A DNA stretch of 64,000 nt from NCBI RefSeq assembly GCF_964204645.1, contig NC_134027.1:167501-231500 (forward strand). Reading direction: 5' to 3'. The first letter of the stretch is position 1. Each line of letters opens with the position of its first letter. The notes under the pieces are model-generated. The model worked only from the letters and a program-made list of their open reading frames with translations. It did no database searches and was not told the origin of the DNA. The stretch comes from Tubulanus polymorphus. Its lineage: Eukaryota; Nemertea; Palaeonemertea; Tubulaniformes; Tubulanidae. The translations under genes and the position numbers were made by a program. Shown piece after piece: positions 1-64,000 of this stretch.

Positions 1-321
1 ACATCATCCATTGAAGCGTCGATGCAAACCAGAAAATAAATACATAAAAACTGAAGAAAAAACATATTATACGTTTTGAGGAGTTGGTATAAATAGCCCG
101 GGGGCCCACAGGAGATGCAGAGCCCAGTGACGTAAAGATACCCTGGGCACAGTCTCAGCTCAACTGTGAACTCAAAGCCCTTGAGATACCAGGGCCCAGG
201 TTCCCAAAAAAATTAATGCTTTATTGATTTTAATTTTTTCATCAATTTGGAATAATGTAAGATGTATTTAAGAGTTGAAAACTAGACGAAACCAAACAGT
301 TCAATAGCAACAATTTGAACC

Positions 322-520
322 ATGAAATCTCGTAATTTATCTGTCGTTTCAGATGACATGTAACTGGTGCACTGTACTGCTCAGTATAGAGCGGTTAATC
401 GTCGTATCGCTTCCAATGAAATCTCGTAAATTTCCAAAGAAATTGATATCAGTTACGGGGATGGTGTTTATTTCACTGTTAAGGTTTTTGTGGGTTATTT
501 AATTTTCACTCAATCGTCCT
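322..520 (+). pseudogene. Broken copy of a peptide-type GPCR (TM3-TM4 part)
   Basis: From the ATG at 353 the frame reads MTCNWCTVLLSIERLIVV and continues for about 50 codons. It matches the intact receptor at 8463-9554 around TM3, the ERL motif and the start of TM4, with about 36 of 45 residues identical. An extra G near 482 shifts the frame and it stops at once. No TM1-2 or TM5-7 sequence is seen nearby. It is either a fragment of a tandem duplicate or a dead exon. The segment before 353 ends in a pyrimidine-rich CAG that could have been a splice acceptor, but the intact gene has coding sequence there. It shares strand with the intact copy, about 8.5 kb upstream. Confidence 0.8.
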
Positions 521-1068
521 ATGAAAGTCTGCCCGTGGATCCACCCCTGTCAGGTCTATTAGTCAAACGGTTTTTTTCCCCGGAGGGAAAAGTCTTTAAA
601 CTGATTAAAGAATTTCAGAATTATCAGTTTAAACGTCATTGAGACTGAGAGCTGCGCGAGCGTCAATACTTGTCAACTTGTGAAATCTTGTTACAACGAA
701 ATGATAAGCGTTCACTTCGTCTTGTTAAATAAAAATGTCACTTAAATCATTAATTCTCAAGAGTGAATCATACTTTGCCATCACCTTCCCTCGTACCAGT
801 CTCTGCAGCCCTCATCCCGCTGGCGCATAATCGATCCACTCCGTACTCAGCCTCCGGTATAATTTTTGTTTCTCCCAAAAGCCATTTTGATTTTAAACCC
901 GACAAGTTTGCAAATAATGTCATCGCATCTGAAACATGATGCATTTCTCTTCTGATCATCGTCAGGAGCTGCTGAATTTAATACCGAGCAATTCACAACA
1001 GTAAAATTGATTTGAGAATTAGATTGAATTTTCAGCGGCGAAACATGCAATGAAATTGACTGAAATGA
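521..1068. other. Non-coding stretch
   Basis: AT-rich sequence. Short ORFs on both strands have no recognisable domain and no splice context. Nothing further is supported. Confidence 0.5.
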
Positions 1069-1078
1069 TTACACAAAC

Positions 1079-1336
1079 TTATCTCTCTCCTCTCCCTCTC
1101 TCCCTTCTCCCTCCAACTCTCTCCCTCTCCCCTCTCCTCTCCCTCTCCTCTCTCCCTTCTCCCTCCAACTCTCTCTCCCTCTCCCAAACACTCTCTCCCT
1201 CCCTTTCCTCTTTCCCTCCAACTCTCTCACCAACCCTAGCCTCTCTCTCCTCTCCCTCCAACTCTCTCTCTCCCTCTCCCAAACACTCTCTCCCTCTCTC
1301 TCCTCTCCCTCCAACTCTCTCTCTCCCTCTCTCCTA
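1079..1336. repeat. CT-rich microsatellite block
   Basis: About 260 bp of imperfect CTCTCCCT/CCAACTCT repeats, polypyrimidine on the plus strand. It opens meaningless Ser/Leu/Pro ORFs on plus and Arg/Glu ORFs on minus. Confidence 0.9.
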
Positions 1337-2105
1337 ATAACCAGTTCGTCCTCATTGCTTCTTCATCACACAATTTAAAATCCACCTTTAATGGAAAAAC
1401 ACATTTATTCCTTTTTACAAAAACCACTTTGATGAATTATCAATATCGGTCTGTATCACAGAGAGACAGCTTTCTCCCTCTCACGGGGGGGGGGCGGGGG
1501 AGGGGGTGGTCGTATATAGCAGGTTTCAATCATCAATATTGATATATGACGGAGGGTGAGAGGGCGGCAGGGAGGAGAGAGAGAGGAATCTTTTGATGCG
1601 AGAAAAGAGATCTAATGTTCATCACACCTGTCTATTCATATCGATGTCATAAAACAACTAGTACAGAACAAATTCTACAAAACGTCTTCTATCTATCATT
1701 GATCTCTGAACCTGACGCCGCTGCCGCTGCTGCTGCTGCTGCTGTCGATGTTTTCTGTTTTTTTTCCCAATATGCACATTTTCTATTATCGATGTTCCGA
1801 CACTATAAATATGAGACGGAACGACACAGGTTTTTACACACGGATCACAATTAACAATCTGCCGCAGCTGCAGGATACCATAAAAAAAATCATTCAAACT
1901 TTCACAACCTTTTTCGAAGTTTCTTGTACCCGCAATTTTACAGTTTCCAGTAAAGTCTTGATTGTTAGAACATTGAAAACCATTGATGAGACAATCGGAG
2001 TCTGTGTTGTTGCGATAATACAATCTCTGCACTTAAACAAAGTCCGAAAATGTTTCCTTCAGTATTTTGTAATTTTGTATCTAATTGATGATAAAATATA
2101 TATAA
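1337..2105. other. Non-coding stretch with simple repeats
   Basis: A G-run lies at 1485-1510, a GA-rich patch at 1550-1590 and a short GCN repeat at 1717-1745. The longer ORFs here (1748-2275 plus, 1658-2032 minus) overlap each other and a relic repeat, and show no domain, so they are not called. Confidence 0.5.
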
Positions 2106-2240
2106 TATCATTCCTGAATATGACGATTAGGATATACGTCGAGACGTCGAATAAAAAGCCATTAGCTCGAGGAAACATTTCAGACTCTTTTACTCTTAAT
2201 GAGCTGGGATTTAATACAACACGGACTCAAAGTGTTTCAT
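2106..2240 (+). repeat. Relic of hammerhead-bearing repeat, unoccupied version of the 56.7-kb insertion site
   Basis: Positions 2110-2152 keep the skeleton of the ribozyme-like motif found at 6872-6918: stem I ATTC/GAAT, stem II GACG/CGTC, then GAGA in place of GAAA, then CGTC. Two core positions are decayed (CTGAATA, GAGA). The following 80 bp align with both flanks of the foldback element at 56717-56976 without the element. Confidence 0.65.
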
Positions 2241-2884
2241 ATATATTTCTGATTTCTAGATTTGACACTCGATGAATTTGACACGAATTTGTAGGTGATG
2301 AGAGGGGTTTATCAAGTTTTATAGATTTGATATGCTACTGATGTTACCCTTATACCGTGGATCAATGCTAATCCGACTCCACAATCCGGCACAAAAGCAA
2401 GATTAATTTTCCTTTTAGCATTCCATCTACGCGTAACGGGCAGCAAGATGGATGCGATTTGTAAGACGCATGCTTGAAAGGAATTAGTTTGAGAATGATA
2501 GATGACCGATGGACACAGATCCTTCTCTCCTTCTATATCTCAATTCGCGCCTCCCTTTTTTACGCATTATTCTAAATACCTTTTATAGGTAGTAAGAAGC
2601 TTTCATCGATTTACACGCGCGCGCGTCCTCGCGCGGTGACTGATTAGATAAAAACAACAGGAAAAACATGTACAAGTTCAGCATAGGGGCAATGTTTGGT
2701 AGAATCTGACTTCATTCCATTTAATATTTATATATGTGTTGTGAAATTGTTTGTGAAATATCAACTTATTCGAAGTTCTAATTTTCCACAGAACCTTTTT
2801 GATAAAAAATATACAAGTACATTATGAGGATATCTAGCAATGGAATCAGATATTGTTGAAATCAGACAATGAATATTGTTAGTG

Positions 2885-3100
2885 ATTATATTTGACCACA
2901 CCTGACTGGTCACCACAGCTCGCTGGCCACCATTGACCACACGTGACTTGTCGCCACACAGCACACTGGTCACCACTGACAAGAGAAACCTACACGCCTT
3001 CTACAACTACTGATCTATGGTCAAGTGGTTAGCATACTCCGATGGCAAGCTGGAGGTCTCGGGTTCGAGCCCTGCTATAGGTTAGGGTTACAGTTGACGG
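2885..3100 (+). mobile_element. tRNA-derived SINE copy A
   Basis: A Pol III A-box-like TGGTCAAGTGGTTAGC (3018-3033) and a B-box GGTTCGAGCCC (about 3062-3072) are spaced as in a tRNA. The CGATGGCAAGC between them mimics an anticodon arm. GGTTAGGGTTAC follows. Upstream (2893-2985) are degenerate CACACCTGACTGGTCACCA units, the same module expanded at 50.9-51.6 kb. No 3' amino-acceptor pairing is seen, so this is not a functional tRNA. Confidence 0.75.
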
Positions 3101-3249
3101 TTCGGCTTGGTAACAAATTTTGTGATCCTCTTGAGCTCACTTCGTGGACTAAGCTTTTGCTCGGGTTAAACGCAATTACATAATGAATTGGGTTCAAGTT
3201 AATACCATAGAAACCGTGGCCAGGTCTTTCCCTTTTTTATATAGTATTC

Positions 3250-3955
3250 GCTGGTTTTGTTCTGGTGGTATACCGATACTCGGGGGCAGACACTCGACTC
3301 ACCCGTGAGTCCCGGAGTCGTGAACGCTCGCTCCTGCTAGAATCACCTCCTCGCCGTAAAAAACAAAAAGGTTTCGATATAATTACACGTAATAATTGTC
3401 GGTATCGCTATAAAATTACCGGCTTTGATGTGAACAGCACTTCACACATATTCACACCGAGTTCAGATTGCACTCAATAATAACTCTCCCCCTCTCTCCC
3501 CCTCTCTCTCCCTCTCTCTACTCGCACCACCCCGAGCCCTGGCTGTAAAAATACCGACAAATTGAATTAGCAATTCCATGCATGGAGCGTATTATTAAAC
3601 ATTCGTCAGTTTCCTGTGTGGCTTAAAAGCATCATAAAGACTGACACGAAACGCCATCAGCCGTCGCCATCATCGCCAGTCCTGGAAATATGGATAAAGA
3701 GAGCATCACGCCATCAAACGCTAACATGAAAACGTAATGAAACATGTATCATATTAACGATAGTTGTGGCGTGGAATTCATAATAAATACCATCTAATTA
3801 TCTTAACGCGATAGAAGACTGACGTTACAGTACCGGAGCGCTCCACCGACTGCAGTAACGGTATCGGAGTGCTCCGGATTCTGACAGCGATCGCCAGTGG
3901 AAAATTGAGATTTTTTGGAGACTCAAACGATGATTCGCATGATATCTGACCTGCA
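3250..3955. other. Non-coding stretch
   Basis: A short CT-rich tract lies at 3483-3525. The rest is unique, with ORFs under 75 codons and no recognisable domain. Confidence 0.5.
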
Positions 3956-4080
3956 GCACCGGTACTACTTAGCATCAGCAGCAGTACCACTGGTACCATC
4001 AGCATCAGCAACATCAGCATTATCAGTAGCAGTTGCAGCATCATCAGTAGCAGTATTAGCACCAGCATCAGTGAAATCAT
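3956..4080. repeat. Imperfect CAG/CAT trinucleotide tract
   Basis: About 125 bp of interrupted CAGCAT/CAGTAG units, which explain the Leu/Met-rich minus-strand and Ala/Ser-rich plus-strand ORFs at this place. Confidence 0.8.
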
Positions 4081-4446
4081 TTTTGGATCTTGATTTAAAC
4101 AGTTAAACTCGATCGTGATTTTATTGGTGGTGTCAATCAGGAAACTGTTCATTTGATATCGAGGCGGGCGCCGTCCCAGCGCCGTCTGCGTGAATTCTAC
4201 TACTGCTTCCAAGGTCATTTATCATCGTTTCGATATCGTGTGTCAACGTGCGACAGCGGAAACAAAAACTGATCGACAGAGCTGCGCCTGCGCCATCTGA
4301 CAATATTCATATAAAGCGTTTATTATCAACAGCAGTTGTGAGTCACGGGTTAATTAGCGCACTGAGAGAGAGTCATGGGTTAATTAGTTAAGACGTCCAG
4401 AGGTCAAATCAATTCTCAGCGCAGATTATATCCACTACCTGCCTGT

Positions 4447-4540
4447 ATTAAAGAGCGTCACAGCGCGTCAGATTGGATGTCACACAAAGCGCGTCAGATT
4501 GGGCGTCACACAAAGCGCGTCAGATTGGACGTCAAGCGTC
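4447..4540. repeat. Short tandem repeat, unit about 29 bp, three copies
   Basis: Three GCGTCACACAAAGCGCGTCA-like units with small changes. Confidence 0.75.
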
Positions 4541-4581
4541 AGCGTTTTACTGAAGTTATAACTCAACGTTCCACTGCTATT

Positions 4582-4623
4582 TGACGTCCGATATGACGTA
4601 TTTAAACAATACGTATGACGTCA
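4582..4623. promoter_or_regulatory. Cluster of three CRE-like sites
   Basis: TGACGTCC (4582-4589), TGACGTAT (4594-4601) and a perfect TGACGTCA palindrome (4616-4623) lie within 42 bp. This is the CREB/ATF core. No gene start is visible close by, so function is unproven. Confidence 0.35.
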
Positions 4624-4629
4624 GTGTAA

Positions 4630-5325
4630 TTGTCTCAAAACCACCAGTTCTTACAAAACACGATTATATATTTCTTTCAATTTTCTTGAAAAATTATTTC
4701 ACTTTTGGAATATGAAATTAACGATAATAATTAATTTTTCATAATTAATCAAATTCTAAGTCGATTTTCGGCATAAAGAAAATCATATTCGATCCTGAAT
4801 AAAAAAGATTAGAACCAAAAATTTCATTAGCTTTCAAACTTCCACCAACCCTAAAACCGGACACGGACCATCATAGTTATGGGCATCATTATTCAAACAT
4901 TTCTTTCCAGGTTTTCATTCTCTCAAAAATTTCCCGTTATGTTATTCATAATTTAAAGGGGCTGCAATGATACAGCGATGATACAGTGAGAGCTAAGAAT
5001 CTTGATATTATCAAGTGTGATATTGATATTATGAGTGAAGTGTTTTGAGTTTTACTCCTTCGGGTAAAATGACAATAATAATTCCATTAATCAACTTATT
5101 GCTTGCACAGATCATTGCCTCTCTCTCTCCGTGCTCTCTCCTCTCTCTCTCTCCGTGCTCTCTCTCTCTCTCTCTCTTTCTCACCCTCACCAGTCGGGTT
5201 ATGATTGGCACGTCAGTTATTATAAAATCAACCAATAGCATCAGAGAGAAATATGAAACTGATAACTCAGCAGGAAGTGCGATCATTCATTCGTGGAGTA
5301 TAAACTAGAAAAACAGCTTTACTCT
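4630..5325. other. Non-coding stretch with CT microsatellite
   Basis: AT-rich sequence with a CTCTCTCTCCGTGCT microsatellite at 5120-5185. No supported gene. Confidence 0.5.
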
Positions 5326-5470
5326 CCACAGTCTAGCCAGTTCCACAGTCGTGCCAGTTCCACAGTCTAGCCAGTTCCACAGTCTAGCGTGGATCCAGTT
5401 CCACAGTTGTGGATCCAGTTCCACAGTCAATCCAGTTCCACAGTCTAGCGTGGATACAGTTCCACAGTTA
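5326..5470. repeat. Irregular array of CCAGTTCCACAGT motifs
   Basis: About nine spaced copies of CAGTTCCACAGT, several as GGATCCAGTTCCACAGT. The same word forms the end of the palindromic element described at 63586-63697. Confidence 0.85.
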
Positions 5471-5548
5471 TGTGGGTTTGACTTGAATTTTTTTTTGAAA
5501 TACAATTGTGCCTTTGTTATTTGATACCTATATTATATTTTTTAACTT

Positions 5549-5778
5549 GACTCTGGATCCAGTTCCACATTTGTTGAGGTTTACTCTGGATCCAGTTCCA
5601 CATTTGTCGAGGTTTACTCTGGATCCAGTTCCACATTTGTCGAGGTTTACTCTGGATCCAGTTCCACATTTGTCGAGGTTTACTCTGGATCCAGTTCCAC
5701 ATTTGTCGAGGTTTACTCTGGATCCAGTTCCACATTTGTCGAGGTTTACTCTGGATCCAGTTCCACATTTGCGTGGGT
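5549..5778. repeat. 33-bp minisatellite, seven copies
   Basis: Seven nearly identical 33-bp units, each containing GGATCCAGTTCCACATTTGT and GAGGTTTA. The unit is a multiple of three, so open frames of 11-residue repeats appear on both strands. They are by-products, not genes. Confidence 0.95.
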
Positions 5779-5789
5779 TTAATCTATTT

Positions 5790-6535
5790 GAGAATTAGAA
5801 TAAACTTGCGATGTTAAGAACTTGTGCTGATCAATGAGAACAAGAGACATTTTTCTGTAATCGTGATCACCATAAAAATCCCGACCATTTTGCGGACCCT
5901 CGAAATCAGCATAATAAAGGCATAATTTGATTGCGTTTGTGACGAAGACAGTAGCTAGCAATCAGTAAGAACTAATTCACAATCTCTCTCTCCCTCTCTC
6001 TCTTCTCTCACTCTTCTCTCTTCTCTCTCTCGAGACTGGGGGAGATCGTTCTATGACATACAATTACCGCACAAATTCTTCTGTGACATGACTTTCATTT
6101 GTGAGTTGATATATGAATACTTTGTATGTCGTCGCACATCAGACTTTCAACTCACCGAGATCAACTCTCAACATTAACCAGTCAATACAGGACTGCAATC
6201 CCACAGATATTCGTCACACCTGAAAAGTGTATCCCCGACCCGGGCCCGGGCCCAAATTTTAGCACTGGTCAAATTGTAGAGTGGTGAATGCAAACTATTC
6301 CCGGAAGTATCTCGCTTACCGCAGCACTGTTTTGATATCTCCTAAATTAGGTACGGATCAAATATATCAAATATCACCCGGAATACTGTCTATATATGCT
6401 ACATGTTACTCCGCGTCACAAACTGCCATATATATCAAATCGCTATTTCACCATTTCACCGCTATTTTCTTAACTAACAGAAAGTTTAAATCATCGTATG
6501 CGAAAGTTCCAATGAAAATATCAATAAGGATGAAT
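5790..6535. other. Non-coding stretch
   Basis: A CT-rich microsatellite lies at 5983-6030. The rest is AT-rich with no recognised coding sequence. Confidence 0.5.
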
Positions 6536-6989
6536 AATCAATAATTTTCACGATTGGTAGAACACTATATCCGTGTTGACGCGATGAGGAGAGAATCCCA
6601 CAATGATAATAAAAAAAGTCCGAAAATGAAACTTCGAGATAGCAGTTTATTTCAACGTTTCGACTATATCCTAAATGACTTTAAGTTTCATTTATATTTA
6701 TACTCACTATTTTTGTTTATAATTACCCCTTAGTTTGCTTCCCTTTAATCTATTTTAGCGTGTAACTGTTTCTACGTTAATTTTCCTTTAGTTTGTATCA
6801 TCTCTGATTACTTGAATTAGTCTCTTTGTCTCTGGATTGTATATATATCTCATAATTTCTGTAGTATCTCATTATTCCTGAAGATGACTATTAGGATATA
6901 GTCGAAACGTTGAAATAAACTACTATCTCGAAGTTTCATTTTCGGACTTTTTATTATCATTGTGGGATTCTCTCCTAATCAATAATTTT
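6536..6989. mobile_element. Foldback retroelement copy 1 with 13-bp direct repeats
   Basis: A 428-bp element (6549-6976) lies between perfect 13-bp direct repeats AATCAATAATTTT at 6536-6548 and 6977-6989. The arms (about 6584-6673 and 6892-6976) are near-perfect inverted repeats and share AGGAGAGAATCCCACAATGA at the outer side. The left end carries about 35 bp more (GATTGGTAGAACAC to GTTGACGCGATG) that the right end lacks, so the ends are not equivalent. About 200 bp of unrelated AT-rich DNA separates the arms. The right arm includes the hammerhead-like motif. No ORF is present, so it is non-autonomous. Confidence 0.85.
6872..6918 (+). ncRNA. Minimal type I hammerhead ribozyme-like motif
   Basis: In order: stem I TTATTC; core CTGAAGA (consensus CUGANGA); one extra T; stem II GACTAT, loop TAGGAT, ATAGTC; core GAAA; CGTT with the predicted cut after it; and stem I' GAAATAA, which pairs with TTATTC if one A bulges. 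Stem III would be ACGT, self-complementary, as in Penelope-type hammerheads said to act as dimers. The extra T before stem II departs from consensus, so activity is uncertain. Confidence 0.6.
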
Positions 6990-7093
6990 GTTAAGATTCA
7001 TATCAGATGCAAACAAAAAATATACAATATTATATTAAAACGCACACAGCATTCAGGTAAGATTGGGTGGCGTGTTTTTGTGTGGTGTAGTTG

Positions 7094-7205
7094 ACGCACA
7101 CAGCGCGCACACAGCGCGCACACAGCGCGCACACAGCGCGCACACAGCGCGCACACAGCGCGCACACAGCGCGCACACAGCGCGCACACAGCGCGCACAC
7201 AGCAC
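7094..7205. repeat. 11-bp GCGC/ACAC minisatellite
   Basis: About ten perfect copies of CGCGCACACAG. It is alternating purine-pyrimidine and can adopt Z-DNA. The Cys/Ala/Arg ORFs across it are artefacts. Confidence 0.95.
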
Positions 7206-7289
7206 GCGTGGGGGTGATGATCATTTTATCATTCTCTACAAACAGATAAATTTGTCATCGACTGCGGAAACTATAAAATGCCAACTCAG

Positions 7290-8420
7290 AAAGAGAGAGA
7301 GGGAGAGAGAGAGAAAGAAAGAAAGAAAGAGACTCTTCTTATTCATAGCTACATTCAACGCAATTAGTAGCGTTCAAACAAAGCGGTAGATTGGTAAATG
7401 TGTTACACACTTGCCACAGGCTCTTTCTATCTGCGTGTGTTTGCAATATCAGATCACGTGTTCAACTAACCATGAACTGTTCAATATTCTCTCAATATGT
7501 CAACTTATTTTCACTAAATACCAACTCGATATCTATCAGCATCCTTCATTTCATCATTTACATCATCTGAATTTCATCCTTGACTTTATCCTTTACATCA
7601 TATGAATTTAACCGGCCTCATACAAGGGTAAAAACATGTACTGTTATTATATGCTGAAGAATGGCAGCAGTCACTTGGGTGCCCACAATATTCAATCAAT
7701 GATTCTATATCGTCAAGCTTCTGATTCTGGGTCTTCAAAATAAAAATCCACTGATTTTTATTTCGATAAAATGATTTCCTGTGATGTGACGAATATTGGT
7801 CGTGACACCCTTGTATTATTGTAATATCACTTTATGTGACCCTGGTCTCTGGTAGATCGTGCTCAATACGAACCGGAATAATCCTTACACAGACCACTCA
7901 TGCGCAATCTATAGATTGACCAAATAGGTCAGTTTTTGATTGTTCTGGTACAAACCAGTTTGTGGCCTGTACGACAAAAGGTCTCCATGTTATTGAGATG
8001 ACGGCTGTGTGGGGCTCAGTTCTGTACGCGAGAATTTCACAATGAAACAGCGACAGCGATTAGAATATAGTTTTATTCATATAACCATCATATATTTTAC
8101 AACCACGAGAAATAACGCCAAAAAAACAACCGGAAAATTTGATCGCTGCTTTTTGTGACGTAGAAACTTTTAGAGAACCTCAAATCAACGACAGAAGTCT
8201 CATTTGGAAAACATGAAATTCTATGGCTAAATAAATTCATTGAAAACCTCTCCTTTATATAAATATGAATATAGTTGAATTTATGCACACGTTCCGCAAC
8301 TTCTTTCATCAGTAGTGAATGGAAGCAGTTTATATTAACACGAAGAGAATATTTCTAGATTTAATTTACGTCTCATTCGCTGAAAGTTTTACTGATGAAT
8401 TCATTCAAATTTAATACAAC
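7290..8420. other. Non-coding stretch upstream of the GPCR
   Basis: GA-rich microsatellite at 7290-7330 and AT-rich unique DNA after it. The promoter of the GPCR at 8463 presumably lies in the last part, but no clear core elements were found. Confidence 0.4.
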
Positions 8421-8462
8421 AGAAAAATCGAATAGTTGAACTGTTTCTACAGAGATTGTGAG

Positions 8463-9554
8463 ATGTTTGATTACAACATTACCAGTACAAGTGTTACATT
8501 GACGACACCTCGACTCAACCGGTGTCAGAGATTTCAAACTCGTCCTATTATTTGGAGCAATAAATTCACCGTATTCACCTATCTAGGCTGGTATCTACCG
8601 GGGTCAGTACTGGGTTTAATATTCAACGCATTCACGTTGTTAGTTCTAAAACGATTCAAATCTGATGTTTATTTTCTCATCAAAATTCTCGCTTTAAACG
8701 ATCTTTTGTTTATGATCGCTACATTCATTCTGTATCCGCTGAGAACTGCGTACATTTACGCCGTTTTGGGGGATATTTTGTTTCGCAAGAACGATTGGAA
8801 TTATGGTTGGATTTTTATCACATTCGCCAAGCCGTTTTTCTACATATTTCAGATGACGCGTAACTGGTGCACTGTACTGCTCAGTCTAGAGCGGTTAATC
8901 GTCGTATTGTTTCCTATAAAATCTCGTAAATTTCCCAAGAAGTTGATATCAGTTTGGGCGATGGCGTTTATTTCACTGTTAAGTTTTTGTGGTCATTTTA
9001 TTCAATTTATACCCAGTATTCGTTTGCAATTCATGAACTGTCCCTCGCACTGGCCGTATATCATAATACGTGCTAGAAAATATGCTTTTATTTCGCTTCA
9101 TAAATGGCTGAGCAAATGGCGAGTGGAGATATCACAGAAATCTCTATTTCTGTATCTCACTGCTATTCTTCCGATTTGTATTTTGATTTTCATCAATATA
9201 ATTCTTATTTCGGTGACATTTTACCGTCGGGTTACTCGACGTTCACAGCTCGGTGTAACTGATGAATCGTCTAGAAGGGAAATGAGGGTTTTGAGGATGG
9301 TTTTATCAGTAGTTTTATTGTTTATTATTTGTGAAGGGTTTGGTTTTATCGACCGTATTTCAGGCCACGCATTACTTATCCCCAAAATTCCAGGTATGAG
9401 ACAAATAGCGTTAGGGTTTTCTATCATCGATTCATCAGTAAATTTTATCGTGTATTGCGTGACAAATGATAAATTCAGAAAAGTAGCAATTCATATTTTA
9501 AAATCATCGCTTCATAAACGACATGAGCCTCGAATGGATAAAATGCACCAATAA
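8463..9554 (+). CDS. Rhodopsin-type (class A) neuropeptide-like GPCR
   Basis: Single-exon receptor of 363 residues from the ATG at 8463. The open frame runs back to a TTG at 8436 just after an in-frame TAG, so 8463 is the first usable ATG; a TTTCTACAG before 8451 could instead mark a 5' splice acceptor. Seven hydrophobic segments are visible: TM1 near GWYLPGSVLGLIFNAF, TM2 with LALND, TM3 ending ...LLSLERLIVVLFP (ERL in place of DRY), TM4 AMAFISLLSF, TM5 LTAILPICILIFINIIL, TM6 VLSVVLLFIICEGFGF, and TM7 with NFIVY in place of NPxxY. NIT and the N-terminal Cys residues are extracellular. NFIVY with an ER[LF] box is usual in invertebrate FMRFamide/myosuppressin-like receptors, so a peptide ligand is inferred; the ligand is unknown. 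AATAAA (9550-9555) overlaps the stop codon. Confidence 0.88.
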   Translation: MFDYNITSTSVTLTTPRLNRCQRFQTRPIIWSNKFTVFTYLGWYLPGSVLGLIFNAFTLLVLKRFKSDVYFLIKILALNDLLFMIATFILYPLRTAYIYAVLGDILFRKNDWNYGWIFITFAKPFFYIFQMTRNWCTVLLSLERLIVVLFPIKSRKFPKKLISVWAMAFISLLSFCGHFIQFIPSIRLQFMNCPSHWPYIIIRARKYAFISLHKWLSKWRVEISQKSLFLYLTAILPICILIFINIILISVTFYRRVTRRSQLGVTDESSRREMRVLRMVLSVVLLFIICEGFGFIDRISGHALLIPKIPGMRQIALGFSIIDSSVNFIVYCVTNDKFRKVAIHILKSSLHKRHEPRMDKMHQ

Positions 9555-9609
9555 AGCTCGTACCACAATTATACCGCCGGTCGCCGTATACACCTGGCTG
9601 ACACCCAGC

Positions 9610-9614
9610 TGGCC

Positions 9615-9660
<46 letters not shown>
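9610..9660. repeat. GGCT tetranucleotide microsatellite
   Basis: About twelve GGCT units, 60 bp after the GPCR stop codon. Confidence 0.95.
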
Positions 9661-10615
9661 CCGGGTAGTGGAACATTGTGTGGAACTATGTCACGTGAAT
9701 GATTGAAAGAAGTTTCTGTTATCATTTCCATCAAAACATGGTGAGATTATCCATCCACCTCTCACCCTCCGGCGGGGGGTTCACGGGGTGAATTATCATC
9801 CAGGTAATCACCGGTTAATGCTAAAATACGGATTGTACGCCTTGATTGCGGATATGACTAAAATCAGGATGACTAAGATTATATGCGCGACGAGAAGAGG
9901 TCGGTCTATCAGCTCCAGACGGCAGACCCGGGACAAGTGCCGGATAGATTTGAATCCCGGGTAAGAGAGGTTCACGGATAATCCTTTACATCTGTTGTCC
10001 GGTGGTTATGATCCCACAGTGTGTACAGTATTATCACAGATAAGATAGTTTGTCAGTGTAGTGTCGCGCGATCCAGTCGAGAGTCGGCCGCTGACGGTAT
10101 GATGATGATTTAGATGATGTCATAATTCCCCTAGTTACAAGCACGCGGTAGAAGAATCCTCGAACACGATTCGAAATCAATATCTAATAATATCAGTTTG
10201 TGAGGATCTTATTTCAATCGTGAAACAGTGAACAGATACTGAGACTAGAACTGATCCTTCTGACGGATTACATGAATTTACCATTTACAGCCCCAGATGA
10301 TAGAGTCGGAGGAGAAGCGGGGGAAGCGGATAGTGATTTGATATTGAACTCCACTTCTTTCCGTCTGAAATACGTGGAAAAAATCCACAATCCTTACTAA
10401 TACCGGATCCGCGGCGGCGCGAGTTTAATTTGTTTCTGGATCCAGTTCCACAGTTGTTTTTGAGACTCAGTTGCATCCAGAGTTCTTGGAAGCCCTATAG
10501 AATTCTCATATTTTACAGGCAATTTAAGAATCGTAAATGTTTCTACTGTAAGTTATATCATTGATATCACAATCTTTGACTCGTGGTAAATTCTCAATTT
10601 CAACTAAGACATTAT
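9661..10615. other. Non-coding stretch
   Basis: No supported gene. It contains a B-box-like GATTTGAATCCC at about 9948 (SINE-tail type) and one GGATCCAGTTCCACAGTT word at 10437-10454. Confidence 0.45.
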
Positions 10616-10835
10616 AGGTGTTCAGTCCATTTCCTTATTTTACTTTAAAACAAACATGTCCAGTCCACTTCCTTACTTTATTTACTTAAATGAAAATATA
10701 ATCCATATCCTTATTTTACTTTTTACACAAGTCAAGTCCATTTCCACGTTTTACTTCAAAAGAAACTTTTCAGCCCGCTTCCTTGAAATAAGCTTGTCCA
10801 GTCCCTTTCCTTATTTTACTTTAAAATTAAATTCT
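10616..10835. repeat. Diverged tandem repeat of a CCATTTCCTTATTTTACTT unit
   Basis: About five degenerate copies, roughly 40-60 bp each, sharing GTCCA-TTTCC and TTATTTTACTTTAAAA words. Confidence 0.7.
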
Positions 10836-11512
10836 TTTTTTTTTTCTAAATAAAAAAACTTCGTCTTTGATCACGAGTCCAATCGTCTAAAGCCAATATG
10901 TCGCTTTTATTTATAAATGATGAGTTGTTTCATCGCAGCTAAGAAATTGTCAACTCAGTAATCCACGAATCATTCTAACATATCCAATTGCCCTAATATT
11001 AACATAACACCCTCTCGCTCTCTCACATCTCACACCGGTACAGCAGTCGTCGGCCGGGGGTGACATTGACGACATCTTTATATCGAAGATAAATCCATTA
11101 TTAAGACTATCGGAGCTATCTAATATAAATAACAGAGATCCCAGGGGGCTACAGTGTAAATCACAGGCTGATCCCATCAGTCATCGGAATTACAACTGAA
11201 TCCATCTCCTCAATTCCAAATTGCCATCACCAGAGAAAACTGATTATTAATTGTAGACTTTCTCAAATCATTTGAAAGTTAAATTGTAGCATTAGACTGT
11301 TCACACATTTAGGGGGTTAAAATGCCCACTTCACACACAGAAAACAAATGAAGGATAACAATCAATTTTTCAAATTCTCTGATTTTCAGCAATTTTCTTC
11401 ATTAAATTCACCGAATTAGTCATGCTACTATTTAACTTTAAAACAACGAAGACCATGCAAAAATTGAAATAAAAATTTAAAACAAAAATCGATTCTAGCA
11501 ATAGCAATCATC

Positions 11513-11518
11513 TTTATT
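11513..11518 (-). terminator. Candidate poly(A) signal of the ZFP64-like gene
   Basis: AATAAA on the minus strand, about 1.2 kb past the stop codon at 12706. If used, the 26-bp array at 11796-11985 lies in the 3' UTR. Confidence 0.4.
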
Positions 11519-11795
11519 GCCTTCTTTTTGCTGAATGAATTAAATATCTGAAGGATGCAGAAAGACTCACTATTGAAAACACAGTATCTGCTGCTACAAT
11601 ACTGACAGCTTCACGAACAGCTGCTTACCCCGGCTGGGTAAAACCTGATTCACAAAATACTGCTGAAAATACAAACATATCCATTCATTTTACATTCAAG
11701 TGACAACATTGTTAGAAATATATCTAAAGGACAAGGGCTGTAATAAGAACCATTGACAGCTACACCAAGGGGCCTTAAGAGAAATGGACAGTGAG

Positions 11796-11985
11796 ATGAA
11801 TTACAAGCAAGGGACAGCTAGTTAATTCACAAGCAAGGGACAGCTAGTTAACTTACAAGCAAAGGGACAGCTAGTTAACTTACAAGCAAGGGACAGCTAG
11901 TAAACTTACAAGCAAGGGACAGCTAGTTAACTTACAAGCCAGGGACAGCTAGTTAACTTACAAGTCAGGGACAGCTAGTTAACTA
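11796..11985. repeat. 26-bp minisatellite in the ZFP64-like 3' region
   Basis: Seven copies of a 26-27-bp unit built from ACAAGCAAGGGACAGCTAG plus TTAACTT, with small changes (CAAAGGG, CCAGGG, TCAGGG). Confidence 0.92.
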
Positions 11986-12705
11986 GAAATACAAGCATAT
12001 TTTCTTTTCTATGAAGGTAATGAAATGAATTTTGAGACAAGAAACCGTAGAAATTGTTGGAGACAAGAAAGAAAGAGAAATGAATGAATTGTATTGTAGT
12101 TTTATGCGAGGTGATGTGAATGGACCAGTAGGATGAGAGGAGGTGGCCACGGGTTTCATAATAACTATCTGTGCCATTATCAACTAATCTAATAGTAATA
12201 CTATCATCACTCTGACACACAGACACACAGAGAGCTGATTCAATAATTGTCATCTTCAATAAATCTTGATGGATTAATGTAGAATTCAGTAGTGCACACA
12301 CAGCTGCCTTCATTACAAATACACTGGATTTAGTTCACTGCCATCTCCCTGGTTCTATGTGGGTTTAAATCTACTCTGATAGACGAATTAGTTTAGAAAC
12401 CGAGAGTAAGAACTATGTGATACTAGGAATGAAACAGTAAACCAGGTCCAGTACTGAGAGTGAATATGCTAGGGGTGATTTTCAGTTCGTGCATAGTACA
12501 CTAGATGGCAGCAGTGTCTGGTGGTTTTGGTAAGATGAACACTAGATGGCAGCACTGAGCGTAGTCTAACGGTGAGGCGGGAAAATTGAAATCAACCAAC
12601 CTGAAATCAGATAACAGCATTCGATCAAACACGCTGTTAATCCAGATTAGGATTAGTATAATCCAGTCGAACGTTCTTATCTGAATCGAGCACAGTACAG
12701 TTGAC

Positions 12706-15700
12706 TCATTGTTGCGTGGTTATGGTAACCTCATTTTCGTCATCTCGGGTAGTTAAACTCAACAATGCGGTAACCGGTGATGACGGTGATGTTGCTGTTA
12801 TTACACTTTGTTGCGTCTCTTCGACGCTGATACAACAATACTCCTGAACGCTAGACGTGGTTGCCCCAGCGACACAGTTGCTGATATCATTTTTGTAAAC
12901 AATAAGCGGTTGTAGAATGAACTGATTTTGAATGTTTAACGGTGCCGATTGTTGAACACACGCACCGGTAGTTCGTTTCGGTAAAATGAACTGATGACCT
13001 CGACCTCTACCCAGCTGCGTCCACTGCGATTGTTGCTGCGTTGCTAGGAGACCGGTAACAGTAATAATCGGTGTATCTGAATTTTGATTTCGATTCGGAT
13101 TTTCGTTTAATTGATTTAATTCCATGTGAACCGGTAATTGCTGCTGCTGCTGCTGTTGGCCAGCACTATGCAGCATCACGTCCGTACCTGCAGCTGCTGC
13201 ACCTGCTGCTCCTATTATACGCTGTATTTGAGCACTATCCGGTTGAATTTGGAACTGAATTTCAGAAAATGCGGATAAAGGAATCGTTTGAACTTGTTGT
13301 GAATTGTCAGCAGACATGAGTAAAGTTAGTTCAGTATTATCCATCTGATCGGGAGTGATATTCACATGCTGCTCATGCACAGTAAGGGCGACATCCTCCC
13401 TCTGCTGCTGCTGCTCGTGCTGCTGCTGCTGCTTGTGCTGCTGCTGCTCGTGCTGCTGCTGCTGCTGCTGCTGTGCGGGGTGTTGAGGAGTCAGTAATAA
13501 ATCTGATTCAGTGACCTGTGTTGAAGCAGACGCCTGGCGTGTTGAGACTGCGTGGTTGATTGTCGGAACGATGACAGAAGCCGATGAACTCTGATCTCGG
13601 ATACAATCTTCCTCTAAAGCGATGATTAGCGTTGAACCCTGCGACGAGTCATTGTTTATAACCGGTGTTTGTAAGTCTAATACGGCTTGAGCAGTTGCCA
13701 CCAGGTCGCGCTGTACGGCGTCCACCAGGGGGCGCTGTTGGTCGTGTTGTTTAAGATGAGCTCGTAATGAATCCTCTCTATAGAAACTGCTGTCACACTG
13801 CGGACACCGATGATGACAGTTTTTACGATTCACGCAGCTCCCGGACGCCGGCGACCTTGACCCCGATGGAAGTTTAGCGTTCGTTTTCGCTTTACGTTTA
13901 TTCGGATTCGAAATGGTCGTTGCCTTGACTACGGATAATCTATTGTCATTTTTCGATTGTTGTTTGTTGCCGCTGGTTACGATCGAGCAGCTGTGTTTTT
14001 CGTCGCGGTGAGTTCTCAGATCAAATCGAGATTTCGCTACATAGTTACACTTTTTACACACAATAGAGGGCGCATTCGGGCCGTGGTTCATTCTCTTATG
14101 CACCGTCAGATTCCCTGAAACATACACAGATATAATGAATATTCAATCAGTCTCATTCTCTACATGGTTAGTAGGAGTATGGCTTCACTTTTGATGCGGT
14201 AAAGGCTCTGGTTTAGTGAATCGCGCCGAACAGCTCATCGTGTGATTTATCAAACAATGAAAATAACCTATGGACAAATCATTAATGTGATAATAACCCA
14301 GAAGGAAGATGTGTGTGTGCGTTTGACTTTTGATTATTTGCCATGACAATAATTCAGATAACTCCTCATAAAGTAGCACTTTTCAGCGCTTATTGACATT
14401 GTTGTGATAAGCAAGCACAATCAGGGCCGTAACAAATTTTTCCCAAAAAGTAACACTTTTAGTAGGACTTGCTGTAAACTTTAGCCCGTACAGAAGTTAG
14501 AAGTTCTGTCCTCAGTTTCGGATCATTCATTTATTACGTACGCATAGAATTTGAATTTTTCAACCCCCCTCCCCCTCTGTACGCAAAATCAGCCATTTTT
14601 TTCGTATACATTAAACATTACAGTACGCAATTTCACTGACCCCTCCCCCCTCCCCTAATGCGTACGTAATACATGCACGATGCCTTCCTCAAATCAAAAG
14701 ATAAAGAGACAAATGAAAATGAAACGTACCTTTAACAGAACAGGAATATTTACAGAGATCGCAGTGAAATGGTTTCTCACCGGAGTGAATTCTAACGTGA
14801 CGTTTTAAATCAGAGTTGATTTTAAACGCTGCTTCACACGTCTGACATTTAAACGGTGCGTCCCCCGTGTGAATTCGAATATGAACCGTTAACTGACTTG
14901 TATTGTTGAACGATTTCATACAAATCTGACACCTACAAATAAAATTATTAATGTATTAGATTGAAACAACACGAGCAAATATCGGAAAACCGTATTATCG
15001 GAAATTACAGCATCCAGCTTCACACGTCACGTGAGTTTCAATTTGACTCTAAGAAAGGAACTAATTTTTTTATACTGGAGTCAAACTTAACCAATTGGGT
15101 TCGCGATGAAGTTGTAGTTGAAATTAGTTCATTTTCAGTATTTCAACTGTAGACCTGCGGAACTGGGTTCATGAATTCTCACTTGTAAGGCTTGAGTCCT
15201 GAATGAATTCTTTGATGTTTCACAAGGGCTGATTTTTCATTACATTTATATTCACCTGAAAGTAAAACACAAAAACTTTTGAATACAAAAAAGCCCCCGG
15301 AGATTCATGGGTCAGCCCTAGGGAGTCATGGGTAAGCCCTAGGGAGTCATGGGTAAGCCTCGGGGAGTCATGGTTCAGCCCCCGGGGATTCATGAGTCAG
15401 CCAAGGGGAGTCATGAGTCAGCCACGGGGGAGTCATGAGTCAGCCCCCGGAGATTCATGGGTCAGCCCTAGGGAGTCATGGGTAAGCCTCGGGGAGTCAT
15501 GGTTCAGCCCCCGGGCATTCATGAGTCAGCCAAGGGGAGTCATGAGTCAGCCAAGGGGAGTCATGAGTCAGCCACGGGGGAGTCATGAGTCAGCCCCCGG
15601 AGATTCATGGGTCAGCCCTAGGGAGTCATGGGTAAGCCTCGGGGAGTCATGGTTCAGCCCCCGGGGATTCATGAGTCAGCCACGGGGGAGTCATGAGTCA

Positions 15701-17466
15701 GCCCCCGGAGATTCATGGGTCAGCCCTAGGGAGTCATGGGTAAGCCTCGGGGAGTCATGGTTCAGCCCCCGGGGATTCATGAGTCAGCCACGGGGAGTCA
15801 CGAGTCAGCCACGGGGGAGTCATGGGTCAGCCCTAGGGAGTCATGGGTAAGCCTTGGGGAGTCATGGTTCAGCCCCCGGGGATTCATGAGTCAGCCACGG
15901 GGAGTCATGAGTCAGCCACGGGGAGTCATGAGTCAGCAACGGGGATTCATGGGTCAGCCCCCGAGGATTCATGGGTCAGTCCCGGGGATTCATGGGTCAG
16001 CTCAGGAGATTCATGGGTCAGCCCAGGAGATTCATGGGTCAGCTCAGGAGATTCATGGGTCAGCCCAGGAGATTCATGGGTCAGCCCCGGGGATTCATGG
16101 GTCAGCCCCCAGGGATTCATGGGTCAGCCCACGGGGATTCATGGGTCAGCCCCCGGGGAGTCATGGGTCAGCCCCCGGGGATTCATGGGTCAGCCCCCGG
16201 GGATACAAGGTATACTCACATGTATCACACTGATATCTTTTCTCCTCTGAGTGGTTTTTATAATGTTCGATTAGTTTATCTTTACGACCATATCTACGAC
16301 TACAAACAGGACAGACGTACGGCTTTTCACCGCTGTGCTTCACCAGGTGGCGCTTCAAATCTTTCGGATACGCGCACGTAAATGGACAATCTTTATACGA
16401 ACATTTATAATTCTTTTGCGGCAGTTTACGCGCTTCTAAAATACAAATTCGAAACAGAAATGTTGATTTGATGGAGATAGAACAGAAATGAGAGGGACGA
16501 GAGAAACTTACTGTTAGTCGTACGTCTGGACGTATGAACTGCAGGAATTGATCTCCCAATCGTCGGGAGTTGAGATATACCCCTAGTATTCACTGATGAA
16601 GAATCATTTGATTTCTTCTCTTGAACTGAAAAATATCGATGAGACGTCATTCCAAAATCAACAGCTCAATAGAATTCAATTGAAATATCATAATGATATA
16701 AGTCTGTCGAGATATTTAATGTAACGGCCTGTAAAATGAATATCATTATCATTCATGTCAAATTTCCATAAGATTACAAAACTGTGAAATCATTTCCATA
16801 TTTCTATCTATAAATAAAATTTCATCAAATTTCCAAAGTAAAGTTTGTTCAAAAAAGTTAAGTGCCAAAGTTAGCTTAAAACTTGTCAAAATTTGTAAGA
16901 TCGATTGCAGAATCAAAATGAGCTTAGCCTAGATTTATGTTGGCTTGAATCATCTTTAAAAACAGGACTTGGTTTTGGGATGAAAGTAGTTTTATCTAGG
17001 TCATCACTGAGCCGCTCTAGTTGTACATATAAATAATACCTGTATTCGCTGATGAATAACTCTTTTTCTTCAGTAAAGGTGGAATCTGCTGCTGATCAGT
17101 AACATTACATTTTAGATCAATTAATTCAGTTTGATTAATCCGTGAACCTCGAGTGTGATGACTATCACTGGTACCAGCAGTACGAGCAGCGAGACCTCTC
17201 TCTTTATCAGACACAAAGTCTATCTCATCACTGGACGCTTGTCTCACTAACTCTATCAATTGTCGCGATGCCGTTAAGGTTTGGTCGGCAGTCCGGTGTT
17301 GCGGAGGAGTTGACAGTGTTTTAGAATCTGCCAGATGTTGTTTTTGATAGTATTTTCTCAGTAATATGCACTGATGCTGTTTGTGTTGCGTGAATTCTTT
17401 AATGCAATCGAATTCAGCGCGACAAGCTCCACAAATGTGAATATCGGGCGATAATACTGAATCCAT
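12706..17466 (-). CDS. ZFP64: ZFP64-like C2H2 zinc-finger transcription factor
   Basis: Seven coding exons join in frame with GT-AG borders: 17466-17040, 16625-16512, 16435-16220, 15255-15183, 14932-14730 and 14114-12706, which is six coding blocks after the start codon, plus one possible upstream non-coding exon. The total is 2442 nt, 813 residues. The N-terminal finger DIHICGACRAEF closely matches vertebrate ZFP64, as do the row of C2H2 fingers with NTSQLTVHIRIHTGDAPF and FKINSDLKRHVRIHSGEKPF, the separate finger CPQCDSSFYREDSLRAH, and EIQFQIQP after it. I count nine fingers. The C-terminal half is low-complexity with a poly-Gln/His tract (minus strand of about 13390-13475). ZFP64 is a nuclear DNA-binding regulator. 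Start: the ATG at 17466 is just before DIHICG, as expected for the family. Confidence 0.9.
13139..13156 (-). repeat. CAG-type coding triplet runs in the ZFP64-like last exon
   Basis: CTGCTG runs here and at about 13402-13475 encode glutamine tracts (up to seven or eight Gln, interrupted by His and Glu). They are in frame and thus part of the protein; such tracts are often length-polymorphic. Confidence 0.85.
14120..14729. other. Intron 5 of the ZFP64-like gene
   Basis: Intron of about 615 bp with no embedded gene. It holds a small inverted pair around GTACGCA at about 14535-14665 (TTACGTACGCA and TGCGTACGTAA) enclosing CCCTCCCCC tracts on both sides, a likely foldback insertion of about 130 bp. 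Confidence 0.5.
15292..16205. repeat. 22-bp minisatellite in the ZFP64-like gene, about 41 copies
   Basis: About 914 bp of a unit built from GATTCATGGGTCAGCCCCC plus GGG, with variants GAGTCATGAGTCAGCCACG and GGGTAAGCC. Higher-order blocks of four to six variants recur (for example 15440-15560, 15600-15680, 15700-15790). It fills most of the intron between exons 16435-16220 and 15255-15183 and ends 13 bp from the 5' splice site. The 130-165-residue ORFs over it are repeat artefacts. Confidence 0.96.
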
Positions 17467-17683
17467 CCTCTCAGAGTCCGTGAGGTGAGGGGTCTAATTA
17501 CTGCATATCCATCACCTATAGGCCCATTCTTAAAGATAACACCTGAAATTATAATAATTATAATCAATTATAGAACTATAAAATAATCTCGGCGCTTTAC
17601 GTCACATGTGGAAACAAAAAGACATTTTTTAAAACAGACAAACGAACCACAAACTGTCGTCACTATCAGCAAAAATAGCTTAC

Positions 17684-17832
17684 ATTCTATCAAGTTTAGA
17701 ACATGGATTTCGGGTAGTCTGAATATCAGTTATTGTTACGGTTGTTTGTGGAACGACGGCTTGACTTGGATTTCGGGGATAAGATTCAGTGACATTGGAA
17801 CTGTAGCGACTTAATAATTCACTGAACGACAT
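17684..17832 (-). other. Candidate 5' exon or uORF of the ZFP64-like gene
   Basis: An ATG at 17832 opens MSFSELLSRYSSNVTE and remains open up to a strong donor AAT|GTAAGC at 17684/17683. A good acceptor (TTTCAG|GTG) lies at 17542, 76 bp upstream of the ZFP64-like ATG. Joining the two gives a stop after four codons, so if spliced this way the frame is an upstream ORF of about 53 codons rather than an N-terminal extension. Confidence 0.4.
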
Positions 17833-17865
17833 TTTTTCTTTCTGTGGGCCAGGCCGACTAGGCAA

Positions 17866-18505
17866 ATGTTTTTGACGAAAATTAAGTACATACGCGGGTG
17901 GGAACTAATCGTCTATCTGAAAATGACATCTCCACTTCATTCAATCGACTGTATTTGGAGTAATTCCCAAACATTCTCAACCAAATCACATGAAATCAGC
18001 TTTAATACAAACTAGAAGACTTTATGCTTCCAGCGAACCTATAACCAACCATCACACTACGACAAATATCGCACAACGAAATCAGCGTTTATTTATGGAT
18101 TTCGGGAGATGGAGGTGACTGATATGGACATCATATAAGTAGTAAACATTTTTTTTTTGTAGAGCAAAAATGGCAGTTTTTCCACTTCAAACAATGATTT
18201 CTATGTGAGATGTTTAGATAACCAAAACAAACCATATATTTTTTGAAACTAGGCAGTCATACCTTTCCAGCTGTATCATTTATTTGTATAATCCATGCAG
18301 TTACGGAGCTTAGTAGCTCAAAATACAAAAATGAGGAAGGACACAGCTAATTCAAATCAAAGTCAAATTCAAAATAACTTTATTAGTAATTGATGTTAAC
18401 AAACACATTATCGGATTAAAAAATCAATGAAGAACAGAAAACATAGATAGAAAATTGAGTTTGTTTGGGTTATCTCTATTAATGTTGTTTCAAGTAAAAA
18501 AAACT
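17866..18505. other. Non-coding spacer between divergent ZFP64-like and CAP-Gly genes
   Basis: AT-rich spacer with no ORF of note. It probably holds the ZFP64-like promoter, but no definite element is seen. Confidence 0.4.
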
Positions 18506-18690
18506 GCCATTTTTCGCGGACTTTGGGTTCGAATCCGCGTTGACCCGGACCGGGTGAAGATGCCTGACCAGTGAACTGTTTGCCGTCCCCTTTCGGGTGG
18601 TTTCTACCATAGAACTATAACCGAATTACGTTAGTTCTATGTTTCTACCATCCTTCGTCAGTCTAAAAGATTTTTTTATGGAAATAAAGG
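18506..18690 (+). mobile_element. SINE-like repeat with B-box
   Basis: GGGTTCGAATCCGCG (about 18527-18541) is a perfect Pol III B-box. It is followed by a 110-bp tail with ACCATAGAACTATAACCG and a mirrored TTAGTTCTATGTTTCTACC. The A-box part is absent, so this is a truncated copy or another SINE family. Confidence 0.45.
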
Positions 18691-19035
18691 TTTCAGTTTA
18701 AACAGTTCTAATAAGTTTTAGTTCACAAATTCACCGCTAATGTTGTATTTGGAGGCAGCACGTAACAGTCAACAATCTGACAACTTATAATATTCCATCT
18801 GTGGCATGTGAATAAATAAAAGTAAAACAGAATCTTCAACTGAAATGATGTCTGGTGCGCATCCACACGTATCAATTGTTTACATAATAAACTTAGTATA
18901 AACATTTTAGAATATATTATCTCCATAGATTGACTTTATTTGCTTGATTAGTTTTAAATTCTGAATCATTTGATTTACTTTTATGTTAGACCGTTTCGTT
19001 GGATCACGTCTTCGGTATTCTACCCTGTAAACAAC

Positions 19036-19059
19036 ATGGCGTCGATGTTGTCAAAATAA
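19036..19059 (+). other. uORF in the first exon of the CAP-Gly gene
   Basis: The ATG at 19036 encodes MASMLSK then stops. It lies in exon 1, which ends at a strong donor (19102|GTAAGT). The main ATG is in exon 2. It may reduce translation; this is inference. Confidence 0.4.
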
Positions 19060-19478
19060 CTCGAATTTTATCGAATTTTTGTCGAGTTTGCCTCCATCAT
19101 TGGTAAGTGTATATTCTTATCGATATCTCCCGGTTTATCGCTCATGTCACGAACGATCAGTGAATTTCTGATGTTTTCTGTCGCTGATTTCTTCTGATTT
19201 TGTGCAAATGAATCGGGTTACCATCAACAAATCAAATTCACGATTTTATTGTTGTCGTTGAGACAACCATATCATTTGCAAATTGAAATCCTCACCTAAG
19301 CCTGTTAGTTACAATATGGAGTGACACATGATCGTAAGGATAGGCTGTAACCGCAAGGCTGAGTTGCTAATAGAAATTGGCGATTATTTTCAAAATCAAA
19401 CAAAATTGGCGAAAAATTACATTTAAATCCTGGCCCGAATGTTTCTCACATTTATTTCAGGTGTTGATTCTAGTGGCG

Positions 19479-21857
19479 ATGGATGACCCGTTCCTGTGTT
19501 CATGTAAAGCCTGTACGCGATTCTGGAAAATCAATTTCGGCAAATATTCACCGGAACTATTACAGACATCACCGATATGCCGTACTGCTAATACCGCTAC
19601 ACTTCTCTGGCAGAAAGGATTAATCAAAGTTGGAGACCGTGTGAAAGTTGCAGGAAAATATCCAGGTATCAATTCGAAATAAAAATCTATGAATTAGATT
19701 TCATGACCAGTCTAAGCCCGTCTTATTTCTGATCATCTAAAAACACTTGAGACCATTTTTTTCAATTTCTGTCATGACTATTATTTGAGATACAGGGTGC
19801 AAATCAACAGTTGATGATTTTGAAATTTATTCTATGACATTATTTACTCAAACTTTATCATCATTTCATTTCTCTGTTGATGAAGTTGAGTCGAAACTTT
19901 GAGACTAAACCGTAAACTGTTTATTAAGTGTGAAATACCGAGATCAATTTTTCGTCATGCAGAAATAGAAGTAAAATATATAATTTTGTTTTGTTGTTTT
20001 AGGGTTAGTGAAATTTGTTGGAAGTTTAGATGAAAATCTAATGGCTCCAGAAGTTTATGTTGGAGTCTCATTGTATGATAACAGTAAGTAGGTTTAATCA
20101 CACGTGTGATCAGTTTGTTGTTAGATTGTTCTGAATAGAGTCACAGGACCCTATTCAGTTTTTAAAGAACAACTTTTAAGAAACTGTGTACCCTTTTTTT
20201 GCGTGAAATTGGATGGTTGTGTATTATGAATCATGACTTCAAATTAGCCTCTAAAATGCATCTGGCGGGCTTCATTTAAAAAAAATCTTCATGGTCCCTT
20301 GTTCTGGGATTATGGGTCCCTACTTCATTAGTTCTCAGCCCCAAAGTAGAATTTTGATTTAACTGAATGCGGATTTCAATGTTTGTTTGTTTGTAGTTGG
20401 TTCAACTCATAACGGTGTGTATGATGGTAAACGTTATTTTCACTGCGCTCGAGGTCACGGAGCGTTCGTTCCTTACTCTCATGTACGCCTGATTACTCCA
20501 CCTGAGAAACATCCTCCGATACGCGGTAATTACATGTTCAAAAACTACGAGGAAATTAAAAAACGACGAAGGCTTCGAAGACAAAAGTAAGTTTCATTCG
20601 TAGTCAGTGTTTTCCTCGACAGGTTTTAGCTGAAGATATCTTTTGATTTCAGGGAAATATTGGGATTTTCTATTCCCCGATCATTAAAAACCCTGAGTCT
20701 AATCATAGAACTCTATAGAGTTCTATGGTCTAATGATTCGTATTTTGTTTTTATCATAGAACAAGAAACTTATTTTGACTGTATAGAATTTCCACATCTT
20801 GAAATAAACAGATCAATCTTTAGTCAGGGTTCCTACGGATCAGGCAAAATCAGGCTATTCTACGTGAAAAAAATAATCTCGAATTCATTCTTCGGTTTGT
20901 AGAGATCCAAATTTTGAAATTGGAATGACGTTAGAGGAAAGACAGATGAGAAGACCGAGTACAAGCAGTAGTTCAACTTTAACAGCTGGCGATCCTTTAG
21001 ATGTCAAATACTTGGTAAATATCTCAAAATCAAATTTCGTAATAAAACTTTCATTCGCACTGTTTCAGATTATAAGAAAAGTTCGGCTAAACTTGTGAGG
21101 AGCGTAAACATTGATAGTTGTTTCACTGATGTAAACATTGATAGTTGTTTCACTGATGTAAACATTGATAGTTGTTTCACTGATGTAAACATTGATAGTT
21201 GTTTCACTGATGTAAACATTGATAGTTGTTTCACTGATGTAAACATTGATAGTTGTTTCACTGATGTAAACATTGATAGTTGTTTCACTGATGTAAACAT
21301 TGATAGTTGTTTCACTGATGTAAACATTGATAGTTGTTTCACTGATGTAAACATTGATAGTTGTTTCACTGATGTAAACATTGATAGTTGTTTCACTGAT
21401 GTAAACATTGATAGTTGTTTCACTGATGTAAACATTGATAGTTGTTTCACTGATGTAAACATTGATAGTTGTTTCACTGATGTAAACATTGATAGTTGTT
21501 TCACTGATGTAAACATTGATAGTTGTTTCACTGATGTAAACATTGATAGTTGTTTCACTGATGTAAACATTGATAGTTGTTTCACTGATTGCTTGATCTC
21601 TTTTATTCCAGGATCTCATGAAACAAAACGAAAAAAATGCTCGAAAACTTCGTCGTCAAAGTAACAGCACGGTCAGTCTGCCGGAGATTCCGTCGACGAC
21701 GACGTATAAAGATAAACAATTCGAGAAATGGAAGAAGGAATTTGGAGGCGGGGAACGAGGAGAGAAAATGGCGCGGACTTTAGAACGGTTACACGTCGCG
21801 TTCGATAAAGGATTGGAATTAGAAAATGAAACCAATGATTCGCTGTATGATTATTGA
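19479..21857 (+). CDS. CAP-Gly domain protein (271 residues)
   Basis: Coding blocks 19479-19665, 20003-20083, 20397-20586, 20903-21014 and 21612-21857 join in frame (816 nt); a non-coding first exon ends at 19102. The N-terminus holds C-S-C-K-A-C (residues 7-12), possibly a small metal site. Residues about 50-122 form a CAP-Gly domain: VGDRVKVAGKYPGLVKFVG, then YVGVSLYDN, then NGVYDGKRYFHCARGHGAFV. In the family these bind microtubule plus-end or EEY/F-type tails; the usual GKNDG is replaced here by THNGVYDG. The C-terminus is basic and probably helical (EKNARKLRRQ, then KQFEKWKKEF). I do not recognise the orthologue. A cytoskeletal role is inferred from the domain only. AATAAA follows at 22290 and 22313. 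Confidence 0.85.
20704..20727. repeat. Perfect 24-bp palindrome in intron 4
   Basis: CATAGAACTCTA followed directly by its reverse complement. The ATAGAACT word also occurs in the SINE-like repeat at 18.6 kb. Confidence 0.7.
20785..20828 (+). repeat. Dispersed 44-bp block, copy 1
   Basis: Matches 55799-55842 at about 41 of 44 positions. In one frame both encode EFPHLEIN-SIFSQ. It lies within intron 4 of the CAP-Gly gene. Source element unknown. Confidence 0.6.
21104..21589. repeat. 27-bp minisatellite, exactly 18 perfect copies
   Basis: 486 bp of 18 identical units (GTAAACATTGATAG plus TTGTTTCACTGAT). It sits in the last intron of the CAP-Gly gene and ends 22 bp before the acceptor of exon 6. 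Because 27 is a multiple of three, three frames stay open (VNIDSCFTD, ISETTINVY, SVKQLSMFT repeats). None has splice or start context, so none is called as a gene. Confidence 0.98.
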
Positions 21858-22289
21858 TCCACAGTTCCACTGTTTTATAGCAGGACCTCAAATATAGCTG
21901 ATCTAGTGTTGAGACCAGTTTTAAGATTTTTTGTGTTTTATATCAGGATTTTCCTCGAATGAGTTTGTTTCTTATTTACGATTCAGTATTTTGTTAGAAT
22001 TTTTTTCTATTTCAATATCTGTAAAATCGAAAAAGCCTTATCTAAAGGTATACTGCTGTTATAGATCAAGTCAGTGCTAGTAAACCAAAGATTCTACTCT
22101 TTTCAGTGTCATATGATGAGTTGTTTTGAAAGCGAAAGTTTATTTCAAAACTATAAAATATTTGTCAGAATGTACTTTTTCTGAGATCACGATTTGATGT
22201 CAATTCTTTCCGTCCAAACATGACATAATGATATTTAGTAAATGATATATTTTTTACATTTATCCACATTCAAAACTTGTTGTCAAACT

Positions 22290-22318
22290 AATAAAATGTT
22301 TTACATGGAAATAATAAA
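22290..22318 (+). terminator. Poly(A) signals of the CAP-Gly gene
   Basis: AATAAA at 22290-22295 and again at 22313-22318, about 440 bp past the stop codon. Confidence 0.6.
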
Positions 22319-22485
22319 TATATTTATCAACATTAAATCGGACATTTTCGTTTTCAAGTGGTGACACCTGGTAGAGCTTATGAAAACTAGAATCATTTTC
22401 CGCCCTAGACGGTTCCCTACTCAACTGGCCTGGAAGTTTTGATAGTGTTTCTCTGCATTCCCCGTGGTAACAACATCAGTTATAT

Positions 22486-22818
22486 TTGAAATTTCATCTA
22501 TACATCAAAAGGTCTAACGGCAGGGCGCATGCTAGGCGCGCGTCTCGGGTGTCCCAATTCACACGGATTATAAAAGTAAACCAAGCTGATCTTTACTCGT
22601 GTTTCTACGGAGATTTTAGGAAATCGGTGCTTTATGATGCAATAGATTCAATGAAGCTGATTGTATGCTTCCTAGCGGGAGAGGAGTCGCGTGAAGGAGA
22701 CAAAGGGCGCGCGAGCTGGGACATGGCGGTTAAAATAATCCATTCCAGAATATGTCAGAAAGGCCTGAGCGCATATGAATTGTACGATGAAAGAACCTTC
22801 TCTAGAGAGAATTATTAA
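22486..22818 (+). other. Unrecognised open frame, possibly retroelement-derived
   Basis: 110 codons open from a TTG. The words HARRASRVSQF and KGLSAYELYDER faintly recall integrase C-terminal regions of retrotransposons. The frame has no ATG start of good context and no neighbouring pol domains. Treat as a fossil or chance ORF. Confidence 0.2.
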
Positions 22819-22819
22819 T

Positions 22820-23610
22820 GAAAAAGTGATAGCAAATTAACGTTAGTTCAATAAATCGTTGTGCAAACTGGCAGTGAAGTTGATTTCGGTAATTTTGTAT
22901 TCATTCAAAATTAATGATGTTTTCATATCATTTTTGATGATGATCAAAGTTGACACGGTGTAAATTATACCCACTCGTCCGCGGGCTCTCAGTTTGCCCA
23001 AATTGCTGTCACTTTTCACGCTCAGGCATGGTCCAAAACCGTTAGTCTGGTGACAATAGCTGATTAATTAGTGACATTGTTTCTTAAAGCAGCGCGGATC
23101 ATGAATTGTTAACGGTTTTGAACGTGTCAAATTGGGTCTAATCTCTAACCACGGCGCTCATGCATTAATCATCAGCAATTGCTCTTCAAACTTCAGTCCT
23201 CAATTAAACCACCGTCATTTTTTCTTTTTCTTTCTTTCCCAAATACATTCAAAGTTCCTCGAATTAAAACATAAATCAATGCTTAAAAATATATTTTCAA
23301 AAATAAGCTTACATGAAGTTCATGGATATTTCTGAAATAACACATGTTTCTCTGAAAAGCATTAAGTTATTTCCTGAAACTCTAAATTTTTAGATAAAAA
23401 ATAATGAAAAAAGTACAGATTTATAGCTGTTATTAAATTCATCTTAACACGAAAATCCTAAAGCGATTTTACTGAAAGCCTCCAAACTAAATGATTTTAT
23501 TTTTTCAGTAATAATTATTTCATCTAATTAGGATTCGAACGTATAGGTCACGACTTGCGTTAATTAATCCATTTAATTATGAATTATTGAGGTAATTCCC
23601 GACGGGACAC
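22820..23610. other. Non-coding upstream region of the DYRK2-like gene
   Basis: AT-rich, no supported ORF or repeat. Confidence 0.4.
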
Positions 23611-23619
23611 CCCCGAGCG

Positions 23620-23690
23620 TTCTGATTGGTCGAAAGGCATCACATGGTCAGCGTGACGTCATTATCGTGACGTATTTCCCATTGGCAACG
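23620..23690 (+). promoter_or_regulatory. Putative DYRK2-like promoter elements
   Basis: GATTGG (23624, inverted CCAAT), TGACGTCA (23654-23661), TGACGTAT (23668-23675) and CCATTGG (23679-23685) cluster 190-260 bp upstream of the start codon. This looks like a TATA-less CCAAT/CRE promoter. Confidence 0.5.
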
Positions 23691-23877
23691 CGGCCATCAT
23701 TGAAAACAGAACAGTAATTCCGAGCTGGACTATCGCCGAAAATAGGGCTCTGACAAGTAGATAGGTGGCCCGATGCAGCCGAAACCCGCGCCAGTAGACA
23801 GAGTAAATACCGAGGAATAGAAAGAGCGTTTCAGCTGAGGAATAGCGGCTGAATTGAGTCAGGAATAAACAGGTGAA

Positions 23878-25629
23878 ATGTCTACTCGAGTTAAACCGAT
23901 GCCCATTCAAAGAGCGCGATCTTTAGTGGGAACAACAACAACCGGGGATAACATGTACGCGATAGAGAATCCACCATCAACTCATCTACCCCCGTTAACC
24001 AGTCAAACAGTCGGGGGTTCTACGCATCACGTCCAGTTAACGGCTCAGCCTCATCAATCCGTTAAAGTGCAACAACTTTACGAAGAGAGTAAACATCACC
24101 ATGAGAAACATCATCGCGAATCGCATAGAGCAGGTGAGAAAGAGAATCAGACAGCCGGCGACCGTTATCAGCCGCAACAGAACGCAATCGTACGCCCGGG
24201 CTCGAGTCAGGGCAGTCTGACGAAAACTACCACGACAACGACGAATTCATCGGGAAAACGCAGCAACGCGATGAGCCCGGAGATCGCCATGAAACAATAC
24301 ATGCATAAACTATCATCTTACGAGCATCACGAGATATTCAGCTACCCGCAGGTTTACTTCGTCGGCCCGAACGCCAAGAAACGTCAGGGCGTCGTCGGGG
24401 GTCCCAACAATAACGGTTACGACGACGACCAGGGTTCGTATATACACATACCGCACGATCATATCTCGTATCGTTACGAGGTCCTCAAGGTCATCGGTAA
24501 GGGCAGTTTCGGTCAGGTGGTAAAAGCGTACGATCATAAAAACCAGGTCCACGTCGCATTGAAAATGGTTCGCAACGAAAAACGTTTTCATCGTCAAGCG
24601 CAAGAGGAGATCAGAATTCTGGAACATCTGAAAAAACAGGATAAAGAAAATGCGAATAATATTATTCATATCGTGGAGCACTTTGTGTTCCGTAATCATA
24701 TCTGTATCACGTTCGAACTGCTCAGTATGAACCTTTACGAGTTAATCAAGAAAAATAAATTCCAGGGTTTCAGTTTGCAGTTGGTGCGTAAATTCGCTCA
24801 TTCGATTCTACAATGCCTCGACGCGTTGCATAAAAACCGAATCATTCATTGCGACCTTAAACCGGAGAATATCCTGTTGAAACAGCAAGGTCGCAGCGGA
24901 ATCAAGGTCATCGATTTCGGATCGAGTTGTTACGAACATCAGCGTATATATACTTATATCCAATCGAGGTTTTATCGCGCGCCGGAGGTCATACTCGGAG
25001 CGAAATACGGAATGCCGATCGATATGTGGAGTTTAGGATGTATCCTGGCTGAGTTATTAACGGGATATCCGCTGTTCCCCGGAGAGGACGAAGGCGATCA
25101 ACTCGCTTGCGTAATCGAGATGCTCGGAATGCCTCCGCAGAAACTTTTAGACCAATCGAAACGCGCGCGTAATTTCGTCAGTTCGAAGGGATTGCCGCGA
25201 TACTGTCCGGTTACGACGTTACCGGACGGGACGACCGTACTCCGCGAGGGTCGATCTCGACGCGGTAAAACCCGCGGTACCCCGGGTTCGAAGGCTCTCG
25301 TCACCGGGCTGAAGAACTGCGACGATCCTCTGTTCTTAGATTTTATGCGTCGATGTTTAGACTGGGATTACACGACGAGGATGACTCCGGGTCAAGCGCT
25401 CCGGCACGCCTGGCTCCGGCGCCGGCTACCTAAACCACCTCCCAACGAAAACGACTCTTCCGTCGTCAATCGACGCGCATCCGGTAATCGAGCAACTGTC
25501 GTCGCGGCGACCAACAAACTACCGCCGTCCGGTAGCGGTAAAGGTCAAGGACGTTTAGCGTTGGCGGATGAGGTTCCGACGTCTCTGAACACGAGAACGA
25601 CGCTTCCGAAAATCGGCTCGACGATCTGA
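23878..25629 (+). CDS. DYRK2: DYRK2-like dual-specificity kinase (class II DYRK)
   Basis: Intronless CDS of 583 residues; an in-frame TAA lies 12 bp before the ATG. Class II DYRK features are in order: N-terminal low-complexity region; DYRK homology region at about 130-200 ([20 protein letters not shown], then [12 protein letters not shown]); kinase domain about 200-514. Seen in it: GKGSFG (207-212), ATP-binding Lys229 (VALKMV), HCDLKPEN with catalytic Asp326, DFG at 346-348, activation loop YTY at 358-360 (autophosphorylated on the second Tyr in the family) and the GCDDPLF-like [11 protein letters not shown]. Identity to vertebrate DYRK2 in the catalytic domain is very high by eye. DYRKs phosphorylate Ser/Thr substrates in the cytoplasm and nucleus and scaffold an E3 ligase. 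The C-terminal tail from 515 on is not conserved. CpG-rich codons contrast with the AT-rich flanks. Confidence 0.95.
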
Positions 25630-28070
25630 CATCAGTTCGCTCGACTCAACCTAGGTGGCGTTTTAACCAAATAGACAATAATTCAATCATGACATTAATT
25701 AATTAAACACCGACACCGCAATTAATTAATTAAATATTTATTTATTTATTTGAAAACGAGAAAACGTGAAAAAAAAGATGATTGTGTGAGAAAAGCAACT
25801 GATTTTGCGTTTGGGTTTTTAGTTTCATATCAAACCAGAGAACAACAACAGACATCATCAGAGACAGACGCAGACGCGGGTGAAGCAGATATTTGTGTAA
25901 AATATTGATTTATTCGAAAAACGGGGAAAAAAACGAAAATTATCAACGTTTAGAAATATCAACCGTCCATCAGTATCTGGAGACTCCGAACGAACCCGTA
26001 CCTCGTCGATTAATCAAAAAATCATAATAAATCAGTTTTTTTATTAATTATAATCATAGTCTATGATTATGATGCGTGGAATTATTAATCGTTTGCGTTT
26101 TTGTTGCCGTGTGCGTTGTGTGTGCCCCGCGACGAGAGAGCGTGTGCCGTGAAAATAGACTGTGATTCAAAAAATATAAACGAGTTCAGCGGCGTTTAAT
26201 TCCGTCTCCTCGCGAGAAGAGAGGAATGAATAGTTTAAATTCACGCTCAGAATTCAATAATTCATTCATTTGTTTGCGGAGAAATTTAATGAATTATGGA
26301 TTTATAGGCCGTTCTACGACTGTGTCGTGTATGTGACATCTGTTTCATTGAGGAACGGTGAACATTCCAATTATATTCGGCATTAGTTGCTGAATATAAG
26401 AATCAATCTCATAAACCCCTCGGAGAGATTCTTGAATTGTTTTATTTTGCTGGAACTGGTTCCACAGTTCTCTTTAAAAAACTTCATTTGAAGTTCTGCA
26501 CTTTTTTGAGTCCCTATTTATGTATTTCCAATTCAATTTGCTAAATGTTAGTCGTCAATGTAATAATTATCCCAACGTCTAAAAACTGATTTTGGTGGCT
26601 CAAAACATACGAGTGAAATTTGAAGAGAATTGCGGAACTGACTTCTGGATACCGTGTTATTTGTTAATGTAATTATTCATTGTTAAATCATGTTATTGTT
26701 AAACGCATATTTTGTGTAGAGGGGTATTTTTATCATAGGGATAATTGATTACCAGCATAATTTAGTTTTTGGGACACGCGCCCAGCCCTGACCCAGTTTA
26801 GGGCACGCCTAGTCCGGAGCTGCGAATCGGGTTCAGAATCTGTGGAAGTGGAACTAGATCAAGAATCTGTAGAACTAGGTTTCAATTGTGGAACTGTGTC
26901 CCGAATATTCAGTTTTTCTTAAAGAAAAGAAATAATGTTTTTAATGAGCGTGACACACACACACACAGCTATAAGCTGCTTACAGCTATAAGCTGCTCGT
27001 GTCTCCTGTTATTATCACTGATTCCGAACTTATTCTATATAATAGTATTACAACAACCGCTAGCATACCGCACTGTGTTACCATGACAACATCTCCCCTC
27101 CCGGTATATCTGGTCTGTTGTCCCCGGTGCTGTGGACCGACCGGCGGCATGCAGACAGACGGATGATCAGTTTATCTGTGATGATTGTTCATTAGTTCTA
27201 TATCATTTTCCTCATTGAGAGAGACAGAGGGAGTAGTGTAATTATCTGATCAGTTTGACAACCTGGTTCCACAGTTCGAGACTAGAGCTTACTGAGTAAG
27301 ACTGTACTCATTTTTACTGTGGAACTGGATTCAGTTGTTCAAATGTTCAAAAGATTTTGAAATAATTTCAAAACTAAAATTTTTTAGAAATTGATTGTAC
27401 CTGGTAAATGTACCGATGTAACAGACCTCCCCCCTGGTCGCCCTCCTCTGTCCCCTCACCCACCAATCTGTATCTAAACAGACTGTATCAGGTCAGTGAT
27501 CAATGATGACTTGTAACTGAGAGACTTGTGCGCGATTAGTTTTAAATTGAGGAGCTGTTTATAATCATTGATTGTTATTGGCTGCGGTTTATGTTCCAAT
27601 TCTGAACACCTGTTTAACCATTAGAGTCACATTCCATGAAATAAATTCATGTGTATTTTTTAACTGTATTGTTTAATAATATCTCGAGAGTATCTCCACT
27701 GTCGGCGGTGTGGTTTTAAAATGGCTGCCGTTTTGTCATGCGTTCAATGTTTTAATAGATCTATTTTTAAACTCGTCTGTTTCCTAGGTTTGAACCTGGT
27801 TTTTTATTGCTACGGTCGACATGCTACCTATCGAAGCTTAACCATAGATTTTAGTTGAAATTTATCTTTGATGCAGTAAACTCTGTCTTGTTCGGTAGCA
27901 ATTCAATATTTCACCGAGTTTGGATTCAGAGTTCAGTTTCACTAAAAAAAGGATTAATTCGATTTAAAATTAATGACAAAACGACGAAAAGTTATTTTTT
28001 TTTTTGTAAAACTCGATCTTGGAAAATTAAATGTTTATTCAAATAGGTTTTAGCAGAATTCATCTTAATT
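25630..28070. other. DYRK2-like 3' region and intergenic DNA
   Basis: AT-rich, no ORF worth calling. A 21-bp near-perfect palindrome around ATAATCATAG/CTATGATTAT lies at 26050-26070, a CA run at 26950-26965 and several AATAAA signals (for example about 27640). The 3' UTR end cannot be fixed. Confidence 0.4.
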
Positions 28071-28075
28071 AAATG

Positions 28076-28160
28076 ACCAGTTTGGCAGAGTTGACCGGTA
28101 GCGACCTGTTTGGCAGAGTTGACCAGTATCGACCAGTTTGGCAGAGTTGACCAGTATCGA
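28076..28160. repeat. 28-bp tandem repeat, three copies
   Basis: Three units with GACCAGTTTGGCAGAGTT. Confidence 0.85.
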
Positions 28161-28784
28161 TTATTAGAAAACAGTTGACTGTATTGGTTATTTTTTAGTA
28201 ATAAGTCAACGATCATGTTTTAAATCAGGTTTATTTTACCCGGGCTCCAGAAGAACATGTTTTCATACTGCTTGCTCCAGTGACAATCAGTTAGTCATCA
28301 ATTAGAGAATTTGAAACTGTGAATTTAGAGTATTTTTTGGTTTTAAGAATTAAGGTTTTATGTTTGCTTCGATTCACCATATTTTAATGCATGTTCTTTA
28401 TTTTTGCCGTGGTTTAAAAAACTTTGATTATTTCGAAATCAATCTTGTATTGTTTTTTTTTTAAATCGATTGATTTTTAACGACTGGTCGTTCTGCGATA
28501 CGCGATCTATAATGATTAGTCACTCTCTTAAAAAATAGCACAAATTATATCTCGGTGTCTGAGATAGAAAGAACCCTCCACCGATACTGTAGACCTCTGT
28601 AAAATTGCGGACAAATTGACATTTGCTAAAACCAACAAGTTTTAAATTGAGAAGATTCGCAATATCTGTGTAAGATGAATATACAGAGAAAATACCTCAT
28701 TAATTCAACCAAATATGAAATGTTATTGGCGAGTAAAAGAGAATATATTTTAGAACAAATTTTCAGTTAAATATGAATATCTTG

Positions 28785-28895
28785 TGAACTGTTCGCCTGA
28801 TGATGTCTTATAGTGTTTTAGCCGAAATGTTGCTCATCTTCTATTCAGCTTTACATTTTTGGCTGAATTATTGTGGGGATTTCTCTTGTGAATTT
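28785..28895 (+). repeat. Diverged relative of the hammerhead foldback family
   Basis: CCTGATGATGTC at 28796, GCCGAAATGTTGC about 25 bp later and ATTATTGTGGGGATTTCTC at about 28866-28884 follow the order of the arm of the element at 6.55-6.98 kb. The core CTGATGA is closer to hammerhead consensus than copy 1, but stem II is broken. Confidence 0.5.
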
Positions 28896-28899
28896 AGCA

Positions 28900-29660
28900 A
28901 GTTTTATTTGGCAAAAAAAACACCTAAAAACTTGTGAATCATGTTTAGTTCAGAGAATATCTCAATTCTGATCGGTTGAAGAAGTTTCTGGTGTTTTCTG
29001 TGTCGTTGCTTTATGTCTAATATTTGTGTGCTAATATCTCATGTGTGCCTATAAATAATAATTATTATAATAAATAATTATATTAATATTTATTCAAAGT
29101 ACAAAAATAGACACCAACAACAGCAGCAGCAGTGTAACAGTGTATATTGTATTATTTAATTATATGTAATTTCTGTGATTATAAGAAAAAGTACAAAGTT
29201 ATTTTTTTCTTATTTTAAATATTTTACTCTTTTTGTGAGTAAATATATTCGGTAACTCAGAAATATAAATATATATATTACAGTTTGTATGTGATTATGA
29301 AATGATGACATATCTGCTATTTGAAGTTGTCCGATCTGTGTCAGTCAGTTGAGTGGTGACAATGTTACTATAAATACAACCCCATAGTTTACTGTAAACT
29401 GGCTTCCAGTTTCACTGTATCAGCGACAACATGAGAGTGTAGATCTACCGACTCTACAACCTGTTACTTACACCCCCTCAGACAATCACCATTTTAAGGC
29501 TAAGATAAAATGATACCTTGTTTCTCATGATCCGCAGTTCATTTCTATAACTGCCAGCTCTCTGCGGTCAGCTCGATCCTGATTTTAAGAAGGGTAGATA
29601 GGCGGCCGGGTCAACTTTTTAAGCTCAGCAGAAATAAGAAGCATGGTATCAATTGTTTAG
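28900..29660. other. Non-coding stretch
   Basis: Strongly AT-rich (29040-29280) with a short CAG run at 29122. No gene seen. Confidence 0.5.
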
Positions 29661-29664
29661 CCTA

Positions 29665-29751
29665 ATGTGAAGTGTGGACGATCCTGGTGTTTGTAGTTCA
29701 ATAATGATTATCTCGGGTGAAGCACTGAACACATGTAAAGTGTGGACGATC
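29665..29751 (-). repeat. Inverted dispersed copy of the 109-bp repeat
   Basis: The reverse complement matches the units at 49921-50143 (GTCCACACTT, ACATGTGTTCAGTGCTTCAC, GAACTACAAACACCA). Confidence 0.75.
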
Positions 29752-30162
29752 AAAAATTAGGAGAATGTCTTATCGGGTGCAGGGTCCAGGCCGTAGATTG
29801 TAGATCTGCATAAATGATAAATAAAAACTTGTTGTATATTTTTTAGTGTAAATAACAAATAATCGTGAGATTTTGACTGAAGACTATTGTAAATGTTATA
29901 GTTCATCATCAATCAGATCAGTGGTTTTGGCTTTTTGAAATATTTGACGAAATTCTTTGAATTTAAAACCATGAAACCAACTTTTGACATCCTCTCAATT
30001 ATCTACCGAAGTGCTGGCCTACTTAAAAACAAAAAATTAAATACAAAATTGTTTTGTACGTATGAATTTTATAAATTATGTCACAGCCAATTAAAAATGG
30101 TAGTTTCTACAGTATTTCACGTGTTTTTCGTAATTTATCGTTTTGTTGGAGTTTGAACGTTG

Positions 30163-30448
30163 AACCCCCGGGATCAGTGAAGGATGTCAGTGGTTCAGGT
30201 TCCCTCTCGTCTCTCATCAAACCCCCGGGATCAGTGAAGGACGTCAGTGGTTGAGGTTCCCTCTCGTCTCTCATCAAACCCCCGGGATCAGTGAAGGACG
30301 TCAGTGGTTGAGGTTCCCTCTCGTCTCTCATCAAACCCCCGGGATCAGTGAAGGACGTCAGTGGTTGAGGTTCCCTCTCGTCTCTCATCAAACCCCCGGG
30401 ATCAGTGAAGGATGTCAGTGGTTGAGGTTCCCTCTCGTCTCTCATCAA
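30163..30448. repeat. 57-bp minisatellite, five copies
   Basis: Five nearly identical 57-bp units starting AACCCCCGGGATCAGTGAAG. The unit is a multiple of three, which explains the 19-residue repeats in minus-strand frames. Confidence 0.96.
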
Positions 30449-30459
30449 TCCAGAATTCA

Positions 30460-31050
30460 CCGGATCAAATCTTAGTTTCTTGGTCGACGGTTCACCAGTC
30501 TCGGCGCTATCACTTCCTAAATATGAAGATAAAACCGAGGAATTGCTTATACGTCTGAGGCGAAGCTTCGAAAAAACGATTAACTTTAGTGAGATTCGAA
30601 ATAAAGAGTTGAACCTGTTTTTGTAAAACTGATCCCTGAATGGTGGTGTTTCGATTTCATCTTATCGAATGTTAACATTGAGACCCGTCACTGAGGGAGG
30701 GGTGCTATGTGACCAGGGAGGCTGCAGAACCTCGGCTCTCCTTCACTGACGGTGAATGTCATATACGGATTATCAGCAGGTTGCGCGGAGAAACGATTGA
30801 TATATTTCATTGATGAATAAAGCTGGATTAATTCGACTCAAATATCGAGAATAGAAATTGATTATTTCCTACAATTGATTAAAACCTTTTAATCTCTTCT
30901 GCTTCTGACGAGAAAATTACTGAAAGAATATTTCAGATTTTAATCGAATTCTACCGATAGATGGTCGAACGAGGAAATTGGCAAATTCGTCCATCATAAT
31001 AGAAAAGTGAACGGTCGTAGACAGGGCGATAATGAGGACAAGCATCTTCA
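30460..31050. other. Non-coding stretch
   Basis: No supported ORF or repeat. Confidence 0.45.
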
Positions 31051-31056
31051 ACCCAC

Positions 31057-31212
31057 ACAATTCGGAACTGGATCAAGTCAAATTGAACCCGGACAATCTG
31101 TCGAACTAGATCCAGAGTCAAACTGTACCCGAGTGGAACTGGACCCCAGAGTCACAATAAACCCATACAACTGTGAAACTGGGTCCATAGTCAAATTGAA
31201 CCCTCTGTGAAA
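31057..31212. repeat. Degenerate GGAACTGGATCCAGA-type array
   Basis: Seven or so diverged words such as GAACTGGATCAAG, GAACTGGACCCCAGAG and GAAACTGGGTCCATAG, related to the array at 61.3-61.6 kb. Confidence 0.65.
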
Positions 31213-32117
31213 CCTAAATAAGTAATTCAAATGGAGTTAAATATTTCTTTGTGTTCACATCTGATCCCTGGATGAAATAAAGGTCGCAGATTGTTTGTCG
31301 CCTCTATATGCCGTGTACAGTACTATATGGTTGTGTTCCACGGAGAGTAGAGAGCGAACTCTTACAAACATCTGTTCACAAACCTACATCCTAATCACAT
31401 GTAACACCGTGTCAAACTGTAAGGTCCGCTCCCAGCCGCCGGCATCGCCTTCTATATCGACATTTACAGATATTGAATTCCGACATTAAACTCTATTTTT
31501 GATTAATCATTTTCAATCAACGGTTAATTCCTTGGAATTATATCGAAGGAATCCCTCTGGAACCTTCACCTTTGAAACATACCTTAAACTATTGCAGGGA
31601 CCAGTTTAAACTCTCAGTAAACTTTAAACTCTCTTAAAATCGGTTTGACTTCTGTAATTCAGTTTACCATTGTAACGAATTAACAGTTTATCCTTTTTGT
31701 GGTGAAATTTTGACGGCAGTTTTTGAAAGAGTGCCGATAAAATGTCTGGATGTTTGCATAGATTCGTCCTCTTCAATTAAGACTCAATCTCCGTGTTGAG
31801 GATCAGAAATTGTAACAAATTATTAAGATTCCAATGATAGAAATAAACCGAATAAAGCAAAATGTTTTATAAGTAGAGATTAATTAACGGCCGGTAATGG
31901 TTGGATGGTGTTACACTACGAAACGCCGGAAAGTAGCCTAGAGGAATTAGCTACCAAGTCACTGTGTTCCTAAGATCGATCAATCAATGATTTCATATTG
32001 ATTTTATTGATTATCGTTGTTGTCGCAAGCTGCCGTGTGTGGAAGCTGGCCGATTTATTACTGCGCAAGTGGTTATATGTGCAGTGGTTTTATACGGACT
32101 CTCGGTACCCCGCATGT

Positions 32118-32345
32118 TTCTGGGTGTCCCACCTGTTTTTGTGTCCCTGGATCCTGGGTGTCCCACCTGCTTCTGGTGTCCCTCCTGTTTCTGGATGGAT
32201 GTCCTGGGCTTTGGGTGTGCCGCCCTTAGGTTTTCTAAGCCCGGTTTCCATCCGTGAACCACCACGAGCAACCTGGTTGAGCAATCACTGGTTGAGCAAT
32301 CACTGGTTGAGCAATCACTGCCGGGTTGAGCAATCATCTCAACTC
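32118..32345. repeat. GTGTCCCACCTG-type and GGTTGAGCAATCACT-type tandem repeats
   Basis: Degenerate GGGTGTCCCACCTG units (32125-32205), then four 16-bp GTTGAGCAATCACTG units (32275-32335). Overlapping ORFs on both strands are artefacts. Confidence 0.8.
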
Positions 32346-32532
32346 GACAATGGACAACAGTACGGTTACAATTAGAAGTCTAAACGATTATTGCAGTAAA
32401 TATTGTAATGGCCAATTTGGAATTGTGCGCCGAGACGTGTAACGCGTTCAGTACCTTGTTCATTAATATTTGAATAAACAATAGAGCTTGGTTTTCATTG
32501 TTCGATGAGAGTCAATATCATTACCGCAGCAG

Positions 32533-32720
32533 CAGTTAGACCCGGTCCACTGTCAGACAGGCCGTGCCGTCAGACCCGCGCCAGCAGTCAGACCCGCGCC
32601 AGCAGTCACTGTCAGACCCCGTACCAGCAGTCAGACCCGCGCCAGCAGTCACTGTCAGACCCCGTACCAGCAGTCAGACCCGCGCCAGCAGTCACTGTCA
32701 GACCCCGTACCAGCACTCAG
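32533..32720. repeat. CAGACCCGCGCCAGCAGTCA minisatellite
   Basis: A composite unit of about 45 bp (CAGACCCGCGCCAGCAGTCA plus CTGTCAGACCCCGTACCAG) repeated about four times. Confidence 0.9.
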
Positions 32721-32739
32721 TCAGATGATGACACTCAGT

Positions 32740-33720
32740 AAAGGACATCAATTCATTCATTATCACCAGAATCTGAATTGAACGGATCGATATATAGAAA
32801 TTGAGAAGGCTATTTGAATAATTCATAGCTATACTGACGCTCAGGTTCAGAATGAGGTATTTATATATCAATGATAGAAGCATCCCCCAGCCTCACGCAT
32901 AGCTACAGTGAAGCCGAAATATTGATTCTCCGCGCGCCGTATTTTTTTTCATCCACATTTTCTCTAGCTGCGCATCTTCTCGCTGATTATCGACGAATTT
33001 TCCTGTTGCATTTCGTGCTCCAGGCAACAACTGATCTCCCGCAGTGTCATCAACAGTTCATCCGTTCTGCCAGATCGAAGTTAAAACCGTTAGAAATAAT
33101 AACGGTTATTTGAATTTCAAATGAGTACAGCATTCGAATTCATTCTCAACGATTTCATGAAATAGATGATTTTTTTATTTTTTTATTTTGTCTAGAAGTT
33201 CCAGGCCACATTGACGTCACAGCTCTTGCAAGAAGCGGCTAAAATTTACATGACGGTCATTTCTTGACGGCCGACGCATTGGGACCTTGGGCGTTTTATA
33301 GTCAATCTGTTGCTCAATGATTGGGCTACAGTGCGGTACGTGTTTAAACCATGCAGGATCCGAACCGGTTCCAATTATTTGTCGGTTAAATTTGAATTAG
33401 TTAATTTTTCTCGTCTTCTAGTAAACGGTTTAACCTTTTAGTCAAACTTTGATTTGGAACCGGATCCTTTTGGTTTGATAACACGAAGCTAGCGAGTGAG
33501 ATGTTGAATCGTTGAGATGACTGCAGTAATCTCTACCAGACAAGTATCTCACGTCTCAAAGAAATCAATTTGTTACGCCGAGTCAGTATCGCATTTTCAG
33601 GATGGCTCCGGGTAGATTATGCGCTGTGTCAGTATCCTTCAGATTTCATCTCGACCACTTCACACAAGAATATCGATGGAATTTTCAAGCTATTGATTCC
33701 TATTTAAGATGTATCTTAGT
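32740..33720. other. Non-coding stretch
   Basis: No supported gene. ORFs below 81 codons have no recognisable domain. Confidence 0.45.
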
Positions 33721-33724
33721 TTTC

Positions 33725-33836
33725 AAGGATCCTTTTCCACTTGGGAGTTAGAATTGACTCAGAACTCGGGATCCAGTTGGCACAGTTGTGAGTTAGAGTG
33801 AACTCAGGATCCAGTTGGCATAGCTGTGAGTTAACT
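33725..33836. repeat. Partial or rearranged palindromic element
   Basis: GGATCC-TTTTCCAC, then GGGAGTTAGAATTGACTCAG, then two GGATCCAGTTGGCACAGTTG / CTGTGAGTTA blocks. These are end sequences of the element at 63586-63697. Confidence 0.55.
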
Positions 33837-34170
33837 ACATGTATTGAGTTTCAGACATTAGTTAGGATTAGACATTATTGATTAGGATTATAGTTAATTT
33901 TTCAGTGAGTTATTTGTTGGACCAGAAATTTGGAATTGGGTCTGGATTTATGACGACCTTAGAATGATAATTTGTGAAATTATGGTTAATAAAGTTTTAT
34001 GGTCCCGCTGCAGGTTCGAATATTCCCTTTAAAGATTTATAAAGAACAGATTGGAATCTATTGAAGCTATGAATTCATAAACGGGTTATTAAAAAGAAGC
34101 AAAGCACCGTGAAATTAGCTTCATTTGATTAAACTAGTTTAGTATATCTGAGATTCGTAGAGATCAAAGA

Positions 34171-34243
34171 GCTGTGGTCTTGTGGTTAGCACATTGAACG
34201 GTACCCTACAGGTCCCAGGTTCGAGTCTACTGTCGGCACGAGG
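34171..34243 (+). mobile_element. tRNA-derived SINE head copy D
   Basis: A-box-like TGGTCTTGTGGTTAGCAC (34184-34201) and B-box-like GGTTCGAGTCT (34218-34228). The outer stems do not pair as in a working tRNA. Confidence 0.6.
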
Positions 34244-34475
34244 AGTACATTTTATTTCGTTATTTGGAATATTTCAATTTTTTGTTTAAACTTTGCCTCG
34301 AATTTTACCATTTTGTAATAAAGAACTTTTTGAAAAGCTTGGGTTCGATGACAATGAATGTAATGGTGGTGTAATTATAGGATTATTCTACTGTTTCAAT
34401 ATTTGATAACAATGTTCAAACACCTTCAGAAATGCATGAATTACTAATTACGCTTCGTTAATCGTTTATGTGTTC

Positions 34476-35185
34476 ACCAACACCAACAGCAGCAGTAACA
34501 GCACCAGCAGCAGCAGCAGCACCAACAGCAGCAGTAACAGCAGTATGACCAGCACCAGCAGCAGCAGTTACAGCAGTACCAGCAGTAGGACCAGCAGCAC
34601 CAGCAGCAGTAACAGCAGTATGACCAGCACCAGCAGCAGCAGTTACAGCAGTAGGACCAGCACCAGCAGCAGCAGTTACAGCAGTAGGACCAGCACCAGC
34701 AGCAGCAGTTACAGCAGTAGGACCAGCACCAGCAGCAGCAGTTACAGCAGTACCAGCAGTAGGACCAGCACCAACAGCAGCAGTAACAGCAGTATGACCA
34801 GCACCAGCAGCAGCAGTTACAGCAGTAGGACCAGCACCAACAGCAGCAGTAACAGCAGTATGACCAGCACCAGCAGCAGCAGTTACAGCAGTACCAGCAG
34901 TAGGACCAGCACCAACAGCAGCAGTAACAGCAGTATGACCAGCACCAGCAGCAGCAGTTACAGCAGTAGGACCAGCACCAACAGCAGCAGTAACAGCAGT
35001 AAGACCAGCACCAGCAGCAGCAGCAGCACCAGCAGCAGCAGTACCAGCAGTAGGACCAGCACCAGCAGCAGCAGTACCAGCAGTAGGACCAGCACCAGCA
35101 GCAGCAGCAGCACCAGCAGCAGCAGCAGCACCAGCAGCAGCAGTACCAGCAGTAGGACCAGCACCAACAGCAACAGTTACATAGC
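34476..35185. repeat. AGC/AGT-rich composite minisatellite
   Basis: About 710 bp of ACCAGCAGCAGCAGTTACAG and GTAGGACCAGCACC units in higher-order blocks of roughly 30-60 bp. It opens a 250-codon Ser/Thr/Asn frame on plus (34470-35222) from an ATG-like start and a Leu/Val frame on minus. No conserved domain or splice context, so no gene is called, although translation cannot be excluded. Confidence 0.92.
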
Positions 35186-35509
35186 AGCTCTTATTATCCT
35201 ACACGACAACTTGTGGAACTAGGAACTGAAGTGTGGAACAGGGCACTGTGGAACTGTGGAACTGGGTGTTGCTGATAAATTACGTAGTTCTGACTGAATT
35301 TACTACAATGCAGCAGATGTTTGACATTAATCCAAGTGCTGCCCTCGGTGACTCAGGCTAAACGTAATTTACTCGTATAGTAAACTGCGTGACAGCTGGG
35401 TCCATAATTCAATAATAAACCCATAATCAATCCACGTATACCATTGATATTCAGAGTCGTCTTCAAGTCAGAATCTGGCTGATAAAATGACAACTACAAG
35501 CAACAGAAC

Positions 35510-35892
35510 ACACTTCCATAGATCGCATAGTGCACAGTCAAGACATAGATCTAAGTCCGACTCTTAGTCCTTAAACTAACAGCCACGAGACTACAATATG
35601 AGTAGCCTCAAAATACGTAGCCCGACCCATATAGCTCTGGTCTGTCGAAAACCACTTAAACGCGTAGCTAAGATGCTGGCCTTACAGTCTACCTCTGGAA
35701 TACGTCCAGGGCCAGATCCATGGTCCAATTTTGACTGCCTCGATCGCCGAGGAAAAAAGGCCACTTTTTTCAAAAAGCAGCACATTATAGGAATCAACCT
35801 CAATGCAAAGGAAAAGCCATTTTCCTGGGAAGACCGTTCTTAAGATTGAAGACCACTTCAGACTTGAGTTACGACTGTGCAACTCTGGGCCC
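35510..35892. mobile_element. Possible non-autonomous element with GTGCAACT-type end
   Basis: The right end GTTACGACTGTGCAACTCTGGGCCC (split: GTTACGACTGTG, CAACTCTGGGCCC) matches the ends of the elements at 38.3 and 45.6-46.0 kb, and the left part has ATAGATCTAAGTCCGACTCTTAG. An 81-codon frame inside is not recognised. Confidence 0.4.
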
Positions 35893-37095
35893 TTAGATAG
35901 TTTTTAAATGTTTGAGTAAAACTTTGAGTGCGAACTGTGTGAAACTGGATCATGATTTTTTAAAGATCAGTATCTGTTAATTTAAACGTACGAATAGAAC
36001 CGGTCCTAATCTTCCAGGGTGATATAGCAATGTTTTAATGCGTATATTTAGTCTCTATTGTTCAGAATCAACTACCATGAATAGCGCACTCAGGGCCATA
36101 GATTCCAACAGCTAACGACGCTCCGATAATATTCCATTAAATGGAAATAAACTGGGTATTCGCTGAGGACTTATTTGTAAATAATAAGTCTATACGGATA
36201 ACTAATCTCTATTCAAAGGAAACTCTGTACGAAGTGGTTCTAATTCTTTAGCGAAATAAATCTAACAACCAGAACCTCGGTATTCAGGTGCTTACTGCGA
36301 ATAAACAGATTATCTTTAACATTAATATTTACTGTTTGAAATGTTTATCAATTATTTAGATTTTCTATGCGAGAATTTGGCGTCGATCACAAAATTTCCT
36401 AATTCGCACAATTGAAAAAAAACCAGATTCTGTAATTGTTCGATGTGATTAAGAATTATAGAATTCAATTTGAATTTTTATTTTTCGTCTACTTGGAATA
36501 ACAGATGACGTCACAGCCCGCGTAATTCCGTGTCAAGCGGAGGTGAAAGTGACAGTTGACGACCCTTTGTGTCGGCCATTATGACGCTGACTCCCTGAAG
36601 AAAATCTCGACCCCGGTGTCACAATTATTCCAAAATACGTCATATTGGCCGTCAAGCGGCCGTCAACCTACACTAGTCATATACACGTACATATATATAG
36701 CAGTAATTTATTCATACATATTTCACAGGATTAGAGATCATTTCGACCTGAACCGCGGTAAAGCAGACTATTTAATCTTCTATGATCTCCCTTCGTGATT
36801 GCATTTATGAACATTCAAGCAATCTAAGACAGCGTGTAATTTATGTGAGAGAGGTCTCCTCCTCGCGATACCCGGGTCTCTCTAACGCGCTACTAACCCC
36901 ACTCAAGAGTTAATTAACTTACTCTAGAGAATAGATCAAATATTTATAACCACCATATTCAGTCTCTTTAACGTCGTGATGTTTGGGCATAAATTCAAAT
37001 CATGCTATCATTTCATCAAAATTGTATTATATGAAATTGCGGACCCCAATCGCGTGTCGTGCTTGCTGATGTGTTGTGATAGGTTCTGTATACAC
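35893..37095. other. Non-coding stretch
   Basis: AT-rich. A CRE-like TGACGTCA at about 36506 is the only motif noted. No gene supported. Confidence 0.45.
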
Positions 37096-37102
37096 AGCAG
37101 CG

Positions 37103-37715
37103 TCTGTAGGGATCAGTTTCACCAGGGTCGAGCTCCTCTCCTACCAGTGCGCGCGGAGCTGTCCCAACATCCATGGGTTCTGTAGGGATCAGTCTCACCA
37201 GGGTCGAGCTCCTCTCCCACCAGTGCGCGCGGAGCTGTCCCAACATCCATGGGTTTCTGTAGGTTCAGTTTCACCGGGGTCGAGCTCCTCTCCTACCAGT
37301 GCGCGCGGAGCTGTCCTAACATCCATGGGTTCTGTAGGTTCAGTCTCACCAGGGTCGAGCTCCTCTCCTATCAGTGCGCGCGGAGCTGTCCCAACATCCG
37401 TGGGTTCTGTAGGGATCAGTTTCACCAGGGTCGAGCTCCTCTCCTACCAGTGCGCGCGGAGCTGTCCTAACATCCGTGGGATCTGTAGGATCAGTTTCAC
37501 CAGGGTCGAGCTCCTCTCCTATCAGTGCGCGCGGAGCTGTCCCAACATCCGTGGGTTCTGTAGGATCAGTTTCACCAGAGGGTCGAGCTCCTCTCCTACC
37601 AGTGCGCGCGGAGCTGTCCTAACATCCATGGGTTCTGTTGGATCAGTCTCACCAGGGTCGAGCTACTCGCCCACCTGTGCACGCGGAGCTGTCCCAACAT
37701 CCATGGGTTTCTGTA
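37103..37715. repeat. Minisatellite of about 75-bp units, eight copies
   Basis: Units share TCACCAGGGTCGAGCTCCTC, CAGTGCGCGCGGAGCTGTCC and AACATCCATGGGTTCTGTAG, with small indels so that unit length varies (72-76 bp). Long ORFs over it are artefacts. Confidence 0.95.
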
Positions 37716-38313
37716 GTTTCAGTTACGGCGCTGTCCTGTCCTGTCCTTCAGTGTGGAGCTATCTAAAGGTTTGAAAATGTGAAATCGATTCGGGAGGAAG
37801 TTTCACTCGATTCAGACATAAAATGAAATCCTCCTCGCAATATAGGTCTAACAAGGTTTCTACCAAACCCCAGACACAGTGATAGTGTGGCCCAACGATA
37901 GGAAACACAGTCATATTTCCAAATCTGGCCAACTAGGTAAATTCTGCCTGGCTTTGGGGAAATGTTTTTTACCATTCGCCGTGAAAGAATTGGAACCATT
38001 CCGATAGGTTGGAAAACAGAAAAATTAAGTGGAATACCATAATAGGGTTGGGTTATTTTGCTTCGGAATGATAATGATAAAAGTCCCGAGACACTGAGCT
38101 GGCTGAATCGAGGACTCACGCGTAGGCGGATATCTGGCACAGAGATGTTTAATTAAGATTTATATCACCGTTAAATCCTATATCAACCCTTCTAATTATC
38201 TGACGGCGTCGTAAACAATAAATGTCGTAGGTCAAATTTATTTCAAAGTAAGTATTGAGGTTAATATATTTATAGGTGATGGCAAAATGTGTTTGAGTAT
38301 AGATAACTAACCT

Positions 38314-38547
38314 GGGGCCAGTTGCACGACACAAGTCCATGGTCCATGCAATTTTGGACTTACGGTTGTGCAACTGGGATTGGTCTTCCGTAAGACTGGT
38401 CTTAAGTTGTTAGATTTGCTATAGGGCTAAGCTGGGCTAAAAGACTGGTCTAAAGTTGTTAATTAGTTATAGATCGAAGATGGTCATAGATTGGCCTTAA
38501 GTATATGTATAAGTCATAGCGTGCAACTAACTCCAGGTCCCCAGTTT
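38314..38547. mobile_element. Foldback element with GTTGCACG ends and two 47-bp units
   Basis: It starts GGGGCCAGTTGCACGA and ends CGTGCAACTAACTCCAGG (inverted). The inside holds two diverged copies of the 47-bp unit that is repeated at 45.7-45.97 kb, in inverse orientation. Confidence 0.6.
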
Positions 38548-38579
38548 CACCCCCTCAGATCCAGTTGGACCAGTTCCAC

Positions 38580-41500
38580 ATTTGTTGGTTAGATTTGAAT
38601 ACTTGAATCACTCCTGAACAGTAAATTAGTTTGTTTTGTTCAATAAGTTCTTAATCGATTCTTATCTACCCGGCCCCGAGCACTGTCCGTTCACTTTCCA
38701 CCAATGTATTCAAAAACTGTTATAGCTAGAATTGTAAGATTTTAGGTTTAAACGTATTACTAAATATTTATCAATGAAATTGGTTTATTGATTTAAACTG
38801 TGAATTTGTATGTGCTTTATCTACAGTAAGACGCCTGTCTGCGTCCTGGGTCAATATTGACCTTTTCTCAAGTGTTTGACCCTCTCAGTAAATCTAAACA
38901 CTTCATTGTTATCAGAAATGTCTCATGGTGCCGGTCTGCTAGTATCGCAACACGTATAACATCTTAAAGTTTGAATGATTCTAACAGTATTTATGTACAA
39001 GATGCGAGATGGTGCACGATGTCTCTTGGGTTCGAACCCGATTGATGACGTCATCCTATCCGTATTAGCAAACTCCTCGTTCCAAAGTGTCAGGGATCGA
39101 TGACGTCATCTTAGATTCCATAGATAAATGTATGTTTAACCACGAATCCAAATCCTATGTAAGGTTTGCCAATTCTCGGACCCCTTAATTTTTTTCAAAT
39201 TAGTTATAAGGTTGGACGGAGGACGTTGGGTGACGTAACCAAATCGTGACGTCAACTATGACTACCATCAGCGTCCTCTATAGGTTAAAACAGAAACTAA
39301 GAAAGTCTTAGTGATTTCTTTTTTGAAATGAATGTATTATCTTTATTTAATCTGAAAACCTTTCAGCGAAATAACAGAACATATCAACAAAATTTAATAA
39401 GAATGTTTTTTAAAACCTTCTTAAGTTTAGAATGTCAGACCAAAATGAGCACCGCACAATATAACATCAGTCCTATTGAAGCAATAGCGAAATACAAAAT
39501 ACAGATTTATTTTTCATTGAAAATTAACACAATAGACTTCATTCAAGACGGATCTCAGAAACTATGTGCCACCTGAAGGCAATGACGTGAATTTCAGCTG
39601 TAATTTTTGAGATTTTTGTGAAAAGAAAAAATTAATGAAGACATTCAATATAGCACCGTATAAAAACAGGTTCTAGCTACAGATATACTTAAAATACAGG
39701 AGACACAATTACTTTCATCTACCTTCCCCTGAAAACCCTTACTGCCGGTACAAGGCAATCTCCTGATGACCATACCCACTATCAGGCAAACCCAACTACC
39801 CTTGCTGCCAGGCTAGTCCTGCTAAACCTTACTGCTGCTACCAGGCAATAAACCCACTAACCCTACCCGCTACAAGGCTTAGGCATGTTTAGATTCAGGA
39901 ACATTTTGAAATCTTTACTTTATCACTGGTATTAGTAAATACAGTCGTAATAAAACTATTCATAGTTAAAGCTAATAAATTATTACATGAATGAAAATAG
40001 ATAAACATCAGTCGTAGTTTGAATATAGATGAAATATGACTGATCTTCGTTCTCGTAACGTCGTCTGCCGCTGACAAATAGAACTTCTGAAAAACACAAA
40101 CAAACACAACCATTAATATACATTGTATTACACAGTTTAACAGGGTTTTACCATTAGCAATTACAACCAATTTCTTACAACTAACGACACGAATTTCAAT
40201 AACAAAACAGCTATAAATAGTAAGTAAAAGCACCAGTGTCAGCAGCGGCTGAACAGCAACCGCAACAGCAGCAGCAGAAGCAGCACCACCGGTAGCAGTC
40301 CTGATGATAGAGTCTGAATTACCTCAAAATAAATGCTTTAGTTCCATATTTTGCATCAATTACATAAGATAAGATAAGATTCTATTCCGAGATATTGAGG
40401 GCTACAGATATTCAGGGTCCAGTTTTACTTAAACTTAGATGCAACAGTTGTGGGTGAACCCTCGGGCTTCAGTTAAAAACTGGATCCAGTTCAACAGTTG
40501 TGAGTACAGTGTTAACATTAGTTCAGTCAAATTCAAACTCAGAGCAGTAGAACCACCGGAACCTTGTCTATAAAATCAGCCCCTGCTGTTTGATTTGAAT
40601 CTAATATCTGTAACTATAAATAATTTAATGAAATTTAGACAATAACAAGGACAGGTTAAGCTTTTCTCAAGGCTGGTTGTTGAATTCTTATGAGACTAAA
40701 ATCATTGAACTATGAACAGATAGGGATCTATGTATTAATGGTTACCTTGTGTTCTATGTTCAGGAATGTTCAAGAATTTCACACTTTACCGATTAATTCA
40801 AATAAAGACGAATGAAAAGCTTCCTTAAACACTTAAATCAAACAAACGTCTGCTTAGTAGAAAATCAATAAAACCGTTCGTTATTTTCAAATATTAAATA
40901 CTAAAGGAATATCATGATTCATATTTTTTCAAATTCAGATTGAAATCAAGTCATTAAAAACAGACCTTGATCCAAACAGACTTTTATTTCAACAAATTCT
41001 TATCGACCGCATGAATCGCGACTGAGGACTAATTTTTAAATTGAATACCTACAGTTTGTAAGGTATATTAGACAAGTTGATTGAGTAATGGCTTTAAAAC
41101 AGAGTCTATAAAAAACCCACTGAATATCATAAATTCTTGTTCGATAATATCATACCGCTAAACGCCCTCCTACCTCCGCCGGCCCGCCACGTCGAGAATT
41201 ACGAAAAACACACTTATCAACTGATAAATGTATATTTTCAACACTCTGATAAACATTAGTGACAACTGTCACAATGTTCTTATCAGACAAGGTTACGAAA
41301 TAACGATTGACAAACACTAAACTGAACACGAGGCGTTTGGTTTTATATAGATCAGGATCTGGTTAAACTTAAAAATCTAACTCAAATTTTAATTGCTGTT
41401 TTGGTTTATACTTCAATGAAGAGGAAATCAATTCAAACTTGATCGTTTTAGGATAAACTTTTACATGAATGTGAAACCGCAGGATCCACATTTATGAATA

Positions 41501-43090
41501 AAACGTTTCATTGAACACCTCAAGAGTGAGGGATAACTTTTCACTCACAACTTTAGAACAGAGTCCAGTCCTAACTAGAGTTAACTACTGCTGGGTTAGG
41601 TTAAGAAAAATGTCTATAAAACCTGCAGGGGTTTTGAGCTAAATCTAACCACAGACTAAAGATGAGAACCTGAAGTGGAGATCGGTTCAGCATTAAATCT
41701 TAATCAACACCAAAAATATCACGAGAGCATTAGAGATATAATAAGACTACAAGAAAATGTTCAATGGTTTGAAAATATTGAACAAACAACAGGAAAGCTC
41801 GAGGAGACAGTCTGACCTAGAAAACAACGAGTAGTTCCCTATTGAAAAAACCTTCATTACTTTCATTCATTTTTCACAGAACTCGTTTTTCGATATATCT
41901 ATATTTCTACATCTCTCTCAGATACTAAAAATAGATCGTAGCGTTTGAAAATAAACTTTAAGGTGAAAAACCTGGACATAACTTTATTCATACAAGATTT
42001 ACAAACTGCTCAGAGGGCACATTTTTTCTCGTAAAAATTGAAAAAAAAGATTATATTACTTTAGTGAACATATTCTTACTATCAATATTCCCTATAAATA
42101 AGTTTTATGTTTATCGCGATTTTATCAATTTTTCTAGAAGAAGTTTTTTATTTGCAAGTTGTGAATAGATTTAACGTAAATGAATTCCCACAACAGAATC
42201 AGTCGTGAGTAAATACAATGATTAATGGTATTTCACTGCAGGTGAACAAAGTTCTACATTGAATCAAATCTTTCTTTGTAAAACTAAATCAAAACCGTTA
42301 AAAATTCATTAAAGTTTCATTACTTTTCAAGGTAGAATTCTCTCCAAATTAGAAAGGCGTCAGAATTCTGCTTGCACTACGAATCAAGTTTTAAGTTGAA
42401 TTCTAATCTCACATCAAATTAACCTAATATGAATTAACGAAGATTAAGTTGCTTTCAATTGTTCTTAAAAAACTAGTTTCAATTTAGGACCTGGAATTAA
42501 GCTAATTCTCTTAAGGTCTATCTAGAACCTGACAACCCTTGTCATTATATATCAAATTATTTTCATTCTAGAACCAATTCATACTTGTAGTAATTAATTG
42601 AGTATATTCTGGTTTGAACGGAGTTATAAACCACTGAACTATAGGAATTATTGAGCGCGATAAATAATATAACAGTTTATATCGCTATTACCCACTGTTA
42701 CCATTGGCAACAGTACACAAGACAACTAACACCATCTATTGGAAATATATTGTACTACATAGATTTTGCCAAGTGAGATTTTTCAAATTGTCTGAATTTA
42801 TAAGGAAAAACATCGACTTTTTGAGTGGATACAGAAATGAAAAGTTCTAGGAATTAAATAATTGAATACCTAATAGTTCATAGTAAATACATCAAGGCAT
42901 AATTCACACATGCCTCGAGATATCAGGTGCCTTTTAGTAAATCTCCTTTGTGCCATTCACGAGAATAGATTGTAATGTTTATCCCAGAAAGCTGCTTCAA
43001 GACTTAGTGTCAGTATTGAGGAGGGGAAAATAAATAGAGGATATTTCATTTTTGATGAATTGTCCTGTTATTGACGGTTCTGCGGTCAGA
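38580..43090. other. Long gene-poor region
   Basis: 4.5 kb of mostly AT-rich DNA with no gene I can support. It contains a GGATCCAGTTCAACAGTTG word at 40486, a CAG-type run at 40265-40290, degenerate CTACCAGGCAA repeats at 39750-39880 and two TGACGTCAT sites at about 39050 and 39102. A minus-strand stretch at 40092-39990 after a TTTTTCAG acceptor has a 33-codon open frame ending in a stop; it could be the last exon of an unseen gene, but evidence is weak. Confidence 0.4.
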
Positions 43091-43094
43091 GGTT

Positions 43095-43100
43095 TTTATT
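43095..43100 (-). terminator. Candidate poly(A) signal of FBXL5
   Basis: AATAAA on the minus strand about 155 bp past the stop codon. Confidence 0.5.
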
Positions 43101-43253
43101 TCTCCCTCCTGATTTCGCGCCCGAAAACTAATATTCATCAATATGTTGATGTTGATAGTATAGGGAAGAAGAAGGTGACTAATGTTTCTCAATCTTCACG
43201 GCACATTAAACACTAGAAACTGAATATTGAATTGATATTTACCTTGATTCAGT

Positions 43254-46200
43254 TCAGTTCATGTATAACAACCTCGAACGACAACAAACGCGTGATTTAG
43301 AACTGATATTATCGCATCCATTCGCACTTCCAGACAACGGACCATCGATTATATTATCACAATAACTAAAACAGTCAGGATTTAAATTCGGGCAGGCTGT
43401 GATGAAATCACGTAACGCGGCACCGGACACGAGGGAACAACCGCTTAAATCGAGACCGGTTAATTCGGGTAGACCTCCGTGTGATATCAGCGATCTGAAA
43501 TTACATTCAAACATAATTCGAAAATAAGATTGTAGGTTTTAACTGAAACTACATACAAGAATCATTACCCTTATAAACATATGACTGGTTTAAATTAAGC
43601 TCATGTAGATCCCACCTACCTCAATCCCAGATCAGTAAATCTGTGACATCCTGAAAAGTTCAACGAAACGACATTTCGTCCGTATTTCAGTTTGGCATCT
43701 CGCCAGCTGGTCGGACGTCTGTCTACACGGAACGGACAATCATCGTACAACAAACACGACGTACAATCATTACTGTCGTCATAGCTACCATTACTACGAC
43801 TGTCGTCATCGCAACACGAAAAGTCATTGATATTTTCGAGTACGATTACACCGTTACTGGCTGGAACTGCCAGGTCCGAGTCCGAGTCCATCTGCCGCTC
43901 ATTATCAGGAACGTATGACGAGTCTGTCTGGTATCGTGAACATTCGTAATTTAATGTCTGTTCGTAATTCAAGTTCCCACAACACGGTGATAAACCTCTC
44001 TGACTTTCTGCACTGCATGATTTACCGAGAGCCCTCGTTAATCGGATGAGAGTAGCGTCCGTTAAATTAACACAACCGCAAAACTTTGCCACCTTTAACT
44101 TTGTGAAACATTGCTTCTTCCCGATACTGAAAATTATCAAAAATATAAATAACCTAAAATCAATGGAACAGTTTTAAAACGTCACGACCCCCGCGGCCAG
44201 CGTCAAAACTAATCAGGGTCAGAAATAGGCCCCTTAATATTGAGAGAAAAGTGATTGCTTTTGTTTTGTCAGTTCATAGCTGTCATAAATCTAAATTCAT
44301 GAAACCAAGATATTGATGATGTAATTAGGGATGCAGAGCCACTGTATTTCAGGGTTATGAATATGATTTCTCTATAACTAACCCTTTGAAAGCTGCATCA
44401 GATATCCTTGTGTATGACAAATCAATATGTTCTAGATTAGGACAATAAGTCAGGATAGACCTCAACTAAAATACAAATAAAACATCGATATTCCAAATTT
44501 TATCCATATTTCACGTGTGACTATCTCTTTACAGATCAGTCAGGACTCTTACCAATTCATTACTCAGGGCTTTACTGTGTGAAAGATTCAATAATTTTAC
44601 TCCGACTCCAACTTTAGGCAGAAGATATTTCGTAATTCTTCGCAACAGTTTGATTTCATTCTACAATGAAATAAAACAAGACAATTCAATGATTGTCGTC
44701 CGCAATCAACACAACTTTTATGAGTTGTTTCGCTTGGATGTTACTTCTACCCAGGAGTAAGTGAGGGAGGAGGGAGGAGGGGAACCTGACCTGAAAGCTG
44801 TTACATTGATGTTCTGATCCCAGCAGGGAGAGAGACATGTCAGAATGATTTCAATGGTTTTTTAAGAATTCTAAATTTACCTTTATAGCATCATTATCAA
44901 ATTGATCGCTATTGGTGCTGCAGTCACTGTCTGCAGATTCATCAATATCGGCATCTTCATCACGCATTATATATTCATCCTTTTCATCACAGTTTACATC
45001 GTCACTCTCATCATCATCATCACCAGCACCAGCAGCTGACTCATCGTAATGAAAACTCCAATCACCTGCAAGATTTATAATTCAAATTTCAAATCGATAG
45101 CAAGCGACTTTCTGATTGGTTTAGAGATAACTGCCATCCTCACCTTTCGCCCAATGAACAGGCAATACTTGTTTCCAGAGATATGGATCCATTGATAAAT
45201 CGGACCACTGTCGACACACTTGAGCACAGCGTCCCAGATCTTGAGCTCCCAGATAACTGAATATATTTAACAGTATTTCAGGTGGCAGAACTGCATGTGA
45301 TTCAATACTATCTTCACAACCTAAAAATAGAAATATAAATAAATACACTGAAATAACAAACAACCTTAATATCGAAATCAGTCATTGATATCGAGATAAA
45401 CTGACTGGTTTTTTTAAGAGGATCAGTATCTTGTAAATCTTTCACATGTTTCTCCGGCTGATTTTTCATATGTTCCTCGATCACTAATTTCTTCAATTCC
45501 CGAAGTTCGTCGTACGTGAAATATTTCATCAACAACGGTTGAAAAACCTGTCGATAAGAGAAACAATCACCGTATCAATACTTCATCATTCCGTATCAAT
45601 ACTTCATCATTCTGTTTAAAAATTCACATCATTACCGGCTCTTCGGATAAGTTGTACAGTCGTGTCTTAGAATTTGAAACAAATCTAAGACCAACTTAGT
45701 TCTATAGCCAATCTAACAACTTAAGACCAGTCTAAGACCATCTTAGTTCTATAGCCAATCTAACAACTTAAGACCAGTCTAAGACCATCTTAGTTCTATA
45801 GCCAATCTAACAACTTAAAACCAGTCTAAGACCATCTTAGTTCTATAGCCAATCTAACAACTTAAGACCAGTCTAAGACCATTTTAGTTCTATAGCCAAT
45901 CTAACAACTTAAAACCAGTCTAAGACCATCTTAGTTCTATAGCCAATCTAACAACTTAAGACCAGTCTTAAGATTTAAGACCTCTTTTTGACTTAAGCCA
46001 CGACTGTGCAACTAGCCCCCAAGTATAGCTCACAATAGGACTTAATCTCCTGTGAAAATTTCCTGGCGTATAGAACCAAAAAATGAAGCAGCAGCCAGTT
46101 TCACAGTTTTGAGTCGATAATTGAAAATAAACTAATTTTGATTCGATTCACAGAACTGTGAAACAAGATGAAGATGTTAAATTGAAGAGGTCAAACTTAA

Positions 46201-47135
46201 GGTCTTACCTCTTCTTCCTCTTTCATGTGAGGTATGAAATTCTCAGTGAACGCCTCTAACGCTTGTTTTAACTGTAATGCGTAGAACGTTATTTCAGGTT
46301 TAGGACGATGCAGACATTGATAACCGAGCTGCACTAAACTCAGTATATCCGATAAACGATTGTCTTTGTGACAGTTACAAACTGCCGTATTATGAATAGA
46401 AAGAGCTCGTAGTTTCGACTGTAATCGTGACATGATGTATTCGTTTTCGATTTTCTCGTGGCGTTTAAACTCGTTGAAAGTGTTGCTCAGATTTTGCAGA
46501 AGCATCTGTAATTCCAGTTCGCACGAGAAATTTGTGTTCGACAACTGAAAATAGATATTCACAAGAACATTCTGAGTGTAAGTCGTCAAATTAATGATCG
46601 TCACACTACGACTTAAGTGATGTTTTACTGTAGTTTGGTAGTGTCTGATTCTAGGCCACTGGCTAGAGAGGGTCGGGGTGATCTAGCCAGCAGTCAGCCA
46701 GGGACAGCACGGTAGAGGTATCGGCCATAAGCAATAAGGAATTTATTGGGGTAGGGGATACCATATCCACTCTTAAAACTACTACTCACAGGGGGGTAGG
46801 GAAATGGCTTTAACCTAAAAAGCTAAATGCATCTATGTGATGCTAGGTGCAATGAATGAACATTATCGTTTTCTTCTTTTTATTTGAAGAATTTTACATA
46901 AGTCCTGCAAATCATGTCTAAAAATGCAGTCGATTGCAGATTGCTCTGATTGAGGGTGAGTTGCGCGGTTATGAGGAAGATGTCAACAGTAATAAACAGT
47001 TCTACTCAATACTACACACAGTTCTCTATCATTCTAACATCTCATAATTACCAGATCATAATAATCATCCACCAAACTCTTCATTCTTAAATGTGGAATC
47101 GAGAAAACATCGACCTCTTCCGGGTACGGCGCCAT
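43254..47135 (-). CDS. FBXL5: FBXL5, iron-responsive F-box/LRR protein
   Basis: Nine exons: 47135-47052, 46544-46209, 45547-45406, 45320-45144, 45065-44881, 44660-44553, 44465-44383, 44126-43620, 43494-43254. They join to 1863 nt, 620 residues, against 691 in human. The start MAPYPEEVDVFSIPH matches vertebrate FBXL5. Exons 1-3 encode the hemerythrin-like iron/oxygen sensor (HEKIENEYIM, ending HMKEEEEVFQPLLMKYFTY). Exon 4 encodes the F-box (LPPEILLNIFSYL). Exon 5 holds the acidic linker with DEDADIDES. Exons 6-9 are LRRs. The C-terminus keeps four cysteines (SYCDN, NGC, VCC) at the positions that bind the [2Fe-2S] cluster in human FBXL5. The protein recruits IRP2 to an SCF ubiquitin ligase. 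The exon 3 donor is uncertain: the obvious GT at 45364 leaves the frame shifted, whereas GTCAGT at 45405 keeps it. Confidence 0.93.
45649..46016. mobile_element. Element with 47-bp VNTR in FBXL5 intron 2
   Basis: Inverted ends AGTTGTACAGTCGTG (45650) and CACGACTGTGCAACT (46000) enclose about six tandem 47-bp units (AAGACCAGTCTAAGACCATC, TTAGTTCTATAGCCAATCTA). It lies between exons 3 and 2 of FBXL5. It is the same family as the element at 38.3-38.55 kb, which has only two units. Confidence 0.75.
46625..47051. other. FBXL5 intron 1
   Basis: AT-rich intron sequence with a CCAGCCAGCAGTCAGCC patch near 46690. Nothing else supported. Confidence 0.5.
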
Positions 47136-47353
47136 TTTGTTTTCATCTCGCGACTTCTCGCGCGCGACTGACGAGATTCCGCGTGAAGTAGGTGACGTCA
47201 CGCGTTACTGTGGCGACGTTGTTACTGGCGTCAATGCGGAACATTAGTATCTGGACTGTTACAGTGAGGAACACAGCTGACTGTAAAACTTCCAGCTCGC
47301 TTTTCAATTAATTCTGCTGACACCGCACGGGATCTTTTAAAGTCTATCCCGTC
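47136..47353. promoter_or_regulatory. Divergent promoter between FBXL5 and the SPMIP1-like gene
   Basis: 218 bp separate the two start codons. The spacer is CpG-rich (CTCGCGACTTCTCGCGCGCG) and contains a perfect CRE TGACGTCA (47193-47200). An RFX/X-box-like GTTACTGTGGCGAC (47204-47217, one half-site near consensus) is also present. X-boxes drive ciliary genes, which would suit the plus-strand gene. This is inference. Confidence 0.6.
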
Positions 47354-47968
47354 ATGGCTGGAAGAGGTTACCCCGCTGACACTCAGAGACAAAGATCGTT
47401 CGCTGAAACTATCAAAAAAGAGAGGGACGCTCGTTTGGCTTGGTGGAAAAAACTCGTGCAAGGCGGTGAAAATGCGGCTTCGATGGGTGGAAAATCTCAA
47501 CAGTATCACGTCTTCCGAAAAAAGATCGAAAATCAAAACGCGGCTGCAACTGCTGAAGAGTTGACGAAGAAACTGCCCGAAATTCGTAAAGAAAAGCATT
47601 TTCATAAAAGAATGCATTCGGATTTGGACGCGTTAATGTTGAATAAAGATAGCGGTAAAAATGTGGAAAATATCCTGGTCGAAATGCGACCCCCTCGGCG
47701 TCGAACTCGGAAATTATTGTATAACGGATTTTCTAAAGAAGGCGCCGGAAGATTTCAATATTTGCAGAAAAGATATCACGAAATTCCTGAAGATAAGTTC
47801 GCATATCCGATATTGAGTTCGTGGGAGTACGGCTGGAGATTGGGTGACGTTATCAAAAAAGAGGACATCAAAAAACCGGAATATGGACGAACGAGAATCG
47901 TGGCTGATACGTTTTATACGCGAACGGGGATCCCGACTTTAGAGCGAGTGCAGACCAGCCTTTTTTAG
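47354..47968 (+). CDS. ATP6V1FNB/SPMIP1-like protein, copy 1
   Basis: Intronless ORF of 204 residues starting MAGRGYPADTQRQ. It is basic and probably helical at the N-terminus. The C-terminal half has the family signature EMRPPRRRTRKLLYNGF, then PILSSWEYGWRLGDV, then YGRTRIVADTFYTRTGI. From memory of the family this resembles the ATP6V1FNB (sperm microtubule inner protein 1) group, whose members sit inside ciliary or sperm doublet microtubules. Assignment by SSWEYGW and the ending motif, not by alignment. A start-codon-proximal divergent promoter is shared with FBXL5. A paralogue lies 5.5 kb downstream on the same strand. Confidence 0.75.
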   Translation: MAGRGYPADTQRQRSFAETIKKERDARLAWWKKLVQGGENAASMGGKSQQYHVFRKKIENQNAAATAEELTKKLPEIRKEKHFHKRMHSDLDALMLNKDSGKNVENILVEMRPPRRRTRKLLYNGFSKEGAGRFQYLQKRYHEIPEDKFAYPILSSWEYGWRLGDVIKKEDIKKPEYGRTRIVADTFYTRTGIPTLERVQTSLF

Positions 47969-47969
47969 T

Positions 47970-49855
47970 GCCGCCGAAATCTGAATTTGTGCGTTCGATT
48001 TGTATACAAACTTCATACGTATTATATACATACATATATTTATATCATAATCTGTTTTGAGATGAAAAAAAAAGAAACGACTTTTTAAAAACTATTCAAA
48101 ACAAAGTGAACTTTATTGTGCGTATTATTGATCCGTTTTTATTCGCTGGTTTAAATATTTGAAAGACGGTTATTTTCGAGAGACTTCTCAGTCTTCTATT
48201 CAAAATGGTGGAAAACTTCGCGAGGAAATAATTCGACCAGGAATCGGACGGTGGAATGTGTTGTTTTGTTAACGAGCAGGTTATTTCAAAACCTGTTTAT
48301 GGCAGTCGATTCGGCGATTCAGGTGATTTGCTATGTGACAAACGTAATTTACAAAATCAAAAATTCATGGGCAACCGAATCAAAGGGATAACCCCTAAGC
48401 GAGATTTATGCAAATTTTTACATTCAGAATGACGTATTATGCAAATTTTCCCGCAGTGTTAATCACGTATTAAATTCATTTTGTAGACATTTTTTTAAAG
48501 ATCTATTTCTAATTTGTGTGAAAATATTAAAATCAAAAGCGACAATGTGTGTGCGGTGTGCCGCGCGATCAAAGCATGCACGTAAATCCTTCCACAAATA
48601 CTTAATCCTTTAAATGGATTTTACTTGTAATATATTCAATTAATTATATATATACTAATATTTATATTCATATATAGGATGATAGTATATATGTTGTGCG
48701 CGTACTTGAAATATGTGTGTGTCCGTGTGTTTTCAAGTTGATTCAAAAGATAAGCGCGGGATGTCGGTGTTCGAACCCGTCCCCGAGCTGTCTATATAAG
48801 TCCTTATCAGATGCCATCCGTCCAAATATGGCTAGTATAATAATATTTTATATATATCTGTTTAATTTATCTAATCATCAGGTCAGAAATTGTACTGACT
48901 TCTAATCAGTTTATATTTGTACATACTTGTAGAATTTATTATGACTGAAGATAGTTTTATGTAGTGTATATTTGCTAAACCGCAAATGACGTGTAAAATC
49001 CTGCGCATTCGGTACTTAATTAGAATACTGCGCACTCACTGGACAGTGTCGCAGTGTTTGACCGCTTAACACACACTGTGTCGTTATCAGGTTCTCACGC
49101 GGCCTTCAGATTGAAGGGTAAAAGTTTGACGAGATTAAAATGTTTATTTTGAACTTAACTAAAGATTCATGGAATGACTCGAATAAGACCTATACTAAAA
49201 GTGCACACGCGAAGCTCAGGAAACATTCCTTCATTTACTGAAATTTCGAATAGTAAAAGCGTCTCAAAGTCAACAGAACATCGGGTTTAAGACAAATAAC
49301 GAATTTTTTGAAGTCTCTTTCGTAAACGAAACTTTATTCCAAAGCTTAAGCTCTATCACAGGTCTGACTAAGAACCTGCAAGATTTGATACTCAGAAAAT
49401 CATCGGATCTGACCAAGAATCGACGTATTTTGTGCTTCTAATTCTAAAATGATAACGCCAGGAAACTATCATCAAAATGTGTGATGAAATCACTTCATCT
49501 AAAAACTTGTAAATAACACTTGTATATAATTCATGATTAAAATATATAAATAGATAGTTAGACAGTAAGATATTTTAGAAAGCTTTATTCGTCGTGTTTT
49601 GTCAGTTGTAGTTACTGTTAATGTCGTGTGGCTTCAAAGCGTGCAATATCTTGTACAAAATTATCTTTTTTTTCTGAAAATGAATTCGTTTCAAATTTTT
49701 TATCAATTTTATTTAAGGATCTATTTAATTATTTATATATGTATCAATTTACACCATTGTCCCTGATTAATTCTGGTAATGATTACGATGTGCACTGTTT
49801 GATATGATTATGTATGGAATTTTTGTTTGTTTACCAAAAATACCGTTATACGGAT
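47970..49855. other. Non-coding stretch
   Basis: AT-rich (long ATATA tracts at 48020-48060 and 48630-48690). A B-box-like GTGTTCGAACCCG at 48768 hints at a SINE fragment. No gene called. Confidence 0.45.
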
Positions 49856-49920
49856 CACACTCTGCGGCCCAGGATCATGTAGCCCCTCAGACATTCGATA
49901 TTTTCTGACCACGTTTCAAA

Positions 49921-50143
49921 TTCACATGTGTTCAGTGCTTCACCTGAGACATCTCCAATTGAAAATGATCTACAAACACCAGATATAAGACATTTTATCA
50001 GCACACTTTCAAAAACTGATCGTCCACACTTCACATGTGTTCAGTGCTTCACCTGAGACATTTCTAATTGAAAATGAACTACAAACGCCAGACATTAGAC
50101 ATTTTATCAGCACACTTTCAAAAACTGATCGTCCACACTTCAC
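49921..50143. repeat. 109-bp tandem duplication
   Basis: Two copies, 109 bp apart, each with ACATGTGTTCAGTGCTTCAC, CTACAAACRCCAGA and ACTGATCGTCCACACTTCAC. An inverted third copy is at 29665-29751. Confidence 0.9.
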
Positions 50144-50149
50144 GATTGT

Positions 50150-50868
50150 ATGAAGGGTTACTGGGCTGCAGTAATTGAGTATTTTAGGTATAGATTTGAC
50201 GTGTGTTTGAGGTAATAATCTATTTATATTCATCAGTGTGTTTTTGATGAGATTTTTAAAGCGATCTGTGATATATCTATAAATTTCGATATTTCGAAAG
50301 TATTTATTTCGTGAAGGATTCCGTATTTGCGTAAAATCTCACATTTTTCGAGGTTTTCTATTTCTATGAGAGCGCGTGCGCACACCACGCACACCACGCG
50401 CGCACACACTCCCTGTTTGTCGCACCTAATGTCACAATATTCTATGATTTTATTCTGAACTACTGGATGAAGACCCGTTGATTCTATGATAAACAGCTTG
50501 TTTGTAACACTAACGAGCAGAAGCGCTTATTTAATCTGATAAATCTGAGAAAAATATTTAAAACGTCATCAGTGGTGCCGCAACAAGTAGCTGCCACTCG
50601 TAATAAATTAATCTAATTCTGTTAAATGAAATTCTCATTATCAATGAATGTACTATTGATGAAATAATTAATTTAATGATAAAAATCTAAATAAAAAAAA
50701 CATTGTATATTCCTAATTTTCCTTGTTGCTAATTGTTGTTATCTGTATCGACTGAATTTGACGAATAGAACTAGTGGATTTATCCCCATGGAACCCCGGA
50801 AGGAAGCCCTCTGTTATTAGCGAAGATGATTTGAAACAGTATCACATTCGCTCAAATAAAGCATGATT
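50150..50868. other. Non-coding stretch
   Basis: AT-rich; GCGCACACCACGCAC microsatellite at 50370-50410. No gene. Confidence 0.5.
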
Positions 50869-50875
50869 TTACAAC

Positions 50876-51580
50876 CAGTCAACCACTCCTGACTGGTCAA
50901 CAGTTACCACACCTGACTGGTCACCAGTTACCACACCTGACTGGTCACCAGTTACCACACCTGACTGGTCACCAGTTACCACAACTGACTGGTCACCAGT
51001 TACCACAACTGACTGGTCACCAGTTACCACACCTGACTGGTCACCAGTTACCACACCTGACTGGTCACCAGTCACCACACCTGACTAGTCACCAGTTACC
51101 ACACCTGACTGGTCACCAGTTACCACACCTGACTGGTCACCAGTCACCACACCTGACTGGTCACCAGTTACCACACCTGACTGGTCACCAGTTACCACAC
51201 CTGACTGGTCATCAGTCACCACACCTGACTAGTCACCAGTTACCACACCTGACTGGTCACCAGTCACCACACCTGACTAGTCACCAGTTACCACACCTGA
51301 CTGGTCACCAGTTACCACACCTGACTGGTCACCAGTCACCACACCTGACTGGTCACCAGTTACCACACCTGACTGGTCACCAGCTACCACAACTGACTGG
51401 TCACCAGTTACCACACCTGACTGGTCACCAGTTACCACACCTGACTGGTCACCAGTTACCACACCTGACTGGTCACGGTCACCACACCTGACTGGTCACC
51501 AGTTACCACACCTGACTGGTCACCAGTTACCACACCTGACTGGTCACCAGTTACCACACCTGACTGGTCACGGTCACCAC
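50876..51580. repeat. 24-bp minisatellite, about 30 copies
   Basis: About 700 bp of CACACCTGACTGGTCACCAG plus TTAC units, with variants AACTGACTGG, CACGGTCACC and CTAGTCACC. It runs directly into the SINE head at 51620, whose relatives at 2.9 and 60.4 kb carry one or two degenerate copies of the same unit. Confidence 0.97.
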
Positions 51581-51800
51581 TGACGGACCATTAACCATTA
51601 TACAAACTTCCAATGACAACAGCTCAGTGGTCTAGGGGTTAGGACAGTGGACTGCCAACTGAGAGCCCCCGGTTCAAATCTCTACTGAGGCCATAACTAG
51701 GGTTAGGGTTACTGATCTAGGATTAGGGTTAGGGTTACTGATCTAGGATTAGGGTTAGGTTTACTACTTCTGTTTAGCCTTTTCTTGTTTTGTACTTGGG
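51581..51800 (+). mobile_element. tRNA-derived SINE copy B with TTAGGG-rich tail
   Basis: A-box-like TGGTCTAGGGGTTAGGAC (51628-51645) and B-box-like GGTTCAAATCT (51671-51681); AGCTCAG (51621) can pair with CTGAGGC (51685) as an acceptor-like stem. The tail has three GGGTTAGGGTTACTGATCTA blocks (51700-51760). It is preceded by the expanded 24-bp array. Confidence 0.8.
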
Positions 51801-53490
51801 TTAATCATTGTCTTTTTTGCATCAGTATGTCTTCGCCATATATTCTATAGCAGTAACTATGAAGCACCTTCTCCCAGATAAAGAAAGTGTTCACGTCGAT
51901 TCCCTACACGCACGATACCAGTCGGTCGCGGTAATATTCACAGGTGGAACCTCGCTATTTGTTTAAAGGGTCGATTGTATTCACACGATTCAAATTACAT
52001 GTATAGGTTTACAGAATGTGATTAATAGTTACACTATCGGTGAACTCAATAGAGGAACATTCATCCACAGAATATCAATTCAAAACAATTCCTCGATATT
52101 GATTGTAGTCAAAAAGTTGAAAAATAACCTATTTCGATATTAGAGTTAACCAACAACTCCTGTAGAGCTATGGAACTGTGGAACTGGGTCTTATTTCTGA
52201 ATTCTTAAGATTCTTTTTCGATTATCAGTTTTGACAAACGATTCAGGTATTTAGTTTTATCGATGGGGGACGTCCCCAAATCAACTGTATCTATCTAGAA
52301 TAGATTCCTTCAATGATAGCTAAAGTGTTTGAATAAAATGTTTTTACTGAAAATGATAAGAAAACTTGTTTTTTCATTGATTGATTTGACGATAATGGCG
52401 CGCAGCCTGATGCCAGACGTGAAGTGTTTATTTGACGATAAACATTAGTAAATAAAGTGGCATTCTCCAAGGTGATTTCATTGATTCTGTTGCGCGAATT
52501 TAATAGCTAATTTACCGGTGTCTATTACTGGACTGCGTTCTGGTACGATATCCACGTGTGACAAAACGAGTTGGACCACACTTAAGATTTCCATAAGCCC
52601 TAACGATATGATAATGATCGGCGGAATGTTGAGTCATCCACGTAAAAGGCAATGTCATCTGACATGGGATCCGAACATGATCGGACTGCATGGGTACTCG
52701 GCAGTCTCGCTAATAAACCTGTCGATTGATGTCGGCTGTCTAAATCTGTGATACCGGTGGTACTAGTGCTTGAACTAAAGGGGTTTCAGAAAAAAAGGGA
52801 CTAAAGTGTTTTAGTCATTAGTACGAGACCTAACTGATCAATTTCACATAATATTCTTCAAACTGGAGATCTCGACATACTCTCCTCATGGCCTGCGACG
52901 TCTCAACCGAAACCTCAGATTTGACTCCAAATATATCAGATACTGGTGACACCACGTGACAGAATGTACCTGGAATGCGATGCTCCAAATGGTCACGTGA
53001 CTAGTAATCTGAGTAAGAAGGATACTTGAATCTCTCCGATCTCACCCCAGACACGGTTACTCCTACGGCGGAAATTCCCGACAAATTCCGATTGAAAGTT
53101 ACTGTTTCGGGTAGTCATGATTACACGTGACCTCGCGTAACTAACGACACATATTTAATTATAACATGGCGTGTTAGTTTTATTAATGTTTCACAGTTGG
53201 ATGAGAACCAGTTCTTCTGTTACAATAAATTCATTCAATATAGAACCTCATAATAATCTCGCGTTTAGACTTTTTTAACGTAAACCCTTTATGAATATAG
53301 TATGTATATATACATGGCAGGTTTAGTTTGGTTTGGTTGACTGGTCATTGTTTCTTATTCTACGACTTGTACAAGCACACCTATAATGACAATTAGATTA
53401 TGAACCGGTTATTAAAACTTATAGGGTTGGACTTAGTGACATACATAACATAACAGACGTGTAGCGACTGTCTGTTTAGCTGTAATAGTA
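51801..53490. other. Non-coding stretch
   Basis: Mostly unique AT-rich DNA; a GGAACTGTGGAACTGGGTC word at 52172. The 77-codon frame at 52518-52751 has no recognisable domain. No gene called. Confidence 0.45.
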
Positions 53491-53495
53491 TCGAG

Positions 53496-54071
53496 ATGAC
53501 GAGTAGAGGTTTCCCGGCTGATACGGCCACGCAGAAATTTCTCGAACAAGTTTTCGATAAGGAACGCGATTCTCTAATTTACTGGTATCAGAAATCTTTG
53601 AAAAACGGAACCGAATTACAAACGGAAGCTTCGTCGAAACAGTACGAAGTTTTCAAGAAGAAAATCGCCGCTCATAATGTCGACGCGAGCGTGGAGGAAA
53701 TCGCTAAAAAACTGGCGGAAACTCCGCAATCTGATCGCAGTTTAGGACGCAGGGATGTAACTGTACACCCGGATAGGGTTTACAGTAGCGAGGAACTGGC
53801 CGAGATGAGACCGGTCAGTAACTGTTCACGCGCTATGCTATATAACGGTATCTCACGCGACGGAAAAGGACGCCAACAATATCTGAATCGTCGAACGGAG
53901 AAAATACCCGAAAAGAAATACGAATTTCCGGTGGTTAGTTCGTGGGAATACGGCTGGGGATTGAGCGATGTGAAGAAGGATGATATAAAGAAACCTCAGC
54001 ACGGTCGAACCCGAGTTATCGACGACACGTTCTATAACAGAAATGGCGTCGAAAATTCCGATCAACGATGA
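53496..54071 (+). CDS. ATP6V1FNB/SPMIP1-like protein, copy 2
   Basis: Intronless ORF of 191 residues starting MTSRGFPADTATQKF. It aligns along its whole length with the copy at 47354-47968: SRGFPADT, SSKQYEVFKKKI, EMRP, LYNGISRDGKGRQQYL, VSSWEYGWGLSDVKKDDIKK and HGRTRVIDDTFYNRNGV. Identity is roughly 45 percent by eye, so the duplication is old. A poly(A) signal follows at 54220-54225. A ciliary/sperm microtubule role is inferred from the family assignment only. No promoter element was identified. Confidence 0.72.
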   Translation: MTSRGFPADTATQKFLEQVFDKERDSLIYWYQKSLKNGTELQTEASSKQYEVFKKKIAAHNVDASVEEIAKKLAETPQSDRSLGRRDVTVHPDRVYSSEELAEMRPVSNCSRAMLYNGISRDGKGRQQYLNRRTEKIPEKKYEFPVVSSWEYGWGLSDVKKDDIKKPQHGRTRVIDDTFYNRNGVENSDQR

Positions 54072-54219
54072 TAAAAATAAGGATTTTCTTTTAAACTTTT
54101 TCAAAAGCGGTACGTTTTTACTCAGTAATATTGATTCGCAGTGGATGTCGCCGTAGTTGTGATAACTTTAGTTTACTGACGACTCAAACTTAGTGATACA
54201 AAAATACAAATTGAACTCA

Positions 54220-54225
54220 AATAAA
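54220..54225 (+). terminator. Poly(A) signal of SPMIP1-like copy 2
   Basis: AATAAA 149 bp past the stop codon. Confidence 0.55.
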
Positions 54226-54229
54226 GACA

Positions 54230-54980
54230 ATTTCAGTTGTGATGGTTTATCGACAAATGATGACTTAAATGAGTTTAACTTTGTATTCATTAGGATTTAC
54301 GACATACGACACACGATATCTCAAACCTATGGGTCTTTCAATAGGTTTCCGTTTTCGTTCAGTTTTTAGAAATCTGTGGTTTTTTCTTGTGTTTTGTAAA
54401 GTTCCAATCTTTAGTTTTTTACGTTCACGCTGAAATGATTTAATCAAAATAGAATTTTATTATCATTTTAGACATAATTTTGAATAAATAGAAAATGATT
54501 TCTTTTTTCTAAGTGAAGTTTTCTCGTTTATCGCTTATCATTGACTGTTAATGTCAGTTTTCGTCAGGGTCTCGGATGGCGTGTTCCTCGGTTGCAGGTC
54601 GAATAGTCAGATGCCAAATGCTGCCGCTGCTGCTGCTGCCACCCCGCCAACGCCGCTGCTTCTGCTGTTTCAGGTGCAGGATGATAATGCTGCTGCTGCC
54701 GCTGCCGCTGCTTCAGGTACATGAATCACTCGTTGATTGCGTTGCATTGATTTTCACTCAACCGATACAAAAAAATAACGCATGCGCCACTTTAGATCAG
54801 CGAGAGCTTCTCTCGTGACGTTTGATTGGAAAGTTTAATCAAAGCTCTCGCACACACCGGAAACAACACTAAACAAGTGAACAAATAAACCTAGTAACCG
54901 CTACATTCAGATCTCTTTATTCAGTTAATGGTTACTTCATGTAGATTGTCAGTCAAATCTCTAGTGACCTGAACAGATTG
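54230..54980. other. Non-coding stretch with CTG runs
   Basis: GCTGCTGCTGCTGC runs at about 54620-54715. The 80-codon frame over them is not convincing. Confidence 0.5.
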
Positions 54981-54984
54981 AACC

Positions 54985-55100
54985 TTGTGGAAACCACCCG
55001 GCTTGCCGGGCCACAATACTGTCAAACCCGCAGAGCCTGGTCTTTGTGGAAACCACCCGGCTTGCCGGGCCACAGTACTGTTGAACCCGCAGAGCCTGTC
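54985..55100. repeat. 58-bp tandem duplication
   Basis: Two copies of TTGTGGAAACCACCCGGCTT plus GCCGGGCCACA and CCCGCAGAGCCTG. The inner CCCGGCTTGCCGGG is a hairpin. Confidence 0.85.
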
Positions 55101-55454
55101 TGATCGGTGAAGCGCCCCCTATGACATTCACAAGGCTGCTCTTGGAACTCTACACCGTCCCCCTATGACGTCACTGATTGGCTATAGCTAATACACTCGG
55201 TGTCGTAGATGATTGACTAGAGAGCGGCCCCGTGCGCGCGCGAGTAAGAGTTCATTTACACGCCGCTCTTGATGTATTGTATTATAATTAATGTTGCTTG
55301 ATGAAAATTGATGCCGTATTCAATTAATTTATAGAAACAATATCTTACACTACGTGTTTATATAGTGTGAATTCATAATCAACCACGAATAAAACAATGA
55401 ATGGCATCAGACGGGAACTCCTAGAGTAGGTTGCGTCGTAAATAGAACTATCGG

Positions 55455-55620
55455 TTTTAATAGATTTTCTGGTCCCTGAAATTCGTCATAACGAGGTTCC
55501 ACTGCATAGATCTATATCAGTTATAAGGGACAGATTTTCTGATCCCTGAAGTTCGTTGGAGGTTCCACTGTATCAGTTATATCGGCCCTTGGTCTCTGAA
55601 GTTCACGTCATAACGATGTT
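55455..55620. repeat. Diverged tandem repeat, unit about 80 bp
   Basis: TTTTCTGGTCCCTGAAATTCG / TTTTCTGATCCCTGAAGTTCG / TTGGTCTCTGAAGTTCACG recurs with GAGGTTCCACTG in between. Confidence 0.7.
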
Positions 55621-55798
55621 TACTAGATCTGTTTGTCTATGATGTTTGCCGTATTTTGCATTAATAAAGAGTATTTTAAATCATTCGGTTTTTTCACTGT
55701 TGATTTGAGATATTCTAGTTTTCATGTTGTAATACTTGGGCAAATTTCTAGCTCAACATGTATATCGTATACCGAATGCGTGAGTCTAGAAATCTCAC

Positions 55799-55842
55799 AG
55801 AATTTCCACATCTGGAAATAAACGGATCAATCTTTAGCCAGG
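55799..55842 (+). repeat. Dispersed 44-bp block, copy 2
   Basis: About 41 of 44 positions match 20785-20828, on the same strand. Confidence 0.6.
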
Positions 55843-55859
55843 ATGTGATTATAATTACT

Positions 55860-56640
55860 CCACGCCAGAATGTGGAGACTGTATTCGTGATGGCTATTTC
55901 CCATCAAATATTGATTCTCAAACGGCGATCCGGTCCGGTCACGTGACGGCCATATTGTCGCCAAATGGATCTATTCTCGAGAAAACAATACCCTCCACAC
56001 TTTATCAGTACAATATACACAATGAATGAATCGAAATTCATTAATATCCGTCTGCAGGACGACACATTGAATAAAGACAACCTATCACAGTCTAATGCAA
56101 CAATTCAAAACTAAGTAACATGCGCGCGATTTAGTAGTAAGTAGCCCCCTTGAGGCAAACAGCTTCTAGATATTCATAAACATTACACGTCTCTGGCTGC
56201 GTTTCGTAGCAATTTCTTTTGTCTTGTGAATGTTTCATTAAGTCTCGTCTATGTTAAAGACTCGCCATCATAAATTCAGAGCCTTTATTACCATTAATGA
56301 AATACACTCAGGTCCAGGTTGTAAAGATGATATAAAAGAGAAAATGTTTCGTCGAGTTAGAAATGTTTCCTTGAGCCGGAATGGACGTGGTAATATTCAT
56401 TCCGTGTTTCAACTATATCCTAATACATGTATGTCATCTTGAGGAATACGAAAGTTATACCGATATTATGAGATACATGTACAAACCAGACAGAACAAGG
56501 AGACCCTTTATGTAGGAAATAAGATGTAATACAAACTAGTAGTAATACGCGATACAGAATAAAACTATTACAAACTAAACAAATAAAAAGCAATTTTTCG
56601 ACTATTGGTCAATTGCCCAAATGCTAACACGATTTGATTT
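55860..56640. other. Non-coding stretch
   Basis: No supported gene. Short ORFs lack domains. Confidence 0.45.
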
Positions 56641-56654
56641 GTATTTGTTTTTAA

Positions 56655-57040
56655 GGTGTAATTAGGTTGAGGTCGAAACGTCGAATAAGCTATTAGCCGA
56701 TGGAAACATTTGGACCGATGAGGAGAGAATCCCACAATGATAATTAAAAAAAGTCCGAAAATGAAACTAAGAGATAGTAGTTTATTTCAAACTTTCGACT
56801 ATATCCTAATAGTCATCTTCAGGACCGTTCATTATTCCTGAAGATGACTATTAGGATATAGTCGAAACGTTGAAATAAACTACTATCTCGAAGTTTCATT
56901 TTCGGACTTTTTTTTATTATCATTGTGGGATTCTCTCCTCATCGCGTCAACACGGATATTGTGTTCTATCAATCGTAAACATTCGGACCATTTTTCATTC
57001 TTAGAGTTGGATTTAATATGATTATAGAATGTGTACTCGT
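56655..57040. mobile_element. Foldback retroelement copy 2 nested in an older relic
   Basis: A 260-bp element (56717-56976) between 13-bp direct repeats AAACATTTGGACC (56704-56716) and AAACATTCGGACC (56977-56989), one mismatch. It is in reverse orientation relative to copy 1: here the long end (GTTGACGCGATG to GATTGATAGAACAC when read on minus) is on the right. The arms are almost adjacent, with about 10 bp between them (near 56826), making a hairpin of about 115 bp per arm. The flanks match the relic at 2106-2240 without the insertion. Confidence 0.88.
56832..56878 (+). ncRNA. Minimal hammerhead ribozyme-like motif, second copy
   Basis: Identical to 6872-6918: TTATTC, CTGAAGA, T, GACTAT-TAGGAT-ATAGTC, GAAA, CGTT, GAAATAA. 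A mirror copy in the left arm (minus strand, about 56781-56824) has GAAAGTTT in place of GAAACGTT and does not keep stem I. Confidence 0.6.
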
Positions 57041-57640
57041 GTTGTGAATCAGTTCACCGCCGCCACAACCGGCGGTATACACGTATATCACCAGGTAAAT
57101 CTTTAAGTGCCAGTTTTTTATGACTGTTCATATTTTCACGTCTGACAACATAGATATTCGCTAACACGTCGCGCTGTTCGTAGTAGCTACAATTACAGGT
57201 TGTGCTGCTGTCAATAAGCGCCGACTCGCTATTTAACAATGACCGTTCAGTTATTGGCAAATAAGAGACATTAATAGTCCATTATAACAGACGATTTATG
57301 TGTGCAGTAAATTATATAATAGAATGGACGAGTTATTGCAGTTTTTAATAGCTGTGACTCATAAATTGTCAAATCCATCACAATCGAAGACTATACCTGA
57401 TGATGATGTAATTAACAGCCAGCAACACCGACTGTGGAAATTGGAGAGGGGTTAACGCGAGGAAAGTTACCCGATGACATTGAGTGCGAAACGTCGCGAG
57501 TTTATAATCTTAGGTTCGATGAATGAATTTTGTTTTGAATCTGTTCAATTTGTGTGACGTGTTTTATAGGCGATGAGTTTGAACTTCGATCACGTGTGAG
57601 TGTATTGGGGCTGCTCTATACTTCTACGCCGAATTGTTGG
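57041..57640. other. Non-coding stretch
   Basis: A motif CCGATGACATTGAGTG then CGAAACGTCGCGAG at about 57474-57504 resembles a decayed hammerhead core. Otherwise nothing. Confidence 0.4.
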
Positions 57641-57644
57641 GCTT

Positions 57645-57741
57645 CAGGACCAAATTAGCTGAGTTAAGATTTAACTCATCGCAAATGAACTAATTTTGAC
57701 TCCGAGTTAACTCTAACCCGCACGACTGTGGAACTGGGTCC
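57645..57741. mobile_element. Palindromic element copy 1
   Basis: About 97 bp with GAGTTAAGATTTAACTC, AAATGAACTAATTTTGACTC and GAGTTAACTCTAACC, ending GACTGTGGAACTGGGTCC. It aligns with 63586-63697 in the same orientation; its left end has decayed. Confidence 0.7.
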
Positions 57742-58169
57742 TAAATGATTTCTAGACCAAGGAAATTAACACATCTTAACTCATAACTGTGGAACTGTGT
57801 CATTATCTTATTTCATTCAATTGAATACGAGATGGATAAAAACTGTGAACCGGTTTAGAACGGTTTACGACGTCGATTTAAGCGGTTTTCATATTTGCAT
57901 AATTACTCCATTCATCGCTATCGCCTTATAACTCTATTAATATCCGGTGTTTAGAAATCACTGATCCGCGTTCTAGGGTTACCCGTCCGGGTTTCATTGA
58001 CTCTCCATACAAGATAGAAATCTAAGAAAATCCCAAGATTACTTAGGTTTTCCCTACCACATCAAATTGTAAATGTGTTCTTTAAAGTGCTCACATGTTT
58101 TACGCGTTATTTTATATTTATGGCTGCATTTTGCAGGTGTCTGACCTCAGTTCTACTTCCGGCTGGATT
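57742..58169. other. 3' flank of the minus-strand GPCR
   Basis: AT-rich; no ORF or strong repeat. Contains a GGAACTGTGTC word at 57790. Confidence 0.45.
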
Positions 58170-59315
58170 CTACTTCCGGCGAAGAATCGATAACATTTTG
58201 TATATTTTTAGTGTAAAAAAATAAACGATGAAATTACTGCAGTAAACGATTGACCGAAAGTTTTCGGCGATTTGAGCTGAAACTTTACACCACTGTTCGA
58301 TATAATCAAACATTGTTTCTTCAGCGGTTACCCCATATTGAACACCGGGTTCGGTACCAAAAGCACCACCGATTATCTGTAGCAATTTAAACATCGAAAA
58401 GGGGGCCACAAATACAAGAAATAAACTGACAACAGCGTGAAGTGTTTTATTAGATCGGACATAGCGTCGATTTGTGTTGAAATGAGCAGTTTGACCACCA
58501 CTTGCCGCAGTTAGCATCGAGAAAATGAGAATTAGAAAAACAGGAATTATGTCACACACAAAAATCGTCTTAGCGCGTAGAAATTGAGCTATTTCTATCA
58601 GTAAGTCGATATCAGCACCGGGAATCCCATAAACACCTGGTGCACTATTAGAACACGGTATAGTCGAACGTGACAGATAAATATATCTATCCCCACGAGT
58701 CCGGTTCTCTCCAACACCAGTCCATCTATACCGAAAAACAATTACAGGCGCATTCTTTGAATAAATTGTTAGAAAGTCCGGAAGTGATATCAGTACAGCT
58801 GACAGTACTGCGACTAAAACTGCGTTTTGTCGCACCTTGACGGTCACGTGTTTCATGTGAAAAAATGGCGCTTTAACGGCGACGAAACGTTCAATAGAGA
58901 TAATTACAACCAACCAGTTACACGTGAAATTAACAGACGTAGTTATTAGGTGAGATAGATAACAAAACGAATAGTGCCATTGAACTATATCGAAATAACG
59001 AATATAAAATAGTAGAATTTGACTGGAACACCGATTAGTGAAGTAACAATCTTTGAGTAATGTTTGAATATAGATCGGATATCTGAATATTCCTTTAAAC
59101 AACACGTACGTCTGATCAGAGACCGCGAGAGCTATCAAATAGATAAACGTCGCCCGAATCGAAACGTTACGACGATATTTCAACAAGTAAATTATAGTGA
59201 ACGTGTTCAGCACAACTCCTATCGGGTAGAGAACCACAGGAAAATACCGCTCGAGTTCCTTACGCGCAGCTACCAACCGGTTGAAGTAATAGTTCTCCGA
59301 GTTTTGAGATGACAT
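58170..59315 (-). CDS. Second rhodopsin-type (class A) neuropeptide-like GPCR
   Basis: Single-exon frame of 381 residues from ATG at 59315. Seven hydrophobic segments: TM1 about 24-47 (FPVVLYPIGVVLNTF), TM2 53-78, TM3 about 125-147 ending VIISIERFVAV (ERF in place of DRY), TM4 164-184, TM5 249-272 (CDIIPVFLILIFSML), TM6 292-316 and TM7 344-367 with SNFIVYF in place of NPxxY. It has an unusually long second extracellular loop (about 185-245, with NRT sequon). It shares the TM7 and TM3 motifs with the receptor at 8463-9554 but little else, so the two are members of one broad family, not recent duplicates. Peptide receptor is inferred; ligand unknown. Confidence 0.88.
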   Translation of the reverse strand: MSSQNSENYYFNRLVAARKELERYFPVVLYPIGVVLNTFTIIYLLKYRRNVSIRATFIYLIALAVSDQTYVLFKGIFRYPIYIQTLLKDCYFTNRCSSQILLFYIRYFDIVQWHYSFCYLSHLITTSVNFTCNWLVVIISIERFVAVKAPFFHMKHVTVKVRQNAVLVAVLSAVLISLPDFLTIYSKNAPVIVFRYRWTGVGENRTRGDRYIYLSRSTIPCSNSAPGVYGIPGADIDLLIEIAQFLRAKTIFVCDIIPVFLILIFSMLTAASGGQTAHFNTNRRYVRSNKTLHAVVSLFLVFVAPFSMFKLLQIIGGAFGTEPGVQYGVTAEETMFDYIEQWCKVSAQIAENFRSIVYCSNFIVYFFTLKIYKMLSILRRK

Positions 59316-59319
59316 GACA

Positions 59320-60250
59320 CTATCGAAGCGGATTGGGCGTTCCGATACACAGAGAAATAAAATACAAAGAATTCAAATTCTTTTAGACATATCCGTCGTT
59401 GCCTTCTATGTGAACCCTTTTAACACTAAACATTTTCCTAACTGTTGCACTAAAAGGTTGCAAAAGGCTGCACAGTCAAAGCCGCGAGTCAAATTTCATA
59501 CATTTAACCTTTTATGTTTTCATACTTATACATTTACAAATTATAGATACGGAAAAAGATATTAATACGTGAATGTTTTTATATATATATATATACAAAT
59601 GTATATATATATAAACATAGTAAATCTATCTGTTGTTTCTGTGAAATTCTTACGAAAATGTTGCATTTGAAGAAATGCGCTGTATTTTCCACGATGCTGG
59701 AATTGTGTTGAAAGTTGAAGGAATTCTGTCGCGTCCATCGCCGCATGAAATCTTTCAGCCAAATTCGTCGGGAGTCAGTCAGGGTCTTATGAATTACGCT
59801 TCGGTAACTCTGTGTAATTTTTGTCTAATCTTTCTTTTCTTCTGATTGATTGAAAAACCAGCGTGACGCAACTCGAATATCACGTGGTAAACGACTGATA
59901 AAACGATGTCCTTTTCACGTTTATCGATTACGTGTTTGTGGGTAAAAATGAAGTCACTCTGTTTTCTAGTGATAACAACTTCTCTCATTCAATCGGTCAT
60001 TCTTACCGGCAATGAATAAATATAATTATTATGATTACCATTATCGACGTTTTTTATCGTTGGGTAAATGCTGAACGAAAGCTTTTTTCAATTAGGCCAC
60101 GCAAAAATAGATAATTGGTTGACATCATCTAAGACGACTCAGATAACGGGAACTGAGGATTTGTATTCAACAAACTTGTGAGATATGGAGAAATTATTTA
60201 TTACTTAAATCACATTTATTCGCGGACAGATTTCTTATTTGAAAACCACC
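59320..60250. other. 5' flank of the minus-strand GPCR and intergenic DNA
   Basis: AT-rich with a (TA)n tract at 59580-59610. No gene supported. Confidence 0.45.
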
Positions 60251-60251
60251 T

Positions 60252-60361
60252 GGACCCAGTTCCACAGTTGTGAGTTAGAGTTAACTCTGAGTTAAAGTTA
60301 GTTCATTTTCAATGAGTTAACCCAGAGTTAAATCTTAACTTGGAACTGTTGAACTGGACCC
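60252..60361. mobile_element. Palindromic element copy 2, inverse orientation
   Basis: Starts GGACCCAGTTCCACAGTTG and ends GAACTGTTGAACTGGACCC. The reverse complement aligns with 63586-63697 over its full length. Internal GAGTTAACTC palindromes. Confidence 0.8.
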
Positions 60362-60414
60362 TGGTTTAAGAGAGTGATCAGATGCGCTTGTAACCAGAAA
60401 AGGGGTTTAGTCTG

Positions 60415-60600
60415 AATAGAGTAACCACACATGAGTGGTCAACAGTCAGGTGTAGTGACTGGTGACCTGACTGGCCACCATTCATGAGACAAATCTACAT
60501 AGCTTCAGTTACTACTGATTAATGGTCTGGTTTTTAGCACGCTCTGCTGGCAATCGGAAGGTCCGTGGTTCGGGTCCCGCTAGGGTTAGGGTTACGGACG
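60415..60600 (+). mobile_element. tRNA-derived SINE copy C
   Basis: A 5' module with ACCACACATGAGTGGTCA (60422) and CTGACTGGCCACCA; A-box-like TGGTCTGGTTTTTAGCAC (60523-60540); TGCTGGCAATCG as anticodon-like loop; B-box GGTTCGGGTCC (60567-60577); AGGGTTAGGGTTACGG tail. A decayed second copy follows at about 60690-60765 (CTGACTGGTCAACA, then AGTTCGAGTCCTAA). Confidence 0.75.
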
Positions 60601-60765
60601 AGCTGCGCTTGGGGCTACTTTACACCGATGAGGTCTTGCAAAGGCTTATTCCATTTTTTTGGCAAAATGATCGAGGATAAATTGTTCACTCTACCTGACT
60701 GGTCAACACATTGACCAGACGAACTTTACAAACTTCGCCGAAAGTCCCTAGTTCGAGTCCTAAGC

Positions 60766-61270
60766 CCAGTTTCACAAAATGTTGAAAAGTGTTAAATCAA
60801 TTTTCAGTTTCATTTCTCAATTGGATTTAGGAGTTAAACTGAAATCAATCCTCTTTGTTGTTATCACCTCAACTATTCCCAGTTTACTAGTGCTTAATGA
60901 AACCTCTCTACGGCGTGTTTACGGGGTTATTCTCTGAGAGCTAACCGGGGTATAATAGACATATGGCTACCAATTAATTCATCCAAATATCCACCGTGAA
61001 ATAAAATATTTAACAGTCTCGTCGTTATACCTGAAACGGATGACAATAGTTTGAGTAGTTTACAGAAACTGCTGCGCGTGCCGCACGTTCACCTCGCGTG
61101 ACCTCATTCACTGTAACTCATCAACTATCAATTATTCAAACTGCAGAATTTATTGATAAAAACCGCTCCGCAATTTCCTCCAGACGTCCATTTTCTGAAA
61201 GCTGACAGACTCCTTATCGTTCGTTGCTAGGCGCTGAGTGAAAACTGGTTCATTGTTTATTTTAGACTCC
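60766..61270. other. Non-coding stretch
   Basis: No supported gene or strong repeat. Confidence 0.45.
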
Positions 61271-61279
61271 GAATTCTGT

Positions 61280-61575
61280 ATGGAACTGGATCAAGAATAT
61301 CCCAGAGAACTGGGCCTAGAACCATGGAGACTGTACGGGCCCAGAATATCCCAGAGAACTGGGCCTAGAACTATGGAGACTGTACGGGCCCAGAACACAA
61401 GTGTGGAACTGGATCCAGCACAGCTGCTCGAGGAACTCAGTCCTGAACTGTGGAACTGGATCCTGAACTGTGGAACTGGGTCCAGAACTGTGTCCAGAAC
61501 TGTGAAACTTGATCCATAACTGTGGAACTGGATCCAGAACTGTGAGACTGGATCCAGAACTGTGGAACTGGTTCT
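61280..61575. repeat. GGAACTGGATCCAGAACTGT array
   Basis: Two 56-bp units with GGGCCCAGAATATCCCAGAG, then about eight 19-21-bp words of TGTGGAACTGGATCCAGAAC. This is the same word, inverted, as in the arrays at 5.3-5.8 kb. Confidence 0.9.
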
Positions 61576-61589
61576 ATACTTGCTTCTCA

Positions 61590-62460
61590 AAGCATCGAGT
61601 ATGAAATCAAATGACAAGAACCCGAGCAATTCATAAATTGTCACCAATTGCGGATATTTAAACAGATGTATTTGTTTGAGTGGTTTATTTGAGTTTATTT
61701 CCCCCCTCTCCCCCACCTCATCCGCCCTGTTGATTCACTGGTGAAATCAATAAAAGATCGGTAAATTTTGACCATTAAAGTAATAATTAACGGTAAACAT
61801 TTATCGGTTCAGATCAAATACAGAGAAACTGCTCAAACAACGCGCGGGGAGATAAACATTGTATCAATCTGTATCAATACTCATTATTACTGTTACATTT
61901 ATTCAATTTCTCGATCATAGTTTTATTCATTTCGGGCTCTGGTGTAATATTGTATTAGCCTCGCAGCAGCACACTAGTTTGATCGAGTTTAGGATAGTGA
62001 TCATTCTATTCCGAGGATTATAGTGTGGTCGTCTTTTACGGGAGGGCCTTAATTAACTTTCCAACAATGCCACGCAGGTTGCTACACCTGGAGCCAGTTG
62101 CCATGCATTAGTGATAAAAAATGTTGGATCAGTCAGATATCAAAATTTGAAAAAAAAGGCTGCGGATAGTAAGTATATCTGGGGATAGCAGATAAACAAT
62201 ATTCCATTTTTTGCTGAGGTAAGTGTTCGGGGTTGCAGGCGATGGGCGGCCGAACTGATGCCATCCGCATTGATTGGTCCTTAGAATCCTATTAGGAATA
62301 TTCAAACTGAATGCGGATGATGGATCAACTATCAGCTACTGATAGCAAACAGCCTCACAGGATGCTGACTGCAGAGATCTGGTATCTATCACCAGTACTG
62401 ATATTGTCACGGTTGCTGATTTCATATTGTGACATCAAGTGCGACTCGCGATTTGATGCC
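61590..62460. other. Non-coding stretch
   Basis: No supported gene. Confidence 0.45.
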
Positions 62461-62467
62461 TACCTAC

Positions 62468-62624
62468 ACCGTAAGGTGCTGCCGCTATGGCTATCGTTAG
62501 CGGATTTTATGTACACTAACAGGAACCACCTCTGGCAAATGGTGGTATAACGAATGCCAGGGTTGCCTCGTGTTAGTGTATGGAAAATCCGCTAACGATA
62601 ACCATAGCGGCAGCACCTTACGGT
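62468..62624. mobile_element. Foldback element with 54-bp arms
   Basis: Left arm 62468-62521 (ACCGTAAGGTGCTGCCGC to CACTAACA) and right arm 62571-62624 match at 50 of 54 positions in inverted order. The 49-bp loop itself has a small hairpin ACCACC/GGTGGT. MITE-like, no target duplication found. Confidence 0.8.
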
Positions 62625-62639
62625 ATACCTTAGACCCCA

Positions 62640-63580
62640 CCGAGCGTATCAATTAGACATAAAAAGAGGGATGTTTAGAAATAGTTAAATCGAGAACCTC
62701 AAATCCTGGTTAAAAGGGCACCGGCAGTCAGTTCTGGTAGATTTGTCCGAATACCATCAATAGAAGATGCAATCAATAAAGAATCAAAATAACTCTTTTT
62801 AAAAGAATTTCAAAATGAACAATCAACAAAATCGATTTCCTTTAAATGAAAACCGTACATGATTATTCAACAAATAGTGAATATTTTAACATGATTGAAA
62901 ATATATTTCTATAAATATATTACATGATGAAACACAATCGACTAAAATCAAGAGAACTAACAAACAACAATCATATCACAGTTTAAATTCAAATTCTAAA
63001 ATCTAAAGAATTAAATTAGAATTACTTATAACTACCCAATCTATAATCAAAACATATTGGGCTCGATCACAGAATCTAGAAATTCAAAAACCCAAAGATG
63101 GGTACAATGTAAACACCAGGGCTAGGGCCAGTGTCAGATTTAAGCTATGACTGAACAGAACTGGGCCCTTGGTCCTAGCAATCCAACACATTTCAATTGG
63201 AAAAAGAAATTCGATCGCATTTTCATCGCTATAAATTATCTCTTTGCTTTAAGCTTCATGAATGAAGACTTGGGAGGAACGTAGGTTTTTTAAATATTGA
63301 CGAATCTGGCAAACAATAAGGATTCATAAAATGTTCAAATATTGAATTGTTTAATCAGTTACGAGTTTAAAAAATAACTGTAGACCACCAGCTGTGACTA
63401 GTATCTATAAACAGTGACTTGTGCAATCAAATAGATTTAGAAATCTCCCTATATCATTTATACATAGATCAAAAATTCAAGTCACAACTGTTGAGAGTAC
63501 GGCCCTTCTAAAACCCTCCCACTGACCCCCCTCACACCCCCCCCCCCCCAGCCCTTAATAGTAACTCAGTACACATAGTC
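62640..63580. other. Non-coding stretch
   Basis: AT-rich with a C-run at 63537-63550. No gene supported. Confidence 0.45.
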
Positions 63581-63585
63581 TACAA

Positions 63586-63697
63586 GATCCAGTTCCACAG
63601 TTGTGAGTTAAGATTTGACTCAGAGTTGTTAACTCATTGAAAATGAACTAATTTTAACTCATAGTTAACTCTAACTCATGACTGTGGACCTGGATCC
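63586..63697. mobile_element. Palindromic element copy 3
   Basis: 112 bp. Starts GATCCAGTTCCACAGTTGTG and ends GACTGTGGACCTGGATCC, inverted. The inside has GTTAACTCATTGAAAATGAA and TAGTTAACTCTAACTC. No ORF. It abuts the poly(A) signal of the next gene. Confidence 0.85.
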
Positions 63698-63703
63698 TTT
63701 ATT
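63698..63703 (-). terminator. Candidate poly(A) signal of the gene at the right edge
   Basis: AATAAA on minus, 42 bp past the stop codon and directly next to the palindromic element. Confidence 0.5.
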
Positions 63704-63744
63704 TCACTCTTACTCAGTATTTGACCTCTATGGTCAGGTACAGA

Positions 63745-63926
63745 TTACAAACTCATATGAAATGTGTTTTCTTTTAATTCAGGAACATTTGCAGCCAGTT
63801 GTTCGGTAGAGTTGAAATGTGTTTGCCAAACTAAAGTTCGTCTTTTCCTCATTTCTTCGTTCAATGAATTGATATAAGACTTCAGCTCCGGATCCCAAAC
63901 AGTGACGCAACCATAGTTAGAAACTG
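63745..63926 (-). CDS. Last coding exon of an unidentified gene (partial)
   Basis: After a good acceptor (GATATTTCAG) a frame reads SNYGCVTVWDPELKSYINSL, then NEEMRKRRTLVWQTHFN and ENTFHMSL before the stop at 63745. The two first bases complete a codon from the previous exon, which is outside the window. The sequence looks coding (mixed helix-type composition, no low complexity, a nearby poly(A) signal). I do not recognise the family. Confidence 0.6.
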
Positions 63927-64000
63927 AAATATCATACAATATATACAGTGATCGTTTAAGTCGTGATAAGTCTATTCCGCAATTTGTATTTCTGATTCAA

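What the first reader, a model, noticed from the sequence alone, without database searches (positions are those of the whole stretch)
6872..6918. Hammerhead ribozyme-like core in a foldback element
The 47-nt segment shows, in order, stem I, CUGAAGA, stem II with loop UAGGAU, GAAA, and a predicted UU cut site followed by the stem I partner. Stem III is the self-complementary ACGU, as reported for Penelope-like elements and animal retrozymes, which use dimers. The relic at 2110-2152 has stem II GACG/CGTC where this copy has GACT/AGTC, a paired change that supports selection on the fold. One extra U before stem II is a departure.
Basis: partly seen in the sequence, partly recalled or inferred. 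Interest (0 to 1): 0.85.

Follow-up and report, generated by a model that had tools for sequence, protein, structure and literature searches.

The report
Hammerhead ribozyme in a Penelope-like retrotransposon
The 47-base motif is a genuine minimal hammerhead ribozyme fold carried by a Penelope-like jumping gene present in well over a thousand copies in this animal-type genome; the kind is already known, but the copies record unusually clearly how such elements insert.

Summary
Positions 6872-6918 hold a complete minimal hammerhead core: stem I, CUGAAGA, one extra U, a 6-bp stem II, GAA, palindromic ACGU, cut after 6911. It matches over 1,600 near-identical genomic sites and no reversed-pattern control. 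Rfam misses it. A covariance model built only from other hammerhead families of this genome finds it at E about 7e-12. Those families keep stem II through changes on both sides (94% paired; 0 of 500 shuffles reach the pairing or covariation score).

The 'foldback element' is a Penelope-like element (PLE) insertion. Full-length relatives carry pLTR(HHR)-ORF(RT + GIY-YIG)-pLTR(HHR). The window copy is two inverted 3' ends, head to head, between 14-bp target duplications. Minimal dimer-type hammerheads in PLEs are known, as are inverted pLTRs and a 'tail' at one end, so this is a new member of a known kind.

New detail: 29 of 29 head-to-head insertions have one short and one long end. Arm junctions pile up 9 nt upstream of the hammerhead, 30 nt after a TATA box. 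A 69-bp hammerhead satellite clusters near contig ends. Catalysis was not tested.

The parts
6535..6548 (.). left target-site duplication TAATCAATAATTTT
   Evidence: direct repeat D3; found again at the mapped arm ends
6549..6674 (-). left arm: inverted PLE 3' end of the long type (with the 37-nt tail), reaching inward only to hammerhead loop II
   Evidence: 94% identical to the pLTR/5' region of a full-length copy, reference positions 74-197; inverted repeat
6675..6975 (+). right arm: sense PLE 3' region (3'UTR and pLTR), short end, no tail
   Evidence: 98% identical to the full-length copy, reference 1-162 at 6818-6980; upstream part matches the 3'UTR of L022
6840..6848 (+). TATA-box-like TATATATAT, about 31 nt upstream of TCATT with A6871 as the likely transcription start
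   Evidence: sequence; arm junctions genome-wide peak at this TCATT; promoter role inferred
6872..6918 (+). minimal type I hammerhead, dimer type: stem I 6872-6877/6912-6918, CUGAAGA 6878-6884, extra U 6885, stem II 6886-6891/6898-6903, loop II UAGGAU 6892-6897, GAA 6904-6906, palindromic ACGU 6907-6910, predicted cut after 6911
   Evidence: sequence, genome pattern count, leave-family-out covariance model
6976..6989 (.). right target-site duplication TAATCAATAATTTT
56716..56982 (.). second head-to-head PLE insertion: left arm short end, right arm long end; no target duplication detected
56832..56877 (+). intact hammerhead in the right arm of the second insertion
   Evidence: 50.6 bits
56784..56828 (-). 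damaged hammerhead in the left arm of the second insertion
   Evidence: 28.3 bits
2108..2154 (+). dead hammerhead relic (CUGAAUA, GAGA)
   Evidence: 27.7 bits
   Evidence: 29.5 bits

Best explanation
The motif is the minimal, dimer-type hammerhead of a high-copy PLE family. It sits in the pLTR right at the predicted transcription start. Full-length copies are pLTR(HHR)-ORF-pLTR(HHR), with the two hammerheads 2,857 nt apart in the copy measured, so in a tandem transcript (or between two transcripts) the palindromic ACGU of two copies can pair as a shared stem III and cleavage would release unit-length RNA with 5'-OH ends. The window copy is a non-autonomous head-to-head product. The element's endonuclease opened both target strands. 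Both DNA ends primed reverse transcription inside the RNA, one at the short start site and one at the long start site 37 nt downstream. The two cDNAs ran toward the RNA 5' end and were joined, leaving inverted arms and a 14-bp target duplication. Here the left cDNA stopped inside hammerhead loop II, so only the right arm carries a whole hammerhead. Shown here: sequence, covariation, PLE coding partners, end types, target duplications and the junction peak. Inferred: promoter use, two-ended priming and RNA cleavage.
For: Over 1,600 copies of the motif with zero control matches. The leave-family-out model finds it. Across 19 members of other families, stem II is 93.7% paired, with two-sided changes at 4 of 5 pairs; structure-wide pairing is 74.9% against 49.9% shuffled (0 of 500), and the covariation score is 0.634 against 0.20. 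On 50 distinct stem II pairs from a search that did not fix stem II beyond its first pair, 71% pair against 47% shuffled, maximum 57% in 2,000. The ORF has RVT_1 and GIY-YIG above Pfam cut-offs. Full-length copies carry direct hammerheads either side of the ORF. 28 of 29 inverted insertions have target duplications of 9-15 bp, and 29 of 29 have one short and one long end. Arm junctions peak at TCATT, 9 nt upstream of CTGA (genome counts 103, 29 and at most 8 for inner gaps of 0-30, 31-61 and 100-130 nt). Published PLEs show the same inverted pLTRs, tail and small target duplications (PMC3846280) and, for the anole PLE, extension of both target strands from two internal start sites plus a hammerhead (PMC11167929).
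Against: No Rfam hit at gathering threshold. No cleavage assay or RNA-seq. Stem I outside this family is poorly kept (51% of cells paired). The window copy as RNA is predicted to fold into a long hairpin between its arms (-160 kcal/mol) that sequesters the hammerhead. Stem II changes in diverged copies of this family are not compensated, so copies decay neutrally after insertion. In the anole PLE, hammerhead mutants still insert and no reads end at the cut (PMC11167929), so cleavage may not matter for insertion.
Confidence: 0.88

Rival explanations
1. A DNA transposon or MITE with terminal inverted repeats that happens to carry a hammerhead-like string.
For: Two near-perfect inverted arms (62 nt, 98%) and target duplications; short copies of about 250 bp.
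Against: The arms end at two different positions in every insertion, target duplications vary from 9 to 15 bp, full-length relatives encode RT + GIY-YIG, and the arms are the element's 3' end, not symmetric termini.
Confidence: 0.02
2. A metazoan retrozyme: a small non-autonomous element moved as hammerhead-processed circular RNA.
For: Hammerhead, low GC, tandem arrays with a 69-nt unit elsewhere in the genome.
Against: The window copy has inverted arms, not direct tandem units; the hammerhead lacks the stem III loop; the sequence is the 3' end of a coding PLE. Described metazoan retrozymes are 170-400 nt tandem repeats (PMC7229834).
Confidence: 0.05
3. The hammerhead is a passive passenger: conserved only because the element amplified recently, with no RNA function.
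For: Copies in this family are nearly identical; changes within the family are uncompensated; hammerhead mutants of the anole PLE still insert (PMC11167929).
Against: Different families in the genome keep stem II by paired changes, and loop II AG is invariant in all 19 although the search did not require it.
Confidence: 0.12
4. Head-to-head copies arise by self-priming on an antisense RNA (hairpin cDNA), as proposed for bdelloid PLEs, rather than by priming from both target ends.
For: Palindromic junctions occur here and in Adineta vaga (PMC3846280).
Against: Self-priming does not by itself predict one short and one long outer end in every insertion (29/29); many junctions hold filler bases between arms.
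Confidence: 0.15

Closest known systems
Minimal type I hammerheads of Penelope-like elements (Cervera & de la Pena 2014; Lunse, Weinberg & Breaker 2017; both not readable here, known through PMC7761336, PMC6466107, PMC6155905)
   Same: located in PLE pLTRs, no stem III loop, palindromic site allowing a double hammerhead, tandem arrangement in full-length copies
   Different: extra nucleotide (mostly U) between A9 and stem II in the families read here; I could not check whether those papers list it
PAc, Poseidon of Anolis carolinensis (PMC11167929)
   Same: RT + GIY-YIG, hammerhead near the ORF start, two internal RT start sites separated by a 30-40 nt tail, both target strands extended; its ORF start overlaps the start of stem II, which by my inference implies CUGANG-AUG, the same extra U
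   Different: in the copies read here the ATG in the hammerhead is followed by a stop after five codons and the ORF starts downstream; PAc does not report a strict pairing of the two start sites within one insertion
Pen2a_Av, Adineta vaga (PMC3846280)
   Same: inverted pLTR plus pLTR-ORF-pLTR, 31-bp tail at one inverted end, 9-bp target duplication, palindromic junctions; L066 here has the same layout
   Different: low copy number there; more than a thousand copies and many ORF-less foldbacks here
Metazoan retrozymes (PMC7229834)
   Same: genomic type I hammerheads in tandem repeats
   Different: unit 170-400 nt with a stem III; here a 69-nt unit with no stem III loop, and the window copy is not tandem
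Terminons (Arkhipova et al. 2017, from memory)
   Same: PLE-type RT elements with hammerheads linked to chromosome ends
   Different: here it is a short satellite that lies near contig ends, not a giant telomere-attached element

Membership tests
Hammerhead ribozyme | conserved core CUGANGA ... GAAA ... UH | tested here: met
   one extra U after A9 is a departure; published alignments allow one or two inserted nucleotides next to CUGAnGA (PMC10085705)
Hammerhead ribozyme | stem II kept through paired changes | tested here: met
   between families; not within this family
Hammerhead ribozyme | stem I kept through paired changes | tested here: inconclusive
   5-6 bp in this family; 51% of cells paired in other families, two-sided changes at all 4 pairs
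Hammerhead ribozyme | Rfam model match above threshold | tested here: not met
   models expect a looped stem III (from knowledge)
Hammerhead ribozyme | self-cleavage after H17 | not testable with these tools
   no bench or RNA-seq data
Dimer-type PLE hammerhead | no stem III loop; palindromic stem III strand able to pair between two copies | tested here: met
   ACGU (AACGUU) palindrome; cofold of two copies of the window-type sequence pairs through it, -17.9 against -13.4 kcal/mol for two monomers; in the 69-nt variant the predicted dimer is a different extended duplex
Penelope-like element | RT plus GIY-YIG endonuclease in one ORF | tested here: met
   RVT_1 39.5 bits and GIY-YIG 25.5 bits, both above cut-off, in an 832-aa frame
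Penelope-like element | pLTRs in tandem or inverted arrangement, optional tail, variable target duplication | tested here: met
Penelope-like element | RT phylogenetic placement | not tested
   no PLE reference proteins in the libraries on hand
Metazoan retrozyme | 170-400 nt direct tandem repeats | tested here: not met
   window copy has inverted arms; the arrays elsewhere have a 69-nt unit
DNA transposon / MITE | fixed-length target duplication and symmetric termini | tested here: not met
   target duplications 9-15 bp, ends always unlike

The most novel reading that the evidence does not exclude
A strict complementary-end rule for PLE insertion. In every head-to-head insertion one DNA end starts reverse transcription at the short site and the other at the long site 37 nt away, never both at the same one. 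Both cDNAs tend to run to the RNA's 5' end, which coincides with the 5' edge of the hammerhead. This suggests that both DNA ends copy one RNA molecule, or one asymmetric RNA pair, with the hammerhead uncleaved in the template.
Probability: 0.5. Interest if true: 0.65.

Novelty: new member of a known kind. Interest (0 to 1): 0.48.

Why it matters
The role of hammerheads in Penelope-like elements is described as unknown in the reviews read. Here is a genome with more than 1,600 copies, several hammerhead families with clear covariation, and insertions whose target duplications survive. It allows the insertion mechanism (two start sites, both DNA ends primed) and the state of the template RNA (hammerhead cleaved or not) to be read from genomic copies and then tested with purified protein.

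Tried and rejected
Rfam scans of the window, of 20 loci and of a tandem array gave no hammerhead. A first structure string was one column off and showed no covariation; the slide control exposed the error and the corrected string was used; model R1 built on the wrong string was not used. One genome pattern had a typing error and found nothing, then was corrected. The DNA-transposon and retrozyme readings were rejected on end structure and coding content. The relic at 2110 was rejected as evidence of selection. The two key papers on PLE hammerheads are not in the held library, nor is Craig et al. 2021.

Full report
Observation. The segment 6872-6918 reads UUAUUC-CUGAAGA-U-GACUAU-UAGGAU-AUAGUC-GAA-ACGU-U|GAAAUAA. 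Rfam reports nothing at gathering threshold in the window. The genome search gives 838 forward and 830 reverse exact matches and no match to the reversed pattern.

What carries it. The inverted repeat 6613-6674/6891-6952 belongs to a larger insertion, 6549-6975, between two copies of TAATCAATAATTTT (6535-6548, 6976-6989). Locus L022 has the same arms around an ORF with RVT_1 and GIY-YIG. A protein search finds 72 matches in the genome, many above 97% identity. The longest copies are 833-841 codons, with a direct hammerhead just upstream and another downstream of the ORF; in L053 they start at 840 and 3697. L066 shows inverted arm, pLTR, ORF, pLTR. That is the layout published for Adineta vaga Penelope elements, including the tail on one inverted end (PMC3846280).

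Is the fold selected? Within this family, no: of 66 distinct sequences selected for a change in the second or third stem II pair, none restores Watson-Crick pairing; about half keep a G-U pair and the rest are mismatched. That is what neutral decay of inserted copies looks like. Between families, yes. Searches that do not fix stem II beyond its first pair uncover GAUCUC/GAGAUC, GGCUAA/UUAGCC, GGCUGU/ACAGCC, GGAUGG/CCAUCC, GAGGUU/AACCUC and others. On 50 distinct pairs, 71% of positions 2-6 pair against 47% after shuffling, maximum 57% in 2,000. On a 19-sequence alignment stem II is 93.7% paired, with two-sided changes in 4 of 5 pairs, and the covariation score is 0.634 against 0.20; sliding by one to three columns abolishes it. 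These 19 were chosen as family representatives, which favours clean stems; one search is the less selected test. A model built from the 19, none of this family, ranks the window motif first at E 6.8e-12.

The extra nucleotide. In the families read here one nucleotide, usually U, lies between A9 and stem II; relics have C, G or A there. In the anole PLE the ORF start lies at the start of stem II with C3 and G8 before it (PMC11167929), which fits CUGANG-AUG. The extra U may therefore be a trace of an ancestral start codon; this is inference. In this family that ATG meets a stop after five codons.

How insertions form. Arms end at two sharply defined 3' positions, about 160 and 197 on the reference. 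In 29 head-to-head insertions, each with distinct flanks, 15 are long-short and 14 short-long; none has two like ends. 28 have target duplications of 9-15 bp, mode 13. If the two ends were chosen independently and equally, 29 of 29 unlike would have probability near 2e-9. The anole enzyme extends both target strands and starts at two internal sites (PMC11167929); the strict pairing per insertion is what the present data add. Inner arm ends peak at reference 52-57, the sequence TCATTATTC just upstream of the hammerhead, with TATATATA 30 nt further upstream. Genome-wide head-to-head pairs with inner gaps of 0-30, 31-61 and 100-130 nt number 103, 29 and at most 8. The simplest reading is that template RNAs begin at TCATT and cDNAs run off their 5' end. 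In those copies the hammerhead cut site lies inside the cDNA, so the template was not cleaved there. Loci were chosen for an intact hammerhead, so copies of cleaved templates would have been missed; that test remains open.

The window copy itself. Its left cDNA stopped in loop II and its right cDNA continued into the 3'UTR. Only the right arm has a whole hammerhead. As a single RNA the arms pair along their length (-160 kcal/mol), so in-cis activity of this copy is unlikely. Two short RNAs of the window type are predicted to dimerise through AACGUU.

Arrays. A 69-nt unit with one hammerhead each occurs in at least 806 adjacent pairs of units, in unrelated flanks in the three loci compared. 22 of 24 clusters on contigs C1-C5 lie within 2 Mb of a contig end, against 14% expected; single copies on C1 show 7 of 45 against 12% expected. 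Clusters may be related by duplication, so this is descriptive.

Verdict. Observation confirmed, interpretation supported with corrections, system known. The distinct value is in the end-pairing rule, the junction at the likely transcription start and the short satellite.

Noticed in passing
L009:1404-1736, L010, L011; genome C1-C10: Tandem arrays of a 69-nt unit, each with a hammerhead core, at least 806 adjacent pairs genome-wide, concentrated near contig ends.
   Followed up: partly
   Followed up: partly
window 7095-7207: Eleven-base tandem repeat CGCACACAGCG, 10 copies, just downstream of the insertion.
   Followed up: no
window 51698-51765: 26-bp tandem repeat containing TAGGGTTAGGGTTA, telomere-like, in a window 168 kb from the contig start.
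   Followed up: no
window 21104-21589: 18 identical copies of a 27-bp repeat, one of many minisatellites in the window.
   Followed up: no
A1 alignment, loop II: AG in loop II is invariant in 19 sequences of other families and in this family, although not required by the search; a possible tertiary contact.
   Followed up: partly
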